DNA from: Pelagibacterium sediminicola
GTDB lineage: Bacteria; Pseudomonadota; Alphaproteobacteria; Rhizobiales; Devosiaceae
Assembly (NCBI RefSeq): GCF_003390885.1
Contig: NZ_QMEL01000001.1
Coordinates: forward strand, 372,001-436,000
Direction of reading: 5' to 3'
DNA: 64,000 nucleotides
Part shown: piece by piece, positions 1 to 64,000 of the stretch
Numbering within the stretch: position 1 is the stretch's first letter
Layout: every line of letters begins with the position of its first letter
Translations under genes and position numbers: made by a program
The notes under the pieces: model-generated
What the model was told of the DNA's origin: nothing
The model's input: the letters and a program-made list of their open reading frames with translations, nothing else
The model's database searches: none

Positions 1-3000
1 CCGCGCATCGACCGGTTCGACAATTTCGTCTCCATCCTCGTCTATCTGCCCCGCGACCGGTTCGATACCCAGGTGCGCGAAAAAATCGGCCTGCATCTGG
101 CCCGGCGCTATGAGGGGCGCGTGTCCGCCTTCGCACCCGATTTCCCCGAGGGCGAGCTGGCGCGCATCCACTTCATCATCGGGCGCAATGGCGGGCCGAC
201 CCCGCGCCCCGGCCGCGAGGCGCTCGAGGATGAGATCAACGAGATCAGCCGCAGTTTTGCCGACCGGCTCGTCTCCGCCGCCCCCGATCCAGCGGCGATC
301 GCCGGTTACGCCAACGCCTTTCCGCGCGATTATCAGGCCGCGCTTTCCCATCTCGACGCGCTGGCCGACATCGCCATTTTCCGCGAACTCGACACGGGAA
401 AACCCGTCGCGGTTGATCTTGGGCCGGGGCGCGACGATCCCCTGACGCTGACCCTAAAAGTCTATAGCCGCCAAAAACCCATCCCGCTTTCCGACCGCGT
501 GCCGGTGCTCGAAAATTTCGGCTTTTCGGTCATCGACGAGCGCACCTGGGAGATTTCACCCGCCGACGGGGTCGAGCGGTTCGTCCACGACATGACCCTT
601 TCCCCGCGTGGGCTCGAAGCGTCGGCCGTGCGGGAAGCTGCGCCCCGCATCGAGGCGGCGATCGTTGCCGCCGCCACCGGCGCGGTGGAAAACGACGGCT
701 ATAACCGGCTTACCCTTCACGCCGGGCTCAGCCATGAGGACACGGCCCTGCTGCGGGCCCTGGGCCACTATCTCAAGCAGGCCGGGATCACCTGGTCCCA
801 GTCCTATATCGCAACGACGCTCGCCAGCCACCCGGCCCTTGCCGCAACCCTTGTCGAGCTGTTCCATACCCTTAACGACCCCACCCGGGCCGGGGATGGC
901 GCCGAAAGGGCCACGGCCCTGCACGCCCGGTTCGCCGAATCGCTCGAAACCATCGAATCGCTCGACGAGGACCGGATATTGCGGCGCCTGCTCAACCTCG
1001 TCCAAGCCGCGCTGCGCACCAATCTCTACCAGCGCGAGAACGGCGCCCCGCGCGACGCGCTCGCCATCAAGTTCGATGCCCAGGCCATCGAGGGCCTGCC
1101 CGAACCCCGGCCCTATCGCGAGATCTTCGTTTATTCCCCGCGTGTCGAGGGCGCCCATATGCGCGGCGGTCCCATCGCGCGCGGCGGCCTGCGCTGGTCC
1201 GACCGCCCCGAGGATTTCCGCACCGAGATCCTGGGGCTGGTAAAAGCCCAGATGGTCAAGAACGCGGTGATCGTGCCGGTGGGGGCCAAGGGCGGGTTCG
1301 TGCCCAAGAAAATGCCGCCCAACCCCGACCGAGAGGCGTTCATGGCCGAGGGGACGGCCTGCTACAAGATCTTCATCTCCGCGCTTCTGGACGTCACCGA
1401 CAATCTGGTCGGCGACACCGTGCTGCCGCCTGAAATGGTCTTCCGGCGCGACGGGGACGACCCCTATCTGGTGGTCGCCGCCGACAAGGGCACGGCGAGC
1501 TTTTCCGATACCGCCAACGCCATTTCGACGGCCCGCGACTTCTGGCTTGGCGATGCCTTCGCATCGGGCGGCTCGGCGGGCTACGACCACAAGAAAATGG
1601 GCATCACGGCGCGCGGCGCCTGGGAGACGGTCAAGCGCCATTTCCGGGAGATGGACATCGACATCCAGAAAACCGGCTTTACCGTTGCCGGGGTCGGGGA
1701 CATGTCGGGCGACGTCTTCGGCAACGGCATGCTGCGCTCGCCCCATATCCGGCTCGTGGCGGCATTCGATCATCGCGACATCTTCATCGATCCCGACCCC
1801 GACGAAAAGGCCGCTTTTGCCGAGCGCCAGCGCCTCTTTGCCCTGCCCCGTTCGAGCTGGCAGGATTATGACACGGCGGTGATCTCGGAAGGCGGCGGGG
1901 TTTTCTCGCGAAAGCTCAAATCGATCCCGCTTTCCCCCCAGATGCAGGAGTTGCTGGGACTGTCGGGCCCGAGCGCCGCGCCCGCCGAAGTCCTTTCCGC
2001 CATTTTGAAGGCCCAGGTGGACCTGTTGTGGTTCGGCGGCATCGGCACCTATATCCGGGCTTTTGATGAAACGGACGCCGAGGCGGGCGACAAGGCCAAC
2101 GACGCGATCCGCGTTGCGGGCAGGGACTTGCGCGCCAGGGTGGTGGGCGAGGGCGCCAATCTGGGCGTCACCCAGCGCGGGCGCATCGAGTTCGCGCTGC
2201 ATGGCGGGCGCATCAACACCGACGCCATCGACAATTCCGCCGGGGTCAATTCCTCCGACCTCGAGGTCAACATCAAGATCGCCCTTTCGGGGCTGATGCG
2301 CGACGGCACGCTCGATTTTAAGACCCGCAACGATTTTCTCGCCGGCATGACCGATGAGGTGGCCGCGCTGTGCCTGCGCAACAACTATCTGCAATCGCTG
2401 GCGCTCTCGCTGGCCGAACGCGAGGGCGTCGTGGGGCTGCCCGATCTTGCCGACCTGATGGCCGGGCTCGAAGAGAGCGGCGCGCTCGACCGCGCGCTCG
2501 AAGAGCTGCCCGGCGAAGAGGAGCTTGCCGCCCGCGCAAGCGCCGGCAAGAGCCTCACCCGGCCCGAACTGGCTGTGCTTCTGGCCTATGCCAAGATCGC
2601 CGCCTTCGACCGGTTGATCGCCTCTCCGGTCCCCGACGACCCCTATTTCGCCAAGGAGCTCTACCGCTATTTCCCCTCGGCGCTCAACGAGCAGTATCCC
2701 GAGGCCATCAAGACCCACCGGCTGCGCCGCGAGGTGATCGCAACCACCCTTGCCAACGCCATGATCAACCGGGGCGGGCCCGCCTTTTTCTCAAAGCTCG
2801 TGGCGATCACCGCCGCCGATCCGGGTGCGGTGGCCCTTGCCTATGCGGCGGCGCGCGATGCCTTTGACCTCCAGGCGCTCAACGCCCGGATCGACGCACT
2901 CGACGCAACCATATCGGGCCAGACCCAGCTTGCCCTTTATGCCCAGGTCCAAAAGCTTCTGGTTGCGGCCACGCTCTGGTTCCTGCGCAACGAAACGTTC

Positions 3001-3567
3001 GCGTCGGGGCTTTCGGCGGTCATCGCCCGCTATGGCGAGGGCGTTGCCGAAATCCGAACGCATCTGTCCGAACTGTCCTCGCCCTATCTGGCGCAGGCCG
3101 TCGCCGGCCAGCAGGAGGCGTTCACGCAAGGGGGCACCCCGCCCGAGCTCGCCCGCCGCATCGCCCAGCTTTCGATCCTCTCGCTTTCAACCGATGTGGT
3201 TCTGGTCGCTGAAAAGCGCGGCGTATCGATTGGCGATGCCGCCGCGGTCTATTTCGCCATGATCGAAAAGTTCGGGCTTGGGCGTATCACCGAGCAGGGG
3301 GGAGCGGTTCTCGCCGCCGACCGGTTCGAGCGCATGGCACTCGACCGGGCGCTCGCCAATGTGGCCCGCGCGCTGCGCGACCTTTCCGGCGACGTCCTGG
3401 ATATGGGCACGGGGACCATCCCCGAGCGCTTTGCGGCCTGGGAAGCGCAGCACGAAACCGCGATCGCCCGCGTCATATCGAGCGTTGCCGATCTCATCGC
3501 CGGCGAATTGACCATCGCCCGGCTCTCGGTTGCCGCCGGGCTGCTGTCCGATCTCGCGTCGAGCTGA
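1..3567 (+). CDS. gdhB: NAD-specific glutamate dehydrogenase, large type (5' end outside window)
   Basis: This is the C-terminal 1188 residues of the giant (~1600 aa) bacterial NAD-GDH that oxidatively deaminates glutamate to 2-oxoglutarate and ammonia. The frame is open from base 1, so the true start lies upstream. The GTG at 73 is only an internal codon. The substrate region is recognisable near fragment residue 395 (GGLRWSDRPEDFRTEILG), followed by the lysine-rich KAQMVKNAVIVPVGAKGG stretch and a dinucleotide-binding region containing VAGVGDMSGDVFGNG. The long C-terminal helical region is also present. It converges on the GGDEF gene with only 9 bases between stops. A second, unrelated hexameric-type GDH lies at 52.9 kb. 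The family assignment is firm. Confidence 0.96.
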   Translation, partial: PRIDRFDNFVSILVYLPRDRFDTQVREKIGLHLARRYEGRVSAFAPDFPEGELARIHFIIGRNGGPTPRPGREALEDEINEISRSFADRLVSAAPDPAAIAGYANAFPRDYQAALSHLDALADIAIFRELDTGKPVAVDLGPGRDDPLTLTLKVYSRQKPIPLSDRVPVLENFGFSVIDERTWEISPADGVERFVHDMTLSPRGLEASAVREAAPRIEAAIVAAATGAVENDGYNRLTLHAGLSHEDTALLRALGHYLKQAGITWSQSYIATTLASHPALAATLVELFHTLNDPTRAGDGAERATALHARFAESLETIESLDEDRILRRLLNLVQAALRTNLYQRENGAPRDALAIKFDAQAIEGLPEPRPYREIFVYSPRVEGAHMRGGPIARGGLRWSDRPEDFRTEILGLVKAQMVKNAVIVPVGAKGGFVPKKMPPNPDREAFMAEGTACYKIFISALLDVTDNLVGDTVLPPEMVFRRDGDDPYLVVAADKGTASFSDTANAISTARDFWLGDAFASGGSAGYDHKKMGITARGAWETVKRHFREMDIDIQKTGFTVAGVGDMSGDVFGNGMLRSPHIRLVAAFDHRDIFIDPDPDEKAAFAERQRLFALPRSSWQDYDTAVISEGGGVFSRKLKSIPLSPQMQELLGLSGPSAAPAEVLSAILKAQVDLLWFGGIGTYIRAFDETDAEAGDKANDAIRVAGRDLRARVVGEGANLGVTQRGRIEFALHGGRINTDAIDNSAGVNSSDLEVNIKIALSGLMRDGTLDFKTRNDFLAGMTDEVAALCLRNNYLQSLALSLAEREGVVGLPDLADLMAGLEESGALDRALEELPGEEELAARASAGKSLTRPELAVLLAYAKIAAFDRLIASPVPDDPYFAKELYRYFPSALNEQYPEAIKTHRLRREVIATTLANAMINRGGPAFFSKLVAITAADPGAVALAYAAARDAFDLQALNARIDALDATISGQTQLALYAQVQKLLVAATLWFLRNETFASGLSAVIARYGEGVAEIRTHLSELSSPYLAQAVAGQQEAFTQGGTPPELARRIAQLSILSLSTDVVLVAEKRGVSIGDAAAVYFAMIEKFGLGRITEQGGAVLAADRFERMALDRALANVARALRDLSGDVLDMGTGTIPERFAAWEAQHETAIARVISSVADLIAGELTIARLSVAAGLLSDLASS

Positions 3568-3576
3568 GAGGCTGGG

Positions 3577-4734
3577 CTATCGCGTGGTGCCGCGCGCCGG
3601 CACAAAGGCGGCGCGGGCCGCCAGACGCACGCAGTCCCCGCCCGCATCGAGCGCTTCCCGGTGCGCCCACTGGCCGCGGACCAGCAGATCCAAGAGGCTG
3701 TCCCCCGGCTCGCGCTCGGCGATACCGATGGCCGCCATGACCGGCGCGGCAATGGGCAGGACACCTTCCGCGAGCCGCGAGCGCAGGATCTCGGCGTGCC
3801 GCCGTGCCGCAAAAAGATTGGTGCCGGGGAGCAGTGCAGCAAAATAAGGCCCCGACATGCGGGCTACCAGCGCGCCGGGGCCGAATATGTCGGACAGCGC
3901 TGCGCTCAGCGCCGGGCTTGACTGGTCGTCGCGGGCGTGCGGGCCGTCAAAGGAAAAAAGCACCAGCGCCAGATCGTTCTGGGCCCCAGGGTTCACCGCA
4001 ACGAGCCGGGAGCCGTGCTGCTCGAACCCGTTCTGGTTCAAAAGGCCGGTCAGGGGATCGCGTTCCGATTTCCTCACGAGGGACCGGGCGGCATCCGATA
4101 CCACCATGGCAAGGCACACCATGGCCAGAAGGAGCGTGACCACCGCGCCGCTCGACTGGGAGATCAGCGCATAAAGCGTTGTCGCGTAGTCGCGGCCGAC
4201 CGCGCCGACCCCGCCGGAAAAATGGGCCACCACCGGCTTTGCGGCAAAGCTTAGCGCCACCAGCACCAGCATCACGAACAGCACCCTGTCGATCGGCTCC
4301 CGGCGCTGCGAGCGCGACACCATGATCGCCCCCATCAGGCTCACCAGCCCGTAGGGTGTCTGGTAAAGCACCTGGCGCCACATGTCTTCGCGCGGAAGCT
4401 CGAGGATCAGCAGATAAAGAATGCTCGAGGCCAGAAAGATCATGCCCAGCCCCAGAGGGGAAAGCGGAGCCTCGTACCGCCGCGCCAGCGCGTGGGCGAT
4501 GGCTAGAAAGCACCCGAGCATGGCAAGCGCGATAAAGAGGCGCGCGCCCGCGTCGGACAGCCCTGTATGGAGCACATACTCCCCGGCAAAGCTCAGCATG
4601 GCCAGCACGAACGCCACGCCCAGCCACTTGGCCGCCCGGTTATTGGCATCGAAATGGCCGACCGCGAAAAAAGCGGCGGCCATTGTCGTTGCGATCACCA
4701 TGTTGATCGCGATGACAAATACTGCGCCTGTCAT
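3577..4734 (-). CDS. Multi-pass membrane protein with degenerate GGDEF domain
   Basis: The protein has 385 residues. The first ~215 form about seven hydrophobic segments (roughly 1-25, 35-55, 63-82, 92-113, 125-140, 150-172, 190-213). A GGDEF-like domain follows, beginning with the typical entry DPLTGLLNQNGF at ~226. Where the active-site loop should read R-x-GGDEF the protein has RMSGPYFAALLP (~292-303), so both acidic/glycine signature positions are lost. The upstream metal-binding D-x-D region reads SFDGPH. The family makes cyclic di-GMP; this member is predicted catalytically dead and may act as a receptor or scaffold (inference). It is transcribed divergently from nothing close and converges on gdhB. 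Possible CtrA half-sites lie upstream. Confidence 0.85.
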   Translation of the reverse strand: MTGAVFVIAINMVIATTMAAAFFAVGHFDANNRAAKWLGVAFVLAMLSFAGEYVLHTGLSDAGARLFIALAMLGCFLAIAHALARRYEAPLSPLGLGMIFLASSILYLLILELPREDMWRQVLYQTPYGLVSLMGAIMVSRSQRREPIDRVLFVMLVLVALSFAAKPVVAHFSGGVGAVGRDYATTLYALISQSSGAVVTLLLAMVCLAMVVSDAARSLVRKSERDPLTGLLNQNGFEQHGSRLVAVNPGAQNDLALVLFSFDGPHARDDQSSPALSAALSDIFGPGALVARMSGPYFAALLPGTNLFAARRHAEILRSRLAEGVLPIAAPVMAAIGIAEREPGDSLLDLLVRGQWAHREALDAGGDCVRLAARAAFVPARGTTR

Positions 4735-4737
4735 ACC

Positions 4738-4830
4738 GGGTTAACGGCCTCCCGCCTCAAAGGCTCCCCCCGCGTCCCGCCCGGTCCGCGCTGAAAACTC
4801 CCGGAGCCATGCCACAATAATGGTTAACCA
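4738..4830 (-). promoter_or_regulatory. Two CtrA-like half-sites (TTAACC) upstream of the GGDEF gene
   Basis: Read on the minus strand, TTAACCAT occurs around 4820-4827 and TTAACC around 4739-4744, the latter immediately next to the start codon. CtrA of alphaproteobacteria recognises TTAA-N7-TTAAC and TTAACCAT half-sites. Two hits are weak evidence in themselves but are unusual in GC-rich DNA. The remaining 4735-4963 gap shows no gene. Confidence 0.25.
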
Positions 4831-4963
4831 GCGCATAAGAAACATGTTAGAGCGTGTCCGCACCAGGCCGGCGCAGCGACACAGAAAAAATCACAGGCCG
4901 TTGATGTTTCTGGATATTTCAGGAAAAAAGGGAACGCTACGCCATAGCCTTTGAATACGGGCC

Positions 4964-5401
4964 TCAGCCCATCCGATCGTTGCGCTCGATCCGCTCCATG
5001 TCGTCGTCCGACAGGCCGAAATGGTGGCCGATCTCGTGCACCAGCACGTGATTGACGATTTCGCCCAGCGTATCGGTGTGCTCGGCCCAGTAATCGAGGA
5101 TGGGGCGGCGATAGAGCCAGACCCGGTTGGGCATCTGGCCGGTAAAGGGGGTTGCGCCGTCCTCGGTCATTCCGAAGCCTTCAAAAAGACCCAGAAGGTC
5201 GAACGGGCTTTCAAGCTCCATGTCCTTGACGACATCGTCATCGGGAAAGTCCGCCACCCGGCATTCGACCTCGGACGCCAGCGCGCGGAAAGGCTGGGGC
5301 AGGGCTTCGAGCGCCGCAAGGGCCAGCGCCTCGAAATCGTCAAGCGAAGGGGCCGCAAGCGGCCCCCACAAATCTGCTCTACCCTCGTTCTTCCCGGCCA
5401 T
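4964..5401 (-). CDS. Metallopeptidase-like zincin family protein
   Basis: This small 145 aa protein carries a zinc-protease motif near its C-terminus, HEIGHHFG (~121-128), with the pattern HExxHxxG followed by an acidic LSDDDMERIE segment. This is the hallmark of the short 'metallopeptidase family' (zincin-like) proteins that are common in alphaproteobacteria and have no defined substrate. The N-terminal half is acidic, and no signal peptide is visible, so a cytosolic location is expected. The gene starts 3 bases after the leuC stop on the same strand, so the two are probably co-transcribed and translationally coupled. Its role is unknown. Confidence 0.85.
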   Translation of the reverse strand: MAGKNEGRADLWGPLAAPSLDDFEALALAALEALPQPFRALASEVECRVADFPDDDVVKDMELESPFDLLGLFEGFGMTEDGATPFTGQMPNRVWLYRRPILDYWAEHTDTLGEIVNHVLVHEIGHHFGLSDDDMERIERNDRMG

Positions 5402-5404
5402 CGG

Positions 5405-6817
5405 TCAGGCCTTGTGCGGCCACTCGCGAATATCGACGAAATGACCGGCAATGGCGGCGGCGGCGGCCATGGCGGGGGAGACCAGATGCGTGCGGCCCTT
5501 GAACCCCTGCCGGCCCTCGAAATTGCGGTTCGAGGTCGAGGCGCAGCGCTCGCCGGGCGCCAGCTTGTCGGGGTTCATGGCAAGGCACATCGAGCAGCCC
5601 GGCTCGCGCCAGTCGAACCCGGCCGCCTTGAAGATCTTGTCCAGTCCCTCGGCTTCGGCCTGGGCCTTGACCAGTCCGGAACCCGGAACGACCATGGCGT
5701 TGACCCGCTCGCTGACCTTGTGGCCGGCGACCACCGCGGCGGCGGCGCGCAAATCCTCGATCCGGCCATTGGTGCACGACCCGAGGAACACCCGGTCGAT
5801 GCCGATATCGGTGATCCTGGTGCCCGGCGTCAGGCCCATATATTCGAGCGCCCGCCATTTCGAGGCCCGGCGGTTGGCATCGGCGATGTCGTCGGGATTG
5901 GGCACCGCGCCTGTGACCGAAATGACGTCCTCGGGTGAGGACCCCCAGGAAACGATCGGGGGCAGATTGGCCGCATCGAGCCGCACGTCCTTGTCGAAAT
6001 GGGCGCCCTCGTCGGTATAGAGCGTCTTCCAGTATTCGAGCGCCATCTCGAACGCCTTGCCCTTGGGCGCGCGCGGGCGGCTCATCACATAATCGAAGGT
6101 CTTTTGGTCCGGCGCGATCAGTCCGGCGCGCGCGCCGCCCTCGATACTCATGTTGCACACCGTCATCCGGCCTTCCATGGAAAGGCTCTCGATGGCCTCA
6201 CCGGCATATTCGAGCACATGCCCCGTGCCGCCGGCCGTGCCGATTTCCCCGATGATGGCCAGGATAATGTCCTTGGCGGTGACCCCCTGGGGCAACGCGC
6301 CGTCGACGGTCACCCGCATGTTCCTGGCCTTTTGCTGGATCAGCGTCTGGGTCGCGAGCACGTGCTCGACCTCGGAGGTGCCGATGCCGTGGGCCAAGGC
6401 GCCGAACGCGCCGTGGGTCGAGGTGTGGCTGTCCCCGCAAACGATCGTCATGCCGGGCAGCGTGAACCCCTGCTCGGGCCCCACGATGTGCACGATCCCC
6501 TGGCGCTTGTCGAACTCGTCGTAATATTCGATGCCGAAATCGCGCGTGTTCTCGGCCAGCGCCTCGATCTGGATGACGCTTTCGGGGTCCGGGTTGGGCA
6601 GGCTGCGGTCCGAGGTCGGCACGTTATGGTCGACGACCGCCAGCGTGCGCTCGGGCGCACGCACCCCGCGCCCGGACAGCCTTAGCCCCTCGAAGGCCTG
6701 CGGGCTCGTGACTTCGTGAACGAGGTGACGGTCGATATAGAGGATGGCGGTGCCGTCCTCATTGTAGGCAACGACGTGGTCATCCCAGATCTTGTCATAG
6801 AGTGTGCGGGCGGTCAT
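5405..6817 (-). CDS. leuC: 3-isopropylmalate dehydratase large subunit
   Basis: LeuC isomerises 2- to 3-isopropylmalate in leucine synthesis and works as a heterodimer with LeuD, whose gene is at 52 kb in this window. The length of 470 aa is normal. The three cysteine ligands of the 4Fe-4S cluster are visible in FLGSCTNGR (~348) and GCSMCLAMN (~408 and 411), and the aconitase-family motif [14 protein letters not shown] is intact. ppa lies upstream on the same strand across a 113-base gap that contains a 7-bp hairpin with an 8-base loop (6855-6876). No run of T follows the hairpin, so an attenuator is not supported. Confidence 0.98.
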
Positions 6818-6930
6818 GAGGCGTTACGCTTTTCGCAAAAGGGTTGAAGGGCCGTACCGGAGGTTACGGTCCGGTATCTCTACCCCCTGGGGCCCGAGCC
6901 GGTCAAGGCCGGCCCGGCGCGCCGATTGTC

Positions 6931-7461
6931 TCAACCCTTCCGGGCCATGGCAATGGATTGCAGGATCACGTTCCTGGCATCGTCGGCATTGCCGATCCGG
7001 TCGATCCGCGCCCATTTTTCCGGCTCGAGGTCCTTGTAATGGGTAAAGAAGTGCTTGACCCGCTCGACCTGGATCGCGGGCAGATCGTCCACATCGGCGA
7101 TCGCGTCATACATGCGGGTGAGCTTGGAGACGGGCACCGCGAGGATTTTTTCGTCCTGCCCGCCATCATCTTCCATGAACAGCACCCCAACGGGCCGCGC
7201 GCGCACGATGGCGCCGGGCACCAGCGGGCGGGAGTTCATGACGATGACGTCGAGCGGATCGCCGTCCCCGCAAAGGGTATGGGGCACAAAGCCGTAATTT
7301 CCCGGATAGCGCATCGGCGTATAAAGAAAACGGTCGACGAACAGCGCCCCCGAGGCCTTGTCGATCTCATATTTGATCGGCTCTCCGCCCAGCGGCACCT
7401 CGATGATGACGTTGAGATCCTCGGGAGGGTTGGCGCCGACGGGGATGGCATCGATATTCAT
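6931..7461 (-). CDS. ppa: Inorganic pyrophosphatase
   Basis: This family I soluble pyrophosphatase has 176 aa, typical for bacteria. It hydrolyses PPi released by biosynthetic reactions in the cytosol and depends on Mg2+. The metal-binding signature CGDGDPLDVIV (~74-84) carries the aspartates of the active site. YEIDKASGALFVDRFL and RYPGNYGFVPHT, which contribute the active-site lysine, arginine and tyrosine, are intact. The start follows a short leader, and the gene sits between clpS and leuC on the same strand with 100-180 base gaps, so independent expression is possible. Confidence 0.98.
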   Translation of the reverse strand: MNIDAIPVGANPPEDLNVIIEVPLGGEPIKYEIDKASGALFVDRFLYTPMRYPGNYGFVPHTLCGDGDPLDVIVMNSRPLVPGAIVRARPVGVLFMEDDGGQDEKILAVPVSKLTRMYDAIADVDDLPAIQVERVKHFFTHYKDLEPEKWARIDRIGNADDARNVILQSIAMARKG

Positions 7462-7637
7462 GGTGACGGGCTGTCCTGGGTTGGAAATGGGGGAGGAAGG
7501 GTCCGGGGGACCTATGGCCCACCCATTGCGACAATTGCAAGACGAAAAGGAAACGATGGCGGCACGCCCGGCGACGCCCTTCCCCCCCGTTTACCCCGAT
7601 AAACCGGGCAAAGACGGCAAGAGAGCGCTGGGTCCGC

Positions 7638-7943
7638 CTATTCTTCCGGCTCGACGACGAACATCAGCGGAAAGCCCGCATCGCGCGCCAGATCCACCGC
7701 CTCGGTGGCCTTGGCCTCGGCGATCTCGCTGGTATAGACCGCAATGACGCTCACGCCCTTTTGATGCGCGGTCATCATGCGTGCGTTGGCCTCGTCCTCG
7801 GTGAGCCGGAACACAGCCTTGAGGACGAGCACGACAAATTCGCGCGGCGTATAGTCGTCGTTGAGCAGGACGACGCGGTAAAGCCGCGGCCGCGCGGTTT
7901 TCTGCCTGGTCCGGGTCCTGCCCTTGGTGATGCTGTCGCTCAT
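7638..7943 (-). CDS. clpS: ATP-dependent Clp protease adaptor ClpS
   Basis: ClpS binds proteins with N-degrons and delivers them to ClpAP. The conserved core RVVLLNDDYTPREFVV (~21-36), the MMTAH helix and the C-terminal GFPLMFVVEPEE are present. The ATG at 7943 (MSDSITKG) was chosen, giving 101 aa, over a GTG five codons upstream because family members begin at this point. The ending FVVEPEE and the divergent middle (QKGVSVIAVYTSEIAEAKA) resemble the second, stress-related ClpS paralog (ClpS2) of rhizobia rather than ClpS1. That subtype call is inference. No clpA is adjacent. Confidence 0.95.
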   Translation of the reverse strand: MSDSITKGRTRTRQKTARPRLYRVVLLNDDYTPREFVVLVLKAVFRLTEDEANARMMTAHQKGVSVIAVYTSEIAEAKATEAVDLARDAGFPLMFVVEPEE

Positions 7944-8003
7944 GGCTCCGCACCCCACGCTTGCTGAAAATCGTCTCCAGTCTATCCCATCAGGGCCGGG
8001 CCA

Positions 8004-9836
8004 TCAAAGCGAGGTGCCCGCCTCCGCCGCTGCCGCCGCGCGCGCGGCGCGCTTGCGCTCGTGGGGGTCGAGATGGACCTTGCGCAGCCGCACCGATTGC
8101 GGGGTCACCTCGACATATTCGTCATCGGCAATATAGGAGAGCGCCTGTTCGAGGCTGAGCTTCTTGGGCGGGGTGAGCCGGATGGCCTCGTCCTTGGAGG
8201 TCGTGCGGATATTGGTCAACTGCTTGCCCTTCAAGGGATTGACCTCGAGATCGTTGTCGCGGTTGTGCTCCCCGATGATCATGCCCTCATAGACATCGAC
8301 GCCCGGATCGATCAGCATCGGTCCGCGATCCTCGAGGTTAAAGAGCGCATAGGCCACCGCCGTCCCTGTGCCGTTGGAGATCAAAACCCCCGTGCGGCGC
8401 ATGGGCAGCGGGCCTTTATAGGGCGCGTATTGGTGGAACACGCGGTTGAAGATCGCCGTGCCGCGCGTGTCGGACAACAGCTCCGCCTGATAGCCGATCA
8501 GCCCGCGCGTCGGCACGTAAAGCCGCACCCGCGTGCGCCCATGGCCCGAAGGGCGCATTTCGGCCAGTTCCCCCCGCCGCTCGCTGAGTTTCTGGACGAC
8601 GACCGAGGCGTAATCGTCATCGACATCGATGGTGACCTCTTCGACCGGCTCGAGCCGCTGGCCGTTTTCCTCGCGCAACAGGACGCGCGGGCGCCCCAGG
8701 CACAGCTCGAACCCCTCGCGGCGCATGGTCTCGATCAATACCCCGAGCTGAAGCTCGCCGCGTCCCGCGACCTCGAACGAATCCCCGTCCGTCCCGGGCG
8801 TCACGCGGATGGCGATATTGCCTTCGGCCTCGCGCAACAGTCTTTCACGGATGACGCGGGACTGCACCTTGTCGCCCTCGCGGCCCGCAAAGGGCCCGTC
8901 ATTGACCCGGAAGGTAACCGAAAGCGTGGGCGGGTCGATCGGCTTGGCCTCGAGCGGTTCGGCGACCTGCAGCACGGTGATGGTATTGGCGACCGTTGCG
9001 GTCTCCAGTCCGGCAATGGCGACGATATCGCCCGCCCGGCCTTCCTCGATCGGCTCGCGTTCGAGCCCGCGGAACCCCAGAACCTTCGAGATGCGCCCCT
9101 TTTCGACCACCTGCCCGTCGCGCGAAAGCGCATGGACCGCGTCGCCGGGCTTGGCAGTGCCCGAATGGATGCGCCCGGTCAGGATGCGACCCAGAAACGG
9201 GTTGCGCTCGATGCTGGTGACCAGCATGCGGAACGGGCCGTCCTCGACGGTGGGTTCGGGGAAATGCTCGATGATCTTGTCGAACAGCGGCGCCATGGAT
9301 TTTTTGGGCCCCTCGGGGTCCGCCGCCATCCAGCCCTGCTTTGCCGATCCGTAAAGCACAGGAAAATCGAGCTGTTCGGGGGTGGCATCGAGCGCAACGA
9401 ACAGATCGAATATCTCGTCGAGCACCTCGCCGTGGCGCTCCTCGGGCTTGTCGATCTTGTTGATGGCAACGATGGGGCGCAGCCCGATCTTCAATGCCTT
9501 GGAGAGCACGAACTTGGTCTGCGGCATCGGCCCTTCGGCGGCATCGACAAGGATGACCGCCCCGTCGACCATCGAGAGGAACCGCTCGACCTCACCGCCG
9601 AAATCGGCGTGGCCGGGGGTATCGAGGATGTTGATGCGCGTATCGTGCCAGTTGAGCGAAGTGACCTTCGCCAGAATGGTGATGCCGCGCTCCTTTTCCA
9701 GATCGTTGGAATCCATCACCCTGTCGTCGACCTTCTGGTTGTCGCGGAAGGTGCCGGACTGGCGCAGGAGGACATCGACGAGGGTCGTCTTGCCATGGTC
9801 GACGTGGGCAATGATCGCAATATTGCGCAAGCTCAT
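8004..9836 (-). CDS. typA: Translational GTPase TypA/BipA
   Basis: This ribosome-associated GTPase of the EF-G family is involved in late 50S assembly and stress adaptation. The G1 motif AHVDHGKTT is at the very N-terminus, followed by the switch region with RGITILAK, DTPGHADFGGEVERFL (G3) and NKIDKPEER (G4). The BipA-specific C-terminal domain contains GLIGYQAELLSDTRGTAIFN and FNLEDRGPMLIDPG. The start at 9836 (MSLRNIAII) gives 610 aa, the family norm. A 50-codon in-frame upstream extension has no family match and was rejected. The C-terminus is Ala-rich. It is separated from argG by a repeat element. Confidence 0.98.
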   Translation of the reverse strand: MSLRNIAIIAHVDHGKTTLVDVLLRQSGTFRDNQKVDDRVMDSNDLEKERGITILAKVTSLNWHDTRINILDTPGHADFGGEVERFLSMVDGAVILVDAAEGPMPQTKFVLSKALKIGLRPIVAINKIDKPEERHGEVLDEIFDLFVALDATPEQLDFPVLYGSAKQGWMAADPEGPKKSMAPLFDKIIEHFPEPTVEDGPFRMLVTSIERNPFLGRILTGRIHSGTAKPGDAVHALSRDGQVVEKGRISKVLGFRGLEREPIEEGRAGDIVAIAGLETATVANTITVLQVAEPLEAKPIDPPTLSVTFRVNDGPFAGREGDKVQSRVIRERLLREAEGNIAIRVTPGTDGDSFEVAGRGELQLGVLIETMRREGFELCLGRPRVLLREENGQRLEPVEEVTIDVDDDYASVVVQKLSERRGELAEMRPSGHGRTRVRLYVPTRGLIGYQAELLSDTRGTAIFNRVFHQYAPYKGPLPMRRTGVLISNGTGTAVAYALFNLEDRGPMLIDPGVDVYEGMIIGEHNRDNDLEVNPLKGKQLTNIRTTSKDEAIRLTPPKKLSLEQALSYIADDEYVEVTPQSVRLRKVHLDPHERKRAARAAAAAEAGTSL

Positions 9837-9950
9837 AAGGGGGCAGCCATTTTCGGGGTTTTGGTTAGGTGAGGCTGCAATAGCCTGCCAATGGGGCGCG
9901 AACAAGGAAAAAGCGGCGCAGGGGCCGGATGGGCGGCGGCTGGCATCGTT

Positions 9951-10086
9951 GGCCCCCTCATCCGACCACCGCTTTGCTCCGGCCACCTTCTCCCACGAGG
10001 GGAGAAGGGAACTCCGTGGATATTTCGGCTCTTGAGCCCCCCTCTCCTCTTATGGGAGAGGGGGTGGGGGTGAGGGGGCTGCGATG
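9951..10086. repeat. Palindromic intergenic repeat A, copy 1
   Basis: A ~135-base element bounded by GCCCCCTCA and TGAGGGGGCTGC. It contains two internal hairpins, CCTTCTCCC/GGGGAGAAGG and CCCCTCTCC/GGGAGAGGGG, joined by a GGCTCTTGAG-like linker. It lies between argG and typA. Copies 2 (40327-40460) and 3 (55332-55465) are in the opposite orientation. It resembles the intergenic palindromic repeats of rhizobia and brucellae in type; no coding frame is convincing. Confidence 0.85.
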
Positions 10087-10105
10087 CCGGCCAGAAACGC
10101 CGAAC

Positions 10106-11329
10106 CTACCGCCTCAGCCGCAGTTCGCGTGCGCCATAGGTCCTGAGCCGCAAGCCGTTGAGCCGGATAAAGCCCTCGGCGTCGTGGTGATCGTAGGTGC
10201 CCGTGCCTTCCTCGAAGGTGACGAGGTCTTCCGAATAGAGCGAATAGGGCGAGGAGCGCCCGACAACGTTTGCCGAACCCTTGTAGAGCTTCACGCTCAC
10301 CTCCCCGCTCACATGTTCCTGGCTCTTGTCGATCAGCGCCTGGAGCATTTCGCGTTCGGGCGCGAACCAGAACCCGTTATAGATGAGTTCGGCATAGCGC
10401 GGCATGATCTCGTCCTTGAGATGCGCCGCGCCTCTATCGAGGGTGATGCTCTCGATGCCGCGATGCGCGGCCAAAAGAATCGTGCCGCCCGGCGTCTCGT
10501 AGATGCCCCGGCTCTTCATGCCGACAAACCGGTTCTCGACCAGATCGAGCCGGCCGATGCCGTGCTTGCCGCCCAGTTCGTTAAGCTTTGTGAGCAGGGA
10601 CGCCGGGGACAGCTTTTCGCCATCGACCGAAACCGGATCGCCCTTCTCGAACCCGATGGTGATGGTCTGCGGCGTATCGGGCGCGTCCACCGGATCGACT
10701 GTGCGCTGATAGACGTATTCGGGCGCCTCGACCGCGGGATCCTCGAGCACCTTGCCTTCGGACGAGGTGTGCAGGAGATTGGCGTCGACCGAAAAGGGCG
10801 CTTCGCCGCGCTTGTCCTTGGGCACGGGGATCTGGTTTTTTTCGGCGAACTCGATGAGTTTGGTGCGGCTCTGGAGGTCCCATTCACGCCAGGGCGCAAT
10901 CACCTTGATCGAGGGGTTGAGCGCATAGGCGGAAAGCTCGAACCGCACCTGGTCGTTGCCCTTGCCGGTCGCCCCGTGGGCGATGGCGTCGGCCCCGGTC
11001 TCCTCGGCGATCTCGACGAGACGCTTGGCGATCAGCGGGCGGGCGATCGAGGTGCCCAGAAGATAGACCCCTTCATAGACCGCGTTGGCGCGGAACATGG
11101 GAAAGACATAATCGGCGACGAATTCCTCGCGCAGGTCCTCGATATAGATTTCCCTTATGCCCAGCAGTTCTGCGCGCTGGCGGGCCGGTTCGAGCTCCTC
11201 GCCCTGCCCCAGATCGGCGGTGAAGGTCACCACCTCGCAATCATAGGCCTGCCGGAGCCATTTGAGGATGATCGAGGTATCAAGGCCGCCCGAATAGGCA
11301 AGAACGACCTTCTTGATGTCTTTGCTCAT
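10106..11329 (-). CDS. argG: Argininosuccinate synthase
   Basis: ArgG condenses citrulline and aspartate with ATP in arginine synthesis. The length is 407 aa. The N-terminal PP-loop [15 protein letters not shown] (~9-23) binds ATP. The conserved [13 protein letters not shown] (~118-130) and the citrulline-contact segment around [15 protein letters not shown] near the C-terminus are intact. It is divergent from the LysE-family exporter, with a 169-base shared upstream region in which no clear operator was seen. It is the first gene of the minus-strand run and is separated from typA by repeat A. Confidence 0.98.
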
Positions 11330-11498
11330 GGATCTTGTCTTTGCTGGCCGCGCCCACGCGGCGGAACGATCGGGAAAACCGGCGCGACACTAACCAGATC
11401 GGCGAAGGGATGGCAACAGGCGCAAGGATTTCGCGCTTGCCCCGGCGCTCCAAGCGGGCATAACACCATGACGAGTCCCTTTTGGAGCTTTCTTTGAA

Positions 11499-12146
11499 AT
11501 GATCGAGATGATTCCCTCGCTGAGCGTCGTCCTTGCCTTTGCGCTCGGCTCCATCGTGCTCGCCGTAACCCCGGGCCCGGACATGGCGCTGTTCATCTCG
11601 CGCACCGTCAATTTCGGCAAGACCCACGGATTCATGACCGTTTTCGGCGCCATGACGGGCGTTGCCGTCCACACCATGCTGGCCGCGTTCGGGATTTCGA
11701 TGCTGATCCTGGCGGCGCCCGCCGCCTTCATGGCGCTCAAGATCGCCGGCGCCCTCTATCTCGTCTGGCTCGCCATCGCCGCTATCCGCTCGGGCACCGG
11801 GCTTTCGGTCAAGAAAGCCGCCGGCCGTACGCCCAGCCTTGGCAACAGCTATCTCACCGGGCTCGGCATCAATCTCGCCAACCCCAAGGTGGCGCTGTTT
11901 TTCGTCACCTTCCTGCCCCAGTTCATTTCGGCGGACGACCCGGCGGCCAGCGCCAAGCTGGTCTTTCTCGGGATCGAGTTCCTCGTCATCTCGGTGCCCA
12001 TCGTCATCGCCATCGTCCTGGGGGCGCACTGGCTGACCGGCACGCTGATGAAATCCCCAAGGGTCCAGAAAATCCTCAACTGGAGCTTTGCGGCGGTCTT
12101 TGCCGGGTTTGCCGCCACCATCCTTTTCGCCGAGGCGCGGAAATAG
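11499..12146 (+). CDS. LysE/RhtB family amino-acid exporter
   Basis: A 215 aa inner-membrane protein of the LysE superfamily. The family signature near the N-terminus, TPGPDMALFISRTVNFGK (~24-41), is clear, and about six hydrophobic segments follow, with the conserved NLANPKVALFFVTFLPQF at ~125-142. Members export amino acids or homoserine lactones; the substrate here cannot be assigned. TTGGAG about 11 bases upstream supports the ATG at 11499. A second ATG lies three codons later. It is divergent from argG and followed by yqaE. Confidence 0.93.
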   Translation: MIEMIPSLSVVLAFALGSIVLAVTPGPDMALFISRTVNFGKTHGFMTVFGAMTGVAVHTMLAAFGISMLILAAPAAFMALKIAGALYLVWLAIAAIRSGTGLSVKKAAGRTPSLGNSYLTGLGINLANPKVALFFVTFLPQFISADDPAASAKLVFLGIEFLVISVPIVIAIVLGAHWLTGTLMKSPRVQKILNWSFAAVFAGFAATILFAEARK

Positions 12147-12235
12147 AGCATCGGGCCGAAAAGGGAACGTCTTGCGCGCCTTCGGGCTTATTCCCATATC
12201 CAGGGCAAATCGCTCAGTTACGGGACCGCTTCGAC

Positions 12236-12430
12236 ATGACCTTTGGTGACTTCATCCGGATCGTCTTTTCGATCCTCATTCCCCCGCTCGGGGTGTTCCT
12301 GCGCGTGGGGTTCGGCCTGCACTTCTGGCTCAATATCCTCTTGACGCTGCTCGGCTACATCCCCGGCCTGATCCACGCCATCTGGATCATCGCGTCCTAC
12401 AGAACTCGCGAGAACCAAGCCTATCGTTAG
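12236..12430 (+). CDS. YqaE/Pmp3 family small membrane protein
   Basis: The protein has 64 aa with two hydrophobic helices (~8-27 and ~32-54). The family pattern is present: [13 protein letters not shown] followed by [24 protein letters not shown]. Pmp3-type proteolipids are linked to membrane potential and salt stress in yeast and plants; the bacterial role is not settled. The stop overlaps the convergent rlmN stop by 4 bases, leaving no room for a separate terminator. Confidence 0.93.
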
Positions 12431-13626
12431 AGCATGAACGCGTCGCGGTCTTTCTTCTTCAGCCGCTCGGTTTCCGATTTCAACTGCCCGCAGGCCGCAA
12501 AGATGTCGCGGCCGCGCGGGGTGCGCACCGGTGAGGCGTAGCCCGCCCGGTTGACGATATCGGCAAAGGCCTCGATCCGGTCCCAGTCCGAGCATACGTA
12601 ATTGCTGCCCGGCCAGGGGTTGAAGGGGATGAGGTTGATCTTGGCGGGGATCCTGGCCAGAAGCCGTACCAGTTCGCGCGCATCGGCGTCCGAATCGTTG
12701 ATGTCTTTGAGCATCACATATTCAAAGGTGATGCGGCGGGCGTTGGAGACCCCCGGATAGGTGCGGCAGGCTTCCAGAAGCTCCTCGATCGGCCACTTCT
12801 TGTTGATCGGCACCAGCACGTCGCGCAGATCGTTGCGCACCGCATGGAGCGATATGGCCAGCATCACGCCGATCTCGCGACCCGTCGGCTCGATCTGGGG
12901 CACCACACCCGAGGTCGAGAGCGTGATGCGGCGCTTGGAAAGGCTCAACCCATCGCCGTCCGAGGCGATCAGCAAGGCCTTCTTGACGTTCTCGTAATTA
13001 TAGAGCGGCTCGCCCATCCCCATCATCACGATATTGGTGATGGCGCGGGTTTCACCCGAAGGGACGAGCCCATCGGTGGGGCGCTGCCCCCCGGGGAAAT
13101 CGCCCAGCCGCTCGCGCGCCATCATCACTTGGGCGAGAATTTCCCCAGCCGTCAGGTTCCGCACCAGCTTTTGCGTGCCCGTGTGGCAGAACGAGCAGGT
13201 GAGCGTGCATCCGACCTGCGATGAAACGCACAGCGTCCCCCGGTCGCTTTCCGGGATATAGACCGTTTCGACCTCGACCGGCGGCATGTTGGCGTGCAGG
13301 GGGTCGCGAAAGCGGAACAGCCATTTGCGCGTGCCATCGACTGAAACCTGCTCGGAAACGATCTCCGGCCGCCCGATGGCAAAGGCGTCCGCAAGCTCGG
13401 CACGCAGTCCCTTGGCGATATTGGTCATGGCGGAAAAATCGGTGACGCCATTGACGTAGATCCAGTTCCAGAGCTGGCTGGCGCGCATTTTCGCGTCGCG
13501 CCCGGCAAGCCCGATCCCCTCGAGCGCCGCCGCCATCTCGCGGCGCGACAGCCCGACGAGATCGGCCGGGCCGGCACTTTGCGGGCGCGGCGCTGTGGTG
13601 TGATCGATGTTGAGCGCCAGACTCAT
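12427..13626 (-). CDS. rlmN: Dual-specificity RNA methyltransferase RlmN
   Basis: This radical-SAM enzyme makes 2-methyladenosine at 23S rRNA A2503 and in some tRNAs. The cluster motif [12 protein letters not shown] supplies CxxxCxxC, and the C-terminal catalytic cysteine occurs in [22 protein letters not shown], a conserved SAM-site segment, is present. The ATG at 13626 (MSLALNID) gives 399 aa; an 18-codon in-frame extension upstream does not resemble the family. It stands alone on the minus strand and converges on yqaE. Confidence 0.97.
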
Positions 13627-13741
13627 GACGTGCGGTTTCCAAAAAACGAGAGTGTGAGGGGGCAAACATGGGCGGCGCACCCCGCGCCGTCAATGGCGAG
13701 GCGCCTTTAGCACATCCCCGGCCCCGGCGCAAAGCGGGAGG

Positions 13742-14251
13742 TCAGGGGCAGCCGCTGTCGATCGCGCGCGAGGCCGCCGTTGCCCCCGACAGCGAAAAGA
13801 CCTGCCGCACCCGGACCCCGCGCTCGGACGTGCCCTCGACCGTCATGGTCGAGCCGGCGCGGATGGCTTGTGCGGCGGCAGCCGACTGGCCCGGATCGGC
13901 AAGCCAGGCCGCATCCCCACGCGTAAAGAGGGGGAACGCCTGCCCCCCCACGCTGAGCGTTGCCTGTGTATCGGGGGCGAAAGTGTATCCGGCAACAATG
14001 TTGATCTCGGTGCGCACCCCCTCGGCTGGGCGGTGCGTGATATAGAAATGGCCTTCGCCATAGCCCTCGGGGCGTGGCTCGACGGTCGTGGGGGTGGTCA
14101 TCGCAAAACAGATGCGCCCGGCGCTCTCGGTCGTTGCATAGGCCGACCACTGGTTGTGGTCGCCAAGGATGCGCACCGATTGCCCGAAGGCCGGCAGCGA
14201 AAGTCCGCACAGGATCACAAGTCCGGCAAGTCTTTTGAACGTCAGAGCCAT
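13742..14251 (-). CDS. Exported IalB-family protein (first of a tandem pair)
   Basis: The protein has 169 aa with a Sec signal peptide (residues ~1-23, ending LPAFGQS). The mature part follows the invasion-associated locus B family pattern: a W-x-A-Y start, GRICFAMTTP, FYITHRP, LFTRGDAAWLAD, MTVEGTSERGVRV and the ending FSLSGATAASRAIDSGC. IalB was named from Bartonella, but the family is widespread in free-living alphaproteobacteria, so no virulence role is implied. Two cysteines (one in GRICF, one at the C-terminus) may form a disulfide. A paralog lies directly upstream. Confidence 0.88.
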   Translation of the reverse strand: MALTFKRLAGLVILCGLSLPAFGQSVRILGDHNQWSAYATTESAGRICFAMTTPTTVEPRPEGYGEGHFYITHRPAEGVRTEINIVAGYTFAPDTQATLSVGGQAFPLFTRGDAAWLADPGQSAAAAQAIRAGSTMTVEGTSERGVRVRQVFSLSGATAASRAIDSGCP

Positions 14252-14356
14252 CGTTTAATCCCGATATGGAAGCTGAAAAGGCCGGGGCGATCCCCGACCT
14301 TTGCCAAAATCGCCGCGCGCTTGCAAGCGGTGCCCGCTCCTATTGCGGGCATGCTC

Positions 14357-14899
14357 TTATTGTGGGCATTCCTGGGCGGCGCGGTTGAGCGCGGCGGTGA
14401 CCCCGCTCAGCGAATAGGTGTGGACGGTGTTGTTGCCCGCTCCCGAGGTGATCCGCACCTGGAGCGTTGCGCCCGCGCGCATCGCCGCGACAAAACCGGC
14501 CTCGTCCTCGACCGAGGCGAGCCAGCCCGCTTGCCCCTCGGTCACCATGGGATAGGACCGGCCGTCGACCGTCGCCGAGGCGTTGGGGCTGGACGAGGAA
14601 ACCGGAAAATCGACCAGCACCGCGACCTCGTTGCGGTTGGCGGGCCGGATCGTCACCAGAAGGAAGGTCTTGGCAATATCGCCGTGATTGAGATTGGAGG
14701 GCTCGCGCGTCTGGGGGTTGGCCGCGACATAACAGATTTTTGATCCGCCATCGGTGTCGGTCCAGGCCGTCCAGTGCGTAAAGGTACCCAGATTGGTAGC
14801 CGCGGACGCGCCCGTTGCCGAAACCATGATCACAAGACCGGCAAGAACCCCAATAGCTGCGCGGCGCATCCGGCCCGATTGTCCTGACGTCATCGCCAT
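14357..14899 (-). CDS. Exported IalB-family protein (second of a tandem pair)
   Basis: The protein has about 180 aa from MAMTSGQS, with a basic N-region and a hydrophobic core ending VSATGASAA, so it is predicted to be secreted to the periplasm. The IalB pattern is visible: WTAWTDTDGGSKICYVAANP, LVTIRP, YPMVTEGQAGWLA, MRAGATLQVRI, YSLSGVTAALNRAAQEC. It is more diverged than its neighbour but shares the two-cysteine layout. An earlier in-frame TTG at 14974 is possible but would bury the signal peptide. The 105-base gap suggests the pair is co-transcribed. The function is unknown. Confidence 0.85.
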   Translation of the reverse strand: MAMTSGQSGRMRRAAIGVLAGLVIMVSATGASAATNLGTFTHWTAWTDTDGGSKICYVAANPQTREPSNLNHGDIAKTFLLVTIRPANRNEVAVLVDFPVSSSSPNASATVDGRSYPMVTEGQAGWLASVEDEAGFVAAMRAGATLQVRITSGAGNNTVHTYSLSGVTAALNRAAQECPQ

Positions 14900-15133
14900 A
14901 CCCTTCCTATCGTCACAACGCAAAAACTCAACGCTTTTCAGTCTGCGGCGATTTTGCGCCCCTATGGTTACCAAGGAGCAAAAATTGCGTCGGATTCATT
15001 TAAAATCTCGTGGCAATCTAGATGGAAATTTGGCCGTATTTTGGCCCCACCCGGACCGTGAGCGTCTTTGCCCCTTATGGCAAACCCTTGCTTAACCGGG
15101 ACTGAACGCGAAAAGCTTCCCTCGCCTTCGCGC

Positions 15134-15673
15134 TCAGACATCAAAAGGGAAATCGTGCTCGACCACATAGGGGCCGCCCCCGATCTGGTTGCGGCTCGAA
15201 TAAAGCACCGACCGGGTCGCGGTAAATTTCAGCGGCACGAAATGCCCCGCCTGGGCGATGTGGGTGGCCAGATCCTGCGCCGGGGTGCCGCCAAGCCGCG
15301 CAAGGGTCACGTGGGGCACGAACTTGCGGCCGTCCGGCTCAAGTCCCGCCCGCTGCAGCGCCCGCCCATGGGCCGCCTCGAGCCGGTCGAGCGCCGCGTT
15401 GGGCGCCACCCCGGCATAAAGGGCGCGCGGCTTGTTGCCGCCGAACACCCCCAGATGGTCGATCGTTATCTCGATGGCCCCGGACGTCCCGAACCGCTCG
15501 AGCGCCTCGACCACCTCGTCGGCCACGCGCAGGTCGATATCCCCGATATAGCGCAGGGTGATGTGATAGTTGTCCGGATCGATCCAGCGCGCGCCCATCA
15601 GCCCACCGCGCTTGAGCGAAAGAGCAAGGCCGACATCGGGCGGGATCTCCAGTCCGGTGAACACTCTGGGCAT
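15134..15673 (-). CDS. thpR: RNA 2',3'-cyclic phosphodiesterase (2H family)
   Basis: A 179 aa member of the 2'-5' RNA ligase/ThpR family, which opens 2',3'-cyclic phosphates on RNA ends. The two catalytic HxT motifs are HITLRYIG (~38-45) and HVTLARLG (~121-128). The start at 15673 (MPRVFTGLEI) matches family N-termini; the 43 in-frame codons upstream look non-coding. It is divergent from the BI-1 gene across 221 bases that hold a candidate promoter for the latter. Confidence 0.95.
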   Translation of the reverse strand: MPRVFTGLEIPPDVGLALSLKRGGLMGARWIDPDNYHITLRYIGDIDLRVADEVVEALERFGTSGAIEITIDHLGVFGGNKPRALYAGVAPNAALDRLEAAHGRALQRAGLEPDGRKFVPHVTLARLGGTPAQDLATHIAQAGHFVPLKFTATRSVLYSSRNQIGGGPYVVEHDFPFDV

Positions 15674-15786
15674 CGCACACTCCAGGGAAAAAGGAAGCCC
15701 GTCTTTACGGACACTATCAGGTTTTTCCGGTTCTATGGCACGACAAGGCAAAAGTTTTGAGACCCGATTGCCGCACCGGGTTATTC

Positions 15787-15815
15787 TTGTAATTTCAATC
15801 ATCCGTCTCCATATT
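15787..15815 (+). promoter_or_regulatory. Candidate sigma-70-type promoter of the BI-1 gene
   Basis: TTGTAA at 15787-15792 and CATATT at 15810-15815 are separated by exactly 17 bases (4/6 matches to each consensus box). The position leaves a leader of about 75 bases before the start codon. It is supported by spacing and local AT-richness only. Confidence 0.4.
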
Positions 15816-15894
15816 GTGAGCCAAATCGGGCGGCATCATCGGGATGTCGCGCGGCTCCCCGCCACACGATTGCAAAACGAGGATGGAACGAAAC

Positions 15895-16620
15895 ATGGCA
15901 CAATACGACCGTCAGACCCTTACGGGTCGTGCAGCTACGGCCGCCGCCATTGACGAGGGTCTGCGCAGCCACATGCTGCGCGTCTACAACTATATGGGTA
16001 TCGGCCTGGCCGTGACCGGGCTTGTCGCCTACTTCACCGCACAATGGGCCGTCTCGAGCGTCGAGGCGCAGCAACTGCTTTATGGTAGCCCGCTGAGCTG
16101 GGTGATCATGCTCTCCCCGCTCGCCTTCGTGCTGGTGCTGAGCTTCGGGATCAACAAGCTTTCCTTTTCGACGGCCCAGCTTGTCTTCTGGGGCTTTGCC
16201 GCCGTCATGGGGCTTTCGCTCTCTTCGATCTTTCTGGTCTATACCGGCGCGTCGATCGCCAAGGTGTTCTTCATCACCGCCGCCATGTTCGGCTCGATGA
16301 GCCTTTACGGCTACACCACCCGCCGCGATCTGACCGGTATGGGCTCGTTCCTCTTCATGGGGCTGATCGGGCTCATCATCGCCATGGTGGTCAACATGTT
16401 CCTCCAGAGCACAGCGCTCGAGTTCGCCATCTCGGCGATCGGCGTGCTGATCTTTGTGGGCCTGACCGCCTACGACACCCAGAAGATCAAGGAAGCCTAT
16501 GCCGAGAACATCGGCCATGAGGGCCTGGGCAAGCTCGCCATCATGGGCGCGCTGACCCTTTATCTCGACTTCATCAACCTGTTCCTGATGCTGCTGCGCC
16601 TGTTCGGCAACCGCGAATAA
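15895..16620 (+). CDS. Bax inhibitor-1 (BI-1/YccA) family membrane protein
   Basis: A 241 aa integral membrane protein with about seven hydrophobic segments. Family features are the N-terminal RSHMLRVYNYMGIGLAVTGL and the C-terminal GLTAYDTQKIKEAY, whose aspartate belongs to the proton/calcium-sensing pair of the TMBIM fold. Bacterial members are putative ion leaks or modulators of membrane proteases; the role here is unknown. The ATG at 15895 (MAQYDRQ) was preferred to one 4 codons earlier because the purine-rich GGAACG sits at proper distance. A strong terminator follows. Confidence 0.94.
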   Translation: MAQYDRQTLTGRAATAAAIDEGLRSHMLRVYNYMGIGLAVTGLVAYFTAQWAVSSVEAQQLLYGSPLSWVIMLSPLAFVLVLSFGINKLSFSTAQLVFWGFAAVMGLSLSSIFLVYTGASIAKVFFITAAMFGSMSLYGYTTRRDLTGMGSFLFMGLIGLIIAMVVNMFLQSTALEFAISAIGVLIFVGLTAYDTQKIKEAYAENIGHEGLGKLAIMGALTLYLDFINLFLMLLRLFGNRE

Positions 16621-16646
16621 GGACCCGCTGCATCCCAAGCCAAAAA

Positions 16647-16680
16647 GAGGCCGCGGAGATTTCCGCGGCCTTTTCTTTTT
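16647..16680 (+). terminator. Rho-independent terminator after the BI-1 gene
   Basis: A near-perfect GC stem of GGCCGCGGA and TCCGCGGCC with a short loop (16649-16670) is followed by TTTTCTTTTT. It begins 28 bases after the stop codon. Confidence 0.92.
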
Positions 16681-16700
16681 CAGGGCTCCGTGCGCGAGAG

Positions 16701-17102
16701 TCAGCGCACGATATAAAGATCGGGATCGAGCACGCGCAGCACATTGGCCAGATCGTGCCCGCGCTTCAAGACCCGCCCTTCGATGGAATGGATCATATAC
16801 TGGCCCTGCCGCCGCGCGAGGCGCGGATTTTTTTCAACGACGAACAGCGGGCGTTCCGAGCTGCGCTTGTAGATGGAAAACAGCGCACGGTCGCCGAGCA
16901 TGTCGAGCGCGTAATCGCGCCACTCCCCGCTCGCGACCTTCTTGCCATAGACGTTGAGGATCAGCCCCAGCTCGCGCCGGTCGAAGCTAACGACGGAGAC
17001 ATCCCGTTGCCGGGATGGCGCGGGCCCTGGAACACGGAGGCGGATAGGACCGGAGGAGTAATCCAGACTATCGCTCACGCACGGGCACCCATTGTCGCTC
17101 AA
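16701..17102 (-). CDS. DUF2794 family protein
   Basis: A 133 aa cytosolic protein of a family confined largely to alphaproteobacteria, with no known function. Family landmarks are VVSFDRRELGLILNVYGKKV (~38-57), GEWRDYALDMLGDRALFSI, VEKNPRLARRQGQY and the C-terminal LKRGHDLANVLRVLD. The N-terminal ~35 residues are variable and the start may be later. Its upstream side is the hairpin-rich intergenic segment described separately; convergent transcription with the BI-1 gene is separated by the terminator. Confidence 0.92.
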   Translation of the reverse strand: MSDNGCPCVSDSLDYSSGPIRLRVPGPAPSRQRDVSVVSFDRRELGLILNVYGKKVASGEWRDYALDMLGDRALFSIYKRSSERPLFVVEKNPRLARRQGQYMIHSIEGRVLKRGHDLANVLRVLDPDLYIVR

Positions 17103-17228
17103 TTGTCATCGAGACGATGATTGCCCCGTTCGCCGGTGCTGGCAAGCCCTATTTCGGGGCTCCGGAAAAACGCGAACATTCCCTCAAAATAACCGATTTC
17201 AGACACAATCCCTTCCCTTTGGCGCCGC

Positions 17229-17449
17229 AATGGACCGCTAGGGTCCATTCATTGCCTCCAGTGGCCGGCCGCCGGGTTCACCGAGCCCCCAAACCTTGAA
17301 CCCGGCTGGCCGGCCGCCCTTCCCCAAATCCGTTTGGCGGATATGGGGGCATGGCGGACCGCCCCTGCAAGGTGCCGGTCCGCCAAAGGTTTGCCTACGA
17401 TCTCCAAAATCCCCCACCCTCGATCGATCCCGGTCGAGGGTTCTTTTTT
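17229..17449 (+). ncRNA. Candidate structured RNA with five hairpins and a plus-strand terminator
   Basis: This 352-base gene-free segment (17103-17454) contains a run of stems. They are: an 8-bp stem (17229-17249); an 18-bp stem with one bulge (arms 17263-17280 and 17297-17315, loop CCGAGCCCCCAAACCT); an 11-bp stem with one mismatch (17322-17332/17338-17348); a perfect 10-bp stem (17352-17361/17376-17385, loop of 14); and an 8-bp stem (17416-17423/17434-17441) followed by TTCTTTTTT. The T-run orients the transcript rightwards, away from DUF2794 and towards the 3' end of the DUF1223 gene. Unpaired parts are C-rich (GCCTCC, CCCCCAAACC, ATCCCCCACC), able to face Shine-Dalgarno sequences. It lacks the marks of SRP RNA, tmRNA, 6S or RNase P RNA. 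No clear promoter was found, so the 5' end is open. Confidence 0.55.
17416..17449 (+). terminator. Rho-independent terminator ending the candidate RNA
   Basis: The stem ACCCTCGA/TCGAGGGT with a 10-base loop is followed directly by TTCTTTTTT on the plus strand. On the minus strand it lies just beyond the DUF1223 stop but is followed only by GGGGGATTTTGG, so its main direction is plus; weak bidirectional use is possible. Confidence 0.8.
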
Positions 17450-17454
17450 AAGGC

Positions 17455-18192
17455 TCAGCGCATGATCATGGCCGCGCCCACGATCGGGCCGGGCAGTTCG
17501 CCGTTCTTTTCCTGTATGAGGATTGCCGCCCCGTCATTGGGGCCAAGCGCGGCTTCGAGCGGGATGGCGATATCGGTGCCCGTTTGGGGGTTCCACATGC
17601 CGATGGCCTGCCGTCCGGTGACGATGTTGCTGTAGCGCAGGGTGCGGCCCGAATTTTCGCCCCGCGTCACTGGCACCTCGGCCTCGGCGCGAAAGGTCAC
17701 GAGCCAGACAATCGACGGACCGGCCCCCGGCAGGCCGGGCGCCACGAGGTGGGCGGCGTCCCCATCCTCGATCGCAATGTCGAGATCGAGCGCGAGCTCG
17801 GTATCGGCCAGCGCCGCCTCCACATCGCTGCGCTGGCTGCCCACCATCCCCAGCGCGCCGTTGACGACCATTTGCGGGGTGAAGACCCGTCCCTTGCCCC
17901 AGCTTGCCGCGTAAGCCTTCTGCAATTCGGTGTTGGCCGACAGCGCGAAGGTGTCCTGCCAGCCGATATAGTCCCAGTAATCGATATGATAGGCCAGCGC
18001 CACCACCTGGTCGCGCCTGCCCAGCCGGGCCAGCAGGGCATCCGCCTCCGGGCAGCGCGAACAGCCCTGGCTGGTGAACAGCTCGACCACCGTCTCGGCG
18101 CCGGTCCTTATGTCGTAGCCTTGCGCCGGCCCGGCCATCAAGGGCCCGGCCACAAGCGCAAGGGTCAGCAATGGGGCGCGAAGGCGGTTCAT
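17455..18192 (-). CDS. DUF1223 secreted thioredoxin-fold protein
   Basis: A 245 aa protein with a signal peptide (MNRLRAPLLTLALVAGPLMA..., cleavage near AQG). Just after the signal comes VVELFTSQGCSRCPEADALL, a thioredoxin-like strand followed by a CxxC (CSRC) redox motif, the hallmark of DUF1223. AYHIDYWDYIGWQDTF is also typical. It is predicted periplasmic, with a possible disulfide role, but no substrate is known. The start at 18192 places the signal peptide at the N-terminus; 14 upstream in-frame codons were dropped. selO lies 58 bases upstream on the same strand. Confidence 0.93.
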   Translation of the reverse strand: MNRLRAPLLTLALVAGPLMAGPAQGYDIRTGAETVVELFTSQGCSRCPEADALLARLGRRDQVVALAYHIDYWDYIGWQDTFALSANTELQKAYAASWGKGRVFTPQMVVNGALGMVGSQRSDVEAALADTELALDLDIAIEDGDAAHLVAPGLPGAGPSIVWLVTFRAEAEVPVTRGENSGRTLRYSNIVTGRQAIGMWNPQTGTDIAIPLEAALGPNDGAAILIQEKNGELPGPIVGAAMIMR

Positions 18193-18249
18193 GGGAATGT
18201 CTTTTAGGCGCTCGCCACAGGGACAGCCAGTCAATAAACGGTGAAAGGT

Positions 18250-19674
18250 TCAGACCGCGTAGGCGGCCCGCATCGCCGCGATATCGTCGAGCGCGCTCAA
18301 GAATTGCGACCAGTCGTCGTTAGCCGCGATCGGCGCCCAGATCGCCTCGACCTCATCGATGAGCAGGGTGCGCGGGGCGGGGCCCCCGAAATAGGGATGC
18401 GCCCGGGCATTTTCGCAAGGCTCGAACGTCTTAAGAAGCGACAGCACCGGCGCAAAATCATCGCCACGATAAAGCGCACCCAGAGGCCCCGCCATCGCCT
18501 TGTCGTGCGCCAGACCCCCGCCGCGCCAGTCAAAGAACACCCGCTCGTAATCGGGCGCGGCCGCCGCCATGAAACTATAAAGAGCCGACACCAGTTGCCG
18601 GTCCTTTTCCTCTCCTTGCGCCTTCAATCCCAGACGCCGCAGCACCGCCTGTGCAAGACTGTTCTGAAAGGCGGGCCAGAAGCGGTTGAGTTCGGGTTCG
18701 AGCGTTTCAACGCTTGCCAGCGGCACCAGCGTTTCGGCCAGCCGCGTGAGGTTCCAGGCCAGCGCATCGGGCTGCCGCCCGAAGGCGTATAGACCCGTCT
18801 CGTCGAAATAGGCGGCGACAAACCCCGGATCGTAGCGCAGCAGAAAGCGCCAGGGGCCGTAATCAAAGCTCTCCCCGGTGATGTTGATATTGTCGGAGTT
18901 GAGAACACCATGGACGAACCCGGCGGCGATCCATTGCGCCCCGACCCGCGCGACGTTTCCGGCCACCGCGCCGAGCAGGGCCGGCACCCGGTCCTCCTGG
19001 GGCAGAGCGTTGAGATGGGGATAGTAATGGGCGATCACGTGCTCGACGAGCCTTTGCAGGTTCGCTTCGTCCTTGAAAAAGGCCAGCCGCTGGAAGGTGC
19101 CGATGCGGATATGGGAATGGGACAACCGCACCAGCACCGCCGCGCGCGTGGGCGAGGGTTCGTCGTTGCGGTAAAGACTTTCCCCCGTCTCGATCAGCGA
19201 AAACCCCTTGGAGGTTTCAACCCCCAGCGCCTCGAGCATTTCGGCGGCCAGAACCTCGCGCACCCCGCCCTTGAGGGTCAGCCGCCCGTCCCCGCCTCGC
19301 GACCACGGAGTTACCCCCGACCCCTTGGTGCCGAAATCGCGCAAGATCATGCCTTCACGATCAAACCCTTGCGCGAACAGGAATCCGCGCCCGTCGCCAA
19401 GCTGGGGGTTGTAGCTGTGGAACTGATGCCCGTGATAGCGCAGCGCCAGCGGCGTCTCAAAGCTTCCCGGAAGCGGCACAAAGCGCCCGAAATGGTCGAG
19501 CCATTGCGCATCGGTCAGCCCGCCCAGCCCCATGCGCTCCGCCCAGCGTCGGTTGCGGTAGCGCAGGACAAGTTGCGAAAAATCGGCCCCTTCGACGGGA
19601 TCGAAAAAATCCCGTCCCAGCGCCTCATGGACGCGCGCGGGGCGCCAGTCGGAAAGGGCGGTTGTCTGGAGCAT
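18250..19674 (-). CDS. selO: Protein adenylyltransferase SelO (YdiU)
   Basis: A pseudokinase-fold enzyme of 474 aa that transfers AMP from ATP to protein hydroxyls. The conserved blocks are FSQLVLRYRNRRWAERMGL (start), YHGHQFHSYNPQLGDGRG (~81-98), KGSGVTPWSRGGDGRLTLKG and HGVLNSDNINITGESFDYGP (~240-259), where N and D are the metal ligands and catalytic aspartate. The family's usual C-terminal Cys/Sec motif is absent: the protein ends IAAMRAAYAV. This suggests a non-redox-switched or slightly truncated member. It is probably co-transcribed with the DUF1223 gene. Confidence 0.95.
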   Translation of the reverse strand: MLQTTALSDWRPARVHEALGRDFFDPVEGADFSQLVLRYRNRRWAERMGLGGLTDAQWLDHFGRFVPLPGSFETPLALRYHGHQFHSYNPQLGDGRGFLFAQGFDREGMILRDFGTKGSGVTPWSRGGDGRLTLKGGVREVLAAEMLEALGVETSKGFSLIETGESLYRNDEPSPTRAAVLVRLSHSHIRIGTFQRLAFFKDEANLQRLVEHVIAHYYPHLNALPQEDRVPALLGAVAGNVARVGAQWIAAGFVHGVLNSDNINITGESFDYGPWRFLLRYDPGFVAAYFDETGLYAFGRQPDALAWNLTRLAETLVPLASVETLEPELNRFWPAFQNSLAQAVLRRLGLKAQGEEKDRQLVSALYSFMAAAAPDYERVFFDWRGGGLAHDKAMAGPLGALYRGDDFAPVLSLLKTFEPCENARAHPYFGGPAPRTLLIDEVEAIWAPIAANDDWSQFLSALDDIAAMRAAYAV

Positions 19675-19831
19675 GAGGCGGGTTACCCGGGTTTGACTCG
19701 AAAGGCAAACCCGAGCCTGGAGTTTTTTCTGTTTTGATGGAATCGGCCGCGCGCCTGCCTGTCCCCTGGGACTTCACACCCGGAAGCGTTTTTAAAACAG
19801 GTGGACGATGCCGCCCGCGCGGTCAGGGTCC

Positions 19832-20218
19832 TCAGGGCCGCGCCACGTCCCAGTTGCCGCCAACCCCGTCCCCGGTCGTCTGGCCGGGTTCGGTATCGCC
19901 GACCCAGTAATAAAGCGGCATGCCGTCCTTGGCCCATTGCACCGTGCCATCGGTGCGGGTGACGAGCGTATAGCCGCCCTCTTCGGCAGCGTCGTCCTGG
20001 GCAAAAAACGGCGGCCAGTTCTCGGCGCACTGGTCATAGCAATTGGAAACGCCGGCTTCATCGTTGCGGAACGTATAGAGTACCATACCGTCCGCATCGG
20101 CCAGTACATCCCCGAGATCGGTCGAAACCGTCGACACCGGCGCCTGTGCGAAGGCCGGGCTGATGACAAGCGCAAACCCTATGGCCAGCGCCGGAGGCAA
20201 AAATTTTATTCCGGACAT
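19832..20218 (-). CDS. Secreted COG4315-type repeat protein
   Basis: A 128 aa protein with a signal peptide (MSGIKFLPP...ISPAFAQA). The mature part carries two tandem units of the 'secreted repeat of unknown function' type, recognisable by LGDVLADADGMVLYTF with NCYDQCAENWPPFF, and TRTDGTVQWAKDGMPLYYWVGD. These are the YxFxxD/WPPF pattern of COG4315 lipoprotein-like proteins. Cysteines in SNCYDQC may pair. There is no lipobox cysteine at the cleavage site, so it is probably soluble in the periplasm. Long overlapping frames in this region are shadows. The function is unknown. Confidence 0.85.
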   Translation of the reverse strand: MSGIKFLPPALAIGFALVISPAFAQAPVSTVSTDLGDVLADADGMVLYTFRNDEAGVSNCYDQCAENWPPFFAQDDAAEEGGYTLVTRTDGTVQWAKDGMPLYYWVGDTEPGQTTGDGVGGNWDVARP

Positions 20219-20320
20219 GATCGGATCTCCCTTTGCCGTCACGGCAAGGCGGCCGGAATGGCCGGCTTTTACGTGACAGGACATAAGACACGCAACCGGC
20301 CAGTTTTGTTCCCTTCTCCC

Positions 20321-20349
20321 AAAAAGAAAACCCGGCCACAGGGGCCGGG
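20321..20349 (-). terminator. Rho-independent terminator of the ffh-rplS block
   Basis: On the minus strand the 7-bp stem CCCGGCC/GGCCGGG with a 5-base loop is followed by TTTTCTTTTT. It starts 30 bases after the rplS stop and ends the ribosomal/SRP operon. Confidence 0.9.
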
Positions 20350-20378
20350 CATTCGGAATCGGCTTTATAAGCGATGTG

Positions 20379-20930
20379 TTATTCGCTCTTGGCCTCGTCA
20401 GCCGCAGGCGCGTCGGCCTGAGCTTCGGCGGCGGCGGCGGCAGCCTCGGCGGCTTCCTGCGCGGCGAGTTCGGCGGCCAGCGCCTCGGCGGCGGCGATTT
20501 TTTCAGCCTCGCGCGCGGCCTTGGCATCGGCGACGGCCTGGCGCTCGTCGGCCTCGATGCGCTTGGTGCGGGCGCTGGTCGATTCAAAGATGCGGGCCGA
20601 CTTGCCGCGGCGGTCGCGCAGGTAATAGAGCTTGGCGCGCCGCACCTTGCCGCGCTTTAAGACCTCGATGCGGTCGACCATGGGCGAAAGGACCGGGAAC
20701 ACGCGCTCCACGCCCTCGCCATAGGAGATCTTGCGCACGGTAAAGCTTTCCATCAGCCCGGCGCCCGAGCGCGAGATCACGACGCCCTCATAGGCCTGAA
20801 GGCGCTCTTTTTCGCCTTCGCGGATGCGCACCCATACCTTGACGGTGTCGCCGGGGGAAAATTCGGGAACCGCGCGCTTGGCGACAAGCGCCTCGGCCTG
20901 CTCTTTTTCGAGCTGCTGAATGATGTTCAT
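20379..20930 (-). CDS. rplS: 50S ribosomal protein L19
   Basis: The first ~120 residues are canonical L19 ([73 protein letters not shown]). About 60 residues of Ala/Glu-rich predicted helix then extend the protein to 183 aa, against ~115 in E. coli. Such tails occur in alphaproteobacterial L19. It sits at the 30S-50S interface. It is the last gene of the ffh-rpsP-rimM-trmD-rplS order, followed by a strong terminator. Confidence 0.98.
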
Positions 20931-21049
20931 GTCAAAAAATCCGTTCTGATCTTTTCAATGGGGCCCCTTTGGGTGCCCGGTCTTGTTTGGACGGACGGAG
21001 CAAGGCTCCATAGGTCGAGCGCGGCTATACCGCCAAAATCCCTGCGAGT

Positions 21050-21748
21050 CTAGGATTTTTGCTTGTAGGCCGCCCAGAGGTCCGGGCGCCGCGCCCGGGT
21101 CAGCGCCTCGGCCTGTTCCCGCCGCCATTTTTCCACCCGGCCATGATCCCCCGAGGTCAGGACGCCGGGGATTTCGCGGCCCTCGAAAACCTGCGGGCGG
21201 GTATAGTGCGGGTATTCGAGCAGCCCCCCCTCAAAGCTCTCCTCGGCATGGCTTTCCGCCGCCCCCAGCACGCCGGGCAACAGCCGCACCACCGCTTCGA
21301 GCAGCACCATGGCGGCCACCTCGCCGCCAGCAAGGACATAATCGCCGATCGAGATCTCCTCGAGCCCGCGCGCCTCTATCACCCGCTGGTCCACCCCCTC
21401 GAACCGCCCGCACACGATCACCGCCCCCGGGCCTCCCGCAAGGTCCCGCACGCGGGCCTGCGTCAGCGGGACGCCGCGCGGGCTCATCAATAGTTTGGGG
21501 CGCGGATCGGTGGCGGGAGCGACATCATCGAGCGCGGCGGCCAGGATATCGGGCCGCAGCACCATGCCCGCTCCCCCGCCCGAAGGCGTGTCGTCGACCG
21601 TGCGGTGCTTGTCTGGCGCGTAATCGCGCAGGAAAAGGGTCTCGAGCGACCACGCCCCGTTCTCGAGCCCACGCCCGATCACCGAAGCGCCCAACGGGCC
21701 GGGGAAAAGGCCGGGAAAAAGCGTGATGACCGACGCCCTGAAACCCAT
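21050..21748 (-). CDS. trmD: tRNA (guanine(37)-N(1))-methyltransferase
   Basis: TrmD methylates G37 of tRNAs reading CNN codons and prevents +1 frameshifting. The 232 aa protein has the SPOUT trefoil-knot segment ([19 protein letters not shown]), [15 protein letters not shown] written here as [15 protein letters not shown], and the catalytic-site pattern [17 protein letters not shown]. The start at 21748 lies 3 bases after the rimM stop, so the genes are translationally coupled, as in other bacteria. Confidence 0.97.
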
Positions 21749-21751
21749 GGC

Positions 21752-22312
21752 TCAATCGTCCGTGTCTTGAGGATCGCGCGGGGTCTCATCGAGCCACCCC
21801 GCGGGGGGCACGGCAACGAGATAGCCCTTTTCGATATGAAGTTCGGGCACCACCGCGCGGGTAAAGGGCAGATAGACCGATTTTCCCCCCGCCGCGAGCC
21901 TTACATCGAGAAGGTCGTCCGACCCGAAATTGGTGACCGCCGTCACCGTGCCCAGCGGGGTTCCGTCGACAAGCTGCACCTCAAGCCCGATGAGATCGGC
22001 GTGATAGAACTCGTCCTCATCGGCCTTGCCAAGCTGTTCGCGCGGCACGTACAGCGAGACCCCGTTGAGCCGTTCGGCCCCATTGCGGTCCGCAACGCCC
22101 TTGATGGCTGCGATGACCACATTTTTGGACAGCCGCGCCCTGGTGATCGAGACGACGAGACCCGCCCGGTCGGTCTGGAGCGGATCGTAACCGGCAATGG
22201 CGAGCGGGTCCTCGGTATAGGAGGTGATGCGCACCTCCCCCCCGATCCCATGGGCCGCACCGATACGGCCCATGAGAATGCGGTTGTCGGCGCTTTTGCC
22301 CGGTCCGGCCAA
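21752..22312 (-). CDS. rimM: Ribosome maturation factor RimM
   Basis: RimM assists assembly of the 30S head and binds S19. The 186 aa protein starts with the family's MGRIGAAHGIGGEVRITSYTEDP and has the PRC-barrel domain (DLIGLEVQLVDGTPLGTVTAV, DLLDVRL, LPFTRAVVPELHIEKGYL). The C-terminus is short and acidic. It lies 6 bases after rpsP and 3 before trmD, in the classical rpsP-rimM-trmD order. Confidence 0.96.
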   Translation of the reverse strand: MAGPGKSADNRILMGRIGAAHGIGGEVRITSYTEDPLAIAGYDPLQTDRAGLVVSITRARLSKNVVIAAIKGVADRNGAERLNGVSLYVPREQLGKADEDEFYHADLIGLEVQLVDGTPLGTVTAVTNFGSDDLLDVRLAAGGKSVYLPFTRAVVPELHIEKGYLVAVPPAGWLDETPRDPQDTDD

Positions 22313-22318
22313 GAAAAA

Positions 22319-22738
22319 TTACTCGGCAGCCGTATCTTCGGCAGCGGGAGCTTCCTCGGCGGGAGCCTCTTGGGCAGGGGCCGCGGCAGCTTCGCGCGCG
22401 GCGTCCTCGGCGGCCTTCTTTTCCTCGAGGCGTTCGAGCGCCTTGGCGCCGGGCTTGCCCTTGTTGGGATTGTTCTTGGCCGCGCGCTTCAAGAGCCCTG
22501 CCGCATCGAGCAGCCGCTCGACGCGGTCGGTCGGCTGGGCGCCGGTCTTGAGCCAGTGGGCGGCGCGCTCGGTGTCGAGCACGACACGCTTTTCGTCGTC
22601 CTTGGGCAGCATGGGGTTGTACGAGCCGAGGCGCTCGATCACGCGCCCGTCGCGCGGCGAGCGCGCATCGGCGATGACGATGTGGTAATAGGGGCGCTTT
22701 TTCGAGCCACCGCGTGCAAGGCGAATCTTGATTGCCAT
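22319..22738 (-). CDS. rpsP: 30S ribosomal protein S16
   Basis: The N-terminal ~85 residues are standard S16 ([30 protein letters not shown] as [10 protein letters not shown]). The protein continues to 139 aa with a Lys-then-Ala/Glu/Pro-rich low-complexity tail ([21 protein letters not shown]), much longer than the ~82 aa E. coli protein. A similar tail on L19 in the same operon is noteworthy. It lies between ffh and rimM. Confidence 0.97.
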
Positions 22739-22774
22739 CTTTGGTCTTTCCGTTTCTGGTCTGGGTCTAAAGGG

Positions 22775-24337
22775 TTATTTCTTCTTTCCCGGCAGGCCCG
22801 GAAGGCCCGGCAATCCGGGGAATTTCTGGTTGCCGCCAAGCCCGGGCAAGCCGGGCAGCCCGCCCGTTCCGGTCTTTTTGGCGAGTTTTGAAAAATCATC
22901 GGGCAGCTTTGCGGGGTCGGCCCCCATCTGTCTGGCCATCTTTTCAAGCTCTGCGGGGTCCATATCGGGCATGCCCCCGCCGCCCAGCATCTTCTGGCCC
23001 ATGCCGCCGAACATGCCGGCCAGCCCGCCCGCACCCCCGCGCGATACCTTTTTCATCATGTCCGCCATCTGGCGGTGCATCTTGATGAGCTTGTTGATCT
23101 CGGAGACCTCGACCCCGGCCCCCGCCGCGATGCGTTTTCTGCGCGAGGCGTTCAGGAGGTCGGGCTTTTCGCGTTCCTTTTTGGTCATCGACTGGATGAT
23201 CGCCACCTGGCGGTCGAACATCTTGCCGTCCAGCTTGTCGCTGGGCACGTTCTTGGCCATCTGGCCCATGCCCGGCATCATCTTCATCAGGGACGCCATG
23301 CCGCCCATCTTCTTCATCTGCAAAAGCTGGCCCATCAGGTCATCGAGGTCGAACTGACCCTTCTTGAGCTTTTTGGCCATCTTCTGGGCGTCTTGCGCCG
23401 AGACGGTTTCCGCCGCCTTTTCAACGAGCGAAACGATGTCGCCCATGCCCAGAATGCGGTCGGCGATGCGCTTGGGATGAAAATCCTCGAGCGCATCCAT
23501 CTTTTCGCCCACACCGATCAGCTTGATCGGCTTGCCGGTGGCGGCCCGCATCGAAAGCGCGGCGCCGCCGCGCCCGTCGCCATCCACCCGGGTCAGAACG
23601 ATACCGGTGATATCGACTCTCTGGTCGAAACTGCGCGCCAGGTTCACCGCGTCCTGGCCGGTGAGGCTGTCGGCAACCAGCAGGATTTCGTGCGGGTTGG
23701 AAACGGCCTTGATCTCGGCGGTTTCCGCCATCAGCTCTTCATCGATATGGGTGCGCCCGGCGGTATCGAGCATCACCACGTCATAGCCGCCGGTGCGGGC
23801 CGAGGCGATCGCCCGTTTGGCGATCTCGACCGCCGACTGGCCGGGCACGATCTCGAGGGTATCGACCCCGATCTGCTCACCAAGGGTCCTGAGCTGTTCC
23901 ATTGCCGCCGGACGGCGCGTATCGAGCGACGCGAGAAGGACCCTTTTGTTCTGCCTGTCCTTGAAACGCTTGGCGATCTTGCCCGTGGTCGTCGTCTTGC
24001 CCGAACCTTGCAGGCCCACCATCAGGATGGGCACGGGCGCGGGCGCGTTGAGCGAGATGGGCACCGCCTCCTCGCCGAGCACCGCGACCAGTTCGTCATG
24101 GACGATCTTGACGACCTGCTGGCCCGGCGTCACCGAGCGGGTGACTTCCGCCCCCACCGCCCGCGCGCCCACCTGTTCGGTAAAGGCGCGCACCACCTCG
24201 AGCGACACGTCGGCCTCGATCAGCGCTCGGCGCACTTCGCGCAACGCCGCCTCGACATCGGCCTGGCTCAGCGCGCCCCGGCCCGTAAGGCCGGAAAAGA
24301 TCTTGCCCAGACGATCTGAAAGGCTTTCAAACATCAA
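22775..24337 (-). CDS. ffh: Signal recognition particle protein Ffh
   Basis: Ffh is the SRP54 GTPase that binds signal sequences and SRP RNA and docks with FtsY (encoded at 28.3 kb). Its 520 aa comprise the N domain (1-~85), a G domain with GLQGSGKTTTTGKIAKR, DTAGRTHIDEE and TRVDGDGRGGAALS, and a Met-rich M domain from ~330 (MKKMGGMASLMKMMPGMGQM; RKRIAAGAG). The last ~30 residues are odd: repeated PGLPGL units ending GKKK. No SRP RNA gene was recognised nearby. Confidence 0.98.
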   Translation of the reverse strand: MMFESLSDRLGKIFSGLTGRGALSQADVEAALREVRRALIEADVSLEVVRAFTEQVGARAVGAEVTRSVTPGQQVVKIVHDELVAVLGEEAVPISLNAPAPVPILMVGLQGSGKTTTTGKIAKRFKDRQNKRVLLASLDTRRPAAMEQLRTLGEQIGVDTLEIVPGQSAVEIAKRAIASARTGGYDVVMLDTAGRTHIDEELMAETAEIKAVSNPHEILLVADSLTGQDAVNLARSFDQRVDITGIVLTRVDGDGRGGAALSMRAATGKPIKLIGVGEKMDALEDFHPKRIADRILGMGDIVSLVEKAAETVSAQDAQKMAKKLKKGQFDLDDLMGQLLQMKKMGGMASLMKMMPGMGQMAKNVPSDKLDGKMFDRQVAIIQSMTKKEREKPDLLNASRRKRIAAGAGVEVSEINKLIKMHRQMADMMKKVSRGGAGGLAGMFGGMGQKMLGGGGMPDMDPAELEKMARQMGADPAKLPDDFSKLAKKTGTGGLPGLPGLGGNQKFPGLPGLPGLPGKKK

Positions 24338-24442
24338 AATCGCTCACTTTGTTTCTGCCCGAAGTTCAGGAATTCCGAATATGGGCCTGAAGCGTTGCCA
24401 GAAAAAGGTCCGGCGGCGCGGCCACCAGAGATAAAACCGGTC

Positions 24443-24484
24443 AAAGGCAAAAGACACCCGCGGGCGCAACGCGCTGGCGGGTGT
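24443..24484 (-). terminator. Likely terminator downstream of the chemoreceptor gene
   Basis: The perfect 8-bp arms ACACCCGC and GCGGGTGT (24454-24484) have a 15-base loop and are followed on the minus strand by CTTTTGCCTTT. A second hairpin (GGCGGCTT/AAGCCGCC, 24550-24574) lies nearer the chemoreceptor stop. The 24338-24591 gap holds only these structures and the ffh leader. Confidence 0.6.
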
Positions 24485-24591
24485 TGACCGGCAATCCCTC
24501 GGGAAATGCCCAGTGACTCGAATTCCATCAATGCCTGACAGAAGGTCGAGGCGGCTTATAAGGGCAAAGCCGCCCGCGAGTCAAACGTCCG

Positions 24592-26031
24592 TTACTCGAC
24601 CTTGTAGGCCAGCCGCAGTCCGCCCCAGTGCTTGCCGTTGACGATGATGGGGGCCGAGCAGTCCTTCATCAGCGCGAACTGGCCGCCGCCCATGTCGCGG
24701 CGGTAGGTCTGGACGAGGAACGGCTTGGTGTTGCGCCCCGCCGAGAGCCCCGTGCGGTCATCGAAAATGCGCCGGTTGCGGCAGTTCGAGACGTTCCAGA
24801 CCGGATCGGGCCCCTGGGGGTGCGAATAGATGCGGTTGTGGGTGGGCAGATATCCGTTGCGGTCGACCGCCGCGCAGAAGGTGACGCGCGGGTCCATCTC
24901 GAGCACCGGCTCGAGAATGGCCGGGAGGACCCGGTCGGTAAAGGCTGTGAACCGCGTCAGCATCTGCCTGGGGTTGGACCCGGCGATCTCGCGATAGCCG
25001 GTATCGAACAGATCCGCCATCGCGATCTCGCCCGCCGCCACCGCGCTCTCGAACAGCGCGCCGATGCGGTCGGCCTGTGCCTTCACCTCGTTGATGAAGG
25101 GCGTATCGGCGGTCTCGACCCCGCTATCGGCGACGAACAGGATGAACTCCTCGGAAATCGTGAGGATCGCCTCGGCGCGGTTTTCCGCCGTATCGAGATG
25201 GGACTGGGAGCGCGCGATCGAGGCCGCGAGCCCGTCGAGCCCGCTCTGGACCGCGGCAAAGCCCTCGACATTGGACTGCACCGGCCCGCGCATCGTCTCG
25301 ATGCCGCTGACCAGCGCATCGGCCGATCCCACGACCCGCGCAAGGCTTTCGGTGGCCTCGGTCGCCGCCGCGTTGTGCCCCGCCGCTTCGTTTGCCGCAT
25401 CGGCATTGCACTGCGCCTGAGCCTGAAGCTGGGCCAACGCCTCCTTCATCGAGGAAAGCTGGGTGCTGATCTCGCCCGAAAACCCGTGGATCTGGTCGGC
25501 CAGCGTCTTGACCGCCTGGGCGATGACCGCGAACCCCGCGCCCGCCTCCCCGGCCCGCGCCGCCTCGACGCTCGCATTGAGCGCCAAAAGCTTTGTTTCG
25601 CGCGCGATCTGTCCGATCGAGGCGCTCGCCGCGTTGACCCGCGCGGTGGTCGCTTCAACGGTCACCAGCGTATCGCGGACCTTGAGCGCGCCATCGCCCA
25701 GCGCCGTCATGGCCTTCGTGCTCGATTGCACGACATCGCCCAGCACCCTGGCGCTCTTGCCGATCACGTCGCGCGTCTCGTTCGCCGTCAAAAGCGTTTC
25801 GTTCATGACCTTGTCGAGCGTGGTCGTGGCCGCGCTCATCTCGCCTGCCGCCGCGATCACTTCGTTTGTGGCCGCGCTCTGGCGCTGACCGTCATCGCTC
25901 AGGTCCGCAATGAGCCCGACAATATCGGCGATCGCCACGCCGAGCCGCCCGACCCGTTCTCCGATTGGCGCCAGAACATGTTCCGGCGCACGCTCCCCAC
26001 CGCGCACCTCCATAGTCTGCGTCAAGGACAT
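24592..26031 (-). CDS. Soluble methyl-accepting chemotaxis protein with C-terminal sensor region
   Basis: The protein has 479 aa with no membrane segment. The highly conserved chemoreceptor tip (IGQIARETKLLALNASVEAA plus RAGEAGAGFAVIAQAV) sits in the N-terminal half, flanked by heptad-like coiled coil from ~20 to ~300. The C-terminal ~170 residues (containing NGYLPTHNRIYSHPQ, NCRNRRIFDDRTGL and NGKHWGGLRLAYK) form a separate sensor-like domain. This arrangement inverts the usual sensor-then-signalling order. GGAGGAGGAA directly before ATG at 26031 fixes the start; a 50-codon upstream extension was rejected. It is a cytosolic receptor for an unknown signal. It is divergent from dapF. Confidence 0.92.
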   Translation of the reverse strand: MSLTQTMEVRGGERAPEHVLAPIGERVGRLGVAIADIVGLIADLSDDGQRQSAATNEVIAAAGEMSAATTTLDKVMNETLLTANETRDVIGKSARVLGDVVQSSTKAMTALGDGALKVRDTLVTVEATTARVNAASASIGQIARETKLLALNASVEAARAGEAGAGFAVIAQAVKTLADQIHGFSGEISTQLSSMKEALAQLQAQAQCNADAANEAAGHNAAATEATESLARVVGSADALVSGIETMRGPVQSNVEGFAAVQSGLDGLAASIARSQSHLDTAENRAEAILTISEEFILFVADSGVETADTPFINEVKAQADRIGALFESAVAAGEIAMADLFDTGYREIAGSNPRQMLTRFTAFTDRVLPAILEPVLEMDPRVTFCAAVDRNGYLPTHNRIYSHPQGPDPVWNVSNCRNRRIFDDRTGLSAGRNTKPFLVQTYRRDMGGGQFALMKDCSAPIIVNGKHWGGLRLAYKVE

Positions 26032-26210
26032 TTCCTCCTCCAAGGCACTTGATCTGCCCAATATATGGGCAATCCCGTAACAAGTGCTTAACCACAATGG
26101 ACGCGCAAGACGGGCGCCGGGCGCGGCGGAAGGCTGGAAATCGCAACGCTTTTCCTCCATATAGGCCCTACCGGCAAACAAGGGCCCTTATGGACAGGGA
26201 ACGATCAGCC

Positions 26211-27080
26211 ATGGCCGCAACGGCGCTGCCTTTCGTCAAGATGAACGGGTTGGGGAACGATTTCGTCGTGCTCGATGCGCGGCGCGCGCCCATCGCGCTG
26301 ACCGCCGGAGCGGTGCGCGCTATCGCCGACCGCCGGAGCGGTATCGGCTGCGACCAGCTCATCGTCATCGAGCCCGATGCGATCGAGGGCGTCGATGCCT
26401 TCATGCGCATCTTCAACGCCGAGGGCGGAGAAGTCGACGCCTGCGGCAACGCCACCCGCTGCATCGTTGCAACCATCGCTGCGGAAAAGGGTGCTCAAGG
26501 CGCCACCATCCGCACCAATGCCGGTATTTTGAGCGGCACGCTGAAAGACGATCTCGTCACCGTCGACATGGGCGTACCCCGCTTTGCGTGGGACGAGATT
26601 CCGCTTGCCGAACCCTTTGCCGATACGACGGGCATCGAATTGCAGATCGGTCCCATCGATGCCCCCGTGCTCCATACCCCTTCGGTGGTCAATGTGGGCA
26701 ACCCGCACGCCGTCTTCTGGGTCGATGACCTTGCGGCCCATGATCTTGAGCGCTTCGGGCCGCTGCTTGAAAACCACCCCATCTTTCCCCAGCGCGCCAA
26801 TATCACCCTCGCCCATGTGCTCGGGCCCGACCGCATCCGTATAAAGGTCTGGGAGCGCGGGGCGGGCCTGACGCTTGCCTGCGGCACCGCCGCCTGTGCG
26901 ACCGCCGCCGCCGCCGCCCGCAAGGGACTGACCGGACGCAAGGTGACGATCGAATTGCCCGGCGGCCCGCTCGAGATCGACTGGCGCGAGGACAACGATC
27001 ATATCCTCATGACCGGGCCATGGGCGAATGACGGGGTGGGCGAGATCCCCGCCCACATGCTCGGTGGAGACGCCGCGTGA
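26211..27080 (+). CDS. dapF: Diaminopimelate epimerase
   Basis: DapF converts LL- to meso-diaminopimelate for lysine and peptidoglycan. The 289 aa protein has KMNGLGNDFVVLD near the start. The two catalytic cysteines lie in EVDACGNATRC (~81) and LACGTAACAT (~229). An ATG at 26190, seven codons earlier, is also possible. The stop overlaps the start of mtaB (GTGA), so the dapF-mtaB-ftsY genes are translationally coupled, an order common in Hyphomicrobiales. Confidence 0.97.
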   Translation: MAATALPFVKMNGLGNDFVVLDARRAPIALTAGAVRAIADRRSGIGCDQLIVIEPDAIEGVDAFMRIFNAEGGEVDACGNATRCIVATIAAEKGAQGATIRTNAGILSGTLKDDLVTVDMGVPRFAWDEIPLAEPFADTTGIELQIGPIDAPVLHTPSVVNVGNPHAVFWVDDLAAHDLERFGPLLENHPIFPQRANITLAHVLGPDRIRIKVWERGAGLTLACGTAACATAAAAARKGLTGRKVTIELPGGPLEIDWREDNDHILMTGPWANDGVGEIPAHMLGGDAA

Positions 27081-28339
27081 GCATCCAAACCATCACCTTT
27101 GGCTGCCGTCTCAATGCCTATGAATCCGAGGTCGTCAAATCCGAGGCGGCAAAGTCGGGGCTGACCGACGCCATCATCGTCAACACCTGCGCGGTGACCG
27201 CCGAAGCGGTGCGGCAGGCCAAGCAGGCGGTGCGCAAGGCGCGCCGCGACCATCCGGGCGCAAAGATCATCGTCACCGGCTGCGCCGCCCAGACGCAGGC
27301 GCGCGATTTCGGCGACATGGAAGAGGTCGACCTGGTCCTGGGCAACAACGACAAGCTCAAGGCCGAAAGCTACCGGCCCATCGCCTTTGGCGTATCACTC
27401 AACGACAAGGTGCAGGTCAACGACATCATGAGCGTGACCGAAACCGCCGGGCACCTGATCGACGGGCTCGACGGGCGGGCGCGGGCCTTTGTGCAGGTCC
27501 AGAACGGGTGCGACCACCGTTGCACGTTCTGCATCATTCCCTTCGGGCGCGGTCCGTCGCGTTCGGTGCCGATGGGCGTGGTGGTCGAGCAGATCAGGCG
27601 CCTCACCGGCAATGGCTATCGCGAGATCGTGCTGACCGGGGTCGACATCACCTCCTATGGCGGCGATCTGCCCGGCGCGCCGACACTGGGCAAGCTCACG
27701 CAAGCGATCCTGAAACACGTCCCCGACCTGCCGCGCCTGCGTATTTCCTCGATCGATTCCATCGAGGCCGACCCCGCGCTTTATGAGGCCGTCACCGATA
27801 CGCGCCTGATGCCGCACCTGCACCTATCGCTGCAATCGGGCGACGACATGATCCTCAAACGCATGAAGCGCCGGCACTTGCGCGCCGACGCGCTCGGGAT
27901 CGTCGAAAAGCTGCGCGCGCTCAGGCCCGACATGGTGTTCGGCGCCGACATCATCGCCGGATTTCCGACCGAAACCGATGCGATGTTTGAAAACACCCTC
28001 AATTTCGTCACCGAGGCCGACCTGACCTATCTCCATGTCTTCCCCTTCTCCCCGCGCGAGGGCACGCCCGCCGCACGGATGCCGCAAGTGGTAAGAAAAA
28101 CCGCCCGCGACCGCGCCGCGCTCTTGCGGGCGGCGGGGAACGCCCGGTTCCAGAAACTATGCGAAAGCCGGGTCGGGCTGACCGAATCCGTGCTCGTTGA
28201 ACACAACGGGCTGGGCCGGACCGAGCAGTTCATCCCCGTTGCGCTCGAAACCGGAACCCCCGGCGAGATCGTTAAGGCACGGATCGTTGCGACCACCCCG
28301 AACGGGCTCACCGCCCGCACCGAAAGGCAGGCGGCATGA
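27077..28339 (+). CDS. mtaB: tRNA t6A37 methylthiotransferase MtaB
   Basis: This radical-SAM methylthiotransferase makes ms2t6A at position 37 of ANN-reading tRNAs. Its 420 aa comprise an N-terminal UPF0004 domain with TFGCRLNAYESE, VNTCAVTAEAV and VTGCAAQTQ (three cluster cysteines), then the radical-SAM motif CDHRCTFCIIPFGRG (~148-162). The C-terminus has a TRAM-like stretch. It uses a GTG start overlapping dapF by 4 bases and its TGA overlaps the ftsY ATG. Belonging to MtaB rather than MiaB is judged from the short CRLN/YES signature. Confidence 0.95.
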   Translation: MSIQTITFGCRLNAYESEVVKSEAAKSGLTDAIIVNTCAVTAEAVRQAKQAVRKARRDHPGAKIIVTGCAAQTQARDFGDMEEVDLVLGNNDKLKAESYRPIAFGVSLNDKVQVNDIMSVTETAGHLIDGLDGRARAFVQVQNGCDHRCTFCIIPFGRGPSRSVPMGVVVEQIRRLTGNGYREIVLTGVDITSYGGDLPGAPTLGKLTQAILKHVPDLPRLRISSIDSIEADPALYEAVTDTRLMPHLHLSLQSGDDMILKRMKRRHLRADALGIVEKLRALRPDMVFGADIIAGFPTETDAMFENTLNFVTEADLTYLHVFPFSPREGTPAARMPQVVRKTARDRAALLRAAGNARFQKLCESRVGLTESVLVEHNGLGRTEQFIPVALETGTPGEIVKARIVATTPNGLTARTERQAA

Positions 28340-29496
28340 GCACGGACAAACCAACCAGAAAACCAGGTCTGTGGGGGCGGCTGTTCGGCGGCGAGGCAAA
28401 GCCCGAACCTCAAGATCGAAAACCCGACACCGAACCGGACGCGCACAATGTGGGCCCCGACGCCGCTCCGCCCGAAATGCAGGCCGAATGGGTGCGGGCC
28501 GGTCATCCCAATCCGCCCGAGGCCGAGCCACCCGTCCCCGTCGATGTCGAGGTGGAACCCGAAGCTGCCCCAAAAAGCTGGATCGAGCGGCTGGGCGCGG
28601 GCCTCAAGCGCTCTTCGGATAATCTCACGAGTTCGATCGGCGCGGTCTTTATCAAAAAAAGGCTCGACGAGACGACGCTCGCCGACCTCGAGGACACCCT
28701 CATTGCCGCCGATCTGGGCATCGACACGGCGCTGGCGATCACCGAAAGGCTGCGCGCCGAAAAATTCGACAAGGACGTTTCCGCCGAGGACGTGCGCCTG
28801 GCGCTCGCCGAGGAGGTTGCATCGGTTCTCGCCCCCGTTGCCACCCCGCTCGAGATCGATGCGGGCAAAAAGCCCTTCGTCATCCTGATGGTGGGGGTCA
28901 ACGGCTCGGGCAAGACGACGACCATCGGCAAACTGACCGCCAAGTTCAAAGCGGCGGGCAAATCTGTGCTGCTCGCGGCGGGCGACACCTTCCGGGCCGC
29001 CGCTGTCGAGCAGTTGCAGGTCTGGGGCCAGCGCAACGAGGTGGAGGTGGTCACCCGCCCCACCGGCGCCGATGCCTCGGGGCTGGCCTTCGATGCTGTC
29101 GCACGGGCGCAGGAGGAGGGCACCGACATCGTCATCATCGATACCGCCGGCCGGCTCCAGAACCGCACCGAACTGATGGACGAGCTTGAAAAGATCATCC
29201 GCGTCATCAGGAAGCGCGACGAGACCGCCCCGCACGCAACACTTCTGACGCTCGATGCCACCACCGGCCAGAACGCCCTTAATCAGGTCGAAATCTTTTC
29301 GCAAAAGGCAGGGGTCACCGGGCTGGTGATGACCAAGCTCGACGGCACGGCGCGCGGCGGCATCCTGGTCGCCATCGCGAAGAAATTCGGCCTGCCCATC
29401 CATTATATCGGGGTGGGCGAGGCCATTGGCGACCTTGAAAGCTTCAATGCGGACGATTTCGCCCGCGCCATCGCCGGAACCGGCGGGAAAGACTAA
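28336..29496 (+). CDS. ftsY: Signal recognition particle receptor FtsY
   Basis: FtsY docks SRP-ribosome complexes at the inner membrane. The 386 aa protein starts with an acidic, Pro-rich A region (1-~75). The N domain follows ([20 protein letters not shown]), then the G domain with [35 protein letters not shown] and [10 protein letters not shown]. The ending [16 protein letters not shown] is typical. It partners with Ffh at 22.8 kb and is coupled to mtaB by an ATGA overlap. Confidence 0.98.
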
Positions 29497-29499
29497 AAA

Positions 29500-30189
29500 A
29501 TGACCGACGCACCGACCAAGGACGACCTCAACCGGGACGAACTCAAGGCGCAAATGACCAAGCTGGCGCTCGAACTGGGGCCGCTGGTCGTCTTTTTCAT
29601 CGTCAATTTCCGGGGCGCGTGGTTTTTGGAGACCTTTCCGGTGCTCGGGAACTGGTTTCCCGCCGAGCCGATCTTTTTTGCGACCGCCGTCTTCATGGTC
29701 GCGATGGCCATATCGCTCGCGCTGTCACAGCTCATCATGAAGCGCGTTCCCGTCATGCCGCTGGTGACCGGCGCCGTGGTGCTGGTTTTCGGTGCCCTGA
29801 CGCTCTGGCTCAATGACGACACCTTCATCAAACTCAAGCCCACCATCACCAACGCCCTGTTCGGCTCGACGCTTCTGGGCGGGCTGGTGTTCGGCCAGTC
29901 GCTGCTGCGTTACGTGTTCGGCGAGGTCTATCGTCTCGAGCCGCGCGGCTGGTATCTGCTCACCCTGCGCTGGGGCCTTTTCTTTTTCGTCCTTGCCGCG
30001 CTCAATGAAATCGTCTGGCGCACGCAAAGCACCGATTTCTGGGTGGCCTTCAAGGTCTGGGGCATCATGCCCATCACCATGATCTTTGCCATGAGCCAGT
30101 TGTCGCTGCTCAACAAATACGCGTCCGACGCCGAGGGGGCGGACGATCCGGTCAAGGCCGCCGTAAAGGGCGCGGAAACGGAAATGTGA
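29500..30189 (+). CDS. yciB: Inner membrane-spanning protein YciB (septation protein A family)
   Basis: A 229 aa protein with five or six hydrophobic helices after an acidic ~20-residue N-terminus. Family segments are LELGPLVVFFIVNFRG, LPLVTGAVVLVFGALTLWL (here MPLVTGAVV...), DDTFIKLKPTITNALFGSTL and NEIVWRTQSTDFWVAFKVWG. YciB homologs affect cell envelope synthesis and, in Shigella, septation. It follows ftsY by 3 bases, so it belongs to the same operon. It converges on ccmG with a 3-base gap. Confidence 0.95.
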   Translation: MTDAPTKDDLNRDELKAQMTKLALELGPLVVFFIVNFRGAWFLETFPVLGNWFPAEPIFFATAVFMVAMAISLALSQLIMKRVPVMPLVTGAVVLVFGALTLWLNDDTFIKLKPTITNALFGSTLLGGLVFGQSLLRYVFGEVYRLEPRGWYLLTLRWGLFFFVLAALNEIVWRTQSTDFWVAFKVWGIMPITMIFAMSQLSLLNKYASDAEGADDPVKAAVKGAETEM

Positions 30190-30192
30190 GCC

Positions 30193-30741
30193 CTATCGGG
30201 CGGCGGCGATGGCGGGCAGAAGGCGCGTTTCGTAGCTCTCGGCGCTCAGCGGGCCCACATGCTTGAAGGTGATGATGCCCTCATTGTCGACCACGAAGGT
30301 CTCGGGCACCCCATAAACCCCCCATTCGATCCCCACGCGCCGGTCGCGGTCCGCCCCGATCGCGTCATAGGGGTTGCCCAGCTCGGCGAGAAACGCGCGC
30401 GCATTGGGGGCCGGGTCATCGTAATTGATGCCGTAAAGCGTCGTGCCGCCCCTTTGGGCGAGGTCCATGAGGAAGGGATGCTCGTCCCGGCACGGTATGC
30501 ACCAGCTTGCAAAGACGTTGACCACCGAAACCCCGTTTCCCGCAAGATCGGCGCTCGAAAAGCCCGGCTGGCCGTGCGCCTCGACCGGGGCGAGCGTGAA
30601 ATCGGGCACCGGCCTGTCGATCAACGCCGAGGGGACGAAATCGGTATCGCGCCCCATCTGGGTCGCAAAGACCGCAACCAGCGCAACCAGCGCCAGGAGC
30701 GGAAGGATCGCCAGAACGACCCGCGCGCGGTTTGCCGCCAT
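30193..30741 (-). CDS. ccmG: Cytochrome c maturation thiol-disulfide protein CcmG/DsbE
   Basis: A periplasmic thioredoxin-fold protein tethered by an N-terminal membrane helix (~7-27), 182 aa. The WCxxC motif is ASWCIPCRDEHPFL (~78-91). The CcmG-typical GVYGVPETFVVD carries the cis-proline. It reduces the heme-binding cysteines of apocytochrome c or CcmH. The start at 30741 shares one base with the ccmD stop (TGATG), indicating translational coupling. It is the last gene of the ccmABCDG operon; ccmE, F, H and I are not in the window. Confidence 0.95.
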   Translation of the reverse strand: MAANRARVVLAILPLLALVALVAVFATQMGRDTDFVPSALIDRPVPDFTLAPVEAHGQPGFSSADLAGNGVSVVNVFASWCIPCRDEHPFLMDLAQRGGTTLYGINYDDPAPNARAFLAELGNPYDAIGADRDRRVGIEWGVYGVPETFVVDNEGIITFKHVGPLSAESYETRLLPAIAAAR

Positions 30742-30908
30742 CAGTCCCTCGCCGCCCGCTGGCGTTCCCGCGCTGCTTCGAGCGCCTTGACGCGCGCCCT
30801 CGCCCGATAGGCATCGGCCGCAACCCAGAAGATGAGCACTGCAACAAGAACGAAGCAGCCCGCATACGCCGCATCGATGAACACCCAATGCTGGCCAAGC
30901 TCGATCAT
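30741..30908 (-). CDS. ccmD: Heme exporter protein D
   Basis: A 55 aa single-helix protein (MIELGQHWVFIDAAYAGCFV...; membrane segment ~12-32) followed by a basic, Arg-rich cytosolic tail. This is the typical build of CcmD, which is needed to release heme-loaded CcmE from the CcmABC complex. It is identified chiefly from position between ccmC and ccmG and from topology. It overlaps ccmC by 4 bases and ccmG by 1. Confidence 0.9.
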   Translation of the reverse strand: MIELGQHWVFIDAAYAGCFVLVAVLIFWVAADAYRARARVKALEAARERQRAARD

Positions 30909-31690
30909 AGGGCGCCTCCCGCCGCGGCCCGCGCCGCCGCAAGTTCTAGGGACCGTATCCGACGCTTGATCACCTCGGTGCGCATGCGCACCAGATGCAG
31001 CGTCAGAAACAGCATCGAGAACGCCGCCGTCATCACCAGAAGCGGGATGAGGATTTCCGGCGCGATGGTCGGCCCGTCGAGCCGGATGACCGAGGCGGGC
31101 TGGTGGAGCGTCTGCCACCAGTCGACCGAGAATTTGATGACCGGGATGTTGATCGCCCCCACCAGCGTTACCACCGACACGAACCGCGCCGCCTTGAGCT
31201 GGTCGTCGAACGCCCGCCAGAGCGCGATGATTCCCAGATAGATGAACAAAAGGACAAGGGTCGAGGTCATCCGCCCGTCCCACTCCCAGAACGTGCCCCA
31301 GGTGGGGCGCCCCCAGAGCGAACCGGTAAAAAGGGCCAGAAGCGTAAAGGCCGCCCCGAGGGGGGCAGCGGCCTTCTGGCTCACATCGGCCATCGGGTGC
31401 CGCCAGACCAGCGTGCCGATGGCGGAAGCAAACATCACCGCGTAACAGAACTGGGAAAGCCAGGCGGCGGGCACGTGCACATACATGATGCGCACCGTGT
31501 CGCCCATCTGATAGTCGGGCGGCGACCCCCAGAACGAAAGATAAAGCCCCCAGGCGGCAAGCGCCGCGGTGATGACGGCAAGCGGCACGATCAGATGGCG
31601 CGACCAGCCCAGGAACAGCCCCGGATGGGCGATCTGCGTCCACAGGCCCGGTTTGGGCGCGTTGTCCTCGAGCAAAGCCAAATCTTTCAT
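30905..31690 (-). CDS. ccmC: Heme exporter protein C
   Basis: A 261 aa membrane protein with six helices that presents heme to CcmE. The Trp-rich WWD-type periplasmic motif reads WGRPTWGTFWEWDGRMTS (~127-144). Heme-ligand histidines are in MYVHVPAAW and further on near HQPASVIRLDGP. The start at 31690 (MKDLALLED) overlaps the ccmB stop by 4 bases. The open frame continues upstream across ccmB without meaning. Confidence 0.97.
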   Translation of the reverse strand: MKDLALLEDNAPKPGLWTQIAHPGLFLGWSRHLIVPLAVITAALAAWGLYLSFWGSPPDYQMGDTVRIMYVHVPAAWLSQFCYAVMFASAIGTLVWRHPMADVSQKAAAPLGAAFTLLALFTGSLWGRPTWGTFWEWDGRMTSTLVLLFIYLGIIALWRAFDDQLKAARFVSVVTLVGAINIPVIKFSVDWWQTLHQPASVIRLDGPTIAPEILIPLLVMTAAFSMLFLTLHLVRMRTEVIKRRIRSLELAAARAAAGGAL

Positions 31691-32349
31691 TCCCCGGCAA
31701 ATCTCAATGCCATCGCGGCGGCAAAGGGCACCAGCGCAACGCTCACGAGGCCGAGCGCGGCAAGCAGCAGCAGCGCCTGGCCCGAGGCCCCCGGCACCAT
31801 GGGGGCCATCGCGCCGGTGCCGAAAATAAGCACTGGCAGGCTCAGGGGCAAGACGAGAACCGGCGCCACTAGCCCGCCGCGCTTGAGGCCAACTGTCACA
31901 GCCGCCCCGACCGTACCGAACGCAACCAGCGCCGGGGTGCCCAGAACCAGCGAACCGATGGCGCGCAGCAGCGTCTCCCCCTCCATCCCCAGCATCAGCG
32001 CGAGCACCGGGGTCGCGGCAATGATGGGCAGGGCTGTCAGCACCCAGTGCGCGAGCATCTTGGCCCCCACCACCATTTCGAGCGGCAGGGGCGCGTGGCG
32101 CAATATGGCGAGCGAACCGTCCTCGAAATCGCTCCCGAACAGGCGCTCGTTGGACAGGAGCTGGGCCAGAAGCGCCGCCACCCAGACGATCGCCGGGGCG
32201 AGGCGCGCAAGCTGGGGCCGATCGGGCCCGATCGCAAAGGGCAGCACCGTGCCAACGATGACGAAAAACAGGACGAGGGTCAGGATATCGCCGCCCTGCC
32301 GCAAGCCGAGCCTCAGATCCCGAGCAACGATCGCAAGGAACGCCCTCAT
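31687..32349 (-). CDS. ccmB: Heme exporter protein B
   Basis: A 220 aa six-helix permease partner of CcmA in the CcmABC ABC-type complex. The N-terminus MRAFLAIVARDLRLGLRQGG and the segment NERLFGSDFEDGSLAILRHAP match the family, and GLKRGGLVAPVLVLPLSLPVLIFG is present. It begins at 32349 with a 4-base (ATGA) overlap with ccmA. Confidence 0.96.
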   Translation of the reverse strand: MRAFLAIVARDLRLGLRQGGDILTLVLFFVIVGTVLPFAIGPDRPQLARLAPAIVWVAALLAQLLSNERLFGSDFEDGSLAILRHAPLPLEMVVGAKMLAHWVLTALPIIAATPVLALMLGMEGETLLRAIGSLVLGTPALVAFGTVGAAVTVGLKRGGLVAPVLVLPLSLPVLIFGTGAMAPMVPGASGQALLLLAALGLVSVALVPFAAAMALRFAGE

Positions 32350-32969
32350 GCTCCGCCCTCCAGATCGAGACGCCGGGGCGAGACGCCGGATCCGTATGCG
32401 ATGTCGAGATGGGTCGCAATCACCGCCATCCCTCCCCCCGCCAGATGCGCGGCGACGAGCGTGCCGGCCCAACCGGCCCCGTCCTTGTCGAGTGCAGCCG
32501 TGGGCTCGTCGAGCAGCCAGACCGGGCGGCGAATGGCCAGCAGCCGGGCCAGCGCCAGCCGCCTTGCCTGCCCCGCCGAAAGCACCCCTGCATCGAGATC
32601 GGCGATGGCGGCAAGCCCGGCTGCCGCAAGCGCCGGCATCACCCCGTCGCGCGCGCCCCGGAGCGCGTCGGCCCAGAATGTGAGATTTTCCCTTAAGGTC
32701 AGCCCCGGCTTTACCGCCGCCCTGTGCCCCAGATAGTGCAAAAGCGCGCGGCTTTCCCCCGCTTCGCCCCCTCCGCTCCAGCCGATCGTGCCCTTTTCCG
32801 GGGCGATGAGCCCGGCCAGCGCCATCAAAAGGCTCGACTTGCCCGCCCCGTTGGGGCCGCGCACCTCGAGCGCTTCGCCGGGGCCCAGCGCGAAGCCCAG
32901 CCCCGAGAGCACCGGGCGCCCGCCCCGCGCAACACAAAGATCGTCAACCTTGAGACCGGCTTCCGGCAT
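32346..32969 (-). CDS. ccmA: Heme exporter ATP-binding protein CcmA
   Basis: The 207 aa ATPase of the CcmAB(CD) complex; ATP hydrolysis releases holo-CcmE. Walker A is GPNGAGKSS (~37-45), the signature is LSAGQARR and Walker B is VWLLDEPTAALD. The H-loop is ATHLD. Short ABC subunits of this kind with ccmB directly downstream identify it. It is the first gene of the operon, divergent from acnA across 255 bases. A TTGAAC box at 33006 lies there, but no convincing -10 box was found. Confidence 0.96.
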   Translation of the reverse strand: MPEAGLKVDDLCVARGGRPVLSGLGFALGPGEALEVRGPNGAGKSSLLMALAGLIAPEKGTIGWSGGGEAGESRALLHYLGHRAAVKPGLTLRENLTFWADALRGARDGVMPALAAAGLAAIADLDAGVLSAGQARRLALARLLAIRRPVWLLDEPTAALDKDGAGWAGTLVAAHLAGGGMAVIATHLDIAYGSGVSPRRLDLEGGA

Positions 32970-33224
32970 ACGAAAAATGACCCCGTTTCTGGGCGTTTAG
33001 CTCTATTGAACCAAAGTCCGGGCTGGCAAGTGTAAATTGGAACCATTATAGAGAAGACAGATTGGCGCAGCCGGGGACTTGCCCCGTTGCCGCCAGACGC
33101 CTCCGCCTTATGCCGGTGGCCAGCATCGCAAGGACGGGGCTCGTGGGGCGAGCCCGGTGGCGATCGGCCGTTTGGCCCGGTCATATTCGGGGGTGCCCCG
33201 AAATCCTAGCACAAGGCGGATCGC

Positions 33225-35999
<2,775 letters not shown>

Positions 36000-36021
36000 C
36001 GGGCAGGCATATGATTTATGA

Positions 36022-36053
36022 AAAGGCGGTCCCCCGGGGCCGCCTTTTTTGTT
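36022..36053 (+). terminator. Rho-independent terminator of acnA
   Basis: The stem AGGCGG/CCGCCT with an inner CCCC/GGGG pairing (36024-36045) is followed by six T and GTTT. It begins 24 bases after the stop codon. Confidence 0.9.
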
Positions 36054-36290
36054 TCAGAGGCCGAAAACCAGCTTGATACCGATGACCCGGAGAAAGGCAA
36101 GGATCAGCCGGCCGAAGGCGGCAGCCTGCTCCCCAGCCACTGGCCGACCGGCATGACGACAAGAGCGGGATCGAGCGGCAATACGCTCTCAACCGTCCAT
36201 GCAGGCCGCAAGGCACCCGGGACCCACAGCGATGACACCTGCATGGCGGCGAGCGCGAACACATGGACACCGCGCGAGAAGTGCATGGCG
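36054..36290 (-). pseudogene. C-terminal remnant of a TauE/SafE (TSUP)-type permease
   Basis: On the minus strand one frame gives SRGVHVFALAAMQVSSLWVP and then LDPALVVMPVGQWLGSRL. After a single frame change near 36115-36130, the next frame gives AAFGRLILAFLRVIGIKLVF and a stop at 36054. Together these match the last two helices of sulfite-exporter (TauE/SafE) permeases, where a GxWLGxRL loop precedes the final helix. The N-terminal ~180 residues are missing and the frame is broken, so it is a relic. No alternative intact gene was found here. The call rests on pattern recognition only. Confidence 0.4.
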
Positions 36291-36374
36291 TGGATGGTGG
36301 ACGAGGCGCAATACTTCTTGTGGGTTGCGAGTACGCGAGGAAAGCACGAGAGTCGTTGACTTTTGCGTTGAGTG

Positions 36375-36578
36375 TAGACGCTTTAGAATGGGCCTGCCGC
36401 GGTGGTTGGAGTTGCATTGCGCTGGATTCCGGGAATGATCCCGGAATGACATTGGCGGCTTTGGCCGATAGCCGCCCTGTTCCCGCTTGTCACCCCGGGG
36501 ATTTATTCCCGGGGTCCAGACCGAACCTGCCGCAATCGCGGGAACCTCGACGATTCCGTCAGAACCTGAAGCGAATTA
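36375..36578. repeat. MITE-like repeat B, copy 1 (left end decayed)
   Basis: About 200 bases sharing long identity with copies at 44619-44831 and 55497-55710: GCGCTGGATTCCGGGAATG, GACATTGGCGGCTTTGGCCG, ACCCCGGGGATTTATTCCC, GTCCAGACCGAACC. The right terminal repeat is intact (complement reads TTCGCTTCAGGTTCTGACGG), while the left end has internal deletions. It lies in the gene-poor segment between acnA and tRNA-Thr. Confidence 0.85.
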
Positions 36579-36599
36579 AATCTTCGATCTTAAAGGGAA

Positions 36600-36675
36600 T
36601 GGTGCCGCCTGCGTGACTCGAACACGCGACCCTCGCATTACGAATGCGATGCTCTACCAACTGAGCTAAGGCGGC
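36600..36675 (-). tRNA. tRNA-Thr (CGT anticodon)
   Basis: On the minus strand this is a complete 76-base cloverleaf with CCA encoded: acceptor GCCGCCT/AGGCGGC, D arm GCTCAGTTGGTAGAGC, anticodon stem TCGCA/TGCGA with loop TTCGTAA (anticodon CGT, reads ACG), and T arm with GTTCGAGTC. All stems pair. A decayed second copy lies 112 bases upstream on the same strand. Confidence 0.97.
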
Positions 36676-36695
36676 TTACCCTTCGCAGGTTTGCC

Positions 36696-36813
36696 CTACT
36701 ATGGCCCTACTAACTTTCACTCACCAGCCCCAACCCACTGGCTTCGAACCTCATTCTCTAGCGGACCCGCTAATTTACGAAATGATGTACTCTACCAACT
36801 GAGCTAAAGCGGC
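36696..36813 (-). pseudogene. Decayed duplicate of tRNA-Thr(CGT)
   Basis: Reading on the minus strand from 36813, the first 24 bases match the intact tRNA-Thr at all but two positions (acceptor 5' strand and D arm, GCTCAGTTGGTAGAG), and the anticodon loop TTCGTAA follows. The anticodon stem no longer pairs, the variable region is expanded, a GGTTCGAAGCC T-arm-like piece is displaced, and no matching 3' acceptor strand exists. It cannot make a functional tRNA. Two copies of TAGTAGGGC lie between it and the real gene. Confidence 0.75.
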
Positions 36814-36867
36814 CTGATGCGCCTTTCTTTACTGGCGGGTTTGAAGAAGTGCAAGAGTGATTGATGA

Positions 36868-38253
36868 TCACGGGACGCTGGCCGGTGCATCGGGGGATTT
36901 TGCCGCCGGTTGCGCCTCGATGGTGGCGGGGGGTGCGGCAGGGCCTTCGGTTTCGATCAATATTGGCGCGCTCGCGGTCACCGGGACCTTCCAGGCAAAG
37001 GCGTCGAGCCGGCCGGTTGCCGGGGAAACCGGGGCCCAGTCCTCGGAGGTGACGCCGTCGGCGACCCAGATGGGGTCGGCGGGGGCGGCGGCGGCGCGGG
37101 AGAGCCAGACGCGGGCCTTGCCCTGATCGCCGGTCTGGCCTTCCTCGATCTCGGCCATCAGCAGGCACACCTTGCGGGTCGGGTCGTCCTCGATAAAGGG
37201 CGCCAGCGTCCCGCGCGCCAGGTCCCACTCATAGGCATCGATGGCGGCGCGGGCGAGGACGATCGCCGCCTCGGGGCTGGCGCCGGGATCGGAGATGAGG
37301 GTCTCGAGGCGCTTGAGCCGTTCGAGCGCCGAGCTGCCGGGCCTTGCGTGGGCGTAAAGGATCGCCGCGTCCGGGTGGCCGGTTGCGGCCCAGACGCGCT
37401 TCAGGAGCGATGATGCCTTACGGGTCTCGTCGCGGTCGATATGGATGCGCGCGGCGACCAGTGCGGCGGGCACGAAATCGGGGATGGCCCTGAGCGCCTT
37501 GCCGGCGTGGTCGAGCGCGCCTGTCGGGTCGGTCGGTTCGAGCGCAAGGGCAAGGGCGGTTTCAAGCACCCCCTGCCGGCGCTTTTTGGCCGCCTTCTGG
37601 CTTCTGGTATGGGCGGGGAGCGCCGCGGTCATTTCGAGCGCTTCGGCCCATGCGCCGCGCTGGGCGAGGTCCTCGAACACCGCCTGCCCGGCCCAGTCGA
37701 GCGTCGGGGCAAGGGTCAGCGCCTTGCGTGCAAAGGTCAGCGCGGCGCGGGAGCGGTCCTGCGCCCTTGCCTGCTCGTAAAGCCCGGCGAGCGCGGCGAT
37801 GGCGGTTTTCGGGTTGGAGACAAGCGCGCGGTAATGCTCGCGGGCGGCGGTGAAATCGCCCAGCGCCAGATCGGCGCGCGCTTCGAGCAGTTGGGCCGCG
37901 GTTCCGTCGGCCAGCCTGGCCTGTGCGTCGCGGGCGAGGGTACGCGCGCGGGAAAATTCGCCGGCTTCGAGCGCGATATAGCCATCGGAAAGCGCCTCGA
38001 CCCCGGCCTTTTTCCTGCGCTCTTCGTTATGACGCGCGAGACGGGCCGGGGTTTCGAGCACGCGCCGGATGATGGCCCATAAAAGGATGGAAACAAGGAT
38101 CAATACCAGTACGGCAAAGATCGCGGTGCCCAGCCCCGGCTCGAGCCGGTAGCGGCCAAGATCGATGGCGACGGTGCCGGGCAGGGCAACGAGCCATGCC
38201 GCGCCCAGCGCGAGAACAAGACTGAGGACCAGCCAGACGACAAGGCGTGTCAT
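36868..38253 (-). CDS. hemY: HemY N-terminal domain / TPR protein
   Basis: A 461 aa protein with two N-terminal membrane helices (~4-25 and ~42-64), the HemY_N domain with a conserved RR-LE-P-RL segment (IIRRVLETPARLARHNEE), then TPR-like helical repeats to ~420 and a Pro/Ala-rich tail. It is unrelated to the Bacillus protoporphyrinogen oxidase of the same name. It is encoded with heme genes but its biochemical role is unclear. It overlaps the mic60 gene by 4 bases, in the operon hemC-hemD-mic60-hemY read on the minus strand (hemC first). Confidence 0.93.
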   Translation of the reverse strand: MTRLVVWLVLSLVLALGAAWLVALPGTVAIDLGRYRLEPGLGTAIFAVLVLILVSILLWAIIRRVLETPARLARHNEERRKKAGVEALSDGYIALEAGEFSRARTLARDAQARLADGTAAQLLEARADLALGDFTAAREHYRALVSNPKTAIAALAGLYEQARAQDRSRAALTFARKALTLAPTLDWAGQAVFEDLAQRGAWAEALEMTAALPAHTRSQKAAKKRRQGVLETALALALEPTDPTGALDHAGKALRAIPDFVPAALVAARIHIDRDETRKASSLLKRVWAATGHPDAAILYAHARPGSSALERLKRLETLISDPGASPEAAIVLARAAIDAYEWDLARGTLAPFIEDDPTRKVCLLMAEIEEGQTGDQGKARVWLSRAAAAPADPIWVADGVTSEDWAPVSPATGRLDAFAWKVPVTASAPILIETEGPAAPPATIEAQPAAKSPDAPASVP

Positions 38254-39491
38254 TGTGTGTCCTCCCCGGACCGGGGGCCGAGCGCGCGGATGTCGGCGAC
38301 AAGGGCATCGGCTGCAATCGTTGCGTCGAGCTGGGCGCGCACCGGGGCGGCGATGGCCTGCATCGGGGCGGGCAGATCGAGCAAAAGGGCGCGCGCGGCG
38401 GGGGCATCGCCGTCATCGAGCGTGGTTTCGATCTGCCCGATGACGGCCTCGGGTGCGCTGCCGTCGCCATCGACCGGGCGCAGGGCGAGGACCGATTCGG
38501 CCTGCCCCATGAGGGTATCGAGCCAGCCCGCCTGCGGGTCCTGCGGCCTTGCGGCCAGAAGATCGGGGATGAGCGCGCGGAAGGCGCGGGCGGTCTCGCG
38601 CATGGGCGTTACCCCATTGGCGGCGATGGCGCGGACGGGATTGGAAAGGCCAAGCTCGGGCACCAGCGCTTCGATGGCGGCAAGCTCGGCCCCGAAGGGC
38701 TGCCCCGAAAGAATGGCGGCCTCGAGCGTGGCGGTGGCGCCGGGCAGTTGCGCGAAACGGTCGCGCTCGGCGCGCAAGGCGTCGAGGCTCGCCTGATTGG
38801 CGGCCTGCGCTTCGAGCGTATCGGCGCGGGCTGAAAGGGCTTCGAGTTCGGCACCGAACGTTTCGAGCCCTTGTCCCAGCCGCGCGATCTCCCCGGCCAG
38901 TTCTCCCGACTGGTCGGCGGGGATGCCGGCGGCGACGGCCTCGATCTGGCGGCCAAGCGCCTCAAGACGCGTATCGAGACGGGCTTGGGTCACGAGATCG
39001 TCGGGCAGGGCGGGGATTTCGGGCGCCGGGGCGTTTTCGACGGTGCCCATCCGGGCGCCAAGGCCCGAGAGATCGTTGGTTGCGGCTTCAAGGGTGTTTT
39101 CGGCGCGGGCGATGCGGGTTTCGAGTGCGGCGAGTGCATCTTGGGACTGCGGGTTCGGTTGCGGCCAGAAGCCGGTAGCCGCCAGCCCATAGGCGGCGGC
39201 AACGCCGAGGATTGCGCCGCCTATCCCGGTTGCGGCCAGCAATGCAGGGGGCACGGACGGGGCGGGTTCGGGTTTTCTGGGCTGCGGCTCGGGCGCGTCC
39301 TTGGCGGCACCGCCGGAGGGCGGCGGCGGGGATGCAGGCGCGTCGGGCTTGCCGGGCGCTGCGGTCCCGGGCGCGGGTTTATCGGCGGCGGTGGCCGATG
39401 CCGGTTTTTCCCCGGCCTTTTCGGGCCCGGAGGCGCGGGCCTTGAGGTCGAGGGTGGGCGGCTTGACGGGTCCGGTCGGTTTATCGGCCAT
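38250..39491 (-). CDS. Alphaproteobacterial Mic60/mitofilin homolog
   Basis: A 413 aa protein consisting of a Pro/Ala/Lys-rich cytosolic N-terminus (1-~80), one membrane helix (~83-106, LLAATGIGGAILGVAAAYGLA), a long coiled coil (~120-260) and a C-terminal mitofilin-like domain. In alphaproteobacteria, relatives beside hemY shape intracytoplasmic membranes and are the bacterial counterparts of mitochondrial cristae organiser Mic60. The identification rests on architecture plus position. Whether this organism forms internal membranes is unknown. Confidence 0.82.
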   Translation of the reverse strand: MADKPTGPVKPPTLDLKARASGPEKAGEKPASATAADKPAPGTAAPGKPDAPASPPPPSGGAAKDAPEPQPRKPEPAPSVPPALLAATGIGGAILGVAAAYGLAATGFWPQPNPQSQDALAALETRIARAENTLEAATNDLSGLGARMGTVENAPAPEIPALPDDLVTQARLDTRLEALGRQIEAVAAGIPADQSGELAGEIARLGQGLETFGAELEALSARADTLEAQAANQASLDALRAERDRFAQLPGATATLEAAILSGQPFGAELAAIEALVPELGLSNPVRAIAANGVTPMRETARAFRALIPDLLAARPQDPQAGWLDTLMGQAESVLALRPVDGDGSAPEAVIGQIETTLDDGDAPAARALLLDLPAPMQAIAAPVRAQLDATIAADALVADIRALGPRSGEDTQ

Positions 39492-39527
39492 GGCGGTGTC
39501 GCCTCTTGATCACGGGTTCGGTAACGA

Positions 39528-40271
39528 TCATGCCCTCTTTTGGTCGCGGACGAAAGCGAGCGCAAGCGCCAACATCGCTTCGTGGGAGGGCTGGTCGGCG
39601 AGCGCGATGCGCGGGAAATGGCTTTCAACCAGCGGTTCGGCGCAGTTTGCCGATATGCACAGGCACCCGAGCCGGGCTCTTGTCGCGGCAAAATCGGGAC
39701 CGGCGGCGAGCCTTGCGAACGCCTCGGCGGTGCGGCGCGAGAAGAACAGCGCCCCCTCGATCCCGCCTGCAACCAGTTGCGCACGGATGGCGGGGGGAAG
39801 GGCCTGGGCCTGTTCCATGGCGTAAAGGGTTGCGCCCAGCACCTCGATGCCGTGGGCGGCGAGCGCGCCGGCCATGTCGCCGCTGAGATCGCGCCCGGCG
39901 GGGTGCAATATGGCGCCGCCCTCATGGGTTGCAACGATGAGGGGAACGAGATCGGCCAGCGTGCCCTCGGCGGCCCGGATCGACAAGAACCCGACCGCGC
40001 GGGCGGCCTCCGCGGTGCCTTCCCCCACCGCAAAAACCGGCTTTTGCGTCACCGCGCCATCGGGGCGACGGCGGGCGAAAAAACGCACCGCGTTGGGTGA
40101 GGTGAAGGCGATGGCCGCATAGGCGTGGGGGTCGGGGAGCGAGACGTCCTGCGCAACGGGGTCAAGGAGCGGCGCAACGACCGGATCGAGCCCCAGCGCC
40201 TTCAGATGGGCGGCGGTGCGGCTTGCGTCGGGCTCCGGCCGGGTCACCAGCAGTTTGGTTTTCCTGGTCAT
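39528..40271 (-). CDS. hemD: Uroporphyrinogen-III synthase
   Basis: HemD cyclises hydroxymethylbilane to uroporphyrinogen III. The sequence is poorly conserved, as is normal for the family, but it has the two-lobed layout with LLVTRPEPDASRTAAHLKAL at the N-terminus, AIAFTSPNAVRFF (~60), VGEGTAEAARAVGF and IEGALFFSRRTAEAF. The start at 40271 (MTRKTKLL) gives 247 aa. It lies downstream of hemC across repeat A and upstream of mic60. Confidence 0.93.
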   Translation of the reverse strand: MTRKTKLLVTRPEPDASRTAAHLKALGLDPVVAPLLDPVAQDVSLPDPHAYAAIAFTSPNAVRFFARRRPDGAVTQKPVFAVGEGTAEAARAVGFLSIRAAEGTLADLVPLIVATHEGGAILHPAGRDLSGDMAGALAAHGIEVLGATLYAMEQAQALPPAIRAQLVAGGIEGALFFSRRTAEAFARLAAGPDFAATRARLGCLCISANCAEPLVESHFPRIALADQPSHEAMLALALAFVRDQKRA

Positions 40272-40326
40272 TGTGCTCCCAATTCCGAATTCCACCGGAG
40301 TGCGGCGTTTGTGGTTGGCATCGCTA

Positions 40327-40460
40327 CCCCCTTACCCCCAACCCCTCTCCCACACGGGGAGAGGGGGGCTCAAGAGCCGAAACATCCACAGTGTCCCCTT
40401 CTCCCCTCGTGGGAGAAGGTGGGCTTTCGCGAAGCGAAAGGTCGGATGAGGGGGCTGCGG
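40327..40460. repeat. Palindromic intergenic repeat A, copy 2
   Basis: Opposite orientation to copy 1 with near identity: ACCCCTCTCC/GGGAGAGGGG, the linker CTCAAGAGCCGAAA, then CCCCTTCTCCCC/GTGGGAGAAGG and GTCGGATGAGGGGGCTGC. It includes a CTTTCGC-GAAGCGAAAG hairpin arm not seen in copy 1. It sits between hemC and hemD inside the heme operon. Confidence 0.85.
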
Positions 40461-40489
40461 TGTGAGCCACGATACGATTGGCTATAGGT

Positions 40490-41434
40490 TCAGCCCCTCT
40501 TCAGATCCGCGAGAAAGTCCTCGCCCGCCTCGGTCTTGAGGCTTTCGCCCAATTGTCGCCCCAGAGCGAGGCCGGCGTCGGCGTCGCCCGAGATTTCGTC
40601 CTCGAAAGCCTGTTTCCCGTCGGGGGAAAGCAGCTGCCCGAAAAGGGTCAGTTTGCCCTCATCGAGCCGGGAAAGGGCGGCGATGGGGGTGCGGCAGGAG
40701 CCGTCGAGGCTTTCGAGAAAGCCGCGTTCAGCCTCGACCTTTTGCCGCGTTTCACGATGATCGAGGGCGGCAACGAGCCGGTTGGTCGCCTCGTCGTCGG
40801 ACCGGGTTTCGATGCAGATGGCGCCCTGGGCGGGGGCAGGCGGGAATTTTTTGGTATCGAGGATCTGCGTTGCCCGGTGGCTTTCCCCCAGCCGGTTGAG
40901 CCCGGCCAGCGCCAAAAGGGTGGCATCGGCGACGTTGTCGGCCAGCTTTTGGAGGCGCGTCTGCACATTGCCCCGGAAGGGGACGATGGAAAAATCGGGG
41001 CGGAAGCGCTTCATCTGCGCGGCGCGGCGCAGCGAGGAGGTGCCGATGACCGCCCTTTCGGGCAGGTGATCGGGACTTTTGGCGATGAGCGAAAGGAACG
41101 CATCGCGCACGTCCTCGCGTTCGAGAAAGGCCGATAGCATAAGGCCGTCGGGCAGCCGTGTGGGCATGTCCTTGGCGGAATGGACGGCAAGGTCGAGCGC
41201 GCCGGACAAAAGCTGCTCCTCGATCTCCCTGGTGAACAGCCCCTTGCCGCCGACCAGCGAGAGGGGCTTGTCCTGGATGGCGTCGCCGCTGGTCTTTATG
41301 ACGCGGATGGTGATGGCCCGGGGGTCAAGGCCATGGGCGGTGCAAAGCCGCTCGCGCACTTCGTGGGCCTGCGCGAGCGCAAGCGGGGAGCCGCGGGTGC
41401 CGATGGTCAGAACGGGGGTCGGTTGCGATTGCAA
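40490..41434 (-). CDS. hemC: Porphobilinogen deaminase (hydroxymethylbilane synthase)
   Basis: HemC polymerises four porphobilinogens. The 314 aa protein has TIGTRGSPLALAQAHEV near the start, HSAKDMPTRLPDG and IGTSSLRRAAQ (substrate-binding arginines). The dipyrromethane-cofactor cysteine is in LDGSCRTPIAAL (~247). It is the first gene of the heme operon and divergent from tsaD across 123 bases, a gene pair conserved in Hyphomicrobiales. Confidence 0.98.
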   Translation of the reverse strand: MQSQPTPVLTIGTRGSPLALAQAHEVRERLCTAHGLDPRAITIRVIKTSGDAIQDKPLSLVGGKGLFTREIEEQLLSGALDLAVHSAKDMPTRLPDGLMLSAFLEREDVRDAFLSLIAKSPDHLPERAVIGTSSLRRAAQMKRFRPDFSIVPFRGNVQTRLQKLADNVADATLLALAGLNRLGESHRATQILDTKKFPPAPAQGAICIETRSDDEATNRLVAALDHRETRQKVEAERGFLESLDGSCRTPIAALSRLDEGKLTLFGQLLSPDGKQAFEDEISGDADAGLALGRQLGESLKTEAGEDFLADLKRG

Positions 41435-41557
41435 TGTGGCCTCGTCAATGTCAAGAGATTGGCGCGAAGGATATAATGGGCCGCGCCGGGATTTGCTCCC
41501 TCACGCGCTCTACCTGCCATCAGAACATATCACGGGGCCAGAGACCAGATCGCCGCA

Positions 41558-42622
41558 ATGGATGGAACCAGCCTTATTCTCGGGATCGAAACGAGCTGCG
41601 ACGAAACGGCGGCGGCCGTCGTGCGGCGCTGGCCGGACGGGCGGGGGGAGATCGTCTCCAACGTGGTGCGCTCGCAACTGGCCGAGCACGCGGTTTTCGG
41701 GGGGGTGGTGCCCGAATTGGCGGCGCGGGCGCATGTGGCCCATCTCGACCGCATCATAAGGGCGGCGCTCGACGAGGCGGGAGTGGAATTTTCCGATCTT
41801 TCCGCCATTGCCGCCACCGCCGGGCCGGGGCTGATCGGGGGCGTTCTTGTGGGGCTCACCACGGCCAAGGCGATCGCGGCGGCGACGGGCAAGCCGCTCA
41901 TCGCGGTCAACCATCTCGAAGCCCACGCGCTGACGGCCCGGCTCACTGATGGGGTCCAATTTCCCTATCTGATGCTCCTGGTTTCGGGCGGGCACAGCCA
42001 GTTCGTCCTCGTCGAGGGCGTCGGGCGCCACACCCTTTGGGGCACGACGATCGACGACGCGCTCGGGGAAGCGTTCGACAAGGCGGCCAAGCTTTTGGGG
42101 CTGGGCTATCCGGGCGGGCCGGAGGTGGAGCGATGGGCAGCGAAGGGCGATGAAACCCGGTTCGCGCTGCCCCGGCCGCTGCTGCGCGAAAAAAGGCTCG
42201 ATTTTTCCTTTTCGGGCCTCAAGACCGCGCTGCGGCTGGCCGCCGAATCGGTGGCGCCGGTATCCGATACCGACATTGCCGATCTATGCGCCAGCTTTCA
42301 AAAGGCGGTGACCGATATCGTTGCGGCGCGGTCCGCCGCGGCGCTGGAGCGGTTCGGCAACGCGTTCCCCGACGTGACGCCGCGATTCGTCGTTGCTGGC
42401 GGGGTGGCGGCCAACGAGGCGATCGGGGCGGCGCTCAGGGCGGTTGCGGAACAGGCTGGCGCCGAACTGATCGTGCCGCCGCCCGCGCTTTGCACCGACA
42501 ATGGCGCGATGGTCGCCTGGGCGGGGGCGGAGCGGTTTGCGCTGGGGGCGACCGACGGGTTCGATGTCGCGGCGCGCCCGCGCTGGCCGCTCGCGGACAC
42601 CCCGCTGGAAAGGGCGTCGTGA
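41558..42622 (+). CDS. tsaD: tRNA t6A modification protein TsaD
   Basis: TsaD is the catalytic subunit that places threonylcarbamoyl on A37 of ANN-decoding tRNAs. The 354 aa ASKHA-fold protein has [14 protein letters not shown] at the N-terminus, the metal-binding [12 protein letters not shown] (~114-125), [11 protein letters not shown], and [13 protein letters not shown] near the C-terminus. MtaB at 27 kb further modifies the same nucleotide. Its TGA shares one base with the gpsA ATG. Confidence 0.98.
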
Positions 42623-43611
42623 TGGGCAGGGTTTTCGTCATCGGGGCAGGCTCGTGGGGCGCAGCGCTGGGGCAGGCGGCGCGGGCGGCGGGCCATAAGG
42701 TGACGCTGTGCGGGCGCAACCGGGAAACCATCGATGCGATCAACGCAACCCACCGGCTGCCCTCCTATCTGGGCGATCTGGTGCTCGACGGGGGAATCGT
42801 GGCGCAGGTGGGGTTTGCCGGCATCGAGACGGCGGATGCGGTTTTGCTGGTGGTGCCCGCGCAGGCGACGCGCGAGACGCTCGCCATGGTTGGGGGCAAT
42901 GCGCTGGCGGGAAAGCCGGTGATCCTGTGCGCCAAGGGGTTCGAGCGCGGCACCAATCAGCGCCAGAGCGAGATTTTGGCGGCGCTGGCGCCGGATGCCG
43001 ACCCCTTCGTTCTTTCGGGCCCCTCCTTTGCCCATGACGTTGCGGCGGGCAAGCCGACAGCGGTGACGCTGGCCGGGCGGAGGATCGAGCGGGCCGAGGA
43101 TATCGCCGCCATGCTGGCGGGCCCGGCCTTTCGCCCCTATGCCTCGGGGGATATTACCGGGGTCGAGATGTGCGGGGGGCTCAAGAATGTCTATGCGCTG
43201 GGGGCGGGCGCGATCGAGGGGGCGGGGCTGGGGCTGTCGGCCCGCTCGGCGTTCCTTGCCCGCGCTTTTGCCGAGACGGGGCGGCTGGTGATGGCGGCGG
43301 GTGGCCACGAGGCAACGCTTGGCGGGCTTTCGGGGATCGGGGACCTGGCGCTGAGCTGCACTTCTCCGCAATCGCGCAACTACGCCTTCGGGGTGGCGCT
43401 GGGCGAGGGGGAGAGCGTCGAATCGATCCGCGAAACGGGGATCGGGCTGGCCGAGGGGGTGCTGACGGCGCCGGTGGCACAGGCGCTGGCGCAGGCCCAT
43501 GGGGTCGAGGCTCCGCTGGTCGGCGCGGTCAACCTCCTGATCTCGGGCAAGGCGAAAATCGATATGCTGGTGACGATGCTGATGCAGCGCCCGCTCAAAC
43601 GCGAGAACTAG
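42622..43611 (+). CDS. gpsA: Glycerol-3-phosphate dehydrogenase (NAD(P)+)
   Basis: GpsA reduces dihydroxyacetone phosphate for phospholipid synthesis. The 329 aa protein has the Rossmann motif VIGAGSWGAALGQAA, SGPSFAHDVAAGKPTAV, the catalytic lysine in CGGLKNVYALGAGA (~189), and GLSGIGDLALSCTSPQSRNY. The start at 42622 (TGATG junction with tsaD) was chosen. The frame is open further upstream inside tsaD without meaning. Confidence 0.97.
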   Translation: MGRVFVIGAGSWGAALGQAARAAGHKVTLCGRNRETIDAINATHRLPSYLGDLVLDGGIVAQVGFAGIETADAVLLVVPAQATRETLAMVGGNALAGKPVILCAKGFERGTNQRQSEILAALAPDADPFVLSGPSFAHDVAAGKPTAVTLAGRRIERAEDIAAMLAGPAFRPYASGDITGVEMCGGLKNVYALGAGAIEGAGLGLSARSAFLARAFAETGRLVMAAGGHEATLGGLSGIGDLALSCTSPQSRNYAFGVALGEGESVESIRETGIGLAEGVLTAPVAQALAQAHGVEAPLVGAVNLLISGKAKIDMLVTMLMQRPLKREN

Positions 43612-43620
43612 GAGATGACG

Positions 43621-44037
43621 ATGGCCTACTGGCTGTTCAAGACCGAACCAGAGACCTGGGGCTGGGAGCAACAGGCAAAAAAAGGGGCCCCCGAGGAATG
43701 GAACGGGGTGCGCAACTATCAGGCGCGCAACAATATGCGCGAGATGAAGCTCGGCGAGCTGGGGTTCTTTTATCATTCGGTCAAGGAAAAGGCGGTGGTG
43801 GGGATCGTCCGGGTCGCAGCGCTTGCCCACCCCGATTCGACGACCGACGACCCGCGCTGGGAGTGCGTCGACGTCGAGGCGGTCCGCCCGTTCGAGCGCC
43901 CGGTGACGCTCGAGGAGATCAAGGCAAACCCAAGGCTCAAGGACATGGTGCTGGTCAACAATTCGCGGCTTTCCGTGCAGCCGGTGACCGAGGCCGAATG
44001 GAAGATCGTCTGCGAGATGGGCGGCACGGAGCCGTAA
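43621..44037 (+). CDS. EVE domain (PUA-like fold) protein
   Basis: A 138 aa single-domain protein typical of the EVE family: YWLFKTEPETWGWEQ at the N-terminus, WNGVRNYQARNNMREM, GELGFFYHSVKEKAVVGIVRV and the ending LSVQPVTEAEWKIV. EVE domains resemble YTH readers of modified bases and are thought to bind modified nucleic acids. The ATG at 43621 is preferred over that at 43615 because AGGAG then has a 6-base spacing instead of zero. It follows gpsA by 9 bases. Confidence 0.94.
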   Translation: MAYWLFKTEPETWGWEQQAKKGAPEEWNGVRNYQARNNMREMKLGELGFFYHSVKEKAVVGIVRVAALAHPDSTTDDPRWECVDVEAVRPFERPVTLEEIKANPRLKDMVLVNNSRLSVQPVTEAEWKIVCEMGGTEP

Positions 44038-44058
44038 GACACCCAAGAGGAGGACACG

Positions 44059-44472
44059 ATGAACTATCTCGATGTCAACTGGCTGGCCGTGCTGCTGGCG
44101 ACCATCGCCTCGATGGCGCTGGGCGCGGCCTGGTATATGGGACTTTCAAGGCAATGGCTGGCCGCGACCGGCAAGACGGCCGAAGAGATCAAGGCCCGGT
44201 CGGGCGCGGACGCAACCCCGTTCATCTGGAGCGCGCTGATGCAGCTCGTGATGGCCTATTTCCTTGCGCTTCTGACGCCGCGCATCCTCGGGGACGTCAC
44301 CATCGCCAATACGGTGATCGTGGGGATACACCTTTGGGCCGGGTTCATGGTCACCTCGATGGTCATGAACCAGCGCTATGAAGGCCAGAAATGGTCGCTG
44401 GCGCTGATCAATGGCGGCTACATGCTCGGGATCATGATCGTTCAGGGCGTGGTGATCGGCCTTTTCGGCTGA
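44059..44472 (+). CDS. DUF1761 family membrane protein
   Basis: A 137 aa protein with four hydrophobic helices (~8-28, ~55-75, ~80-103, ~115-135). The family signature is NWLAVLLATIASMALGAAWYMGL at the start, with the W-Y positions conserved. The function is unknown. AGGAGGA eight bases upstream is a strong ribosome-binding site, and the gene probably ends the tsaD-gpsA-EVE operon. A perfect 15-bp inverted repeat begins 11 bases after its stop. Confidence 0.88.
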   Translation: MNYLDVNWLAVLLATIASMALGAAWYMGLSRQWLAATGKTAEEIKARSGADATPFIWSALMQLVMAYFLALLTPRILGDVTIANTVIVGIHLWAGFMVTSMVMNQRYEGQKWSLALINGGYMLGIMIVQGVVIGLFG

Positions 44473-44482
44473 TCAACGCTCA

Positions 44483-44525
44483 TAACTGAACGAATTGTAC
44501 GGATCGCGTTCAATTCGTTCAGTTA
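44483..44525. repeat. Perfect 15-bp inverted repeat
   Basis: The arms TAACTGAACGAATTG (44483-44497) and CAATTCGTTCAGTTA (44511-44525) are exact reverse complements around a 13-base loop. The arms are AT-rich, unlike the surrounding DNA. No T-run follows on either strand, so it is not a standard intrinsic terminator. The rest of 44473-44616 shows no gene. Confidence 0.85.
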
Positions 44526-44618
44526 AAATTCCGGCGCGTGGCCGGTTCGGCGGGAAGCGGCGTGGGCGGGCAACCGTGCAGTATCACGCACCCTGGCGCG
44601 GCGGGGACAAATCAATCT

Positions 44619-44831
44619 AGAGTAGATCAGTATTTGACGGAATCGTCCGGGTTCCCGCGATTGCGGCGGGTTCGGTCTGGACCCCGGGAATGAATCCCGG
44701 GGTGACAGGCGGGAATGGGGCAGGTATCGGCCAAAGCCACCAATGTCATTCCGGGACGCGTTCCCGGCATCCAGCGCGATCCAGCCCCAACCCTCGTGGC
44801 AGGCGGTTTCCATCAAAACCTGAAACGATCT
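44619..44831. repeat. MITE-like repeat B, copy 2 (inverted)
   Basis: Reverse orientation to copies 1 and 3. The ends are GAGTAGATCAGTATTTGACGG on the left and, on the complementary strand from the right, GATCGTTTCAGGTTTTGATG. Aligned without gaps over 23 bases these terminal repeats agree at about 15 positions. TA flanks both ends. The right end abuts the SDHAF4 gene, whose TAG stop is formed by the flanking TA plus the first G of the element. Confidence 0.88.
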
Positions 44832-45018
44832 AGAAATCGGGGGCGATGCCCTTGATTTCCCAGTCGCCGTAGCGGGCGGGGTCGAGCCCGCCCCGGCCGT
44901 CGATTTCCCTGGGCGCCTCGCTGGTTTTCCTGTCGATCTCGGCCCGGCGCGCCTCGGCTTCGGCCAGCGCGCGGCGGGCGATCTTGGGGTCGGGGCGCTT
45001 GGGGGGGGGCTGGGTCAT
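44830..45018 (-). CDS. DUF1674 protein, succinate dehydrogenase assembly factor 4 homolog
   Basis: A 62 aa protein with a Lys/Arg/Glu-rich helix followed by the invariant C-terminal motif GRGGLDPARYGDWEIKGIA. Mitochondrial SDHAF4 has the same motif and binds flavinylated SdhA before it joins SdhB. The bacterial DUF1674 proteins are presumed to do the same, and sdhCDA lies 17 kb away in this window. The stop codon coincides with the end of repeat B copy 2, but the protein still ends at the family's normal position (APDF), so it is not truncated. Confidence 0.92.
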   Translation of the reverse strand: MTQPPPKRPDPKIARRALAEAEARRAEIDRKTSEAPREIDGRGGLDPARYGDWEIKGIAPDF

Positions 45019-45130
45019 TTCGCAACCGGTTTCATGACAGCGAGTTTAGAATCGGGCCTCTTGTCGAAAGCCCGACGCCTTCCCATCCTAATAGAACAAC
45101 CGAGCCTTCAAGGAAAGCCGAGCCACAAAG

Positions 45131-46111
45131 ATGATGAATGCCTTGCGGACCACCATTCTGCTTGCGGGGATGACCGCGCTCTTCATGGGCGTGGGCTACC
45201 TGATCGGCGGGGAAGGCGGCATGCTGATCGCGCTCGTCGTCGCGGCCGGCATGAACGTCTTTGCCTATTGGAATTCGGACAAGATGGTGCTCTCGATGCA
45301 GGGCGCGACCGAAATTTCCGAAACCCGCGCTCCCCAGCTCTATACGATCACCCGCGATCTGGCCGCCAATGCGGGGCTGCCCATGCCAAAGCTCTATGTG
45401 ATCGAGACCGAGCAGCCCAACGCCTTTGCAACGGGACGCAACCCGCAAAACAGCGCGGTGGCGGTGACGACCGGGCTGCTGCGGCACCTGACGCCCGACG
45501 AGGTGGGCGCGGTGATCGCGCACGAGCTGGCCCATATCAGGAACCGCGACACGCTCACCATGACGGTCACCGCAACGCTTGCCGGGGCCATTTCGATGCT
45601 GGCGCAGTTCGGTCTGTTTTTCGGCGGCGGGCGCGACAACAACAATCCGATGGGCGCCATCGGCACCATCGCCATGGTCATCCTTGCCCCGATCGCGGCA
45701 ATGCTGGTGCAGATGGCGGTGAGCCGGACGCGGGAATACGAGGCCGACAAGGACGGGGCGGCGATCTGCGGCGACCCGATGGCGCTGGCCTCGGCGCTTG
45801 AAAAGATCTCGGCGATCGGCAGCCGGACGGTCAACATGGCGGCCGAGCGCGCCCCGGCCATGGCGCATATGTATATCGCCAACCCCCTTTCGGGCGCGCG
45901 GATGGACAATCTTTTCGCCACCCACCCCAATGTGGAAAACCGCATCGCCGCGCTTGCCCAGATGGCGCGGACGGGCGGCGGCCGGCCGCCCCGTCCCCAT
46001 CCCCGTACCGGTGCCGCCCGGCCCGCTCCGCAGGGGCAGAGCTGGCGCACCCCCGGCACGCGATCGCGCGACGGTGGACCGGGCGGGTCTTCAAGCGGGC
46101 CTTGGGGATAA
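45131..46111 (+). CDS. htpX: Protease HtpX homolog
   Basis: A membrane-bound zinc metalloprotease for quality control of membrane proteins, 326 aa. Two N-terminal helices (~7-45) are followed by the zinc motif [12 protein letters not shown] (~137-148), with a further glutamate ligand in the EYEADKDGA segment (~199). Two more hydrophobic segments lie between. The C-terminal ~40 residues are Gly/Pro/Arg-rich. It is divergent from the SDHAF4 gene by 112 bases. Confidence 0.96.
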
Positions 46112-46168
46112 GTGATCGGGGATGGCGGGTTCGGCCTTGCCACGATCCTGTTCTCCGGCGAAAGCCTG

Positions 46169-47506
46169 ATGGACTCCAAAGCCCCGCTGAAAAGGACGCC
46201 GTCTTTGCGCGATATCGAATCAATTCCCGGCCTCAGGCCCCGGCTCGAGGCCGCCTACCGTTTAAGGGACGTGCTGGCGGGCGCGCCCTTTGTCCCGTTC
46301 GGGGCCGACCGGTTCGCCGACAGCCGCGACCGGGCGCTGGCCAACCGGCTGGTGACGCTGGCGCTGCGGCGCCACGGGCATATCGCGATCATCCTTAACA
46401 AGGTGCTGGCGAGGGGCGTTCCGCAGCGCTCGGGGATATTGGAGGCGGTGCTGCATCTGGGGATCGCGCAATTGCTGTTTGCCGACGATATCGCCGATCA
46501 TCCGGCGCTGCATCTTTCGGTCGAGGCGGCGCGGCGCGACCGGCGGGCCGGGCGGTTCGACAGGCTGGTCAATGGCGCGTTGCGCACCGTCCAGCGCGAG
46601 GCGGACCGCTGGAGCGCGCTCGATCCCCAATTGCTGTTTCCCGATTGGCTCGGCTCGCGCTGGCGGGCGCAGTATGGCGCGGCGGCTGTCACCCGGTTTG
46701 CCGAGGCGCTCCTGGCCGGGGCGCCGCTCGACCTGACGTTCAGGAAAGACGATCCCGACCTTGCCGGTCAATTGGGCGCTATCGCCCTTGCGGGGCAATC
46801 GGCGCGCCTTTTGGCCCGCGATGCGGCGGTTGCCGACCTGCCGGGCTTTGCGGAGGGGAAATGGTGGGTGCAGGATTTCGCCGCCTCGCTCCCCGCGCGG
46901 CTGCTCGACGTGCGGCCCGGCGAAAGGGTGCTCGATCTCTGCGCCGCGCCGGGGGGCAAGACTGCCCAGCTTGCCGCCATGGGCGCCGAGGTCACCGCGC
47001 TCGACATAGCGCCCGAGCGCATGGCGCGGGTTAGCGAAAACCTTCAGCGGCTGGGGCTTGGCGCCGAAATCGTCGTTGCCGATGCGCTCGACTATGCGCC
47101 CCCGGAAACGTTCGACGCGATCCTCCTTGATGCGCCGTGCTCGGCGACCGGCACCTTCCGGCGGCACCCCGAGGTGGTCTTTTCGCGCGGTGAAAAGGAC
47201 ATCGCGGGGCGGGTCAGATTGCAGCGGTCGCTCATTGAAAAGGCGGCAACGCTTCTAAAACCGGGCGGGCGGCTGGTCTATGCGGTGTGTTCGCTCGAGG
47301 CCGAAGAAGGCGAGGACCAAATCGGCTGGATAAAGGAGGCGCTGCCCGGACTTGCGCTCGAACCGGTAACGCCAGCCCTGTGCGGAGGCTGGGGGGAGGC
47401 CGTCACCCCCCAGGGGACATTGCGCACCCATCCCGCGCTTAAGCTTCCCGGTGGCGTCGAGGGATCGATGGACGGATTTTTCGCCATGCGCCTGCGGCTG
47501 GCCTGA
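46169..47506 (+). CDS. rsmB: 16S rRNA (cytosine(967)-C(5))-methyltransferase
   Basis: A 445 aa protein with an N-terminal NusB-like RNA-binding domain (~10-140) and a C-terminal m5C methyltransferase domain. The SAM motif is LDLCAAPGGKTAQLA (~256). The catalytic and assisting cysteines are in LDAPCSATGTFRRHP and YAVCSLEAEEGEDQ. The ATG at 46169 gives the usual N-terminus; a GTG at 46112, right after htpX, is possible but adds 19 unconserved residues. Confidence 0.95.
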   Translation: MDSKAPLKRTPSLRDIESIPGLRPRLEAAYRLRDVLAGAPFVPFGADRFADSRDRALANRLVTLALRRHGHIAIILNKVLARGVPQRSGILEAVLHLGIAQLLFADDIADHPALHLSVEAARRDRRAGRFDRLVNGALRTVQREADRWSALDPQLLFPDWLGSRWRAQYGAAAVTRFAEALLAGAPLDLTFRKDDPDLAGQLGAIALAGQSARLLARDAAVADLPGFAEGKWWVQDFAASLPARLLDVRPGERVLDLCAAPGGKTAQLAAMGAEVTALDIAPERMARVSENLQRLGLGAEIVVADALDYAPPETFDAILLDAPCSATGTFRRHPEVVFSRGEKDIAGRVRLQRSLIEKAATLLKPGGRLVYAVCSLEAEEGEDQIGWIKEALPGLALEPVTPALCGGWGEAVTPQGTLRTHPALKLPGGVEGSMDGFFAMRLRLA

Positions 47507-47578
47507 CACCCCGGGGGTTTGTGGTAAACGCGCGGTTGATGCTATTGTTACAAACGCGAGTGGTGTTGAGGCAGCAGT

Positions 47579-49222
47579 GTGCTGAAAGTATTGCGTTTCG
47601 TTCTGCGGCGGGCTGCCTTGTCGGTCGCGGACAGGTTTGTCACAAATCCGTTGTTCTCATGGACCTGGGCGGAAGCGTCGGGGTCCGGCTTTGCGCCCCG
47701 CCTCAGCGAATTCCGCCCCGCCGACAGCCAGTCCATCGTCGAAATGATGGAGGGCAAGTATCTTTTAGCCGGTGAACTGGTCGATACGGGCGGGATTTCG
47801 CCCTTTGCCGTCGATGTGGGCAGCGAAGCCTGGTTCGCCGATCTTTCCGCCTTTGGGTGGCTCAGGCATTTCCGCGACCTTTCCGATACCGGCCAGCGGC
47901 GTTTCGCGCGCACGCTGGTGCTCGACTGGATCGGGCGCAATGGCAGCTTCGAGCGCGAAAGCTGGGCGGTGTTCATCACCGCGCGGCGCGTGCTCAACTG
48001 GCTCAAATCCTATGCGCTTCTGACCGAGGACGCCGGGCCCGAGGACATAAGGCGCATCAACGGGGCCATCGACAAGCAGGTGCAATCGCTCAAGGTGAGG
48101 GCGCGCTACGAGCCTGATCCCGCGGCCCGCCTGATGGCGGCGGTGGCGATGGTCGGCGCGGCGCTTTGCGCGCTCGAGGACCCAAGGGACCTTGCAGCGC
48201 TGGTGCGCCGGCTCGAGGCGATGATCGCCAGCCAGTTCGACGGCGATGGCATGCACCTGTCGCGCTCGCCGCTGGTCCAGATACAGCTTTTGAACGAGCT
48301 GGTGCCGGTCAACCAACTCCTAAAGCTCCGCCATGCCGGGCTGGCGGCATCGCTGGGCCCCAGGATCGAGGCGATGCACCGCATGCTCGATGCGCTGGTG
48401 CTGGGGACGCGCGAGCCCGCCTATATGAACGGGTGCGGGCAGATGCCGGTGGACCTGATCCTTGCCATCGGCGCGCAATCGGGAACGCGGGCCCCGGGGT
48501 CGGGCGTTCTGGGCGGCTATGGCATTCTTGCCGACGGGACGGGCAAGCTGGTCGCCGACGGGGGGCTGGTGCCCCCGCTCGAATTTTCCGCCCAGGCCCA
48601 TGCCGGGGCGCTGGGGTTCGAGTTTTCCTCCGGGGCGACGCTGGTCGTGGGCAATTGCGGGCCCGCGCCGGGCCAGTTGCCCGAAAGCCGCAATCTGTTC
48701 CGGCATTCCTCGGGCCATTCGGCGCCGACCCTCGATGACGTATCGAGCGCCCATGTGGGGGGTCGGCTGTTTCTGGCCGACCGGCTGCGCCCGACCGGCC
48801 CGGCGCCGCACATCACCCATGTCGAGGCGGAAAACGCGCTCGAACTGCATTCGCCCGCCTATCGGGGCCGGTTCGGGCTCGACATTGTCCGGCGTCTGAC
48901 CCTGATGGGGGCGGGCCATACGCTGGTGGGACAGGACCGGTTCGTTGCGGCGGGAGGGGGCAGGGTGCGCGAGGAGACGTTCAACATCCGCTTTCATCTT
49001 GCGCCGGGCGCCGCGCCCGGGCGGGCCAGGTCCGAGGACATGGTGCGCATCGTTTACAGGAACGGCGAGACCTGGGCGTTCCTCTGGGAAGGGGCCGAGG
49101 CCGAGATCGAGGAAAGCGTGCGCCATTCGGCCCATTTCGGGCTCTTGCGCACGCGCCAGATCGTTCTGACCGGCCGGGCGCGGGCGGGCCGGGAAATCGC
49201 CTGGGTGTTCACCCGGCAATAG
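47579..49222 (+). CDS. Heparinase II/III-like protein
   Basis: The 547 aa protein has an alpha-helical N-terminal toroid region (to ~300; [20 protein letters not shown]) and a beta-rich C-terminal half typical of Hepar_II_III ([43 protein letters not shown]). The family are polysaccharide lyases, but the substrate of this alphaproteobacterial group, always beside purH, is unknown. It uses a GTG start with GAGG at suitable spacing. No signal peptide is evident. It is followed by purH after 100 bases. Confidence 0.9.
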
Positions 49223-49322
49223 GGCGGCACCGCGTTTTTCTTTTCGGTTTCGATTTGCCGGCCCGCCGATCCGTGATAGGGCGCGGCCACATCTTTTTCC
49301 ACCGCTCAAGGAATATCGGGCC

Positions 49323-50915
49323 ATGCCGCAATCGGGTTCTTCCAAGGTCAAACGCGCGCTCCTGTCGGTCTCGGACAAGACGGGAATCGTCGAATTCGCG
49401 CAAAAGCTCGCGGGGCTGGGGGTCGAGATCGTCTCGACCGGGGGCACGCGCAAGGCGCTGGCCGAAGCCGGGGTCGAGGTGATCGACATTTCCGAGGTGA
49501 CGGGGTTTCCCGAGATCATGGACGGGCGCGTCAAGACGCTCCATCCCAAGGTGCATGGGGGGCTGCTGGCGATCAGGGACAATGGGGAGCACCGGGCGGC
49601 CATGGAGGCGCATGCGATCACGGGGATCGATCTTCTGGCGGTCAATCTCTATCCCTTCGAGGCGACGGTGAGGGCGGGGGCCGATTACGACACGGTGATC
49701 GAAAACATCGATATCGGCGGGCCGGCGATGATCCGGGCGGCGGCCAAGAACCACGGCGATGTGACGGTGCTGGTCGACCCGGCGGACTATGAGGCGGTCA
49801 TCGGCGCAATCGCCAGAGCGGGCGCGGTGCCGCTCGAGGAGCGCAAGCGGCTGGCGGGCAAGGCCTATGCGAAGACGGCGGCCTATGACGCGGCGATCTC
49901 GAACTGGTTCTCCCAAACGCTCGGCCAGCCGGATCTGGGCCATCGCAGCTTTGCGGGGGCATTGCGCGAGGTGATGCGCTATGGCGAAAACCCGCACCAA
50001 TGGGCGGCGTTCTATGCCGACGGCTCGGAGCGCCCGGGGGTGGCGACGGCAAAACAGGTGCAGGGCAAGGCGCTGTCCTACAACAACATCAACGACACCG
50101 ACGCCGCGTTCGAGCTGGTGGCGGAGTTCGATCCCGGACAAGCGGCGGCGGTGGCGATCATCAAGCACGCCAATCCGTGCGGGGTGGGGCTGGGGAACAC
50201 CATCGCCGAGGCCTATAAATCGGCGCTGCTGTGCGACCCGGTTTCAGCGTTCGGGGGTATCGTGGCGCTCAACCGGCCGCTCGATGCGGAGGCCGCGACC
50301 GAGATCGTCAAGCTCTTTACCGAGGTGATCATCGCGCCCGGCGCATCGGACGAGGCGATCGCTATCGTCGAAGCCAAAAAGAACCTGCGGCTGCTTTTGA
50401 CCGAGGGGTTGCCCGACGCCGGGGCGGGAGGGATGACGGTGCGCTCGGTGGCGGGCGGCCTGCTGGTCCAGACGCGCGACAACGCCGGTGCCGACGACTA
50501 CGATCTCAAGGTCGTGACGAGACGCGCGCCCACGGAAAGGGAAATGGCCGATCTGCTGGTTGCGGCAAAGGTCGCCAAGCACGTCAAATCCAACGCCATC
50601 GTCTATGTGCGGGGCGGGGCGACGGTGGGGATCGGGGCGGGGCAAATGAGCCGGGTCGATTCGGCCCGCATCGCGCACCGCAAATCGGAGGACGCGGCAA
50701 AGGCCGCCGGGCGCGAGGGCGCGCTGACAGAAGGCTCGGTCGTGGCGTCCGATGCGTTCTTCCCCTTTGCCGACGGGCTCGAGGCGCTGGTCGCGGCGGG
50801 GGCGACGGCGGTGATCCAGCCGGGCGGCTCGATGCGCGACGACGAGGTGATCGCGGCGGCGGACGCGGCGGGGCTGGCGATGGTGTTCACGGGGACGCGG
50901 CATTTCAGGCATTGA
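49323..50915 (+). CDS. purH: Bifunctional AICAR formyltransferase / IMP cyclohydrolase
   Basis: PurH catalyses the last two steps of IMP synthesis. The 530 aa protein has an N-terminal MGS-like cyclohydrolase domain ([43 protein letters not shown]). The C-terminal AICARFT domain has the catalytic KHANPCGVG (~279) and [28 protein letters not shown] and FTGTRHFRH finish the protein. It converges on deoD, with a hairpin-rich 182-base gap. Confidence 0.98.
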
Positions 50916-50935
50916 TTTGCCTCACGGGCCGCACC

Positions 50936-50976
50936 GCGAAAGCCATGACGGGCTAAGAGCGCCCTATGGCTTTCGC
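50936..50976. repeat. 11-bp inverted repeat downstream of purH
   Basis: The arms GCGAAAGCCAT and ATGGCTTTCGC are perfect complements around a 19-base loop, 20 bases after the purH stop. More GC-rich self-complementary stretches follow to ~51030 and a T-rich GTTTTCCTTTTCG at ~51040. It may end purH or deoD transcripts, but no canonical terminator is formed. Confidence 0.6.
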
Positions 50977-51097
50977 TGGCCCTCCGGCGGAGCGCGCGAA
51001 ACGTCGCGCGGGGTCCTCGCTGCGCTCGTCCGGTCCGTTTTCCTTTTCGTCTTCACCTAGTTTATCCAGGTTCATGGTGCGGGCGTGAGCGTGCCGG

Positions 51098-51808
51098 TCA
51101 GGCGCCGGTCGCGACCTCGAGGGCGATCTCGACCATGTCGGTGAGCGAGGACTGGCGGGCCGAGGCGTCGATTTCCTTACCCGTCACAAGGCAGTCGGTC
51201 ATGGTGCAGATGGCCAGCGCCCGCGCCCCGAAGCGTGCGGCCAGCATATAGAGCGTCGCCGCTTCCATCTCGACCCCGAGCACGCCATGGGCGATGAGCC
51301 TTGCGTAAGCCTCGAGCCCGGAGGGGTGGTAGAAGATATCCGAGGAGAGGATGCCGCCCACATGGACGGTCTTGCCGTGGGCGCGGGCCGCGTCGTCGGC
51401 GGCGCGCAGAAGCGAGAAATCGGCGGCGGGGGCGTAATTGTAGGCGCCGAAGGCGTCCTTGACGATTGTGGAATCGGTGGACGCCGAAGCGCCGATCACC
51501 ACGTCGCGGACCTTGACAGTCTTGTTGAGCCCCCCGCAGGTGCCCACGCGGATCAGGGTCCTGACGCCATAGATTTCGATCAGTTCGTGCACATAGATGG
51601 CGGTCGAGGGCTGGCCCATGCCCGTCGCCTGCACGGACACCGGCTTGCCTTTCCAGGTACCGGTAAAGCCCAGGCAGTTGCGGACCGAATTGACCTCTCT
51701 GGCGTCCTCGAGAAAGGTTTCGGCGATCCATTTGGCGCGCAAGGGGTCACCGGGGAGCAGGACGGCCTCGGCGTAATCGCCGGGTTTTGCGTTGTTGTGC
51801 GGCGTCAT
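51098..51808 (-). CDS. deoD: Purine nucleoside phosphorylase DeoD-type
   Basis: A hexameric low-molecular-weight PNP of 236 aa that splits purine nucleosides with phosphate in salvage. The N-terminal [26 protein letters not shown], the phosphate-binding RVGTCGGL (~87), and [20 protein letters not shown] (~179) are diagnostic. The catalytic aspartate follows in the TMTDCLVTG segment. It stands alone between purH and the divergent leuD. Confidence 0.96.
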
Positions 51809-51974
51809 TTTTTTATCTCTTGGTCAAAAACTGTCCGGCACTTTAGGGGCAGCCCGCCGGGCGAGGCAAGGGGGGCAGATGCGCCCTTGCGCTTGGCAAG
51901 CGGGGGCGCATGGATTAGAGGTCTGGCCAGCACATGTTTTGTATCCGCCCGCTTCCGGGGAGACTTTGGGAAAA

Positions 51975-52580
51975 ATGGAAAAATTCACGACCCTCACCGG
52001 TGTCGCAGCGCCGCTGCCGATCATCAATGTCGACACCGACATGATTATCCCCAAGCAGTACCTCAAGACCATCAAGCGCACCGGGCTCGGCTCGGCGCTC
52101 TTTGCCGAGATGCGTTATGACGAAGAGGGCAACGAAAAGCCCGATTTCGTGCTCAACCAGTCCGGCTACCGCAAGGCGCAGATCGTCATTGCCGGGGACA
52201 ATTTCGGCTGCGGGTCCTCCCGCGAGCACGCCCCCTGGGCGCTGCTCGATTTCGGCATCAAATGCGTCATCTCCACGAGCTTTGCCGATATCTTCTATAA
52301 CAACTGCTTCAAGAACGGCATCCTGCCGGTGGTGGTGACCCCCGAGCAGCTCGACATGCTGCTCGACGACGCCTCGCGCGGGTCGAACGCCACGCTGACC
52401 GTCGATCTTGAAAACCAGACGATCTCCGGCCCCGATGGTGGGACGATCCATTTCGACATCGATCCGGCCCGCAAGCAGGTGCTGCTCGAAGGGCTCGACG
52501 ACATCGCCATGACGCTCCAGAAGGACGCGAGCATTGCCGGGTTCGAGACGAAGATGGCCGAAAGCCGCCCCTGGGTCTGA
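51975..52580 (+). CDS. leuD: 3-isopropylmalate dehydratase small subunit
   Basis: The swivel-domain partner of LeuC (5.4 kb), 201 aa, as in the long alphaproteobacterial/E. coli LeuD type. Features are [20 protein letters not shown] (~18-37), [16 protein letters not shown] (~73-88) and [17 protein letters not shown]. The ATG at 51975 follows TTTGGGAAAA, a weak ribosome-binding site. Downstream come a glutamate dehydrogenase and leuB on the same strand. Confidence 0.97.
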
Positions 52581-52663
52581 GGGCGCGGCCGGCTGTTTGC
52601 GCCTGTTTGCCGTTTGGGCGAGGGCCGGGGTGTTCCCGCCCGCCGTTTCTTGTTCCGGCATGG

Positions 52664-52683
52664 GTCCCGGCTTTCGCCGGGAC
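52664..52683. repeat. Short palindrome downstream of leuD
   Basis: The exact 8-bp arms GTCCCGGC and GCCGGGAC surround a TTTC loop. Palindromes with this core are frequent intergenic elements in alphaproteobacteria (general knowledge). It lies 84 bases after leuD and may act as a processing or termination structure. Confidence 0.6.
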
Positions 52684-52777
52684 AGCGGGGGAAAGGGCGG
52701 GACAGCGAAAGAGAGCGGGGCCGCCAACGTGGACAGAAGGGTTTGCGTGATTTATGCGCGGTATTGAGACAGGATTA

Positions 52778-52806
52778 TTGACCTAAGATCGGAGGTGTGA
52801 CAGATA
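52778..52806 (+). promoter_or_regulatory. Possible promoter of the second glutamate dehydrogenase
   Basis: TTGACC at 52778-52783 is followed, 17-19 bases later, by the AT-rich CAGATATT (best -10 fit GATATT at 19 bases). The downstream ATG is 52 bases away. The -35 box is good but the -10 box is poor. Confidence 0.25.
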
Positions 52807-52857
52807 TTCGCCGCCAAATCGCACTTTTTGCGCCCTGTCCAATCAGAAAGTCATGCC

Positions 52858-54123
52858 ATGTCCGACGATACCTTGCTTGATCGCGCGTTGATCCGCCTGG
52901 AAGAGGCTGCAAGTCATCTCAATATCGATCAGGACGTCATCGAAAAACTCAAATACCCGCGCGAGACGACCAAGACCCGGCTGCTCATCCGCATGGATGA
53001 CGGCTCGCGCAAGTCGTTCCTTGCCTGGCGCTGCCGGTATGACGACACGCGCGGACCCACCAAGGGCGGCATCCGCTTCCATCCCGATTCCACCATCGAG
53101 GAGGTCGAGACCCTCGCCTTCTGGATGACGTTCAAATGCGCGGTGATGAACCTGCCGTTCGGCGGGGGCAAGGGCGCGGTGCGGGTCGACCCGCGCCAGT
53201 TGTCCAAGTCCGAGCTCGAGCGGCTGAGCCGCGCCTATGTGCAGGCCTTTGCCCGTACCGTCGGGCCCGACCGGGATATCCCGGCTCCCGATGTCTACAC
53301 CAACGCCATGGTGATGGGTTGGATGGCCGACGAATACAGTCAGATCGTGGGGGATGTCTCGCCCGCCGTGATCACCGGCAAGCCGATCGCGCTGGGCGGA
53401 TCGCTCGGGCGCAACGATGCCACGGCGCGGGGCGGGTTCTACCTCGTGCGCCATCTGGCAAGGGAACTGGGGCTGGCGCGCGACCATACGGTCGCCATCC
53501 AGGGGTTCGGCAATGCCGGGCAGTTCTACGCGCGGCTTTCGGCGGCCGACAACAACACCATCGTTGCCGTTTCCGATTCGAGCGGGGCCATCCACCGCCC
53601 GGCTGGGCTCGACGTCGCGCGGCTGATCGCGGGCAAGGAAGCGGGACGAGCGGTGCCCGACATGGCGGCCGAACAGGGCGCCCACGTCATCCCCGCCGAC
53701 GAATTGCTGGCGGTCGAGGCCGATCTTCTGGTTCCCGCCGCGCTCGAGGACATGATCGACAAAACCAATGCCGGCTCGATCAAGGCCAAGGTCATTCTCG
53801 AACTGGCCAACGGGCCGCTGACCCCGGATGCCGACACCATCCTCAACGCCAATGGCGTGACGGTCCTGCCCGATATCCTTGCCAATGCGGGCGGGGTGAC
53901 GGTCTCCTATTTTGAATGGGTGCAGAACCGGCAGGGCTTTTACTGGGACCTCGAGGAAATCCACGCCCGCCTTTTAAAGATCGTCGAGTGCGAGGGCCGG
54001 GCCATCTGGGACGTGGCCTGCGAGCGTGGGGTTTCGGTGCGGTCCGCCGCTTATATCCACGCGCTGGGGCGACTGGCGACGGCCATCGAGGCGCACGGCA
54101 CCCAGTCGTTTTTTTCAAGCTGA
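52858..54123 (+). CDS. Hexameric-type Glu/Leu/Phe/Val family dehydrogenase, probably glutamate dehydrogenase
   Basis: A 421 aa protein of the ELFV family. GPTKGGIRFHP (~70) and AVMNLPFGGGKGAV (~99-112, catalytic lysine) fit glutamate rather than leucine dehydrogenases, and the Rossmann motif is IQGFGNAGQFYA (~219). The ending AAYIHALGRLATAIEAHGT is typical. It lies between leuD and leuB, so a link to branched-chain amino acid metabolism is possible. It differs entirely from the giant NAD-GDH at the left edge. The start at 52858 (MSDDTLLD) fits the family; a start 10 codons upstream lacks support. Confidence 0.93.
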   Translation: MSDDTLLDRALIRLEEAASHLNIDQDVIEKLKYPRETTKTRLLIRMDDGSRKSFLAWRCRYDDTRGPTKGGIRFHPDSTIEEVETLAFWMTFKCAVMNLPFGGGKGAVRVDPRQLSKSELERLSRAYVQAFARTVGPDRDIPAPDVYTNAMVMGWMADEYSQIVGDVSPAVITGKPIALGGSLGRNDATARGGFYLVRHLARELGLARDHTVAIQGFGNAGQFYARLSAADNNTIVAVSDSSGAIHRPAGLDVARLIAGKEAGRAVPDMAAEQGAHVIPADELLAVEADLLVPAALEDMIDKTNAGSIKAKVILELANGPLTPDADTILNANGVTVLPDILANAGGVTVSYFEWVQNRQGFYWDLEEIHARLLKIVECEGRAIWDVACERGVSVRSAAYIHALGRLATAIEAHGTQSFFSS

Positions 54124-54171
54124 CAAGGCTCGGGCGGCGAGCGCAACCTTTTAGACGGCAAGGACAGGTCA

Positions 54172-55269
54172 ATGGCCCAGCACACCCTCTTTCTCCTCCC
54201 CGGCGACGGGATCGGCACCGAGATCATGGCCGAGGTCGAAAAGCTCATCGCCTTTACCAATGCCCGGGGCTGGACCGATTTCGCCCATGACAAGGGGCTG
54301 GTCGGGGGCTGCGCCTACGACGCGCATGGCGTTGCGATCTCGGACGGGGACATGGAAAAGGCGCTTGGCGCCGACGCGGTGGTCTTCGGGGCGGTCGGGG
54401 GGCCCAAATGGGACGATGTGCCCTATGACGTGCGCCCCGAGGCGGGCCTGCTGCGGCTGCGCAAGGATCTGGGGCTGTTCGCCAACCTGCGCCCCGCGAT
54501 CTGCTATTCCGCGCTGGCCGATGCCTCCTCGCTCAAAAGGGAACTGGTCGAGGGGCTCGATATTCTCATCGTGCGCGAATTGACCGGCGGGGTCTATTTC
54601 GGCGAGCCCAAGGAAATCACCGAGACCGGCAACGGGCAGAAGCGGGCGGTCGACACCCAGGTCTATGAAAGCTACGAGATCGACCGCATCGCGCGGGTGG
54701 CGTTCGACCTTGCCATGACGCGCGGCAAGAAGGTCCATTCGGCCGACAAGAAGAACGTCATGAAATCGGGCGTTCTTTGGGACGAGGTGGTGAAGCAGGC
54801 GGCTCGCGATTATCCCGAAATCGAGCTCCAGCACATCCTTGCCGACAACGCCGCCATGCAGCTCGTGCGCAATCCAAAGCAGTTCGACGTGATGGTGACC
54901 GACAATCTTTTCGGCGACATCCTGTCGGATGCCGCCGCCATGCTCACCGGCTCGCTGGGCATGCTGCCCTCCGCTTCGCTGGGCGCGCCCGATCCCGCCA
55001 CCGGCAAGCGCAAGGCGCTTTACGAACCCGTCCATGGCTCGGCTCCCGATATCGCCGGTCAGGGCATCGCCAACCCGATCGCGATGATTGCCTCGTTCGC
55101 CATGTGCCTGCGCTATTCGTTCTCGATGATCGATCTCGCCACAAAGCTCGAAACGGCGATTTCGGACGTGCTCGAGGACGGCTTGCGGACCGGCGACATC
55201 ATGCAGGATGGCGCAAGGCGGGTCGGAACCGCCGAAATGGGCGATGCGATTATTGCAAAGCTGGGGTAG
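54172..55269 (+). CDS. leuB: 3-isopropylmalate dehydrogenase
   Basis: LeuB oxidatively decarboxylates 3-isopropylmalate in leucine synthesis. The 365 aa protein has [15 protein letters not shown] at the N-terminus, [24 protein letters not shown], the catalytic [12 protein letters not shown] (tyrosine ~142) and [17 protein letters not shown] with metal-binding aspartates, then [18 protein letters not shown]. It is 48 bases after the GDH gene. Repeats A and B follow. Confidence 0.98.
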
Positions 55270-55331
55270 GCTTCGGCCAGCCGAGCCTGCAAAACGTCAC
55301 GCCAACCGGCATTGGCGTTTTTGGTCGGCAC

Positions 55332-55465
55332 CGCAGCCCCCCACCCCCGGCCCCTCTCCCGCAAGGGGAGAGGGGGGCTCGTGCGGTAGTCTCGCGGCCC
55401 CCCTTTTTCCTTCGTGGGATAAGGTGGATCGCCGAAGGGCGGGACGGACGAGGGGGCTGCGATGC
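55332..55465. repeat. Palindromic intergenic repeat A, copy 3
   Basis: Same orientation as copy 2 but more diverged: CCCCTCTCCCGCAAGGGGAG, GGGGGCTCGTG and the ending GACGAGGGGGCTGCGATG. The internal second hairpin is weakened. It lies 62 bases after leuB, immediately followed by repeat B copy 3; together they fill the 439-base gap 55270-55708. Confidence 0.82.
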
Positions 55466-55496
55466 CCGCTGACCGCTCTGAATGCCGGTTCAGCCT

Positions 55497-55710
55497 AGAT
55501 CGTTTCAGGTTTTGATGGAAACGGCCTGCCATGGCGGTTGGGGTTGGATCGCGCTGGATTGCCGGGAACGGGTCCCGGAATGACATTGGTGGCTTTGGCC
55601 GATACCTGCCCTATTCCCGCCTGTCACCCCGGGATTTATTCCCGGGGTCCAGACCGAACCCGCCGCAGTCGCGGGAACCCCGACGATTCCGTCAAACACT
55701 GATCTGCTCT
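55497..55710. repeat. MITE-like repeat B, copy 3
   Basis: A complete copy running from GATCGTTTCAGGTTTTGATG to CAAACACTGATCTGCTC. Comparing the first 23 bases with the complement of the last 23 shows about 16 identities without gaps, so these are imperfect terminal inverted repeats. TA occurs just outside both ends (55496-55497 and 55710-55711). The right TA plus the terminal G makes the TAG stop of the flavin oxidoreductase gene. No transposase frame is present inside. Confidence 0.88.
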
Positions 55711-56707
55711 AAAGCCCCCACGCCTTGCCGAGCAGGCGGTAGCTTTCGAGGCGTTTTTCGTAGTCGTGGATGGTGGTGGCCACCATGACCTCGTCGGCGC
55801 CGGTTTCATCGACCTTTTCGGCAATGGCGGCCTTTACGGTTTCGGGGCTGCCGGTGATCCAGAGGTTCGACTGGCTTTCAACGAAGCGGCGTTCGCTTTC
55901 CGTCCAGGGGTAGGTATCGGCGTCCTCGGGGCTGGGAATGGGTTGGGGGTCGTTGTGGCGCAGGCGCAGCCAGGTGAGCTCCATCGATTTGGCAAGGTGC
56001 CTTGCCTCCTCGTCAGTCGGCGCGCAGATGACCGAGAGGCACAGGACCGCCCGCGGCGCGGCAAACGCATCCGAGGGGCGGAAGCTGCGGCGGTAGGCAT
56101 CGAAGGCCGGGCGCGCCGGGGTCGCCGAGAAATGGGCGGCAAAGCCGTAGCCAAGGCCATATTGTCCCGCCATCTGCGCGGACGCGCCGGACGAACCGAG
56201 CAGGAAAACGGGGGGCAGCGCGATACCGTCGGGGACGACCCGGACCCGGGAAAGCGGGTGGTCGGGAGGAAAGCCGTTCTGCTCGAAGGCCAGCATCTCG
56301 GCAAATTCGTGGGGAAAATCCTCGCCATTGGTGGCGCGCAGGGCGCGCAGGGTCAGCCCGTCCGAGCCCCCGGCCCGCCCGATGCCCAGATCGATCCGAC
56401 CAGGGTAAAGGCCATGAAGGGTCCGGTAGGTCTCGACGACACGCAGGGGCACGTGATTGGGCAGCATCACGCCTCCCGAGCCGACGCGGATGCGGCGTGT
56501 GTGGGCGGCGGCGCTGGCGATCAGGATGTCGGGGGCGGCCGATGCGATGGAGGGCATGCCGTGATGCTCGGCATACCAGAGGCGCAAAAAGCCCATCTCG
56601 TCGCCCAGCCGGGCGAGATCGAGCGTTTTCAAAAGCGCCTCCTGGGCGGAAGCGCCCTTGGAGATGGGGGCGAGGTCGAGAATCGAAAGGGGCGTTGTCA
56701 TCGCCAA
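55709..56707 (-). CDS. LLM-class flavin-dependent oxidoreductase (luciferase-like)
   Basis: A 332 aa TIM-barrel monooxygenase-type protein of the YhbW/MsnO8 group. Family features are LSILDLAPISKGASAQEAL, RLWYAEHHGMPSIASAAPDI (~43-62), RIRVGSGGVMLPNHVPLRV, GLYPGRIDLGIGRAGGSDG and PPVFLLGSSGASAQMAGQYG. The substrate is unknown. The family resembles luciferases, but no light reaction is implied. Its C-terminus (LLGKAWGL) abuts repeat B copy 3, which shares its stop codon. Confidence 0.93.
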   Translation of the reverse strand: MAMTTPLSILDLAPISKGASAQEALLKTLDLARLGDEMGFLRLWYAEHHGMPSIASAAPDILIASAAAHTRRIRVGSGGVMLPNHVPLRVVETYRTLHGLYPGRIDLGIGRAGGSDGLTLRALRATNGEDFPHEFAEMLAFEQNGFPPDHPLSRVRVVPDGIALPPVFLLGSSGASAQMAGQYGLGYGFAAHFSATPARPAFDAYRRSFRPSDAFAAPRAVLCLSVICAPTDEEARHLAKSMELTWLRLRHNDPQPIPSPEDADTYPWTESERRFVESQSNLWITGSPETVKAAIAEKVDETGADEVMVATTIHDYEKRLESYRLLGKAWGL

Positions 56708-56853
56708 CAGATGGGTGTGGGGGCGGGGTTGGTCAAGCCGGCGCCGTTCGGGAGACCGCGATGGGCAATAGCCTTGAAAAAAAGAACCGCCAGCGCTTCT
56801 GGCGGCGAGACCGGCATGATGATAGAACGGCGTTTCCCTCGTGAACCGGGAGC

Positions 56854-57438
56854 ATGTTGAAGGGCATGGCAGCAGGAACCAAAAGCATCGCCGGGGCGCT
56901 TTTTGCGCTTGCGCTCGCAGCGGCGCCCGCCATGGGGCAGGCGCTGGTCCTCGACGAGGTGCGCGGCGGGGTGTTCGCCCACAATGCCTATCACGGGTTC
57001 ATCCCGACCTCGCTCGCCTACGATTTCTCGCGCATCGAGAACGTCAAGTTCTCGGCCCTTTTCACCGCGCCCGCGCTCGACGACGCCTGGTGGCTCCTCT
57101 CGCCGCGCCTCGAGCTTGGCGGCACGTTCAACCTCGCCGGACGGCGGGAAAACCTTGTCCACGCCAATCTTAGCTGGCAGTTCGGGCTGTTCGAGACCCC
57201 GCTCTATCTCGAGCTGGGGCTGGGCGCGGGGCTGACCGACGGGGCCCTTTCGGGGGCCGTCGCCCCGGCGCGCAATTTCGGCTGCCCGCTCAATTTCTAC
57301 GAATCGGCGGGTATCGGCGCCCATATCACCGAAACCATGACCGCGACGCTGGTTTACGAGCACATGTCCAATCTGGGCATCTGCACGCCCAATGAGGGGA
57401 TTTCCCATGTGGGGGTGCAACTGGGCTGGAAATTCTGA
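56854..57438 (+). CDS. PagL-like acyloxyacyl hydrolase (lipid A 3-O-deacylase family)
   Basis: The 194 aa protein has a signal peptide (to ~29, AAPAMGQA) and an eight-strand outer-membrane barrel pattern. The C-terminal active-site region is YEHMSNLGICTPNEG (~169-183), which contains the H-x-S pair of PagL, with a downstream glutamate and the terminal GVQLGWKF that ends in phenylalanine as outer-membrane barrels do. PagL removes the 3-linked acyl chain of lipid A. A second ATG four codons in is equally possible. It is followed by the asd leader. Confidence 0.88.
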   Translation: MLKGMAAGTKSIAGALFALALAAAPAMGQALVLDEVRGGVFAHNAYHGFIPTSLAYDFSRIENVKFSALFTAPALDDAWWLLSPRLELGGTFNLAGRRENLVHANLSWQFGLFETPLYLELGLGAGLTDGALSGAVAPARNFGCPLNFYESAGIGAHITETMTATLVYEHMSNLGICTPNEGISHVGVQLGWKF

Positions 57439-57505
57439 GCGCGCCAAGATTGACTCTTTGTGCCATCGGCGTATGAGAACAGGCTGAAACGGCAGGAACG
57501 CAATC

Positions 57506-57601
57506 ATGGTCATTTCGGCCCCTTCATCGCTGCGTATTTCCTCCGGTGCCCTTGCACCGGCCTTGCCGCTTGGCACGAAAACCACCACCAAAACCGCCTA
57601 G
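57506..57601 (+). CDS. Possible Thr/Lys-rich leader peptide of asd
   Basis: A 31-codon open frame ends 105 bases before asd. Its last residues are GTKTTTKTA, giving five Thr and two Lys codons in a seven-codon run just before TAG. AGGAACG upstream is a plausible ribosome-binding site. A GC hairpin (CCCTCCC/GGGAGGG with a GGCG loop, 57620-57637) follows 18 bases after the stop and another (GGTGC/GCACC) lies within. Asd feeds both threonine and lysine, so attenuation is conceivable. Against it, third-position GC is lower than in real genes here and no T-run terminator follows the hairpin. Confidence 0.3.
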   Translation: MVISAPSSLRISSGALAPALPLGTKTTTKTA

Positions 57602-57705
57602 ACGCGCTCCCCGGGCCAACCCTCCCGGCGGGGAGGGCGGCAAAAGGCATTCGGGCCGCTGGCGCAACGCCGGTCGCGGGGGGTGGGTAAAGAGGATTTT
57701 TTCAT

Positions 57706-58749
57706 ATGGGTTTCAAGGTCGCTATCGTGGGCGCCACGGGCAATGTGGGGCGCGAGATGCTCGATATTCTCGCCGAGCGCAATTTCCCGGTGTCCGAACT
57801 GGTTCCGCTCGCCTCCTCGCGCTCGGTCGGGCGCGAGGTGAGCTTCGGGGACAAGGTTTTGAAGTGCCGCAACCTCGAGGATTTCGATTTCACCGGCACC
57901 GATTTCGTGCTGATGAGCGCGGGCGGTTCGATTTCCAAGGAGTGGGCGCCCCGGATCGGCGCCATGGGCGCGCTGGTCATCGACAACTCCTCGGCCTGGC
58001 GCTACCATGAGGACGTGCCGCTGATCGTGCCCGAGGTCAATGGCGACGCGCTCGATGCCTATATGGCGAAAAACGAGCGCAAGAACATCATCGCCAACCC
58101 CAATTGCTCGACGGCCCAGCTCGTTATGGCGCTCAAGCCGCTGCACGATCTGGCGACCATCACGCGCGCGGTGGTTTCCACCTACCAGTCGGTCTCGGGC
58201 GCGGGCAAGGAAGGGATGGACGAGCTCTGGGGGCAGACCAAGGGCATTTTCGTCAACGACCAGCCTGAAGCGAGAAAGTTCACCAAGCAGATCGCCTTCA
58301 ACGTCATCCCCCATATCGATGTGTTCATGGAGGACGGCTACACCAAGGAAGAGTGGAAGGTGCTGGCCGAGACCAAGAAGATGCTCGACCCCAGGATCAA
58401 GATTTCGTGCACGGCGGTGCGCGTGCCGGTGTTCGTGGGCCATTCGGAAGCGGTGAACCTTGAATTTGCCAACCCCATCACGCCCGACGAGGCGCGCGAG
58501 GCGCTGCGCGAGGCGCCCGGCATCGTCGTCATCGACAAGCGCGAGGACGGCGGCTATGCCACCCCGGTCGAGGCCAAGGGGGAGGACGCGACCTATGTCA
58601 GCCGCATCCGCGAGGATATAACGGTCGAGAACGGGCTCGCCATGTGGGTCGTTTCCGACAACCTGCGGAAAGGCGCGGCGCTGAACACCATCCAGATCGC
58701 CGAGGCGCTGATCGCGCGCGGGCTCGTGACCAAGAAGGAGGCCGCGTGA
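57706..58749 (+). CDS. asd: Aspartate-semialdehyde dehydrogenase
   Basis: Asd reduces aspartyl phosphate at the branch to lysine/DAP, threonine and methionine. The 347 aa protein has VAIVGATGNVGREML at the N-terminus, the catalytic cysteine in NPNCSTAQLVMAL (~131), STYQSVSGAGKEGMDEL and CTAVRVPVFVGHSEAVNLE with the catalytic histidine. AGAGGA precedes the ATG. The stop shares a base with the next gene (TGATG). Confidence 0.98.
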   Translation: MGFKVAIVGATGNVGREMLDILAERNFPVSELVPLASSRSVGREVSFGDKVLKCRNLEDFDFTGTDFVLMSAGGSISKEWAPRIGAMGALVIDNSSAWRYHEDVPLIVPEVNGDALDAYMAKNERKNIIANPNCSTAQLVMALKPLHDLATITRAVVSTYQSVSGAGKEGMDELWGQTKGIFVNDQPEARKFTKQIAFNVIPHIDVFMEDGYTKEEWKVLAETKKMLDPRIKISCTAVRVPVFVGHSEAVNLEFANPITPDEAREALREAPGIVVIDKREDGGYATPVEAKGEDATYVSRIREDITVENGLAMWVVSDNLRKGAALNTIQIAEALIARGLVTKKEAA

Positions 58750-59057
58750 TGCGCTGGGCCGCGATATTCACCGACCGTCCCGATTCCGGGGACATCAGGA
58801 CCGCCCATATCGAGGCGCATCAGGCTTACTTGCGCAAATACAAGGGCCGGATCACGCTCTGCGGCGCCTTGCGGCCCGAGCCGGGCGGCGCGCCCGCCGG
58901 CGGGCTGTGGCTGTTTGAAGCCGACACCAAGGCCGAGGTCGAGACGATCATCGCCGAGGACCCGTTCCAGGTCCACGGGTTGCGCGCGACCACCGATATC
59001 TACGCCTGGGCCCCCGCGCCGGGGTTCGAGGATGTGGAGATCGCCCCCAGGGGGTGA
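58749..59057 (+). CDS. YciI family protein
   Basis: A 102 aa ferredoxin-like-fold protein of the YciI/DGPF group. It has RTAHIEAHQAYLRKYKGRI (His-Asp-type active pocket, ~17-35), GGLWLFEADTKAEVETIIAEDPFQV and a short C-terminus. Members are often fused or adjacent to other enzymes, and their roles are largely unknown. Translational coupling to asd through TGATG suggests co-regulation. Confidence 0.9.
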   Translation: MRWAAIFTDRPDSGDIRTAHIEAHQAYLRKYKGRITLCGALRPEPGGAPAGGLWLFEADTKAEVETIIAEDPFQVHGLRATTDIYAWAPAPGFEDVEIAPRG

Positions 59058-59130
59058 ACCCATGCCGCCTTGCCGGTCCGTCCGCCTGAAGCGGGCGGAC
59101 CCTTCCCTTTCCCAGCCCCGCCGATAAAAG

Positions 59131-60015
59131 ATGCCCCTTCGCGACGTGCTCATCGCCCTCGTGGTCGTTTCGATCTGGGGCGTCAATTTCACGGTCATCA
59201 AGCTTTCGGTCGCCGAACTGCCGCCCCTGCTGGTGGCGGCGCTGCGTTTCTTTTTTGCCGCCGTGCCGGTCATTTTCTTCATCCCCCGGCCCCAGGCGCC
59301 CTGGTGGCTGGTCATTGCCTACGGGCTTTCGATGGGCTGCGCGCTCTATGCGCTCTTGAACACCTCGATCTATCTCGGCATGCCCGCCTCGCTCGCTTCG
59401 CTGGTTTTGCAGGTGCAGGCGATGTTCACCATCGGGCTGGCGTTTTTCGTTTTTGGCGAGGTGCCGCGCAAGCTGCAAATGGCGGGCGCTGCCGTCGCCT
59501 TTGCCGGGGTCGGGGTGATCGCCGTCGCCCATGGCGGCGGCGGGGGGCTGTCCGCGCTTCTGGTCCTGATGCTGGCGGCGATCGCGTGGGGGATCGCCAA
59601 CAATCTCTCGAAAAAGGCCGGGGCGATCCCGATGATCCCCTTTACGGTCTGGGGGCACGCGGTCGCCACCGTGCCGCTTTTTGCCTTGTCGATGCTGTTC
59701 GAGGGCGGGCCGGGGGTTCTGGGGTACATCGTGCCGCCCAGCCTGTCGGTCGTGGGGCTGATCTGGTTCCTGGCCTATCCGGCAACGCTGCTGGGCTTTG
59801 CCATGTGGTCGGGACTGCTTTCGCGCCATTCGGCGGCAACGGTCGCCCCGTTCACCCTGCTCGTGCCGATCACCGGCATTGCCTCGGGGGTGCTGGTGCT
59901 GGGCGAGCCGATCCATCCCGCCGATGTGGCGGGCGGGGTTCTGGTGCTGATCGGGCTGGCGCTGACGGTGTTCAGGATGGGGCCCAAGCAGGCCGCGGTA
60001 CAGCCCGGCGCGTAA
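59131..60015 (+). CDS. EamA/DMT family transporter
   Basis: A 294 aa protein with ten predicted helices in two EamA repeats. Features are the first-helix WGVNFTVIKLSVAELPPLLVA pattern, YLGMPASLASLVLQVQAMFT, and the second repeat with SRHSAATVAPFTLLVPI and LGEPIHPADVAGGVLVLIGL. DMT exporters move metabolites and amino acids; the substrate is not predictable. It is 73 bases after yciI and may be in the asd operon. It converges on the carbonic anhydrase. Confidence 0.92.
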   Translation: MPLRDVLIALVVVSIWGVNFTVIKLSVAELPPLLVAALRFFFAAVPVIFFIPRPQAPWWLVIAYGLSMGCALYALLNTSIYLGMPASLASLVLQVQAMFTIGLAFFVFGEVPRKLQMAGAAVAFAGVGVIAVAHGGGGGLSALLVLMLAAIAWGIANNLSKKAGAIPMIPFTVWGHAVATVPLFALSMLFEGGPGVLGYIVPPSLSVVGLIWFLAYPATLLGFAMWSGLLSRHSAATVAPFTLLVPITGIASGVLVLGEPIHPADVAGGVLVLIGLALTVFRMGPKQAAVQPGA

Positions 60016-60021
60016 GGTCTT

Positions 60022-60663
60022 TCAGGCGCTGAATTCCGGCCGCGCGAAATCGCCGCTTTCCCCGTTCATGACCCAAAGCTCGCCCGTCGAGATGTCGAAC
60101 CACGCTCCGTGCAGGGAGAGCTGGTCGTCTTCGACGCGTGATTTGACGAACGGGAAGGTCAGGAGATTGTTGAGCGACTGGCGGATGGCGATGCGCTCGA
60201 GCGCGGTCTGCTGTTCGGCGGGGGTCATGAGGTGGTTGGCTTCCACCTTGCCGGCCAGATCCTGGACCATGGTCAGCCATCTGCCGATGAAATCGCCCTC
60301 CGGGGCGTGGCCCGCAGCGGTGGCCAGCGCCCCCGAAATACCCCCGCACCGCCCATGGCCCATGACGACGATATGGGCGACGTTGAGATGGACGACCGCG
60401 AACTCGATGGCCGAGGAGGTGCCGTGAAAGGCCGCGTCGGGCCCGAAGGGGGGCACGAGATTGGCGACGTTGCGCATGACGAAGAGCTGGCCGGGACCGG
60501 CGTCGAAAATGGTTTCGGGGGCCGAGCGGCTGTCGCAGCAGGCGATCACCATGGTGGTGGGGTGCTGGCCGTCCTTGGCAAGACTGCGATAGCGTTCCCC
60601 GCTATAGCGACCCGACATGAAGTTTTGATAGCCCGAGAGGAGAAATCCGGGAAACTCTTGCAT
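60022..60663 (-). CDS. Beta-type carbonic anhydrase
   Basis: A 213 aa zinc enzyme for CO2/bicarbonate interconversion. Zinc ligands are in MVIACCDSRSAPETIF (C-x-D-x-R; ~40-55) and VMGHGRCGGISGAL (histidine and cysteine; ~99-112), and the substrate segment VANLVPPFGPD is present. There is no signal peptide, so it is cytosolic. It is a stand-alone gene convergent with the EamA transporter. Confidence 0.95.
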   Translation of the reverse strand: MQEFPGFLLSGYQNFMSGRYSGERYRSLAKDGQHPTTMVIACCDSRSAPETIFDAGPGQLFVMRNVANLVPPFGPDAAFHGTSSAIEFAVVHLNVAHIVVMGHGRCGGISGALATAAGHAPEGDFIGRWLTMVQDLAGKVEANHLMTPAEQQTALERIAIRQSLNNLLTFPFVKSRVEDDQLSLHGAWFDISTGELWVMNGESGDFARPEFSA

Positions 60664-60770
60664 CGGCGGTCACTTTCGTCTCTGTTTCGCATCGTCGTGG
60701 GTTAGCGATTATGCTTCCCCGGCGGCAAGATCAACCCGCAGTTGCGGATCGGCGCAAACAGGACGTTGCG

Positions 60771-60980
60771 ATGGTTATCTACAGGTTCTTGAGCGGCGAG
60801 GACGATTCGAGCTTCTGCCACAAGGTCACCAAGGCGCTTTCCGAGGGCTGGCTGCTCTATGGCGCGCCCCATTACGTGTTCGACGCGGCTGCAGGAAAAA
60901 TGCGCTGCGGGCAGGCGGTGACCAAGGAGGTCGCCGACCAGACCTACGATCCGGATAAAAAGCTCACCGATTACGCCTGA
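60771..60980 (+). CDS. DUF1737 family small protein
   Basis: A 69 aa cytosolic protein containing the family pattern YRFLSGEDDSSFCHKVTKALSE, GWLLYGAPHYVFD and CGQAVTKEV. The function is unknown. The ATG at 60771 matches family starts; the frame is open 20 codons further upstream without similarity. It converges on the VOC gene with a 9-base gap. Confidence 0.87.
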   Translation: MVIYRFLSGEDDSSFCHKVTKALSEGWLLYGAPHYVFDAAAGKMRCGQAVTKEVADQTYDPDKKLTDYA

Positions 60981-60989
60981 GTGTGTTTT

Positions 60990-61403
60990 TCACGTTTCCC
61001 CCGCAGGGGTGACGACAATGCTGGAGGCGCTCCGGGTTGCCGGGCCGTGCCAGACCGCTTCGATATTGTTGCCGTCGGGATCGAGGATGAAGGCGGCGTA
61101 ATAGCCCGGATGGTAGGGCCGTTCGCCGGGCGCGCCGTTATCGGTGCCGCCCGCGGCGAGCCCGGCGGCGTGGAAACGGGCGACCGTCTCGCGGTCATGG
61201 GCCTGAAAGGCGAGGTGGCAGCGGGTGGTGTAATCGGTCGCGGCATCGACGAAGAGTTCGTCGGCGGCAAAGAACCCTTCGCCCTGATGGGTGATCTCGC
61301 GCCCGACGGCCTCGAGCACGGCCCCGTAAAAGATGCGGCTTTTGGCAAGGTCGGCGACGCGCAGGTGGATGTGGTCGATGAGGCGGCCGCGGTGGAATTC
61401 CAT
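60990..61403 (-). CDS. VOC (glyoxalase/bleomycin resistance) family protein
   Basis: A 137 aa two-repeat beta-alpha-beta-beta-beta protein. Metal-ligand-like residues appear in IDHIHLRVADLAKSRIFYG (His ~11), CHLAFQAHDRETV (His ~63) and YAAFILDPDGNNIEAVWHG (Glu ~115). This corresponds to the uncharacterised dioxygenase/lyase-like VOC subgroup. The substrate is unknown. Its start faces the sdh upstream region. Confidence 0.9.
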   Translation of the reverse strand: MEFHRGRLIDHIHLRVADLAKSRIFYGAVLEAVGREITHQGEGFFAADELFVDAATDYTTRCHLAFQAHDRETVARFHAAGLAAGGTDNGAPGERPYHPGYYAAFILDPDGNNIEAVWHGPATRSASSIVVTPAGET

Positions 61404-61798
61404 TGCAGGGCTCCTTTTCTGCGGGCTGGGGTTTTTCGATTATAGCGCAGGGTGGTTTGAGGATGAACTCTCTGTTTGCAGGGCTGAAAGCTCTGGATTT
61501 GTGGCTGGTGGATAAATTTTTCCAACGTGCTGCCGGTGCTTTTTTGCCGGGCGCGGAAGTTTACCTATTGGGTAAGCGATCCTGACTTTTCCAGCGCTGA
61601 CGGCGGCTTGGGCGCCGCAAGAGGTGGGGAATTTAAATATGACTATTAAAGTCAATATATTAGCCGGGGGGCGATGAGGGTGCGATTCCGACCAAATGTC
61701 TAGTGCGTGCCCTTTGACGAATGGGGAAAGCGGGATTAGACAAGGCAAGGCAAACCGATCCCCGGCCCGCTTTCGGGCGCGGCGGCAAAGAGGCAGCA
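61404..61798 (+). other. Intergenic region upstream of sdhC with AT-rich palindromes
   Basis: This 395-base gap has no firm gene. A 40-codon frame at 61463-61585 (MNSLFAGLKALDLWLVDKFF and onward) has a poor start context and is not claimed. A strikingly AT-rich tract at 61630-61662 contains three adjacent palindromes: ATTTAAAT, GACT-N5-AGTC and AATATATT, which are candidate regulator sites for the sdh operon. A promoter candidate lies at 61714-61742. Confidence 0.5.
61714..61742 (+). promoter_or_regulatory. Candidate promoter of the sdh operon
   Basis: TTGACG (61714-61719) and TAGACA (61737-61742) are separated by exactly 17 bases. The -35 box matches 5 of 6 consensus bases and the -10 box 3 of 6. 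The start codon of sdhC would be about 50 bases downstream of the transcription start. Confidence 0.4.
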
Positions 61799-62182
61799 AT
61801 GGCCCAAATCTTCCGACCGACGTCGCCGCATCTGTCGATCTGGCGCTTCACCCTTACCATGACGCTTTCGATCCTGCACCGAATCCTCGGGGTCGGACTT
61901 TATATCGGCACGCTGCTGGTCATCTTGTGGCTGGGCGCTGCGGCGCTCGGGGACGAGCCCTTGGCCATGGTCAACGGGTTCTTCGCCCACCCCCTGCTCC
62001 AGATCGTGCTGTTTCTCTATACGCTGACGCTGTTCCACCACATGGCGGGGGGCATCAAGCATTTCGTCTGGGATTTCATCCTGGGCTTCGAGGCCGGGCC
62101 GCGCGAGGCGATCAGTATCGCCACCATCGTTTTCTCGGTCGGTCTGACGCTTGCCCTCTGGGCCGTCTTCGTCTGGTTCTGA
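61799..62182 (+). CDS. sdhC: Succinate dehydrogenase cytochrome b556 subunit
   Basis: The 127 aa membrane anchor has three helices (~25-47, ~58-80, ~103-125). The quinone/heme region SPHLSIWRFTLTMTLSILHR (~9-28) and the heme-ligand-containing LFHHMAGGIKHFVWD (~78-92) are diagnostic of SdhC. It is the first gene of sdhCDA(B), with sdhD 11 bases downstream. DUF1674 (SDHAF4) for assembly of this complex is at 44.8 kb. Confidence 0.96.
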   Translation: MAQIFRPTSPHLSIWRFTLTMTLSILHRILGVGLYIGTLLVILWLGAAALGDEPLAMVNGFFAHPLLQIVLFLYTLTLFHHMAGGIKHFVWDFILGFEAGPREAISIATIVFSVGLTLALWAVFVWF

Positions 62183-62193
62183 GGGGGCAGGAA

Positions 62194-62541
62194 ATGGCAC
62201 AATCGAGCAACAAGGGCACTGCGACCTTCATCCGCCAGCGCGTGACCGGCGCGCTCAATATCCCGCTCATCGGGTTTTTCGTCTGGCTGATCGTTTCGCT
62301 GCAGGGCGCGGATCGCGCGCAGATGGTGGCGACGTTCTCCAACCCGGTCGTGTGGCTGCTGATGCTTGCCTTGCTGGGCTCGGCGCTGGTTCACATGCGC
62401 ATCGGGATGAACGAGATCATCGAGGACTATATCCACACCCCCGCGCTGCACAATCTGGCAAGGCTCGCCAACACCATCTTTACCGTCGCGGTCGGCGCCG
62501 TCGCCGCCATTTCAGTTCTCGTTCTCGCCTTCGGAGGCTGA
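62194..62541 (+). CDS. sdhD: Succinate dehydrogenase membrane anchor subunit
   Basis: A 115 aa three-helix anchor. It has FIRQRVTGALNIPLIGFFVW near the start and HMRIGMNEIIEDYIH (~67-81), where the histidine is the expected heme b ligand and the D-Y pair lies at the ubiquinone site. GGGGGCAGGAA is a good ribosome-binding site. The stop is 6 bases from sdhA. Confidence 0.95.
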   Translation: MAQSSNKGTATFIRQRVTGALNIPLIGFFVWLIVSLQGADRAQMVATFSNPVVWLLMLALLGSALVHMRIGMNEIIEDYIHTPALHNLARLANTIFTVAVGAVAAISVLVLAFGG

Positions 62542-62547
62542 CACATC

Positions 62548-64000
62548 ATGGCTTCGGCTTACAATATCATCGACCATGCCTATGACGTGGTTGTGGTCGG
62601 CGCGGGTGGCGCGGGCTTGCGCGCAACGCTGGGCATGGCCGAGCAGGGCTTTTCGACTGCCTGCGTCACCAAGGTTTTCCCGACCCGCAGCCATACGGTG
62701 GCAGCCCAAGGCGGGATCGCCGCGTCGCTCTCCAATATGGGGCCCGATAGCTGGCAGTGGCACATGTACGACACCGTCAAGGGGTCGGACTGGCTGGGCG
62801 ATAATGACGCCATGGAATATCTGGCGCGCGAAGCCCCGCAGGCGGTTTATGAGCTGGAACATTACGGGGTGCCCTTTTCGCGCACCGAAGAGGGCAAGAT
62901 CTACCAGCGCCCGTTTGGCGGGCACATGCAGAACTATGGCGATGGCCCCCCGGTGCAGCGCACCTGCGCCGCGGCCGACCGCACGGGCCATGCGATCCTG
63001 CACACGCTTTACGGCCAGTCGCTCAAGAACAATGCCGAGTTCTTCGTTGAATATTTCGCCATTGACCTGTTGATGAGCGATGACGGGCAATGCCAGGGCG
63101 TCATCGCCTGGAAGCTCGACGACGGCACGCTGCACCGGTTCCGCGCCAAGATGGTGGTGCTGGCGACCGGGGGCTATGGCCGGGCCTATTTCTCGGCGAC
63201 CAGCGCCCACACCTGCACCGGCGACGGCAACGGCATGGCGGCGCGGGCCGGGCTGCCCTTGCAGGACATGGAGTTTGTCCAGTTCCACCCCACGGGCATT
63301 TATGGTTCAGGGTGCCTCATCACCGAGGGCGCGCGCGGCGAGGGCGGCTATCTCGTCAACGCCGAGGGCGAGCGCTTCATGGAGCGCTATGCTCCCAACG
63401 CCAAGGACCTTGCCAGCCGCGACGTCGTCTCGCGCTGCATGACGCTCGAAATCCGCGAGGGGCGGGGCGTCGGCCCCAAGAAGGATCACATCTTCCTTCA
63501 TCTCGACCATCTTGACCCGGCGGTCCTGCACGAACGCCTGCCGGGGATTTCCGAGAGCGCGAAAATCTTTGCCGGGGTCGATCTCACCCGCGACCCCATC
63601 CCGGTCATCCCCACCGTCCACTACAATATGGGCGGGGTGCCCACGACCTATTGGGGCGAGGCGATCGACCCGCGCAATGGCGGGCCGGACGCAACGGTTC
63701 CCGGCCTGATGGCGGTGGGCGAGGCGGGCTGCGCCTCGGTCCACGGCGCCAACCGGCTGGGCTCGAACTCGCTGATCGACCTCGTGGTCTTCGGACGCGC
63801 CGCCGCGATCCGGGCGGGTGAAATCGTCGACCGCAACGCGGCGATCCCCGAAACCAGCCGCGCCGCCGAAGACAAGATCCTGGCGCGGTTCGACAGGCTG
63901 CGCCACGCCAGCGGGTCGACCCCGACCGCCCAGTTCCGCGAAAAGATGCAGCGTGCCATGCAGGAGGACGCCGCCGTCTTCCGCACCCAGGAAACGCTCG
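62548..64000 (+). CDS. sdhA: Succinate dehydrogenase flavoprotein subunit (3' end outside window)
   Basis: The first 484 residues of SdhA (full length about 600) are present; the frame is open to the window edge. The FAD dinucleotide motif [16 protein letters not shown] (~15-30), the histidine that carries covalent FAD in [15 protein letters not shown] (~49-63), and the active-site [20 protein letters not shown] (~249-268) are intact. [19 protein letters not shown] (~394-412) completes the FAD domain. It oxidises succinate to fumarate; sdhB is expected next. Confidence 0.98.

Follow-up and report, generated by a model that had tools for sequence, protein, structure and literature searches.

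The window, by which we mean the whole stretch of 64,000 nucleotides analysed, contains a gene-free gap of 352 bases at 17103-17454, with a DUF2794 gene on one side and a DUF1223 gene on the other, as the preliminary description had stated. By all comparative evidence, this gap contains a real sRNA gene with its own terminator and a predicted promoter, which would be transcribed in the host species. The gene lies head to head with DUF2794 and tail to tail with DUF1223; its start is predicted at 17248-17251, and its 3' end is the T-run. The features of the locus are as follows.

16701-17102, minus strand: DUF2794 gene, the divergent neighbour, conserved (PF10984, E 8.8e-36; synteny across the host's order)
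17187-17225, plus strand: upstream regulatory ladder, a predicted OmpR-family (ChvI-like) response-regulator site (ungapped alignment)
17230-17249, plus strand: stem 1 of the preliminary description, a palindrome over the predicted -10 region (folds alone; lost in the sister species)
17236-17241, plus strand: predicted -10 element TAGGGT, with a conserved A at -12 (column conservation; spacing inferred)
17248-17449, plus strand: sRNA gene, about 200 nt in Pelagibacterium sediminicola (family conservation, fold z -6.6, terminator)
17251-17261, plus strand: near-invariant unpaired 5' segment ATTGCCTCCAG, anti-Shine-Dalgarno-like (column conservation, 65 sequences)
17261-17317, plus strand: core hairpin of 20 bp with one bulged base (T17307) and a 16-nt loop (fold; covariation)
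17281-17296, plus strand: apical loop of 16 nt, C-rich and including GAGCCCCCAAACC (GCCCCCAA without change across 65 sequences)
about 17323-17347 and about 17352-17385, plus strand: two extra hairpins, a lineage-specific insertion (fold; sister-species comparison)
17416-17449, plus strand: Rho-independent terminator, an 11-bp stem (17416-17441) followed by TTCTTTTTT (equivalents in relatives)
17455-18234, minus strand: DUF1223 gene, the convergent neighbour (PF06764, E 9.5e-59; gene order common to many families)

The nearest plus-strand gene upstream of the gap is Bax1-I, which ends at 16620 and has a terminator of its own at 16645-16674, so the terminator at 17449 is not that of Bax1-I. This agrees with the claim of a separate, separately terminated plus-strand transcript, the transcript itself being predicted. 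The hairpin at 16645-16674 is terminator-like with T-runs on both strands, and may thus serve Bax1-I and the DUF2794 gene alike. Elsewhere in the window, positions 24447-24496 of the minus strand match the ffh RNA family RF01793 with 49 bits.

In terms of structure, 17229-17449 has a plus-strand folding energy of -117.4 kcal/mol (z = -6.6), with none of 200 shuffles as low, and the minus strand folds more weakly (z = -4.2). All five stems described at the outset are recovered in the predicted fold, including the single bulge of the long stem, which has 20 bp rather than 18, with 18 of these pairs testable within the genus. The picture of a five-hairpin RNA does not stand, as the core hairpin and the terminator alone are conserved. 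The middle hairpins (stems 3 and 4) have a counterpart, in altered form, only in the sister species. Most Devosia RNAs are without them and shorter, with a median length of about 119 nt when measured from the 5' motif through the terminator stem. Stem 1, which spans the predicted -10 element and is broken in the closest relative, probably lies outside the RNA and is most likely a chance palindrome. Of 69 relatives, 60 have a terminator at most 200 nt downstream on the RNA strand, and 5 have one on the opposite strand. When the whole RNA of this species is folded, its 5' segment can pair with GGGGGCA at 17344-17350 and would then be hidden, a point against the antisense reading preferred below.

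The sRNA is present in 13 of 13 Pelagibacterium genomes and in 105 of 136 Devosiaceae genomes (BLASTn), and all Devosiaceae loci examined are at the same slot, syntenic with DUF2794 and DUF1223. Across 65 distinct sequences, the 5' end AUUGCCUCCAG and the apical loop GAGCCCCCAAACC are near-invariant and the intervening stem is variable. Within the 5' segment the GCCT, C and CAG columns are invariant in these sequences, with the remaining columns at 90% or more. Two of the four C-rich segments singled out at first, GCCTCC and CCCCCAAACC, are conserved, and the other two are not.

The variable stem keeps its pairing. In the Devosiaceae alignment, 91% of the core-stem pairs are standard, and there are 108 double-changed cells compared with 36 in shuffles, with none of 500 shuffles as high; the proposed check for compensatory changes in relatives was thus borne out. 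Slid controls collapse the pairing to 21-50%. Within the genus alone, allowing for the bulged T, 93% of cells pair and 20 are double-changed, against 5.7 in shuffles (0 of 500). A variable stem with frozen single strands is the pattern seen in RNAs that act on more than one target by base pairing.

The Rfam search suggested earlier returned no match for the RNA at the gathering score, and nothing credible in the gap either at that score or at E<=10. The RNA is therefore not SRP, 6S, tmRNA or tRNA, in keeping with the original reading; the only 6S (RF00013) match in the genome, at 81 bits, is on another contig. EcpR1 (RF02500) appeared in the window at a chance-level score and on the other strand. 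As for BjrC174 (RF02355), it was absent from the window at the gathering score, from the 13 weak Rfam matches and from the Devosiaceae members searched.

A different picture emerges when other families of the host's order are searched next to DUF2794. RNAs of one plan occur at this slot, with GTTGCCTC, a long stem enclosing a loop with CAGCCCCCCAGCCCC, and a terminator, and one such non-Devosiaceae locus is itself an Rfam match to BjrC174. A covariance model, R3, was made from 26 of these slot RNAs, all non-Devosiaceae, whose stems covary (29 double-change cells against 6.7 in shuffles). R3 recovers 24 of 31 Devosiaceae loci at E<=5, all on the right strand at the slot, with no off-slot match in the 31, and the window's own copy scores E = 0.0034, with cross-family single-locus E-values being modest (0.001-0.4) and rough, from a short calibration. 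In the reverse test, a model built from Devosiaceae matched the DUF2794 loci of other families at the slot only. R3 and the Rfam BjrC174 model mark identical places. Weak matches of another model, R2, at non-family or second loci (L094-L099) were discarded; none is beside DUF2794, at least L095 and L097-L099 fall within open frames of some length, and a long palindrome accounts for L094.

Of 397 genomes from the host's order, at least 224 have the RNA by R3; they cover 94 of 141 genera, and the RNA mostly adjoins DUF2794. Outside this order it is found in 14 of 385 genomes drawn from the class, most still adjoining DUF2794. Named carriers include Hoeflea, Microvirga, Methyloceanibacter, Devosia and MAGs of Rhizobium, Rhodopseudomonas, Rhodoplanes and Parvibaculum; DUF2794-RNA-DUF1223 is a recurring gene order. 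RF02355 also finds RNAs at the slot, and 69 of 199 genomes reach E<=0.01 with it, but most of its scores fall short of the cut-off. With only 14 of the 199 above it, compared with the 224 of 397 by R3, the Rfam model is far too narrow, and besides Devosiaceae it fails to detect the RNA in most families.

Some arrangements differ. In one family of another order (f91; loci L176 and L182-L185, genomes G550, G677 and G773) a genome can have as many as three RNA copies, of which two form a tandem next to DUF2794 with a spacing of about 200 bp; these are possibly sibling sRNAs. In three further genomes (G184, G220 and G227) an R3 match is far from DUF2794 or on a different contig, which means that the RNA is able to relocate without DUF2794.

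The RNA in the window has an unpaired UUGCC 5' end, a covarying stem, a C-rich apical loop and a terminator, and is divergent from DUF2794, as is typical of the broader BjrC174-type group outlined by these searches. From these sequence comparisons we conclude that it is the Devosiaceae form of BjrC174, a homology to be read with a short RNA, a loop without one C-tract and rough E-values. The preliminary description had called the RNA unassigned, a label that gives way here: judged by its relatives, it is a diverged, previously unrecognised member of an sRNA family that is known but functionally uncharacterised.

Upstream of the RNA, we observed boxes every 11 bp, at -61..-59, -50..-48, -39..-37 and -28..-26 from the first T of TTGCC. 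The alignment was ungapped, anchored at the 5' motif, with 69 Devosiaceae and 30 other sequences of the host's order. A C is found at -59, -48, -37 and -26 in 96-99% of the 69 Devosiaceae sequences, and C or CC at the same positions in the rest of the order; 11 bp is the best-scoring period among 7 to 16. In this species the boxes are ACC, GAC, TCC and GCC, with the full GCC in one only. CC or GCC boxes with this period are common to families and partly to orders, and form a candidate ChvI-type binding array.

Direct repeats of 11 bp are typical of OmpR/PhoB-family regulators, including ones other than ChvI. The geometry of the ladder fits the N-GCC-N8-GCC quoted as the consensus of S. meliloti ChvI sites (PMC9731502), and the host genome encodes a ChvG-type sensor (PF13756). 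The geometry and a short motif suggest ChvI, from the envelope-stress system ChvG-ChvI, as the most likely activator. In Bradyrhizobium, BjrC174 is an abundant independent transcript with strong promoter activity and no RpoD or RpoN motif, its promoter being the most active among those without a mapped motif (PMC4842269), which fits an activator-dependent promoter.

The best explanation, which we consider fairly probable, is a trans-acting antisense sRNA, the local form of BjrC174, under the control of ChvI or another OmpR-family regulator; we infer its transcription in the host species, the activation by ChvI, the antisense action and the targets. An OmpR/PhoB-family response regulator, most likely ChvI, would sit on the 11-bp ladder and activate a promoter with a weak -10 and no good -35, RNA polymerase would start near 17250, and transcription would end at 17449. 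The rigid hairpin would display the C-rich loop, with the 5' end remaining single-stranded, and both would pair with G-rich stretches of several mRNAs, for instance at Shine-Dalgarno regions, blocking translation or altering mRNA stability. The 5' segment contains CCUCC and the loop CCCCC. The earlier suggestion that C-rich segments could pair with ribosome-binding sites is consistent with this, as those that are conserved are exposed and suited to such pairing, which itself is predicted.

Target scans with the complements of the loop and of the 5' segment gave no clear target. The loop complement (GTTTGGGGGCT) was found in the sRNA gene itself and at sites scattered elsewhere, among which no mRNA leader recurs. 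The 5'-segment complement, searched as TGGAGGCAA before ATG, gave matches of ribosome-binding-site type, whose number is inflated because the motif includes the Shine-Dalgarno sequence. A ribosome-binding site, TGGAGGCAACCATG, fully complementary to the RNA's UUGCCUCCA, recurs in 9 of 13 genomes of the genus and is noted as a lead only. The gene behind it, read in two genomes (L352 and L353) and named by eye, is presumably a 492-aa alkaline-phosphatase-like protein.

The main rival is that the RNA binds a protein, with the C-rich loop on its long stem recognised by an RNA-binding protein that is thereby titrated or modulated, in the manner of CsrB-type and 6S RNAs. Between families and between orders the loop is kept more strictly than antisense seeds mostly are, and the target scans gave no convincing mRNA, both of which speak for it. 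However, each RNA usually has a single loop, where a titrating sponge has many repeated motifs, the 5' segment is likewise conserved and anti-Shine-Dalgarno-like, and 6S has a separate gene in the host genome. We consider protein binding unlikely, and trans-acting antisense pairing is preferred.

Two other readings would remove the independent RNA altogether. An element linked to DUF2794 or DUF1223, such as a leader, an attenuator or a 3' end structure, would account for the tight and ancient association with DUF2794. However, the RNA reads away from DUF2794, the plus-strand terminator is opposite to both genes, several families keep the RNA with other genes in place of DUF1223, some R3 matches are far from DUF2794 or on another contig, and the homologue BjrC174 is an independent transcript (PMC4842269), all of which makes a linked element very improbable. 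A short protein-coding gene is more improbable still: each strand does have open frames, of 43-60 codons, but no frame is evidently conserved, and the compensatory stem changes and the length differences of 1-2 bases between the 5' segment and the loop in relatives are not codon-like.

To our knowledge, few sRNAs beyond the housekeeping 6S, SRP, tmRNA and RNase P can be traced across alphaproteobacterial orders. In the literature, as far as found, only the Bradyrhizobium form is named, and no form has a known function. Through the link to BjrC174, a little-known transcript of Bradyrhizobium becomes a candidate core regulator for which a candidate activator can be named. It belongs to a class-wide group whose loop is conserved and whose promoter ladder is phased at 11 bp, and of which the Rfam model covers only a small part. 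Tentatively, the RNA in the window could be one lineage of a core sRNA that is ancient in Alphaproteobacteria, has been passed on beside DUF2794 and acts as a conserved RNA arm of the ChvG-ChvI response and represses mRNAs through its C-rich loop; we regard this wider reading as possible, at somewhat under even chances.

Among known sRNAs, GsrN of Caulobacter also has an exposed C-rich loop, at its 5' end, which pairs with G-rich leaders such as katG (PMC5869019). It differs in structure, in its general stress response locus and in its sigma-EcfG promoter; no GGAAC-N16-CGTT-like (sigma-EcfG) site was found upstream of the RNA in Devosiaceae, so identity with GsrN is ruled out by promoter and by the DUF2794/DUF1223 neighbours. 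ChvR of Caulobacter is an sRNA under ChvI-ChvG control (PMC6237742), as predicted for the host RNA, but it is specific to C. crescentus, adjoins recF, has 84 nt and by locus is no homologue. EcpR1 of Sinorhizobium is a trans-acting sRNA of rhizobia whose conserved hairpin carries a GC-rich loop that is invariant and pairs with dnaA and gcrA (PMC4414408), although the loop and the locus (divK-pleD) are others.

Lastly, with respect to BjrC174 itself, the Devosiaceae RNAs are too diverged for the Rfam model; their loop has one C-tract and AAACC where BjrC174 has CAGCCCCCCAGCCCC, and their 5' end is ATTGCCTCCAG, compared with GTTGCCTCA in most other families. In common they have the slot beside DUF2794 (and DUF1223), the unpaired 5' part, the long hairpin with a C-rich loop and the terminator, together with detection by a common covariance model and an upstream ladder common within the order.
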